From positions 1-20,470 of IMG/VR virus record IMGVR_UViG_3300024273_000847: DNA of 20,470 bases. The stretch is one strand, 5' to 3'. A program made the position numbers and the translations under genes. The stretch is from a virus. Of this stretch, positions 1-20,470 are shown piece after piece. Under the pieces are notes generated by a model. That model was not told where the DNA came from. It made no database searches and saw only the letters and a list, made by a program, of their open reading frames with translations. Position 1 is the first letter of the stretch; every line of letters begins with the position of its first letter.

Positions 1-13
1 TTCACCATATGAA

Positions 14-32
14 ACTTCATAACCTATGAAGT
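14..32 (+). other. Leader hairpin (8-bp stem)
   Basis: ACTTCATA (14-21) and TATGAAGT (25-32) form a perfect 8-bp stem with a 3-nt ACC loop, followed by GGGGGGCTTTGTT. There is no immediate U-run, so it is at best a weak terminator of an upstream unit. It could also be a processing or regulatory structure. Confidence 0.45.
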
Positions 33-49
33 GGGGGGCTTTGTTGGTG

Positions 50-73
50 CCTATACAGCCACCTATACAGCCA
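50..73 (+). repeat. Two tandem copies of a 12-bp repeat
   Basis: CCTATACAGCCA occurs at 50-61 and again directly at 62-73 without mismatch. It lies in the non-coding leader between the hairpin and the promoter-like sequence. A protein-binding or origin iteron role is possible but not shown. Confidence 0.6.
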
Positions 74-123
74 TGCACCACACACTATATAGAAACACAC
101 AAGAGTGTTGTTAATCTACCACA

Positions 124-148
124 AGGGAAAACCCCTATGAAATAAAGC
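124..148 (+). repeat. Dispersed leader repeat, copy 1
   Basis: AGGGAAAACCCCTA (124-137) is identical to 1141-1154, and both copies have AAATAA three bases later. AGGG and CCCT can pair as a small 4-bp stem around AAAAC. This copy sits just upstream of the promoter-like sequence at 149-176, and the other follows the stop of the second gene, so both copies border early transcription units. Confidence 0.6.
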
Positions 149-176
149 TAGACACACAAGCAAAGTCGACTATACT
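149..176 (+). promoter_or_regulatory. Candidate sigma70 early promoter
   Basis: TAGACA (149-154, 5 of 6 to TTGACA) and TATACT (171-176, 5 of 6 to TATAAT) are separated by 16 bp. They lie about 50 bp upstream of the first gene on the plus strand. This is the best host-type promoter seen in the leader and fits a phage whose early genes use host RNA polymerase. It is a sequence match only. Confidence 0.5.
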
Positions 177-224
177 AGACACAAGCCAAGCAACAACGCA
201 GGGCTAACAACCTAGAAAGCAGCC

Positions 225-497
225 ATGTTATTAGCCACTAAACTCAAGAATCAATTCAGCTCTTCTCATTCTGTAGCCCTTAAAAATATTAACATTAACG
301 GAAACAAACGGGGTTGTGGTGGCTTTGTCTCGCTAAACGGGGCCATTGTCTACGTCAATACTGAACAATGCGGTAGTCTTGGCTACCTATATCGCACCGC
401 CGAGCACTTGAAAGACTATACCGGTGGTTCTAATAGGTTTGCTAAGAGTGTAGAATCTTTGGTATCGGGCGTGAATCAATTATTAGCTAACAAATAA
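225..497 (+). CDS. Hypothetical early protein, 90 aa
   Basis: I do not recognise this 90-residue protein. It is the first gene after the leader and candidate promoter, and the next gene begins 8 bases downstream of its stop. The N-terminal 30 residues are basic and Ser/Asn/Lys-rich. The middle (about 30-60) is Gly-rich with two cysteines (31 and 49) and looks like a small beta-rich fold, and the C-terminus (residues 60-90) looks helical. No signal peptide or membrane segment is evident. As the promoter-proximal gene it may be a host-takeover factor, but that rests on position only. The upstream stretch AGAAAGC is a weak ribosome-binding site. Confidence 0.6.
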   Translation: MLLATKLKNQFSSSHSVALKNININGNKRGCGGFVSLNGAIVYVNTEQCGSLGYLYRTAEHLKDYTGGSNRFAKSVESLVSGVNQLLANK

Positions 498-505
498 GGC
501 AAATC

Positions 506-1141
506 GTGCAAGTTATCAAAACTCTCAAAGCCGCCAAAGCCGTCGCCGGTTCATTAGGCAAGCCATCAAAGATGCCGGGCTTAAGTTATGGCATAAGCGC
601 CAAGCGCTGCATTGTAGGGGCTAAGCTCGCCACAATTGAAGGGAGCGTCTGTCACGGCTGTTATGCTTTAAAAGCCAACTATTCGTACCCTTCTGTGATG
701 CAAGCCCATGAAACCCGTCTCTCAAGCCTAGAACATCCACAATGGACCGAGGCTATGACGTTACAAATAGATAAGAGCAAAACACAATGGTTCCGGTGGC
801 ATGATGCAGGAGACTTGCAAAGCTTTCAACACCTGTTGAACATTGTAAAAATTGCAGAGGCTTTGCCTTTGGTGAAGTTTTGGATTCCTACCCGTGAGAA
901 AAAGATTGTTCATCAATTCGTTGACGCATTCGGCGCTTTCCCTGATAACCTAATTGTGCGCGTCTCTGCAACTATGATTGATGGCGAGGTTCCTGCGGGC
1001 TTTGCCCACACATCGACAGTGCATGAAAGCAGTGAAGCCAAGGGGACAACGTGTGAGGCTTATAAGCACAACAACAAATGTAATGATTGTCGCAAATGCT
1101 GGGATAAGGCAGTGGATAACGTGTCTTATAAGAAACACTGA
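506..1141 (+). CDS. GP88-like cysteine-rich phage protein
   Basis: A 211-residue protein starting at GTG with TAAGG seven bases upstream. It has two cysteine clusters: C35, C49 and C52 (the last within CHGCYA), and C183, C192, C195 and C198 (CxxCxxC near the C-terminus). Between them are RWHDAGD (97-103), WIPTRE (126-131) and VRVSATMID (151-159). This pattern matches, from memory, the phage 'gene product 88' family, which has no established function. The clusters suggest a bound metal or Fe-S centre, and the conserved RWHDAGD and WIPTRE blocks suggest an enzyme active site. It is not a canonical radical-SAM protein, because no CxxxCxxC is present. The stop is immediately followed by the second copy of the leader repeat and a hairpin, so this may end a small early unit. 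Confidence 0.75.
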   Translation: MQVIKTLKAAKAVAGSLGKPSKMPGLSYGISAKRCIVGAKLATIEGSVCHGCYALKANYSYPSVMQAHETRLSSLEHPQWTEAMTLQIDKSKTQWFRWHDAGDLQSFQHLLNIVKIAEALPLVKFWIPTREKKIVHQFVDAFGAFPDNLIVRVSATMIDGEVPAGFAHTSTVHESSEAKGTTCEAYKHNNKCNDCRKCWDKAVDNVSYKKH

Positions 1142-1165
1142 GGGAAAACCCCTAGTAAATAAGCC
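1141..1165 (+). repeat. Dispersed leader repeat, copy 2
   Basis: This copy shares the exact 14-mer AGGGAAAACCCCTA and the spaced AAATAA with 124-148. It begins on the last base of the upstream stop codon. Its position at the end of a gene, just before a hairpin, suggests a shared regulatory or termination element. Confidence 0.6.
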
Positions 1166-1176
1166 CTTCGGGGCTT
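1161..1176 (+). terminator. UUCG-capped hairpin, possible weak terminator
   Basis: AAGCCC and GGGCTT form a 6-bp stem closed by the stable tetraloop TTCG. The following sequence is GACAGCC rather than a T-run, so full intrinsic termination is doubtful. RNA stabilisation or partial attenuation are alternatives. Confidence 0.4.
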
Positions 1177-1229
1177 GACAGCCTCCAAAGTTTCCCCGAT
1201 ACTTAAACCCTCACTAACGAAAGCCTCAA

Positions 1230-1526
1230 ATGCACATCACCATTGACAACGCTAGCCAGTTCCGTGACCAATTCCGCGATATGGGCCGTCAAGACCAGTT
1301 CTCCTATGAAGCCCTCGAACTGCTTTATGACTACATTGAAGAAATCAGCCCTGAATCAGAGCTCGATGTAATTGCCATTTGCTGCGAATACTCCGAAGCC
1401 TCGCCAAGGCAGATAGCAAACGATTATCAACTAGAAGAAGATGATAACGTACTGGACTACTTGCAAGACAATACGTCAGTGGTTGGCATCACTGATGCAG
1501 GTTTAATTGTCTACGCTCAGTTCTAA
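1230..1526 (+). CDS. Acidic conserved phage protein, 98 aa
   Basis: A strongly acidic 98-residue protein, with Asp and Glu far outnumbering Lys and Arg. It looks mainly helical and contains FSYEALELLYDYIEE (24-38) and a conserved-looking block around VIAICCEYSE (47-56). Similar small acidic proteins with a QFSY...LLYDYIEE...CCEYSE pattern are, from memory, frequent in phage genomes without a known function. The acidity would allow DNA mimicry or binding to a basic host protein, but no sequence evidence proves it. The start follows ACGAAAGCC, a weak ribosome-binding site. The next gene begins 13 bp after its stop, so the two are probably co-transcribed. Confidence 0.7.
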   Translation: MHITIDNASQFRDQFRDMGRQDQFSYEALELLYDYIEEISPESELDVIAICCEYSEASPRQIANDYQLEEDDNVLDYLQDNTSVVGITDAGLIVYAQF

Positions 1527-1538
1527 CGAAAGCAGGCC

Positions 1539-1991
1539 ATGTATATAAAATCAATAGCTACAGGGGCTACAAACCCTACCGAGTCCAAAGACTGCACCGT
1601 CAGAGCTTTGGCCAATGCCGCAGGCATTCCCTACGAAGCCGCGCACAAAGCCCTACAAAGCAAGGGACGTGAAGCGGGTAAGGGTTGCCATCCTCGCGTG
1701 TGGCATGAAGCCTACCAATCCGCAGGGTTGAGCTTTGTAGGCATATACGGCAAGACAACGACAACTAGGGGTTTTGCTTATCGTTACAAGGTGAAGGCCT
1801 TCAAGGGAATTAGCCTTGGCAGCTTGTTGCCTACTTTGGGACTTGGACGCTTTATTGTCGTTATCACTGGCCACGCCTTAGCCGTCATCGATGGGGCCAT
1901 TGTTGACAAGGGCGTCAATTCAAGCCGGAAGAGCGTTGTTGCTGTGTATAAATGCAAAGAGAATTTTCTCAAGCTAGGCTTTGTAGCCTAA
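1539..1991 (+). CDS. Possible papain-like thiol hydrolase, 150 aa
   Basis: A 150-residue soluble protein. Near the N-terminus is a conserved-looking Cys at the start of a helix (DCTVRALANAAG, C19). Near residue 112 is a hydrophobic strand followed by His (FIVVITGHALAVIDGAIVDKG; H112, with D118 and D123 close by). A Cys-helix followed about 90 residues later by Gly-His-Ala on a strand, then a second strand with an acidic residue, is the order of catalytic residues in papain-fold and C39-like peptidases. I therefore infer a thiol hydrolase fold. Substrate and role are unknown; an early phage protease or deconjugating enzyme is one possibility. It follows the acidic protein in the same early cluster. 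Confidence 0.6.
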   Translation: MYIKSIATGATNPTESKDCTVRALANAAGIPYEAAHKALQSKGREAGKGCHPRVWHEAYQSAGLSFVGIYGKTTTTRGFAYRYKVKAFKGISLGSLLPTLGLGRFIVVITGHALAVIDGAIVDKGVNSSRKSVVAVYKCKENFLKLGFVA

Positions 1992-1995
1992 TTCA

Positions 1996-2004
1996 TGTTA
2001 TACT
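1996..2004 (+). promoter_or_regulatory. Candidate extended -10 promoter
   Basis: TGTTATACT gives an extended -10 (TGn plus TATACT, 5 of 6 to TATAAT) in the short gap between the 150-aa gene and a 38-aa membrane protein. No convincing -35 is present at normal spacing. It could fire the run of small genes that follows. Confidence 0.35.
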
Positions 2005-2014
2005 GAAAGAACTT

Positions 2015-2131
2015 ATGAAGCCCTACACCATCACCACTGTACCTTCACGCCTTGAGCGCTTCGCTGACGTGCTCTTAGCCGTTGTCCTAGGCATTGGCAT
2101 TGCCTTTGGTTTGTTTATTTACGTTTCTTAA
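2015..2131 (+). CDS. Small single-pass membrane protein, 38 aa
   Basis: The 38-residue open frame has a polar N-terminal third, then an uninterrupted hydrophobic helix (about residues 18-36) rich in Val, Leu, Ile, Gly and Phe. The stretch CTGAAAGAACTT upstream gives a weak ribosome-binding site. Its position in a tightly packed cluster, 11 bp before the next gene, supports a real gene. Small membrane proteins in early phage regions often act on the host envelope, but no specific role can be claimed here. Confidence 0.55.
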   Translation: MKPYTITTVPSRLERFADVLLAVVLGIGIAFGLFIYVS

Positions 2132-2142
2132 TAGGTAAAAAC

Positions 2143-2295
2143 ATGTATAAAATTGTCCACGTCTCAAGCGGCATTGTCGCCGCATCGTTCAATGATCGCT
2201 CATACGCTCTCGACTGGATGTTTGAGAATAACAGCCTAGGAGGCGAGCCTGCTAATCTATATAAACTAATTGTAGTTAAGGAAACAAATGATTAA
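2143..2295 (+). CDS. Hypothetical protein, 50 aa
   Basis: A 50-residue frame (starts MYKIVHVSSG, ends VVKETND) overlapping the next gene by 8 nt. The start follows AGGTAAAAAC, a usable ribosome-binding site. The sequence pattern, a short strand, a Ser/Gly turn, then a helix around SYALDWMFENN, resembles many small phage proteins of unknown function. No membrane segment is present. Confidence 0.6.
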   Translation: MYKIVHVSSGIVAASFNDRSYALDWMFENNSLGGEPANLYKLIVVKETND

Positions 2296-2491
2296 ACATA
2301 AGTATCAAGAGATTGTCGATGGTATTTGCTTTAGTGGACAGTTCACTATTGAACCAGTAGACGACAGCTATCCAATAGTCTCCTTGTGTTCTTTGATTGT
2401 AAGAGGTATGGATTTAATGCTTGTTATTGATCCTCGGGTGGTGCATGAAATAGAGGAACAGTTGTTAGCTGACTACGTATGGAACTCATAA
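2288..2491 (+). CDS. Hypothetical protein, 67 aa
   Basis: A 67-residue soluble, mildly acidic protein with alternating beta-like segments and a C-terminal helix (VVHEIEEQLLADYVW). It overlaps the upstream gene by 8 nt and the downstream membrane-protein gene by 13 nt, which indicates translational coupling. TTAAGGAAACAA upstream contains AAGGA at good spacing. I do not recognise the family. Confidence 0.65.
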   Translation: MIKHKYQEIVDGICFSGQFTIEPVDDSYPIVSLCSLIVRGMDLMLVIDPRVVHEIEEQLLADYVWNS

Positions 2492-2727
2492 GCGCCCTAA
2501 AATGGCCTGTACTGGCCTTCGCAGGGCTTGTCCTAGGCCTAGCCATTGGTTATACTGCGAAGGGCGTAGAAGACGAGCTGAGGCTTGCAAGAGCTGAGGG
2601 GCTTTGTCAGCATAGCAAGAGCTGGGAAGCCTTCGTCGCTGCGGATAGCGGCGACTTTGTGTGCTTTAAGCAGCAGAGATTCAATAAACGTGTTATTAAA
2701 TATTCAATTGTAGGAGAGATAGAATGA
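2479..2727 (+). CDS. Single-pass membrane protein, 82 aa
   Basis: The N-terminal region (about residues 7-25, with WPVLAFAGLVLGLAIGY) is a clear transmembrane helix or uncleaved signal anchor. It is followed by a charged stretch (KGVEDELRLARAEG) and a soluble tail with two cysteines. It overlaps the previous gene by 13 nt and shares an ATGA stop/start with the next. The small size and anchor suggest an inner-membrane accessory protein of unknown role. Confidence 0.65.
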   Translation: MELISALKWPVLAFAGLVLGLAIGYTAKGVEDELRLARAEGLCQHSKSWEAFVAADSGDFVCFKQQRFNKRVIKYSIVGEIE

Positions 2728-3017
2728 AGCATAAGCATTACGACATCATCATGGAATGGGCTAAGGGAAAAGAGATAGAACTCTACGACGGTTATCATGA
2801 TACATGGCACGCTATTGATAACCCAACGTGGTATGAGGATGTCGCCTACCGCATCAAGCCCGAAGCACCGAAGGACATTGTGCGCGAAGCCCTCATTGTG
2901 AACAGCCTCAGTGCTGGGCCTCTGCTGTACGCCGCAGCCCCTTTGGAAGCCAATTGTGTTCTTGTCTTTGATGGAACAACAGGTAAACTGAAGGAATGCA
3001 CCTTTAAAGGCGCTTAA
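2724..3017 (+). CDS. W/YRIKP-domain protein, copy 1 of a tandem pair
   Basis: A 97-residue protein. Its first half has a helix MEWAKGKEIE, a spaced Trp/Tyr pattern (W28, W36, Y37, Y42) and the motif YRIKPE (42-47). The C-terminus has VFDGTTGKLK. The same order occurs in the next gene (3116-3400), so these are tandem paralogs. From memory, a small domain with 'G..V......W......W....YRIKP' is recurrent in phages and of unknown function. The start overlaps the upstream stop as ATGA and is preceded by GGAGAGATAGA. Confidence 0.7.
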   Translation: MKHKHYDIIMEWAKGKEIELYDGYHDTWHAIDNPTWYEDVAYRIKPEAPKDIVREALIVNSLSAGPLLYAAAPLEANCVLVFDGTTGKLKECTFKGA

Positions 3018-3049
3018 ACGGCCTAAGGCGTGTTTTATGAGACATTAGA

Positions 3050-3063
3050 GGGCTACGTAGCCC
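3050..3063 (+). repeat. 14-bp perfect palindrome
   Basis: GGGCTACGTAGCCC is a perfect inverted repeat in the 98-bp gap between the paralogous genes. It could be an operator for a dimeric repressor or part of an RNA structure. Upstream, CGCTTA...TAAGGCG then TGTTTTA (about 3011-3037) could be a weak terminator, but its stem carries a bulge. Confidence 0.45.
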
Positions 3064-3087
3064 AACCACCCGATAGACCAACCTAGA

Positions 3088-3102
3088 GGCTTCTGTGAAG
3101 CC
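3088..3102 (+). promoter_or_regulatory. Hairpin just upstream of a ribosome-binding site
   Basis: GGCTTC and GAAGCC pair around a TGT loop (6-bp stem). The hairpin ends right before AAGAAAGAAACCA, the ribosome-binding site of the gene at 3116. It could modulate initiation or protect the transcript end. Confidence 0.35.
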
Positions 3103-3115
3103 AAGAAAGAAACCA

Positions 3116-3400
3116 ATGAAAACACCACACGTACACGCAGAACTAATCAAGGCATGGGCTGATGGGGCTGAGATTGAAAGCCAAGTATTTGATTACGGGT
3201 GGTATATTGATTACCACCCCGCGTGGTCTATGAGTATCAGCTATCGCGTCAAGCCAGATCAGAAGCAGGACTATTCACGGTACACACACGTATCGACACT
3301 CACCGCAGACCGGTTCTCAGATAGGAAATTTGAAACTGATAACCTGAAACTCACCTTTGATGGAGAGACAGGTAAGCTCAAAGCTGCGGAGGTGCTCTAA
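3116..3400 (+). CDS. W/YRVKP-domain protein, copy 2 of a tandem pair
   Basis: A 94-residue protein when started at 3116. A GTG 21 bp upstream is in frame, but AAGAAAGAAACC precedes the ATG at better spacing. It shares with the upstream gene the helix AWADGAEIE, the spaced aromatic pattern, the motif YRVKPDQKQD and the ending TFDGETGKLKAAE. The two clearly derive from one ancestor by duplication, with strong divergence in the middle. The function is unknown. A regulatory palindrome and hairpin lie between the two copies. The stop is directly followed by the next start. Confidence 0.7.
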   Translation: MKTPHVHAELIKAWADGAEIESQVFDYGWYIDYHPAWSMSISYRVKPDQKQDYSRYTHVSTLTADRFSDRKFETDNLKLTFDGETGKLKAAEVL

Positions 3401-3661
3401 ATGCGTTGCGTCTGTTGCGATAAACAATTGAACGACTTCGAGAGCACCCGCCGCCATGCCCTAACGCGTGAGTTCTTGGACATGTGCAACAGCTGCCACC
3501 ATTCGGTCACCCGTAGTGCTTCGTTGCCTACGCTTGACAGGAAAGACCTACTAAACGGAAGTTTAATTGAAGAAGAGCTTGACAACAACGACAATCTAGA
3601 ATACCCTACCTTTAAAGACTATGAAGAGCTAAGTTCTTCTAAGGGCTTTGGTGATAGATAA
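3401..3661 (+). CDS. Small zinc-finger phage protein, 86 aa
   Basis: The N-terminus has CVCC (C3, C5, C6) followed by CNSC (C29, C32), so four cysteines can bind one zinc ion in a short treble-clef or ribbon module. Between them is a Phe-Glu-Ser-Thr-Arg-Arg stretch (FESTRR). The remaining 50 residues are acidic and probably disordered (EEELDNNDNLEYP). From memory, proteins with 'MRCVCC..L.DFESTR' are common in T7- and N4-like phages, with no firm role. A nucleic-acid or protein contact is plausible. Its ATG directly follows the upstream stop. Confidence 0.7.
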   Translation: MRCVCCDKQLNDFESTRRHALTREFLDMCNSCHHSVTRSASLPTLDRKDLLNGSLIEEELDNNDNLEYPTFKDYEELSSSKGFGDR

Positions 3662-3695
3662 TTTATTAAACAATAACCACCTTTGAAGGGCGTTT

Positions 3696-3869
3696 ATGGC
3701 CAATGACTTTTACACACAGGAAGAAGAACAAGAAGAAGGCTTTTACGATTTGATGGAACAGGAGTTTCATGAATGGCAGGTACTGAATGATGTCGTTGCT
3801 TTGGTGCAAACCAAAGGGCTTCAAAGTGTGTTATCATCAATACTTAACATGTTAGGGGAGCGTCAATGA
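3696..3869 (+). CDS. Acidic small protein, 57 aa
   Basis: A 57-residue frame (starts MANDFYTQEE, ends ILNMLGERQ) with a Glu-rich N-terminus and a likely C-terminal helix around LQSVLSSILNMLGE. TTTGAAGGGCGTTT gives AAGGG about five bases before the ATG. Its stop shares ATGA with the next micro-ORF, which supports expression. I do not recognise it. Confidence 0.55.
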   Translation: MANDFYTQEEEQEEGFYDLMEQEFHEWQVLNDVVALVQTKGLQSVLSSILNMLGERQ

Positions 3870-3925
3870 TTTATGTCTCAGCTATTGTTGTTGTGTTTAT
3901 AATTAATTTACTAGGCACTGACTGA
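3866..3925 (+). CDS. Putative 19-aa membrane micropeptide
   Basis: ATG overlaps the previous stop (ATGA) and is preceded by AGGGGAG at five-base spacing, one of the strongest ribosome-binding sites in this cluster. The peptide (about MIYVSAIVVVFIINLLG followed by TD) is almost entirely hydrophobic and could span a membrane once. At 19 residues it may be a true micropeptide or a coupling device for the genes downstream. Confidence 0.4.
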   Translation: MIYVSAIVVVFIINLLGTD

Positions 3926-3978
3926 TGGCTTCTAAGGTAATAACTTTTATCTTAACTTATCTAGGGGTATTGAAATGA
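3925..3978 (+). CDS. Putative 17-aa hydrophobic micro-ORF
   Basis: It starts in a TGATG overlap with the 19-aa frame and ends in an ATGA overlap with the 65-aa gene, so ribosomes could pass through without leaving the message. The peptide MASKVITFILTYLGVLK is amphipathic or membrane-like. No independent ribosome-binding site is evident, so it may only couple translation. Confidence 0.25.
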   Translation: MASKVITFILTYLGVLK

Positions 3979-4172
3979 AACCAGTGGTAGAATACGTAGG
4001 AGAAGCTGTGTTTTCAATATATAGCGTGTCTCCTAAAATAGAAACGGCAACGGTGTACGGAATTGAACACCCTTTGCTAGGAACACAACTCATACACACT
4101 TCAAAGGTGCTTCACAAAAGCCCTAATGGAGACTTTGAAACACGGAACACGCTTTATAGGAAGACGATATGA
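3975..4172 (+). CDS. Hypothetical protein, 65 aa
   Basis: A 65-residue protein with the pattern YGIEHPLLGTQLIHTSKVL and a C-terminal FETRNTLY. From memory this small beta-rich signature (YG.E.PL.G......TS.V......FET.NT.Y) recurs in phage early regions. CTAGGGGTATTGAA supplies AGGGG as ribosome-binding site. Its stop overlaps the next start as ATGA. No enzymatic motif is visible. Confidence 0.65.
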   Translation: MKPVVEYVGEAVFSIYSVSPKIETATVYGIEHPLLGTQLIHTSKVLHKSPNGDFETRNTLYRKTI

Positions 4173-4624
4173 CCCGCGAAGTAATGCAACAGGCGCTTGA
4201 GGCGCTGGATGAATTGACTGACAAGATTAACGATGATTTTCAGCTAGATCAGTATCTGGATGTGATGGACGACCTGCGTGAAGCCTTAGCACAGCCCGAT
4301 GCTACCCTCATCAGTGAGGGCACCATGCCCAACCATTCCGAGGACTCGCTCGATATGGTGGGGCAGAAGCCAGCGGCTTGGATATATGAGGTAAATCATA
4401 CGCACACTCGGTTAGATTTGTTTGAACCGCCTGATGATGCGTATGACGAAGGCACCCTATACCCGCTCTACACATCACCACCAAAGGAGCAGCAAAGCTG
4501 CGACAAGTGCCAGCCGCTGACGGACAAAGAGATTTATGACATTGCAGATGCGGAGCCGTATGGTGGGGCGTTGATTTTTGCCCGAGCCATCGAAGCCGCC
4601 CACGGCATAGGAGATAAGACATGA
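4169..4624 (+). CDS. Conserved phage accessory protein, 151 aa
   Basis: This belongs to a modular family widespread in phages and prophages (recognised from memory, function unknown). The N-terminus is a helix (MTREVMQQALEALDEL) followed by REALAQPD. A middle domain has PAAWIYEV (68-75) and LYPLYTSPP (97-105). The C-terminal module is PLTDKEIYDIA...FARAIEAAHGI. The linkers are low-complexity and acidic. It is chained to both neighbours by ATGA overlaps, which implies coupled translation. Such proteins vary by module loss and gain, which fits the shorter relative that follows. Confidence 0.7.
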   Translation: MTREVMQQALEALDELTDKINDDFQLDQYLDVMDDLREALAQPDATLISEGTMPNHSEDSLDMVGQKPAAWIYEVNHTHTRLDLFEPPDDAYDEGTLYPLYTSPPKEQQSCDKCQPLTDKEIYDIADAEPYGGALIFARAIEAAHGIGDKT

Positions 4625-4836
4625 CCAGAGTTACTACTGACTGCAACGGACGTAAGCACCTCACGGACGAGTCATTGCTACATTTAGCCAAGCGCGAATG
4701 GGTAGGGTTGACGGTGGAGGAGAAAGAAACCATCGTAGATGCCCGCACTGTAGACAATCAAGGATATGACATGTGGTGCGACGGTAGGGGCGTTGCTGAT
4801 GATGTGGAAGCTCGTTTGAAAGAGAAGAACACATGA
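4621..4836 (+). CDS. Hypothetical protein, 71 aa
   Basis: A 71-residue charged, mostly helical protein. It has HLTDESLLHLAKREW and ends VEARLKEKNT, vaguely like the 'LTD.E....IEA' C-terminal module of the upstream protein, so it may be a truncated paralog; the similarity is weak. It is linked by ATGA overlaps on both sides. No catalytic motif is seen. Confidence 0.6.
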   Translation: MTRVTTDCNGRKHLTDESLLHLAKREWVGLTVEEKETIVDARTVDNQGYDMWCDGRGVADDVEARLKEKNT

Positions 4837-4928
4837 GCACGCCGTGGCCTTTCCCCAAGCGCGACACCAGTGGTGATATAATTATTCCTCCCAAGCCGAT
4901 CCCGGTGAGGGAAGAGGCCCTCTTTTAA
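4833..4928 (+). CDS. Proline-rich peptide, 31 aa
   Basis: A 31-residue frame (starts MSTPWPFPKRD, ends REEALF) rich in proline (7 of 31) and beginning in an ATGA overlap. AAAGAGAAGAAC upstream contains a purine-rich ribosome-binding site. The peptide is probably unstructured. A partner-binding role is possible, and it could also be a spacer ORF. Confidence 0.4.
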   Translation: MSTPWPFPKRDTSGDIIIPPKPIPVREEALF

Positions 4929-4937
4929 GGAAGAAAG

Positions 4938-5144
4938 ATGATTAAAGCAGACAGCGAAGCAGCGTTCCCTAACGCACACTTCAACGATGTCCCCGGCATG
5001 ACCCTGCGTGATTACTTTGCTGCGAAGGCGATGCAGGGACTTACTTCTATTTTGGATCAAGCCTGCGGGGAACCTGTTTACTCCGTTATTGCCCAGAATT
5101 CTTACCGGATGGCTGACGCCATGCTGAAAGCGAGGATCTCTTGA
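4938..5144 (+). CDS. GMTLRDYFAAKAM-family protein, 68 aa
   Basis: Residues 20-32 read GMTLRDYFAAKAM, followed by a helix to ADAMLKAR at the C-terminus. From memory this motif is a recurrent phage/prophage domain in which a DYFA(A/G)KA(M/L) helix and a 'Y..ADAML..R' helix are conserved; the function is unknown. TTAAGGAAGAAAG is a strong ribosome-binding site. The stop overlaps the TTG start of the primase-helicase, so it may set that gene's expression by coupling. Confidence 0.75.
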   Translation: MIKADSEAAFPNAHFNDVPGMTLRDYFAAKAMQGLTSILDQACGEPVYSVIAQNSYRMADAMLKARIS

Positions 5145-6745
5145 CAAGCTGTTTCTTAAAGCACGTGTCCTGCGGAGCCTGTGGCAGCAGTGACGGGAAT
5201 GCCCTCTATGACGATGGACACACCCACTGCTTCTCCTGTGGGGTTACAGCAGGGGAGAGCGACAAGGAGGATAGCTACAGAGGCTACGAAGAGGCACAAC
5301 GACAACACGCAATGAAAGCACCTATGGAAATTACAGGGGAAATCAAGAGCATTCCTGAACGAGGAATCACCCGCTCTACATGCACTAAATACGAGGTGAG
5401 ACAAGATGAAAACAGCCACTATTACCCTTACACTGACGGAAAAGGAACTGTTGTTGCTGCAAAGGTCAGAGGTGTTGCGGATAAATCTTTCTCTATCCGG
5501 GGAAACTTTAAAGGCGCTCAGCTATTCGGACAATCCATATTCAGTTCTGGGGGAAAGGCTGTCACCATTTGCGAAGGTGAGTTGGACGCTCTAGCGGCCT
5601 TTCAGATGCAGGGGTCCCTCTACCCCACGGTGAGTGTACGCAATGGCGCACAGGCGGCTCTGAAGGACTGCAAAGAGGCTTTTGAGTGGCTTGACTCCTT
5701 TGACTCAGTTGTTATTTGCTTTGATGCTGACGAGCCGGGCATGAAAGCAGCTAAGGAGGTTGCTGAGCTCTTCGGAGGAAAGAGCAAGATTGTTAAGCAC
5801 TTGACAGGCTTCAAAGATGCTTGTGACTACTTAGCAGCTGGCAAGGAGAAGGAGTTTGTGAATACGTGGTGGAGAGCTGAGGAGTTTAAGCCAGAGGGTA
5901 TTGTCACCGTTAGCGACATCAAAGAACGGATGCTTGCTCCTCCGGTGGCTGGCCTTCCGTGGTGCTTCCCGACACTTACCAAGCTGACGTATGGACGCCG
6001 CAAGGGGGAAATCTATGGCTTCGGAGCAGGCGTCGGTGTAGGCAAAACTGATGTATTTACGCAACAGATTAGCTATGACATCGATGTGTTAAATGAGAAG
6101 GTGGGGGTGATCTACCTTGAGCAGAATGTTGTAGAAACTGCGCAGCGGGTTGCTGGAAAGATTGACCGAAAACTCTATCATATTCCGGACGCCGGTTGGA
6201 CACAGGCGCAGTATGAGTTCAGTGTAGATAGTTTGTCTAACCGCAAGCAGCTCTACATGATGGAGCACTTTGGAGCGATGGATTGGGCAACGGTGAAGGG
6301 GATTATTCGCTACTTCGCTAAAGCCTACGATATCAAGATGATTTATCTAGATCACCTGACGGCATTGGCAGCCAACGAACAAGATGAACGGAGGGCATTA
6401 GATGGAATCATGGCTGAGATGGCTAGTCTGGCTCAATCTGACGGTCTTATTATTCACTTTGTTGCTCACTTGACAACACCAGAGGGTAAGGCACACGAGG
6501 AAGGCGGAAGGGTATTGGAGAAACACTTCACAGGTAGTAGGGCAATTGCTCGGTGGGCTCATTTTCTTTTTGGCCTTGAGCGTAACAAGCAAGACCCTGA
6601 CCCTGTGAAGCGACAGACAACAACCTTCCGAGTGCTTAAAGACCGCTTTGCAGGGAGCGCCACAGGGGAGAAGTTTGGTTTGCATTACGACAGAAAGACA
6701 GGATATTTAAATGAATGTGCTCTTATTGATGAAAGTGGGCTATAA
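5141..6745 (+). CDS. T7 gp4-like DNA primase-helicase
   Basis: A bifunctional replication enzyme that unwinds DNA ahead of the polymerase and makes RNA primers. The 534 residues hold, in order: a zinc-binding domain (C11, C14, C30, C33); a TOPRIM primase core with E145 in CEGELDA and D195/D197 in CFDADEPG; and a RecA-like hexameric helicase with Walker A GAGVGVGKT (295-303) and Walker B MIYLDHL (about 400-406), followed by AHL (sensor-like) and SRAIARWAHF. The length is close to T7 gp4 (566). The start is TTG, overlapping the upstream stop (TTGA) with GAGGAT just before it; no other in-frame start keeps the zinc finger intact. It is directly coupled to a small helical protein and the polymerase. 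Confidence 0.95.
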   Translation: MTSCFLKHVSCGACGSSDGNALYDDGHTHCFSCGVTAGESDKEDSYRGYEEAQRQHAMKAPMEITGEIKSIPERGITRSTCTKYEVRQDENSHYYPYTDGKGTVVAAKVRGVADKSFSIRGNFKGAQLFGQSIFSSGGKAVTICEGELDALAAFQMQGSLYPTVSVRNGAQAALKDCKEAFEWLDSFDSVVICFDADEPGMKAAKEVAELFGGKSKIVKHLTGFKDACDYLAAGKEKEFVNTWWRAEEFKPEGIVTVSDIKERMLAPPVAGLPWCFPTLTKLTYGRRKGEIYGFGAGVGVGKTDVFTQQISYDIDVLNEKVGVIYLEQNVVETAQRVAGKIDRKLYHIPDAGWTQAQYEFSVDSLSNRKQLYMMEHFGAMDWATVKGIIRYFAKAYDIKMIYLDHLTALAANEQDERRALDGIMAEMASLAQSDGLIIHFVAHLTTPEGKAHEEGGRVLEKHFTGSRAIARWAHFLFGLERNKQDPDPVKRQTTTFRVLKDRFAGSATGEKFGLHYDRKTGYLNECALIDESGL

Positions 6746-6894
6746 TGATAACCCTTGAAGCCGTAATTGCTCGTATGATGGAGCTGGAAACCAAGTATTA
6801 TGACCTGCAAGCTAAGTATCAAGAGCTTATCCATGAGCATGAAGAGCTTAAACGAAACCCTTTGAAGGACAAGTATGAGGACGAATGCGGTTAA
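6745..6894 (+). CDS. Small coiled-coil protein, 49 aa
   Basis: A 49-residue frame in a TAATG overlap with the primase-helicase stop, overlapping the polymerase start by 20 nt. Residues 3-37 form a continuous charged helix (LEAVIARMMELE...DLQAKYQELIHEHEELK), likely a coiled coil. Placement between helicase and polymerase suggests a replisome accessory or simply a linker ORF. The family is not recognised. Confidence 0.55.
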   Translation: MITLEAVIARMMELETKYYDLQAKYQELIHEHEELKRNPLKDKYEDECG

Positions 6895-8629
6895 ACGAAT
6901 TGTCGTGGACGTTGAGACAACTCTAGATCATAAAACAATCTGGCTTTGCTGCACTAAGAATATAGACACTGGAGAGAAACACACATGGTATCAGGAAAAA
7001 GCATTTCAGGACTATATCGCGGACGCTACGTTACTGATTGGCCAAAATATAATCAGCTTCGATGCCTTTCACCTCAACAGGTTGTGGAAGACTCGGATAG
7101 TTTTGAGCAAGTGCTACGACACTCTTCTAGTATCTCGCTTGCTCAACCCAAGCCGCGAAGGGGGCCACAGCCTCGCCGAATGGGGCAGCACATTAGGCAC
7201 TCCGAAGATTGACTACAAAGCCACATGGCAGTGGCTGATGGGCAGACGAGAAGCTTACAAGGGGGAATGTTATGACCTCCCTCACCCAGCCCTCTTAGCT
7301 GTCTATTGTGAACGTGATATTGATGTGACAGCCTTGCTTTATAAGCACTTGATAGCTGAAACAGAGGAGAAGAAGTTCTCACAGGAAAGTGTGGAGCTGG
7401 AACATTCTGTAGCCGCTATCATAGCTCAGCAGGAACGTAATGGATTTAAACTGGATGCCGAACATGCAATTAGCCTTCTTACTTTGCTCAGAGGAAAACT
7501 GGATGGAATATATGAGGCTATGCAAGAACGGTGGCCCCCTTATGATGTTGAGCGGATCAGCGAGAAAACAGGGAAGCCTCTTAAATCAGCAAGAATTGTG
7601 TTCAACCCCGGAAGCAGACAACAAATTGGAGAAAAGCTCATCGGACTTGGCTGGGAGCCTACCACTTTTACACCTACAGGGCAGCCAATTGTTGATGAGG
7701 GAAGCTTGGATGGATGCAAGCTCCCAGAAGCAAAGTTAATCAGTGAATATCTGATGCTGGGAAAACGAATTGCTCAGATAGAAAGCTGGTTAGAAGCTGT
7801 GGAGGACGATGGAAGGGTGCATGGCAGGGTAACTACCAATGGAGCTGTGACCGGAAGGGCAACACATTCGTCGCCAAACCTTGCACAGATTCCTAATAGT
7901 TCTTCTCCGTATGGGCCAGAGTGTAGGCAGTGTTGGTCTGTAGAGGACGACAGGGTTTTGGTAGGTGTTGACTTGTCAGGAATTGAGCTTCGGTGCTTGT
8001 CTCATTACATGCAAGATGCTGAATGGCAGCGAGAGCTTTTAGAAGGCGACGTGCATTGGAAGAACACACAGGCCTTTGGTCTTGTGCCAATGGGAACTGT
8101 GAAGGAAGACACTAAGGAGCACAGAGATGCTCGTAATGTCTCAAAAACACTGACATACGCCACTTTGTACGGCGCAGGCGCGGGAAAGCTCGGGGACATT
8201 GTAGGGAAGTCAAGGACAGCAGGGGCTAAGCTAAGTAAGAACTTTATGGACAACACTCCTTCGCTTAAGAAGTTGAAAGATAAGGTTGACAGTATTTCTG
8301 CTGGGGGTAGCGTTCCGGGCTTAGATGGACGAAGAATCCTTGTGAGAAGCGAACACGCTGCATTGAATAGTCTGCTACAATCAGCAGGAGCAATTATTGC
8401 TAAGCGGTGGATTGTTTGCTTGACAGAGGTGCTTCGTAAGAGGAAAATTGATTACAAACTTGTTGCTTTTATTCACGATGAGGTCTGTATTGAAGTTTTT
8501 GCAAAAGATGCAGAAGAAGTTGTGAAAATTGTGGTAGAATCAGCTACTAGGGCTGGCGAGATGCTCAATATGCGCTGTCCTGTTAGTGCCGAAGGGCATA
8601 TTGGTAAACATTGGGGAGAAGTACACTGA
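6875..8629 (+). CDS. Family A DNA polymerase with 3'-5' exonuclease
   Basis: The replicative polymerase, T7 gp5-like. The 584 residues begin with an exonuclease domain: VDVET (D12, E14), NIISFD (D63) and YCERDID (D148), all present, so proofreading is expected. The polymerase domain has motif A VGVDLSGIELR (D366), motif B RNVSKTLTYATLYGAG (R420, K424, Y428) and motif C IHDEV (D535, E536). Y428 aligns with T7 Y526, the tyrosine that favours dideoxynucleotide use. It is shorter than T7 gp5 (704), mainly through reduced thumb and insertion regions. The ATG at 6875 follows AAGGACAAGT. No intein or intron interrupts it. The downstream gene starts in a TGATG overlap. Confidence 0.97.
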   Translation: MRTNAVKRIVVDVETTLDHKTIWLCCTKNIDTGEKHTWYQEKAFQDYIADATLLIGQNIISFDAFHLNRLWKTRIVLSKCYDTLLVSRLLNPSREGGHSLAEWGSTLGTPKIDYKATWQWLMGRREAYKGECYDLPHPALLAVYCERDIDVTALLYKHLIAETEEKKFSQESVELEHSVAAIIAQQERNGFKLDAEHAISLLTLLRGKLDGIYEAMQERWPPYDVERISEKTGKPLKSARIVFNPGSRQQIGEKLIGLGWEPTTFTPTGQPIVDEGSLDGCKLPEAKLISEYLMLGKRIAQIESWLEAVEDDGRVHGRVTTNGAVTGRATHSSPNLAQIPNSSSPYGPECRQCWSVEDDRVLVGVDLSGIELRCLSHYMQDAEWQRELLEGDVHWKNTQAFGLVPMGTVKEDTKEHRDARNVSKTLTYATLYGAGAGKLGDIVGKSRTAGAKLSKNFMDNTPSLKKLKDKVDSISAGGSVPGLDGRRILVRSEHAALNSLLQSAGAIIAKRWIVCLTEVLRKRKIDYKLVAFIHDEVCIEVFAKDAEEVVKIVVESATRAGEMLNMRCPVSAEGHIGKHWGEVH

Positions 8630-8805
8630 TGGAAGAAGAAAAGAATCCTGAGGAAATTATCGGAAAGTTGATTATTACAGTGTATAATGATTGCTTCTCA
8701 GTAGAGCACACAGCAGGGCTTAGTCCCAACGAAGTTGTGGGTTTGCTGATTGCAACGCTAGAGCACTTAGGCGGCGAGACAGAAGACGAAGCTACAATTC
8801 ACTAA
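8629..8805 (+). CDS. Small helical acidic protein, 58 aa
   Basis: The ATG lies in a TGATG overlap with the polymerase stop and follows GGGGAGAAG. A TTG 18 bp upstream is in frame but less likely. The 58-residue acidic protein has a predicted pair of helices (EEIIGKLIITVYNDC and NEVVGLLIATLEHLGG). It is not recognised. Its position between polymerase and SSB suggests a replication-associated role, based on context only. Confidence 0.6.
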   Translation: MEEEKNPEEIIGKLIITVYNDCFSVEHTAGLSPNEVVGLLIATLEHLGGETEDEATIH

Positions 8806-8818
8806 ACAAGGAAATATT

Positions 8819-9247
8819 ATGACAGAAAACATGAAACCAGTTCGCATCGGTGGAACTTTGTACTGGACTCAGTGGATGACTAAGTTCAACACTAAGTTCA
8901 ATGAAGACAGTACCAAATACGAATGCACCATTGGTGATATTTCTCCGAAGGACTGCGAAGCCCTCAAAGCTATGGGTATTAAGATTAAGAACAAAGAAGG
9001 TCAGGGATCCTTCATTGTCTGCAAGAGCAACTATGTTCACTCTGCTGTCGATGAAGACGGTGTTGCAGTCGATCCTGAGAAGATTGGCAAGGGTACTAAG
9101 GTTGCTGCTGTCATGAGCTTCTACACTCACAAGATGAGCAAGATGCACGGCAATGCTCCCTCTATTAAGAAGCTGATTGTGACTGAACTGGCCACGTACA
9201 GCCCTGCAAAGGAGCTGTCTGAAGAGCTGGACGAATACGTTCTTTGA
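8819..9247 (+). CDS. T7 gp2.5-like single-stranded DNA-binding protein
   Basis: A 142-residue protein with an OB-fold-like N-terminal part rich in aromatic and basic residues (IGGTLYWTQWMTKFNTKFNED), a middle beta region and an acidic C-terminal tail (KELSEELDEYVL). The acidic tail ending in aromatic and hydrophobic residues is typical of phage and bacterial SSBs, where it contacts helicase and polymerase. T7 gp2.5 has the same plan, though that protein is longer (232). Position after the polymerase and before the exonuclease fits. AAGGAAATATT precedes the ATG. Sequence identity to known SSBs was not computed. Confidence 0.75.
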   Translation: MTENMKPVRIGGTLYWTQWMTKFNTKFNEDSTKYECTIGDISPKDCEALKAMGIKIKNKEGQGSFIVCKSNYVHSAVDEDGVAVDPEKIGKGTKVAAVMSFYTHKMSKMHGNAPSIKKLIVTELATYSPAKELSEELDEYVL

Positions 9248-9945
9248 TGACAGAGCGCCCTAATACGGCGTTTATTGATAGCGATTATTTGGTTTATAAA
9301 ATCGGGTTCTCATCCAAGGATGTAGCCGAAGAAATAGCCTGTAGTCGCCTTCAAGAACAGCTTTTTGATATTGTCTATATCCAACTGAAGTGTGAAGACT
9401 ACGATGCCTTCATTACAGGGAAGACAAACTTCCGGTATGGGACAGCCGTAACACACCCCTACAAAGGCAACAGAAAGCTTCTTGAGCGCCCTGTCCATTA
9501 CGAAGCCTTACGAGAGAAGCTCATCTCTCTAGGTGCTACGGTGAGCGAGAACCAAGAAGCTGATGACGATGTAGGGATTGCTTCAACTCAATATGTAGGT
9601 TGGATTGTCCATGTAGACAAAGACCTAGACCAGCTTCCGGGCTGGCATTACAACCCCGTCAAACGGGAAGAATACTATGTGACAGAAGAAGAAGGGATCC
9701 GAAGCTTCTACACACAACTGCTAACAGGAGATAGAATTGATAACATTGTTGGCTTGTATGGAATTGGCCCTGTTAAAGCTAAGAAGCTTCTTGCAGGATG
9801 TGAAACAGAGCAACAGCTTTACGCGGCAGTGAAGAAGGCTTACATAGACTGCGGTGAGCCCCTTGAACGCATTCTAGAGAACGGACGGCTGCTGTGGTTA
9901 AGCCGCTTTGAAGGACAGCGATGGGAGCTTCCGAGTGAAGCGTAG
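9247..9945 (+). CDS. T7 gp6-like 5'-3' exonuclease (FEN/PIN-like)
   Basis: This removes RNA primers and degrades host DNA in T7-like phages. Family signatures are present in order: FIDSDYLVY (D11, D13); YKGNRKLLERPVHY (72-85), matching the T7 YKANRK...KPVGY region; a QEADDDVGIAS acidic cluster (103-113); VDKDLDQLPG (D124, D126); and TGDRIDN with the helix-hairpin-helix YGIGPVKAKKLL (171-182). All catalytic acidic positions are kept. The 232-residue length is somewhat shorter than T7 gp6 (300). ATG 9247 lies in a TGATG overlap with ssb; a TTG three bases earlier is less likely. It overlaps the HNH gene by 11 nt. Confidence 0.88.
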   Translation: MTERPNTAFIDSDYLVYKIGFSSKDVAEEIACSRLQEQLFDIVYIQLKCEDYDAFITGKTNFRYGTAVTHPYKGNRKLLERPVHYEALREKLISLGATVSENQEADDDVGIASTQYVGWIVHVDKDLDQLPGWHYNPVKREEYYVTEEEGIRSFYTQLLTGDRIDNIVGLYGIGPVKAKKLLAGCETEQQLYAAVKKAYIDCGEPLERILENGRLLWLSRFEGQRWELPSEA

Positions 9946-10315
9946 CTCCTTCAATGACGGTGAATGGACAGCAGCTAAATTCAGAAGCTTCGTTACTGGT
10001 GCGCTACGAACGGCTACCCGCCGCTGGCCTCCTAAGTATGCTGCTCTGAAGGAAGCCTCTACTACACGCCAAACTAACAAGAAGACAGGCAAACTTGCTA
10101 TGCACTACATGTGCTCCGCTTGCTCTGTTGAGTTTGTTAGCGGGGATGTGCAGATAGATCATACAAGCCCTGTGGTGGAGCCTTCAAAGGGGTTTGTAAG
10201 CTGGGATGTTTATGTCGATAGGCTGTTCTGTGAGAAGGACAACTTAAGTGTGCTTTGTAAGCCCTGCCATGCTGAGAAGACCGCAGCAGAGAAGAAACTA
10301 AGGAAGAAGAAATGA
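9935..10315 (+). CDS. HNH endonuclease (phage replication-module type)
   Basis: A 126-residue HNH nuclease started at GTG 9935, with GGGAG 7-8 bases upstream. An upstream in-frame TTG at 9908 lies inside the exonuclease gene and is rejected. The basic N-terminus has WTAAKFRSFVTGALR and RRWPPKYAALK. The zinc/HNH module reads CSAC, then VQIDHTSPVV, then WDVYVDRLFCEKDNLSVLCKPCH. The two CxxC pairs (CSAC, CKPC) bind structural zinc and the DH gives the catalytic His. This type sits after the exonuclease in many podoviruses and is, from memory, annotated HNH or endonuclease VII-like. It may process recombination intermediates or act as a homing enzyme. Confidence 0.85.
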   Translation: MKRSSFNDGEWTAAKFRSFVTGALRTATRRWPPKYAALKEASTTRQTNKKTGKLAMHYMCSACSVEFVSGDVQIDHTSPVVEPSKGFVSWDVYVDRLFCEKDNLSVLCKPCHAEKTAAEKKLRKKK

Positions 10316-10449
10316 TATTTAACCTATTGACAGCAGTTCTGATTGTATTGAAACTACTGGGACTAATTACAATTGGCTGGTTTATAGTGTTTCTTCCATC
10401 AATAGCTTTCTTATTGCTATTTTGTGTTCTTGTCATTGCGGGGTTTTAA
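10312..10449 (+). CDS. Two-helix membrane protein, 45 aa
   Basis: A 45-residue frame with two hydrophobic helices (about 3-19 and 21-44, with one lysine at 14 and Pro 29 breaking the second). It begins in an ATGA overlap with the HNH gene, has AAGGAAGAAGA as ribosome-binding site, and its stop abuts the thyX ATG. The high hydrophobicity and tidy junctions make it a credible gene. The role is unknown. Confidence 0.65.
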   Translation: MIFNLLTAVLIVLKLLGLITIGWFIVFLPSIAFLLLFCVLVIAGF

Positions 10450-11076
10450 ATGAAGGTATCAACAGTGTGGGCAACACCAGAGGGAGAGAAGCTAGTAGCT
10501 TATATGGCCCGTGTTTCTAACCCAGCTAATCAAAATAATGAAGCAACAGCTCCAAAGCTTATTCAATACTTGATTAAGAATAACCATTGGAGCCCTTTTG
10601 AGTGTGTTAACATCTGCATGGAGATTGAGACAACCCGAGACATTGCCCGTCAGATTCTCCGCCATCGAAGCTTTAGCTTTCAAGAGTTTTCGCAGCGTTA
10701 TGCGGAAGTTCCTTCTGACGGCTTTGAATATGGGGAGGCTCGGCTACAAGACAGTAAGAACCGGCAGAACAGCCTTGAAAGCGACGACGAGTATTTGAAG
10801 AACTGGTGGGTTGGTATGCAACATCGTGCTGCGGCAGATGCTGAATACATCTACCAAGAAGCTTTGAAGAAGGGGATTGCTAAAGAGGTTGCTCGTAAGG
10901 TGCTGCCAGAAGGGCTTACGAAGAGCCGAATGTTTATGAATGGAACACTTCGGAGCTGGCTTCACTATGTAGCCATCCGCTACGAACCAGCAACTCAGAA
11001 GGAGCACCGAGAGGTTGCTTTGTTGTGTAAGGCAGAAATTGCTAAGGCATTCCCTAGTATTGTTGGAAGCTTTTAA
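10450..11076 (+). CDS. thyX: Flavin-dependent thymidylate synthase ThyX
   Basis: It converts dUMP to dTMP using methylene-tetrahydrofolate, FAD and NADPH, and so supplies thymidine for replication. The defining ThyX motif RHRxxSxxExSxR is intact (RHRSFSFQEFSQRY; R71 to Y84). The N-terminus has ARVSNP and the HWSPFE region (46-51), which help bind FAD and substrate. The C-terminal RSWLHYVAIRYEPATQKE (substrate-binding Arg region) is also present. The length of 208 residues is normal for phage ThyX. The start follows the membrane-protein stop directly. An intrinsic terminator follows 13 bp after the stop. Confidence 0.97.
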   Translation: MKVSTVWATPEGEKLVAYMARVSNPANQNNEATAPKLIQYLIKNNHWSPFECVNICMEIETTRDIARQILRHRSFSFQEFSQRYAEVPSDGFEYGEARLQDSKNRQNSLESDDEYLKNWWVGMQHRAAADAEYIYQEALKKGIAKEVARKVLPEGLTKSRMFMNGTLRSWLHYVAIRYEPATQKEHREVALLCKAEIAKAFPSIVGSF

Positions 11077-11089
11077 TAACTGACAAGGT

Positions 11090-11123
11090 GAACTAACAAG
11101 GATTCCTCGTTAGTTCGTTTTGT
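11090..11123 (+). terminator. Intrinsic terminator after thyX
   Basis: GAACTAAC (11090-11097) and GTTAGTTC (11109-11116) form a perfect 8-bp stem. AGG/CCT inside can extend it, and GTTTTGT follows as a short U-run. Placed between thyX and the next gene cluster, it probably ends or attenuates the replication transcript. Confidence 0.7.
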
Positions 11124-11138
11124 CTAAGGAAGGAAATT

Positions 11139-11432
11139 ATGCGAATTGAAACAATTGAAAACATCCTAGACGAGTTCGACTTCCATCGAGTGCAGCAAGT
11201 AATGATTGCTTTGAACTGGCAGTGGGTCACTGCTGTGGATGGCGTTCCTTATGTCGGAGAGCTGCGCAGGCAGGCTCGTGGGCTGCTTGAAGAAGTGTAT
11301 AATAAACCAGCGTCTCCTTTCTTCATGATGGGCACAGGAGGTTTTGAAGCAACCCGCACAATGGAAACCGGCGACTTGAATAAATATCTCTCTCTTAAAT
11401 TTGTTGTAGAAGAAGGAAATAACCATGAATGA
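11139..11432 (+). CDS. Conserved hypothetical phage protein, 97 aa
   Basis: A 97-residue soluble protein. The N-terminal half is helical (IETIENILDEFDFHRVQQVMIALNW, then ELRRQARGLLEEVY). The C-terminus has GTGGFEATR followed by YLSLKFVVEE. From memory this 'LNW.W......P....LR..A..L......TGGFEA......L.L.FV.EE' pattern recurs in phage early and middle regions, with no function assigned. CTAAGGAAGGAAATT is a very strong ribosome-binding site, right after the terminator, so a promoter may lie close by. It overlaps the next gene by 8 nt. Confidence 0.75.
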   Translation: MRIETIENILDEFDFHRVQQVMIALNWQWVTAVDGVPYVGELRRQARGLLEEVYNKPASPFFMMGTGGFEATRTMETGDLNKYLSLKFVVEEGNNHE

Positions 11433-11661
11433 ATTCAAAGAAACCTACGGATTTCAATACTCTGACGGTGAAGATCGACACATCTCTGTGGGCTTCTCTC
11501 CCGGAGATACGTGGCCGGAGGTGCTTGAGCAGTTTGTCTCTTTTATGAGCAATGTGTATGGGTATGATATTCGTGAGCGGGTTGCTGTTGCTGAGAGCCG
11601 CTTTGGTGTTGACCGAGAGAAGTGGACAGGTCCTGTGTTTAACCCTGAGGACTACCTATGA
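11425..11661 (+). CDS. Hypothetical protein, 78 aa
   Basis: A 78-residue acidic protein. The start is GATTCATAC-free of other candidates and follows AGAAGGAAATAACC. The sequence has a beta segment with FSPGDTWPEVLEQFVSFMSNVYGY and ends KWTGPVFNPEDYL. It overlaps both neighbours (8 nt upstream, ATGA downstream). A 'GDTW..VL..FV.FL...YGYDI' motif is, from memory, common in phage proteins of unknown role. Confidence 0.7.
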   Translation: MNEFKETYGFQYSDGEDRHISVGFSPGDTWPEVLEQFVSFMSNVYGYDIRERVAVAESRFGVDREKWTGPVFNPEDYL

Positions 11662-11927
11662 GTTATTTATCACGTGTCTTTCTAAACAAGAAGGTTGGGA
11701 TGGCTGCTTTGCAGGCAGAGTTCAGCCCTTCTGTAACCTATGTTGACAGTTCTTTTGTTCTTAGCGACTGTGGTAAGCAGGTGACTATTGATCTGAGTAG
11801 CCATTCTATTAAGGGTTACACTGAACGACAGGTCAAGCTCCGTGGTATTATCCATGAGCTGACTAAGTTAGAGGATCAGATGTCTGAGTATCGAGCATCT
11901 GGTGAATTTAAGAAAGCTTTTAAATGA
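11658..11927 (+). CDS. Hypothetical protein, 89 aa
   Basis: An 89-residue protein with a short beta-rich first half (PSVTYVDSSFVLSDCGKQVTIDL) and a long C-terminal helix (GYTERQVKLRGIIHELTKLEDQMSEY), likely a coiled coil or dimerisation segment. It starts and ends with ATGA overlaps. The family is not recognised; its context among replication and nucleotide genes gives no specific clue. Confidence 0.65.
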   Translation: MSYLSRVFLNKKVGMAALQAEFSPSVTYVDSSFVLSDCGKQVTIDLSSHSIKGYTERQVKLRGIIHELTKLEDQMSEYRASGEFKKAFK

Positions 11928-12709
11928 AGATATTAGTTATTCCTGACACACAGTGCAAACCAAATATTCCAATGGAGCACCTTACGTGGGCTGGACAAGC
12001 AATTGTTGATTACAGGCCGGATGTTGTAGTCCATATTGGAGATCATTGGGATTTCCCGAGCCTTAGCAGCCACGATAAAGCTGGAAGTAAATACTTTGAA
12101 GGTAAGCGATATTTGGCAGATGTGGAGGCAGGCAACAAAGGCATGGAACTTCTTCTAGCACCGTTGAAAGCTGCCCAGAAAATACAGAAGGAAAACAAAC
12201 ATAAGGTTTTCAAGCCTCGTTTAGTTTTCTTATTCGGTAATCATGAAAGCAGACTTACGCGGGCTGTCCAAGGCAACCCTATGCTGGAGGGGCTTATGAC
12301 CTTTGATCATTTGGATTTAAAAGACTGGGAAGTGCATGGATTCTTAAAGCCTGTTTTTATTAGTGGTATTGGTTTTAGTCATTATTTCCCGAGCGGCGCT
12401 ATGGGGCGACCCACAGGTTCAGCCCAGCAGTTAATCACCAAGTTACACCAATCTGTTGTTTGTGGGCATCAGCAAGGTCGGCAGGTAGCTTATGGGAAAA
12501 GGGCTGATGGCAAATCGATTACGGCTATTATCGCCGGTAGTTACTACCAACACGATGAGGACTATTTAGACCAGCTCAGTAACAAACACTGGAGAGGCTT
12601 GGTGGTTTTAAATGAAGTTAAAGACGGCACTTCGGATGAAATGTTTCTTAGTCTTGAATACCTGAAAGGAAAATATGGCCAACGACTTACCCCTACAGCG
12701 AATCTCTGA
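11924..12709 (+). CDS. Calcineurin-like metallophosphatase
   Basis: A two-metal phosphoesterase with all core motifs: PDTQ (D8, Q10), GDHWD (D40), GNHES (N106, H107), FSHYF (H153) and CGHQQGR (H182). The 261 residues are normal for the phage version, which is often found beside replication genes. The substrate is unknown; DNA 3' ends, nucleotides or phosphoproteins are possible. The start overlaps the upstream stop as ATGA. The last 35 nt are overlapped by the AP2-HNH gene, and the C-terminal residues (GQRLTPTANL) look atypical, which suggests the homing gene's insertion rewrote the end. No active-site residue is lost. Confidence 0.88.
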   Translation: MKILVIPDTQCKPNIPMEHLTWAGQAIVDYRPDVVVHIGDHWDFPSLSSHDKAGSKYFEGKRYLADVEAGNKGMELLLAPLKAAQKIQKENKHKVFKPRLVFLFGNHESRLTRAVQGNPMLEGLMTFDHLDLKDWEVHGFLKPVFISGIGFSHYFPSGAMGRPTGSAQQLITKLHQSVVCGHQQGRQVAYGKRADGKSITAIIAGSYYQHDEDYLDQLSNKHWRGLVVLNEVKDGTSDEMFLSLEYLKGKYGQRLTPTANL

Positions 12710-13139
12710 GTTGCTCCGGTACGAAGAAGAGACGGGAAACCTACTTTGGAAAATAAGCAGAGGCGCTGCAAAAATGGGCACGGTGGCGGGCTTCTTAAGC
12801 CGAGGCGGCTACATTCAAGTTCGCATAGACTATACTCTCTACTACGCGCACCGCATAATTTACGCCTTAGCTCATTCACAAAGCTCTCTTACGGTCATAG
12901 ATCACATTGATGGGAATCCAAGAAATAATAGATTGTTAAATTTACGGGAAGTGTCGCAAGGTGTTAATTTGCAAAACAACAAAGTACGAGGGACGTATGC
13001 AAGAGGGGTACGTTGGCGGGCGAAGATAGAAACAAACTATAAACAAAAACATCTGGGTTGCTTTGACACCGAAGCAGAAGCCCACGCAGCCTACTTAGCT
13101 GCAAAGAAAATATATCATCCAGAAGCAAAAAGGAATTAA
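12675..13139 (+). CDS. AP2-HNH homing endonuclease
   Basis: A 154-residue free-standing homing endonuclease. The HNH fold is shown by AHRII (H59), DHIDGNPRNNRLLNLR (D76, H77, N85, N89) and VNLQNNK. A C-terminal AP2-type DNA-binding domain follows (GVRWRAKIE, KHLGCFDTEAEAHAAYLAAKK). Such enzymes nick or cut a site in the same place of a homing-free phage and spread with flanking DNA. It overlaps the metallophosphatase end by 35 nt, and its last codons contain the ribosome-binding site (AAGGA, about 13129-13133) of the next gene. This tight insertion left both neighbours open. AAAGGAAAAT precedes its ATG. Confidence 0.9.
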   Translation: MANDLPLQRISELLRYEEETGNLLWKISRGAAKMGTVAGFLSRGGYIQVRIDYTLYYAHRIIYALAHSQSSLTVIDHIDGNPRNNRLLNLREVSQGVNLQNNKVRGTYARGVRWRAKIETNYKQKHLGCFDTEAEAHAAYLAAKKIYHPEAKRN

Positions 13140-13141
13140 AT

Positions 13142-13684
13142 ATGGCACAGAATTGTAACAACTGTTTCTACGAAGCACTTCCTTGGAACGAAGGCCCCTG
13201 CTTTCATTGTGATGCTGGAGGCTCTAAGTGGGTGGCGGTAGACTTCCTGAAGGATGTTCCAGATGACACCTCTAGCATGGAAGGAGAGAAGGTCATGGAA
13301 CAGATGCTTCAACAGCTTCATCGTATTCGCGCTTCTGACCAAGCCAAGAATGCTTCTGCCTCAGCCTCCGAAGCTGCTAAAAGCGCCTCCGCAGCCTTGG
13401 GAGTTAAATACGACAGCGATAAGCCTCGGTGGTCGTTGCTGCCCTTCAAAGCCTTGCAAGAGGTTGTGGAGGTACTCACCTTCGGAGCTAAGAAGTACGC
13501 ATCTGATAACTGGAAGATTGTGCCTAATGCTCAAGAGCGATATATTGACGCTGCTTATCGACACCTTGCTGATTGGAACTCAGGAGAGAAGAAAGACCCC
13601 GAGACAAACAAAAGCCATCTAGCACATGCTATTTGCTGCTTGCTGTTTCTCTTGTGGTTTGAACAAAAACACAGGCCTGAGTAA
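13142..13684 (+). CDS. Zinc ribbon plus DUF5664 nucleotide pyrophosphohydrolase
   Basis: A 180-residue, two-part protein. Residues 5-23 hold two CxxC knuckles (C5/C8 and C20/C23) of a zinc ribbon with a following SKWV. A low-complexity Ala/Ser stretch (about 66-86) links to a C-terminal MazG-like domain: YDSDKPRWSLLPFKAL, EVLTFGAKKYASDNW, RYIDAAYRHLADWNSGE and ETNKSHLAHAICCLLFL. This matches, from memory, DUF5664, annotated dATP/dGTP diphosphohydrolase. The domain would hydrolyse purine dNTPs to dNMP and so adjust the pool alongside ThyX and NrdJ. The metal-binding Glu/Asp/His residues expected in such helices are present (E110, D136, H141, E148, D152). A TAATG overlap leads to the next gene. 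Confidence 0.78.
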   Translation: MAQNCNNCFYEALPWNEGPCFHCDAGGSKWVAVDFLKDVPDDTSSMEGEKVMEQMLQQLHRIRASDQAKNASASASEAAKSASAALGVKYDSDKPRWSLLPFKALQEVVEVLTFGAKKYASDNWKIVPNAQERYIDAAYRHLADWNSGEKKDPETNKSHLAHAICCLLFLLWFEQKHRPE

Positions 13685-13845
13685 TGGGCTACTACACTCC
13701 CTATATCAAGAGCAGCTACATCACAGGAGGGCTTCGACGGCAAACCGTTGATGACTTCTTAGCAGCTGCTGCTTTTGTCGACAAGTTTAAGAAGTTTGAC
13801 CAATTATATGTTTATGAAAAAGAAGGAACGAATGACCAAGAATGA
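13684..13845 (+). CDS. Small hypothetical protein, 53 aa
   Basis: A 53-residue frame in a TAATG overlap with the DUF5664 gene. It begins MGYYTPYIKSSYITGGLRR and has a short Ala-rich helix (DDFLAAAAFVDKFKKF). The end overlaps the nrdJ start by 14 nt and contains that gene's ribosome-binding site (AGAAGGA). The Tyr-rich N-terminus is unusual. The family is not recognised. Confidence 0.55.
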   Translation: MGYYTPYIKSSYITGGLRRQTVDDFLAAAAFVDKFKKFDQLYVYEKEGTNDQE

Positions 13846-14902
13846 AATGTCCCCATACCAGACGTATATCAGCAAAAGTCGGTACAGCCGCTTCCTAGAC
13901 AAAGAAGGCCGACGAGAGCATTGGCCTGAGACAGTTAGCCGTTATTTTGACTTCATGGGGACCCACCTCCAAAAGAACCACGGCTATGTACTTACAGAGG
14001 CTCTCCGTGGTCGTCTACAAGAGGCTGTGACCAACTTGGAAGTTGTTCCTTCGATGCGCTCCATCATGACCGCTGGTGAGGCTCTTGACCGACAGAACGT
14101 TGCAGGCTACAATTGTGCCTACTTGACAATTGATGACCCTAAGAGCTTTGATGAGAGTATGTACATCCTGCTCTGCGGTACTGGTGTTGGTTATAGTGTG
14201 GAGCAGAAATATGTTAACAAGCTTCCAGAGGTTCCAGAAGTGTTGTACAATAGCAACACTGTTATTGGCGTTAAAGACTCCAAAGAAGGATGGGCTAAGG
14301 CGCTACGACAGGTGTTTGCCCTGCTTTATGCAGGCGAGATTCCTAAATGGGACGTATCATCTGTACGACCTGCCGGAGCACGACTTAAAACATTCGGTGG
14401 CCGTGCAAGTGGCCCCGAGCCTTTGGTGGACTTGTTTAAATACGTCATTGCTAAGTTCAAGGGTGCTGTTGGTCGAAAACTCACTTCTCTCGAAGCACAT
14501 GACATTCTATGTAAGATCGGGGAAGTTGTTGTTGTGGGCGGAGTTCGACGAAGCGCAATGATTAGTTTATCTGACCTCGGCGATGACAACATGGCTAAGG
14601 CTAAGGCAGGTAATTGGTGGGACGGTAACGGACAACGGGCACTAGCTAACAACAGTGCTGTGTATGACGTTAAGCCCTCCGTAGGCCAGTTTATGCGAGA
14701 ATGGAGCAGCATCTATGAGAGTCATTCTGGTGAGCGTGGTATTTTTAATCGTTATGCTAGTAAATTACAGGCTAATAAGAACGGAAGACGCGCTGTGCAG
14801 GTTGTAGTGACTTTAGAGGATGGGAGTAAGCAGACGTTTGAGTCAAATGAGCTTGTAAATAACAAAGCAGCTATTGATTTGAAAGTAGGAGATAGTGTTT
14901 AA
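13832..14902 (+). CDS. nrdJ: Class II ribonucleotide reductase, N-terminal half with extra tail
   Basis: The N-terminal part of the adenosylcobalamin-dependent RNR that makes dNTPs. The start at 13832 gives MTKNEMSPYQTYISKSRYSR; AGAAGGA lies four bases upstream. An earlier in-frame ATG at 13775 would add 19 residues absent from the family. Core signatures are YNCAYL (C95, the N-terminal partner of the redox pair), CGTGVGYSVE, VRRSAMISLSDL and SGERGIFNR. Normal homology ends at NGRR (residues 317-320). The last 36 residues (AVQVVVTLEDGSK...AIDLKVGDSV) are not RNR sequence and read like a HINT/intein beta segment. The gene then stops at TAA, overlapping the HNH start by 8 nt. The catalytic radical loop lies in the other half at 15257, so activity needs both chains. 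Confidence 0.93.
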   Translation: MTKNEMSPYQTYISKSRYSRFLDKEGRREHWPETVSRYFDFMGTHLQKNHGYVLTEALRGRLQEAVTNLEVVPSMRSIMTAGEALDRQNVAGYNCAYLTIDDPKSFDESMYILLCGTGVGYSVEQKYVNKLPEVPEVLYNSNTVIGVKDSKEGWAKALRQVFALLYAGEIPKWDVSSVRPAGARLKTFGGRASGPEPLVDLFKYVIAKFKGAVGRKLTSLEAHDILCKIGEVVVVGGVRRSAMISLSDLGDDNMAKAKAGNWWDGNGQRALANNSAVYDVKPSVGQFMREWSSIYESHSGERGIFNRYASKLQANKNGRRAVQVVVTLEDGSKQTFESNELVNNKAAIDLKVGDSV

Positions 14903-15260
14903 TAAGGTTTGTAATAAATGTAAAGAAACAAAACCTTTAGATTTATTTGTAAAACATAAGCAATGTATTGACGGAAGAGCCGGATATTGTAAAACATGTG
15001 ACGCAGCTACAGTGAGCAATCTACGGAGAGCAACAAAGCTGAAAGCTATCACTTACAAGGGAGGTGCTTGTTCTAGATGTAGTGGGGTATTTCATCCGGC
15101 TGTATATGATTTCCATCATGTAGACCCTTTAGAAAAAGAAGCCGATCCCGGTTCTTTGATGGGGAGAAAATGGAAAGTAGTAAAAGAAGAGCTTGATAAG
15201 TGTATCTTGCTCTGTTCAAATTGTCATCGGCTTACACATGCAGAAGAGGAATGGAAATGA
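14895..15260 (+). CDS. HNH homing endonuclease inside split nrdJ
   Basis: A 121-residue HNH nuclease between the two RNR halves. It starts at GTG 14895, with AGGAG three bases upstream, and overlaps the N-half stop by 8 nt. Zinc knuckles are CNKC (C6, C9) and CKTC (near C29/C32), a second pair is CSRC (about 59-62), and the catalytic region is YDFHHVDPLEKEADPGSL with CILLCSNCHRLTHAEE. So the module is a zinc finger followed by a Cys-rich HNH of the phage 'FHHxDP...CxNCHR' type. The stop overlaps the C-half start as ATGA. It probably mediates spread of the insertion by cutting uninterrupted nrdJ near the radical-cysteine codons. Frame 3 differs from that of the RNR halves. Confidence 0.9.
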   Translation: MFNKVCNKCKETKPLDLFVKHKQCIDGRAGYCKTCDAATVSNLRRATKLKAITYKGGACSRCSGVFHPAVYDFHHVDPLEKEADPGSLMGRKWKVVKEELDKCILLCSNCHRLTHAEEEWK

Positions 15261-16237
15261 AAATTACAAACATTGAAGTTATTACGGACACAGGTAACCA
15301 TGCTTATGGAACAAACCCCTGCTCAGAAATTATTCTACGGCCTTTTCAATTTTGCAATTTAAGCAGTGTTATTGTGCGACCAGAAGACACAGAAGAAACC
15401 CTGCTAGATAAGATTGAAATGGCTACCATCTTGGGAACCTTCCAGTCCACAATGACAAACTTCCCTTATCTCCGTAAGATTTGGCAGCAGAATACAGAAG
15501 AAGAGCGTTTGCTGGGTGTGTCGATGACAGGCCCTCTGGACAATCTTTTATTGAATAACCCGGATGATGAAAATCTTCCAAAGCTTCTAGAGAAACTTAA
15601 ACAACATGCTGTGGATACAAATAAGCAATTTGCTAATGATATTGGCATCAATCCTTCTGTGGCAATTACCGCTATCAAACCAGAAGGGACTGTCAGCCAG
15701 CTTAGTAATACTGCTAGTGGGCTCCATCCTCAACATAGTCGTTTCTTTATTCGTCGCGTAAGGAGCGATAATAAAGACCCTCTGACAGACTTCTTGAAGA
15801 TTCAGGGGTTTCCTTCAGAGGTTTGTGTAATGAAGCCTGATAGCACAACCATCTTCAGCTTCCCTATGCAAGTTAAAGAAGGTGCTTTGTTGCGTGAAGA
15901 CTTGAGTGCTGAGAAGCACTTACAGCTTTGGTTGTTGTACCAGCGTCATTATTGTGAGCATAAGCCCTCCGTTACCATTAGCGTGAAAGAGGACGAGTGG
16001 CCAATCATTGGTGCTAAAGTATGGGAGCATTTTGATGAAATCACGGGTGTTAGCTTTCTACCTATGGATGGAGGGACGTATCGACAGGCTCCTTATGAGG
16101 CTATTACGAAGGAAGAATATGTAGCCTTTGAAGCAGAAATGCCTAAAGGGATTAATTGGGATCATCTGTATGAGAATACGGACAACGTTGAAGGTGCTCA
16201 AACACTTGCTTGCACTGCTGGTCAGTGCGAAATCTAA
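15257..16237 (+). CDS. nrdJ: Class II ribonucleotide reductase, C-terminal half with extra N-tail
   Basis: It carries the catalytic centre. The start at 15257 (AGAGGA six bases upstream, ATGA overlap with the HNH stop) is chosen over 15200 and 15251. The first 16 residues (MKITNIEVITDTGNHA) are not RNR-like, and homology begins at YGTNPCSEIILRP. N20, C22 and E24 form the radical loop (C22 is the thiyl Cys), and C33, 11 residues on, is the second redox cysteine, matching the 408/419 spacing in Lactobacillus leichmannii. Further motifs are IKPEGTVSQLSNTASGLHP and a C-terminal CTAGQCEI (C319, C324), the swinging-arm pair with five-residue spacing. No catalytic residue is missing, so the two chains could assemble an active enzyme. 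Confidence 0.93.
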   Translation: MKITNIEVITDTGNHAYGTNPCSEIILRPFQFCNLSSVIVRPEDTEETLLDKIEMATILGTFQSTMTNFPYLRKIWQQNTEEERLLGVSMTGPLDNLLLNNPDDENLPKLLEKLKQHAVDTNKQFANDIGINPSVAITAIKPEGTVSQLSNTASGLHPQHSRFFIRRVRSDNKDPLTDFLKIQGFPSEVCVMKPDSTTIFSFPMQVKEGALLREDLSAEKHLQLWLLYQRHYCEHKPSVTISVKEDEWPIIGAKVWEHFDEITGVSFLPMDGGTYRQAPYEAITKEEYVAFEAEMPKGINWDHLYENTDNVEGAQTLACTAGQCEI

Positions 16238-16246
16238 GGAGAAACT

Positions 16247-16417
16247 ATGGAGCTATTTAAAAACCTACAGGAAGAGTATCATAAGAAACAAGATGCTATG
16301 TGGGACGCCAGTGAACTCGCTGATAAGTACAAACATGAGTTCTTAGCAGCCGAAAGAGCTTATCGCAAAGCCCACGAAGAAATGGATAAAGAATGGAGGA
16401 AAATCAATGCTAGTTGA
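16247..16417 (+). CDS. Small coiled-coil protein, 56 aa
   Basis: A 56-residue, almost wholly helical and highly charged protein (NLQEEYHKKQDAMWD, AERAYRKAHEEMDKEWRK). It probably forms a coiled coil or helical hairpin. TAAGGAGAAACT is a strong ribosome-binding site nine bases after the RNR stop. It overlaps the next gene by 11 nt. The function is unknown. Confidence 0.65.
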   Translation: MELFKNLQEEYHKKQDAMWDASELADKYKHEFLAAERAYRKAHEEMDKEWRKINAS

Positions 16418-16565
16418 TTGGGAATGGAAAGCAGGTCTTGTCTTTGGTATTGACACAGACCTAGTAAGTATGATGGATGAAGGAGAGGTAATGACCTTCG
16501 ATAAGGCTCAGAACACCTCCATCAACATCTACCTTGGTATTGTTGTTATTTATCTAATCTTCTAA
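16407..16565 (+). CDS. Small membrane-tail protein, 52 aa
   Basis: A 52-residue protein preceded by GGAGGA at six-base spacing, an ideal ribosome-binding site. The first 35 residues are soluble and acidic (DWEWKAG, DTDLVSMMDEGEVM), and the last 14 (INIYLGIVVIYLIF) form a C-terminal hydrophobic anchor. It is the last rightward gene; the bidirectional terminator begins four bases after its stop. The family is not recognised. Confidence 0.65.
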   Translation: MLVDWEWKAGLVFGIDTDLVSMMDEGEVMTFDKAQNTSINIYLGIVVIYLIF

Positions 16566-16568
16566 ACC

Positions 16569-16610
16569 AAAAAAGCCCACACAGGATTGCTCTAGTGTGG
16601 GCTTTTCTTA
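16569..16610. terminator. Bidirectional intrinsic terminator
   Basis: AAAAGCCCACAC (16571-16582) and GTGTGGGCTTTT (16595-16606) form a perfect 12-bp stem with a 12-nt loop. A T-rich run follows on the plus strand, and an A-run precedes, which is a T-run on the minus strand. It separates convergent rightward and leftward gene blocks, so it should stop transcription from both. Confidence 0.92.
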
Positions 16611-16691
16611 TTTCTTCTTAGCTGCTTTGTGCTTTGCAGTTCGACTACCTCGCATGGGCATCGGAGCAGGTTTCTTTGCGGGTTTCATCAT
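16608..16691 (-). CDS. Very basic micropeptide, 27 aa
   Basis: The last leftward gene: 27 residues of which nine are Lys and two Arg (MMKPAKKPAPMPMRG, ending KHKAAKKK). It starts in an ATGA overlap with the holin stop, and AAGAAGGACAA serves as ribosome-binding site; the second ATG three bases on is an alternative start. The stop lies just inside the terminator region. The charge suggests nucleic-acid or membrane-surface binding. It could be a lysis accessory or packaging-related peptide, but neither is shown. Confidence 0.5.
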   Translation of the reverse strand: MMKPAKKPAPMPMRGSRTAKHKAAKKK

Positions 16692-17107
16692 TTGTCCTTC
16701 TTGTTACGTAGTTCCATAATCTTCTCCAATGTGCGCCCACCGAAGTAGGCAGACATAACCAACATACCCCACTGACCCAACAAAGTTACGTAGGACTCGG
16801 CCACATGAAAGCCGTTCCCATCCATAATTGCAAGCCCTAAGTAGGCTGTAAGGATATAGGCAAGCGTAGCAGGACGGATGTTCTTAGCCATCCAGCTATC
16901 GCTAACCATATCGGAAGACCACCGCTGGCTTGTATTCTCCTGCTCTGTCTTGTACAAGGAAGCCTCCTGAGCCATCTTAGTGAGTTCTCCCTCCTGAGCC
17001 AGCCGCACCAGTTCCAATTGAGCCTGAGCCTTCGCTACAGGGTCTGGAATCAGCTTATCAATCAGCTTACCGCCAATGCTTAACAAACTGTCTAAGATCA
17101 TTGCCAT
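16688..17107 (-). CDS. Holin of the 3TM / GTA-holin family
   Basis: A pore-forming protein that lets lysozyme reach the cell wall. The 139 residues begin with an amphipathic helix (SIGGKLIDKLIPDPVAKAQAQLEL), the hallmark of the GTA_holin_3TM type, then a charged helical linker. Two clear hydrophobic segments follow (about 79-95, PATLAYILTAYLGLAIM, and 104-123, SYVTLLGQWGMLVMSAYFGG). The family signature GGRTLEKI stands near the C-terminus. It overlaps the lysozyme gene by 10 nt and sits directly downstream of it, a standard lysis cassette. A third membrane segment is not obvious, so topology is uncertain. Confidence 0.85.
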   Translation of the reverse strand: MAMILDSLLSIGGKLIDKLIPDPVAKAQAQLELVRLAQEGELTKMAQEASLYKTEQENTSQRWSSDMVSDSWMAKNIRPATLAYILTAYLGLAIMDGNGFHVAESYVTLLGQWGMLVMSAYFGGRTLEKIMELRNKKDK

Positions 17108-17523
17108 TCTCCGGTTTTCATTTGGTCTGACAGCCTCTTAGCCCTCTCAGGCGTCTGTGTAGCCCATAGGCTATCCAGCATCTGAGAAGCTGCTTTCTCA
17201 TACAACCCGTTGGCTACGGAGGCCAAGGTGTTCTTAAAGGCTTTCAAGCCATCCACACCCATCTGGAAGGACATATTTACCAACACCCCCTTACGGGCCT
17301 CGTCCATGCCTTTGAACCACGGGAAAGCTGCTTCTAAGGCCTTGATGCGGGTGTCCACATCGTTATTTAGAAGAAACGCGCTTTCCTCGGGAGATAAACC
17401 ACCTCCTTTCCGTTTGTCAACCAATCTGCCATACCCGATAGTCCAATAGCCTAAGTGGTCTTGGTAGGCAGAAGATACCAAGCCTTCGTCACGCTTTAGC
17501 TGCTTTAGTAGTTGTTCTTTCAT
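17098..17523 (-). CDS. T4-type lysozyme (GH24 endolysin)
   Basis: A muramidase that cleaves the glycan strands of peptidoglycan at the end of infection. The catalytic triad of the T4 family is present with exact spacing: E13 (RDEGL), D22 and T28 (QDHLGYWTIGYG), matching E11, D20 and T26 of T4 lysozyme. The 141 residues are slightly shorter than T4 lysozyme (164). There is no signal peptide or anchor, so export depends on the holin encoded just downstream. The C-terminal part (AFKNTL, ASQMLDSLWATQTPERAKRL) fits the family. TAAGGAACCATA on the coding strand supplies the ribosome-binding site. Confidence 0.95.
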   Translation of the reverse strand: MKEQLLKQLKRDEGLVSSAYQDHLGYWTIGYGRLVDKRKGGGLSPEESAFLLNNDVDTRIKALEAAFPWFKGMDEARKGVLVNMSFQMGVDGLKAFKNTLASVANGLYEKAASQMLDSLWATQTPERAKRLSDQMKTGEWQ

Positions 17524-17532
17524 TATGGTTCC

Positions 17533-19116
17533 TTATCTATTTGCTTCGAGAGCTGCTCCGCTAAAGATACTTCCTGTAATAGGTGCAGCTCTTCCGGCTT
17601 GCTGACCAAGTTGAGACACGAGTGGTGAACGGCTTCGTAACAGGGCATCTGAAGCTCTCATACCAACAGGACTATAAAGCCCCATAGCTGCTGCTGCTGC
17701 GGGGAGGACAAACTGTGGCTGAGAAAAAGCTGCAATTCCTCCGAGGCTCCCCATAGCTAGTCTGCCCTCCAAAGTGGAAGAAGCGTCTTTGCCAATAACT
17801 TGCATAGCTGCTTCTGACACGTCTTGGTTTCTTGCCTCTCCTCGGGCAAAGCGTGCCTTACCCCTAGAAAGGTCTGATTGACGAACAGCGGCACTATACT
17901 GTGAGGGAGAAAACACACCGTTAATAGCCCCACCACTTGCGGCTGCTCTTTCCATCACCTTCAGATCACCATAGGCGCTATCAATACGCCTAAGCTGCGA
18001 TGTGAACTTAGGGTTCTGTTGGTATAATTCTTTCTTAAACACATCTAATACACCCTTCAAAGCTTGGCCGACTTCTCTCTCAGCGGCGGTGGCGCTGGAT
18101 GAGTAAGAAGCTGCCTGCTTTGCAAGATCAGACTCAATAGCTTTATATTCCGAACCTGTTAGATTCTGCCCAGAGAACCGAGAAAGAACTGTGTTATTCA
18201 AGATCGTAGAGGCTTGCTCCCTTTGAGCAGCTGATGATAAAGGAGCCGTATCTAAAGCATTCAAGATACCTGACGTTGTTTTAAAATCTAGGTTGAAGCC
18301 CATCTTACTAAGTACGTCATCGTATTTATTAGATACTTGCTCAGCGGCGTAAGCTACAGCATCGCGACCAATAACATCTGATGGTAATTTATCGTCCACC
18401 TTTGCAAGTGCTTTATTAATAACTCCTTTATTGAAGTTGAACAAAACCTTCTCACGTGCTGTCCGAATACTCTCACCTACTAGAGGAAGATTCTGCGCAA
18501 AGTCCTCCATTTTCTTAAAGGTGCCACCAAGGGACTGACCCGGAGTGGGAACAATCCCTAGTTCACGCATTGTGGCCTCAGCCTTACTTTGTAGGGGGGA
18601 CAAAGCCCGACCAATGCCTTTAGTAACTACTTCTCCAACCCGACCACCAACAGCACCTACGGCAACTTGAGTTGCTTTCTCTTGTGCAAAGTCTTCTCCG
18701 GTTACAGGCTGTAAGGTTCCTTGAATAGCGCCTGCAACATATGGAGCAGCCCGGGCGCCTCCGATAACATTGGCCGGATTTAAAATATTACCAGCTAACC
18801 GACCAACATCAAAACCCTCTCCTCCTGCTGCTTTTCTCTGAGCGGCGTAGGCTTCTTGCTCTTGTTTAACCATAGCATCTACCCGAGCTGCCTCCCCACC
18901 AAAGTATTTACTCATCATGTTTGGGACAAGCCCACCAAGGGAGGTTATTTGTTCTAGCCCTCGTGGGAGAAGCTGAGCGCCACCGCTTATGGGGTCTTTC
19001 AAACCCATAAGGAAGGCATTCGGTGCTTTTTCCTGCGGAGCGGGGGTTTCCCCTAAGTAGGCGTCCGGATTAAAAGCTCCTTGTGCTAAATAAGCATCTG
19101 GATCAAATGTAGCCAT
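17533..19116 (-). CDS. Probable internal virion / ejection protein A, 527 aa
   Basis: A 527-residue, Ala/Gly/Ser-rich, mostly helical protein. The N-terminus carries two copies of F(D/N)PDAYL (FDPDAYLAQG and FNPDAYLGET) that may be docking peptides. The middle has several Gly-rich hydrophobic patches (VAGAIQGTLQ, VAVGAVGGRVG) and long helices. The C-terminus is hydrophobic (FVLPAAAAAMGLYSPVG). From memory, such composition and FDPDAYL starts are typical of podovirus internal virion proteins ejected into the host to carry DNA. Its place next to a second similar protein, upstream of the lysis genes, agrees. No enzymatic motif is visible. It starts in a TAATG overlap with its neighbour. Confidence 0.6.
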   Translation of the reverse strand: MATFDPDAYLAQGAFNPDAYLGETPAPQEKAPNAFLMGLKDPISGGAQLLPRGLEQITSLGGLVPNMMSKYFGGEAARVDAMVKQEQEAYAAQRKAAGGEGFDVGRLAGNILNPANVIGGARAAPYVAGAIQGTLQPVTGEDFAQEKATQVAVGAVGGRVGEVVTKGIGRALSPLQSKAEATMRELGIVPTPGQSLGGTFKKMEDFAQNLPLVGESIRTAREKVLFNFNKGVINKALAKVDDKLPSDVIGRDAVAYAAEQVSNKYDDVLSKMGFNLDFKTTSGILNALDTAPLSSAAQREQASTILNNTVLSRFSGQNLTGSEYKAIESDLAKQAASYSSSATAAEREVGQALKGVLDVFKKELYQQNPKFTSQLRRIDSAYGDLKVMERAAASGGAINGVFSPSQYSAAVRQSDLSRGKARFARGEARNQDVSEAAMQVIGKDASSTLEGRLAMGSLGGIAAFSQPQFVLPAAAAAMGLYSPVGMRASDALLRSRSPLVSQLGQQAGRAAPITGSIFSGAALEANR

Positions 19117-20432
19117 TATTGTCCCAATCTCTGTTTAATTGCCGTAGCCCTCGGGTCGTTAGCATTCGCATTAGCCCAAGAGAGGGCTTGTTGGTCAGTT
19201 GCTGAAAGACCGGCAGGCTTGCTTGTAATATTAATCTTACTCTTGTTTCGACCAGAAGCAGCAAAGAAGTTATCAAGTTCACCGCTGTCTACATTCTTGT
19301 TATACTGCTCAGCCGTCCCAATCATCGCTTTCTTACGAAGCTCCGCCATCCGAACAAGAGTTTTCTTATCAAGATTAATAGTTCCTGTCATAACCTCACG
19401 CAAGAACTCACGCTCAGCAGGGGTGTCCATCCCGCGAGCACCAATACCCAACGACTGAATAAGAGGGAACACTTCAGAGCCTAGCAGGGAGTTCAGATAT
19501 TCTGTATTAGATACACGAATACCGGCTTTCTTATCGGCTGCAAACTTAGTACGGGCGCGGTCAAGAGTTGTAAACATCTCAGCACCGATGCCTGTATTGA
19601 TGTCGGAGTTCTTAAGAATATTAAGTGTTTCATCAACTTTAGACAAAGCAGCGGGAATGGTTTGAGCAAATTGGAAGTTAGCTACGTCTGCCTCACCCAT
19701 CTTACCGCCAACATTCTCAGCATACTTATTACCGCCCAAGCTGATCGCTGTCTTAGGAGCACCAGCTGTTTTCTTACCCATCTCTTCTCTAAGCAAAGCT
19801 GAGTTAATTGCCGCCACTTCTGGGGGAGAATAGCTGCCATATTGTGCCTTCTGACCAAAACCAAGCTCAACTGCCTTAGCAGCAAAGTCTGCTGTAGGCT
19901 TAGTTAGGTTGTCAATAGGAACCAGATTACCCTCACCTGCAACATACTTAGCAATGCTCTCAGAGGTGAACTTACCCGTCTTAGCCAAGCCCTCGCCTCT
20001 ACCTACAGGAGACATATCAAACTGTTTACCTGCTGTGGTTGCTACGGAGGCCGCTGTATCAGCCGCTGTTTTCTGGCCTTCTAAGCCTGCTTTAACCATT
20101 GCTTGAGCACGTGTCGCCAGCTCCTGAGCAGCTTGGTAGTCTCCTCCTTGAGAAGCCCGCTGAGCAGCTTCCATAAGCGATTGAGGGTTTGTTGTATCCA
20201 CTCCTTGAAGCAATTGCTGACGCTTCTGCATTTGAAGCATCTGAGGGTCTTGTCCACCAAGCATACCGCCTACAGCACCTGCTAGTTGGTTAGCTCCTTT
20301 GTAAATACCGAAGGAGGCCCGTTGGAAGGGATCCATCTGAGCATACTGCGCAGCCTCTGTATTAAGAGCCGCTGCTCGTGCTTGTTGAATGCTCTCCGGA
20401 GTTGCTCCGAAGAGGCTTTGTTGTGTTGCCAT
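19116..20432 (-). CDS. Probable internal virion / ejection protein B, 438 aa
   Basis: A 438-residue, helical, Ala/Gln-rich protein. The first 120 residues are Gln-rich (QMDPFQRASFGIYKGANQLAGAVGG). The middle has AAKAVELGFG and ADVANFQFAQTIPAALSKVDETL. The C-terminus contains SLGIGARGMDTPAEREFLREVMTGT and LSATDQQALSWANANANDPRA, a small module seen from memory at the ends of internal virion and tail-associated phage proteins (residues about 415-437). No membrane segment is obvious. TAAGGACTAATT gives AAGGA six bases before the ATG. The stop shares TAATG with the next gene, so the two are co-expressed and may form one ejection complex. Confidence 0.65.
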   Translation of the reverse strand: MATQQSLFGATPESIQQARAAALNTEAAQYAQMDPFQRASFGIYKGANQLAGAVGGMLGGQDPQMLQMQKRQQLLQGVDTTNPQSLMEAAQRASQGGDYQAAQELATRAQAMVKAGLEGQKTAADTAASVATTAGKQFDMSPVGRGEGLAKTGKFTSESIAKYVAGEGNLVPIDNLTKPTADFAAKAVELGFGQKAQYGSYSPPEVAAINSALLREEMGKKTAGAPKTAISLGGNKYAENVGGKMGEADVANFQFAQTIPAALSKVDETLNILKNSDINTGIGAEMFTTLDRARTKFAADKKAGIRVSNTEYLNSLLGSEVFPLIQSLGIGARGMDTPAEREFLREVMTGTINLDKKTLVRMAELRKKAMIGTAEQYNKNVDSGELDNFFAASGRNKSKINITSKPAGLSATDQQALSWANANANDPRATAIKQRLGQ

Positions 20433-20441
20433 AATTAGTCC

Positions 20442-20470
20442 TTAATAGCCGTAGGGGCTGTATGTTCCCG
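20442..20470 (-). CDS. Partial end of an upstream leftward gene
   Basis: Only the last codons are inside the window. One minus-strand frame reads GTYSPYGY then TAA, a Gly/Tyr-rich tail common at phage virion-protein ends, and its stop lies nine bases before the next start. A second frame (ending AIKD, stop at 20435-20437) is also open, so the reading frame is not certain. Confidence 0.35.

What the first reader, a model, noticed from the sequence alone, without database searches (positions are those of the whole stretch)
506..1141. GP88-like protein with two cysteine clusters and RWHDAGD / WIPTRE blocks
Seven cysteines in two clusters plus invariant-looking charged motifs suggest a metal or Fe-S enzyme in the earliest region. 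The family has no assigned function as far as I know, so this is a tractable unknown enzyme.
Basis: partly seen in the sequence, partly recalled or inferred. Interest (0 to 1): 0.5.

Follow-up and report, generated by a model that had tools for sequence, protein, structure and literature searches.

The report
Phage GP88: likely two-cluster iron-sulfur enzyme
A small, widespread phage protein of unknown function looks like a stripped-down radical-SAM-type iron-sulfur enzyme and is a cousin of one half of a bacterial gene pair listed as a candidate anti-phage defence system, which gives a nameless family a testable chemistry.

Summary
In detail: window 506-1141 (+) encodes a 211-aa GP88 protein (PF17338, E 1.9e-25) with seven cysteines, C35-x13-C49-x2-C52 and C183-x8-C192-x2-C195-x2-C198. 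All seven are invariant in a 22-sequence alignment that includes it. Across 132 non-redundant sequences the first triad is present in 131 (one truncated) and the second set in 125, lost as a unit in 7. The AlphaFold model (pLDDT 96) has six strands in beta/alpha order. In the VIA-align second look its rows 1-14 are radical-SAM enzymes (Z 4.9-6.0); a mycobacteriophage member gives rows 1-13 (Z 6.3-7.4). These Z are modest, Foldseek alone did not show it, and canonical CX3CX2C and PF04055 matches are absent. GP88 is homologous by sequence to DUF5131 (CX6CX2C; hhalign E 8e-7), which lies within 1 kb of TcmP in 16 of 26 genomes and matches PADLOC candidate-defence proteins PDC-M30B/M41B (5 of 5 scanned). 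Best reading: a minimal, non-canonical radical-SAM-like enzyme with an auxiliary Fe-S cluster. Metal, SAM use and substrate are untested.

The parts
506..1141 (+). GP88 (PF17338) protein, 211 aa, proposed minimal radical-SAM-like enzyme
   Evidence: ORF; Pfam E 1.9e-25; dN 0.071-0.078 against dS 1.59-1.75
608..661 (+). first cysteine set C35-x13-C49-x2-C52, followed by Y53 A54; proposed SAM-binding [4Fe-4S] site in the loop after strand 1
   Evidence: invariant in the 22 sequences of A1; triad in 131 of 132 sequences; spacing x13-x2, x6-x3 or x5-x3 in 120 of 132; strand 26-28 precedes it in the model
794..814 (+). RWHDAGD (residues 97-103) at the end of strand 2; R97, G102, D103 84/84; proposed counterpart of the GGE motif
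   Evidence: motif roles as described for SkfB; correspondence inferred
881..898 (+). WIPTRE (residues 126-131) at the end of strand 3; T129 80/84; PTRE aligns to LTKR of DUF5131
947..967 (+). N148-x5-S154 at strand 4; both 84/84; proposed counterpart of the ribose motif
   Evidence: correspondence inferred
1052..1099 (+). second cysteine set C183-x8-C192-x2-C195-x2-C198 between strands 5 and 6; proposed auxiliary Fe-S cluster
   Evidence: four-Cys tail in 125 of 132 sequences, Cx2Cx2C absent altogether in the other 7; secondary structure

Best explanation
GP88 is a stand-alone, minimal (about 200-250 residue) radical-SAM-like enzyme. Shown here: the conserved sequence anatomy, a confidently predicted six-strand beta/alpha fold whose best-ranked structural matches are radical-SAM enzymes, and sequence homology to DUF5131. 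Inferred: C35, C49 and C52 hold a [4Fe-4S] cluster whose free iron binds S-adenosylmethionine; Y53, G102/D103 and S154 position SAM; reductive cleavage makes a 5'-deoxyadenosyl radical that acts on a substrate at the barrel mouth; C183/C192/C195/C198 hold an auxiliary cluster that shuttles an electron or anchors substrate. Because carriers infect unrelated hosts and no partner gene was found that most of them share, the substrate is most likely something universal, such as a nucleotide or nucleic acid (a guess, about 0.4 within this reading).
For: Cysteine triad in 131 of 132 sequences; Y53 is Y in 83 and F in 1 of 84, A54 84/84. AlphaFold model pLDDT 96.0, pTM 0.91, strands 26-28, 95-98, 124-129, 149-158, 169-173, 205-209 with helices between the first four. 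VIA-align rows 1-14 of 50 shown are radical-SAM structures (viperin-like 9dgw Z 6.0, rmsd 3.6, 151 aligned; TYW1, EpeE, SuiB, ChlB, BtrN, NifB). A mycobacteriophage GP88 with C-x6-C-x3-C (pLDDT 93.5) gives rows 1-13 of 50 (spore photoproduct lyase 4fhf Z 7.4, rmsd 3.5, 162 aligned; viperin; QueE). Residues that are 84/84 fall after strand 1, at strand 2 and at strand 4, the places of the CX3CXphiC, GGE and ribose motifs described for SkfB, where a Tyr next to the cysteine motif helps to orient the SAM adenine (PMC6231123, passages). Homology to DUF5131: hhalign probability 91.7, E 8e-7 (one comparison), CHGCYA on CTNCYA, AGD on MSD, PTRE on LTKR; 10 of 21 DUF5131 proteins hit the GP88 model at E <= 1, best 1.4e-7; the viral structure library lists a Gp37/Gp68-like protein at E 3.6e-4. 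A Cx2Cx2C run is more typical of Fe-S than zinc sites (general knowledge).
Against: Spacing is not CX3CX2C. The window protein has no PF04055 match at E <= 10. hhalign of GP88 (A3) against 30 canonical radical-SAM domains is not significant (probability 1.4, E 0.035; TMP-TENI control 0.3, E 0.2), and for the mycobacteriophage-led alignment it is no better than the control (0.3, E 0.23 against 0.2, E 0.35). All Z are below 8, which the tool says may mean only a common arrangement; rows within Z 1 count as tied, so the lower radical-SAM rows tie with other folds (Z 4.8, 6.2). Foldseek alone had no hit at E <= 0.001 and ranked others first (SibL methyltransferase; glycosidases). GGE is replaced by AGD/SGD.
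Confidence: 0.6

Rival explanations
1. A barrel-type Fe-S enzyme that does not use SAM, for example a reductase or hydro-lyase working through an open iron site in the manner of IspG.
For: Three-cysteine sites leave one iron free; the loop between the cysteines varies a lot (x13-x2, x6-x3, x5-x3, and C-x5-C-x22/23-C in cyanophage-type members); Foldseek listed IspG/GcpE (4g9p, 2y0f, 4s38) at E 0.046-0.082 for the mycobacteriophage model.
Against: Radical-SAM enzymes took the best-ranked rows of both second looks, and the fully conserved residues follow the radical-SAM motif order.
Confidence: 0.15
2. A zinc protein: two zinc sites stabilise a small barrel that is a binding protein or a hydrolase rather than a redox enzyme.
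For: Cysteine clusters alone do not tell zinc from iron; zinc-binding early phage proteins are common (general knowledge; no call).
Against: No fourth ligand conserved next to the triad among the 18 best-conserved columns, the Cx2Cx2C tail, and the structural ranking.
Confidence: 0.15
3. A relative of DUF5131 that acts mainly by binding and inhibiting a host TcmP/DUF5131 pair (counter-defence decoy).
For: Homology to DUF5131; DUF5131 and TcmP match PADLOC candidate-defence pairs M30/M41; viral carriers lack TcmP (0 of 36 records, which may be fragments).
Against: The putative catalytic residues and, in 125 of 132, the second cysteine set are kept, and the gene is under strong purifying selection, more than a decoy should need (inference). 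Whether the hosts carry the pair was not tested.
Confidence: 0.07

Closest known systems
Pfam GP88 (PF17338) / phrog_1392
   Same: Member by score; same cysteine sets and motifs as viral relatives
   Different: Belongs to the C-x13-C-x2-C branch; mycobacteriophage members have C-x6-C-x3-C and helices after strands 4 and 5
DUF5131 (PF07505, phage Gp37/Gp68) with partner TcmP (TIGR04474); PADLOC PDC-M30/M41
   Same: Sequence homology, hhalign E 8e-7; CxxCYA, GD/SD, TRE/TKR and N-x5-S blocks in the same order
   Different: DUF5131 has C-x6-C-x2-C and a C-terminal GGESG...KQWG part to which GP88 does not align, and sits within 1 kb of TcmP in 16 of 26 genomes; no TcmP in 36 GP88 virus records and no PADLOC match for the window protein
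DUF7227 (PF23872)
   Same: 36 of 84 GP88 sequences also match it at E <= 10, best 3.6e-11
   Different: Function also unknown; the window protein does not match it at E <= 10
Radical-SAM superfamily (viperin, spore photoproduct lyase, QueE)
   Same: Six-strand beta/alpha order and best rank in the structural second look
   Different: No CX3CX2C, no PF04055 match, no GGE

Membership tests
Pfam GP88 (PF17338) | score above curated cut-off 24.4 bits | tested here: met
   90.5 bits, residues 29-199
Radical-SAM superfamily | canonical CX3CX2C motif | tested here: not met
   C-x13-C-x2-C in the window protein; x13-x2 in 75 and x6-x3 in 40 of 132; the one x3-x2 count (L093) comes from an extra Cys, its x13 Cys is present too
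Radical-SAM superfamily | sequence match to PF04055 | tested here: not met
   not among matches of the window protein at E <= 10; hhalign to 30 members not significant
Radical-SAM superfamily | partial (beta/alpha)6 order | tested here: met
   six strands in order in both predicted models; helices after each of the first five strands in the mycobacteriophage one, not after strand 4 in the window protein; predicted, not solved
Radical-SAM superfamily | fold closer to radical SAM than to other barrels | tested here: inconclusive
   rows 1-14 and 1-13 are radical SAM, but Z 4.9-7.4, under 8, with ties below; Foldseek alone did not show it
Radical-SAM superfamily | GGE and ribose motifs | tested here: inconclusive
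   G102-D103 and S154 84/84 at strands 2 and 4 but GGE itself absent
Radical-SAM superfamily | [4Fe-4S] binding and reductive SAM cleavage | not testable with these tools
   needs anaerobic biochemistry
DUF5131 / PDC-M30B, M41B | model score and TcmP neighbour | tested here: not met
   window protein not matched by PF07505 at E <= 10 nor by PADLOC at E <= 0.1; no TcmP in G000 or 35 other GP88 virus records
SPASM/Twitch auxiliary-cluster domains | C-terminal domain with auxiliary-cluster cysteines | tested here: inconclusive
   the quartet lies between strands 5 and 6, not clearly a separate domain; only a functional analogy is offered

The most novel reading that the evidence does not exclude
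Phages of bacteria, and by library names archaeal viruses, carry a minimal radical-SAM enzyme that shares ancestry with the DUF5131 half of a candidate bacterial anti-phage system, and use it to make a modified nucleotide or nucleic acid (or to remove one made by the host), so that the same chemistry serves both sides of the conflict.
Probability: 0.12. Interest if true: 0.85.

Novelty: new variant of a known kind. Interest (0 to 1): 0.55.

Why it matters
GP88 relatives are in hundreds of sequenced phage records, 232 of them mycobacteriophages, and carry only a gene number for a name. Tying the family to a small Fe-S-type fold and to DUF5131/TcmP turns 'unknown function' into specific tests (cluster, SAM cleavage, nucleoside analysis) in the genetically easy M. 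smegmatis phages, and suggests what the biochemistry of the PADLOC M30/M41 candidates may be.

Tried and rejected
Sequence search of solved structures found no convincing relative (best E 0.88-1.1). NCBIfam gave nothing for the window protein. Clustering 1195 neighbouring ORFs of the 132 sequences (up to ten nearest each, locus ends limiting) found no cluster in more than 24 loci; the big ones follow single lineages, and one in 16 loci looks like a terminase. A QueC hint (3 of 84 at E <= 10, best 0.0062) and Fer4 hints (10 of 84, best 0.5) were judged too weak. Spore photoproduct lyase (PF20903) turned up in only 3 of 190 genomes, too few for a control profile, and was not taken further. IspG is not among the 50 rows; families not listed are not excluded. 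PADLOC gave a weak DpdF hint for one GP88 (L086, E 0.026), not followed.

Literature (10 searches, PMC open library only): PF17338 and DUF5131 in no paper; 'gene product 88' and GP88 domain/family variants gave 1 and 2 papers unrelated by title; radical SAM enzymes with bacteriophage, viral and noncanonical gave none. GP88 with mycobacteriophage gave 13 papers that I saw only as a listing, so I cannot say that none describes this family. GP88 with radical SAM and phage gave one, PMC8066314, where the passage shows another gp88. Passages only: PMC5463345, a table row calling a Gp37Gp68 protein 'ssDNA-annealing'; PMC12429752 and PMC12445080, table rows naming TcmP (a third TcmP paper was not opened); PMC6231123 (found by the search).

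Full report
What is there. Window 506-1141 (+) is a 211-residue ORF in a 20,470-base virus record. It is a GP88 protein by Pfam (E 1.9e-25) and phrog_1392 by PHROGs; neither gives a function. Genes downstream match primase/helicase, DNA polymerase and exonuclease families. Host is inferred, not shown.

Conservation. tblastn finds 18 phage records from the window protein. A divergent member, from Streptomyces phage Gilgamesh, finds 258, 232 of them mycobacteriophages, mostly over part of the query; the two lists share at least Gilgamesh. The viral structure library also names GP88 proteins in a Nitrosopumilus spindle-shaped virus and Halogranum tailed virus 1. Among 132 sequences clustered at 85% identity, the window included, two cysteines precede the CYA block in 131 (the exception, L105, is cut by a contig end) and the four-cysteine tail is in 125; the other seven (Gilgamesh-like and Synechococcus-phage-like) lack the Cx2Cx2C altogether. 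So the triad is the core and the quartet an accessory lost as a unit. The spacing of the triad is flexible: x13-x2 in 75, x6-x3 in 40, x5-x3 in 5, others in the rest; two cyanophage-type members have C-x5-C-x22/23-C. For this reason alignment column 35 shows C in only 42 of 84.

Fold. The AlphaFold model of the window protein (alignment A3) has mean pLDDT 96.0 and pTM 0.91. Foldseek against the PDB gives nothing at E <= 0.001; the first hit is an unrelated methyltransferase and a viperin is 13th. In the VIA-align second look at Foldseek's 1000 candidates, rows 1-14 are radical-SAM enzymes (several recognised from memory rather than from the title): viperin-type enzymes, TYW1, EpeE, SuiB, ChlB, BtrN and NifB, Z 4.9-6.0, rmsd 3.5-4.5, 135-152 residues aligned. 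By my count 20 of the 50 rows shown are radical SAM; the first other fold is at Z 4.8. A second model, of a mycobacteriophage GP88 with other cysteine spacing (A4, 54 sequences, pLDDT 93.5), has radical-SAM enzymes in rows 1-13 (spore photoproduct lyase Z 7.4, viperin-like 7.2, QueE 6.9) and in 21 of 50; the first other barrel is at Z 6.2. Rows within 1 of each other are ties and all Z are under 8, so this is ranking evidence, not proof. The two alignments share members, so the models are not independent. Foldseek alone put glycosidases first for the second model and listed spore photoproduct lyase 14th.

Register. From the ranges, C35 should fall close to the first cluster cysteine of viperin (5vsl), SuiB (5v1q) and BtrN (4m7s); the cysteine numbers of those enzymes are recalled and the ranges give end points only, so this is weak. 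The 18 columns conserved in at least 90% of 84 sequences are C49, C52, Y53 and A54 after strand 1; V64 and M84 in helices; R97, G102 and D103 at strand 2; P121, W126 and T129 at or before strand 3; N148 and S154 at strand 4; and C183, C192, C195 and C198. The SkfB paper describes the canonical parts: a partial (beta/alpha)6 barrel, CX3CXphiC with an adjacent Tyr near the SAM adenine, GGE, and a ribose-motif Ser (PMC6231123, passages).

Relatives by sequence. The GP88 model matches 10 of 385 genomes at E <= 0.001; 8 of the 10 places coincide with DUF5131 genes, one is the GP88 of L099, and one lies in a genome that I did not search for DUF5131. hhalign of GP88 against DUF5131 gives probability 91.7 and E 8e-7 over 111 columns; the mycobacteriophage-led alignment gives 88.5 and 2.8e-6. 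Conversely 14 of 84 GP88 sequences hit DUF5131 at E <= 10, best 0.0017, and the window protein does not. Against 30 canonical radical-SAM domains GP88 is not significant (1.4, E 0.035; control 0.3, E 0.2), nor is DUF5131 (2.2, E 0.021; control 0.5, E 0.11), and A4 is no better than control. DUF5131 has C-x6-C-x2-C-Y. TcmP lies within 1 kb of it in 16 of 26 genomes. Five of five DUF5131 proteins scanned match PDC-M30B and M41B, and the one TcmP scanned matches PDC-M30A (E 8.2e-20) and, weakly, M41A. PADLOC candidates are associations, as far as I recall, not tested systems. TcmP is absent from 36 GP88-bearing virus records, which may be fragments.

Interpretation. The simplest account is a stand-alone, minimal radical-SAM-like enzyme with one SAM cluster and a dispensable auxiliary cluster. 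Cluster type, SAM use and substrate are inferred. The lack of a widely shared neighbour and the range of hosts argue for a universal substrate; nucleotide or nucleic acid is my guess, prompted by the nearest structural matches (viperin acts on CTP, spore photoproduct lyase on DNA, QueE and TYW1 in base modification; recalled). It is not filed as a radical-SAM member, because the canonical motif and PF04055 tests were not met; 'works like' is the claim.

Noticed in passing
window 13775-16237 (+): A B12-dependent ribonucleotide reductase is split into two ORFs, 13775-14902 and 15200-16237, with a third ORF, 14895-15260, between them that looks HNH-like by eye (no Pfam match at E <= 0.01); the first piece ends in a tail that looks like an intein start (motif recalled).
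   Followed up: no
window 13142-13684 (+): A protein with a dATP/dGTP diphosphohydrolase N-terminal domain (PF18909, E 1.3e-34), a kind that I recall from base-modified phage genomes.
   Followed up: no
window 1539-1991 (+): phrog_3754 protein (E 2.9e-15) with Cys and His blocks that look papain-like by eye; similar genes lie near GP88 in 5 of 132 loci, the window included.
   Followed up: partly
L290 and L386 (same genome, G210:C1): DUF5131 and TcmP genes form tight pairs (gap 64-399 bases in 15 of 16 genomes, 953 in one); the DUF5131 side matches PADLOC M30B and M41B alike.
   Followed up: partly
L106:4953-5666: A GP88 gene lies in the complete chromosome of Paraconexibacter antarcticus; whether in a prophage was not determined.
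   Followed up: no
L193: The GP88 match is spread over two ORFs in different frames in this contig: a frameshift, real or from sequencing.
   Followed up: no
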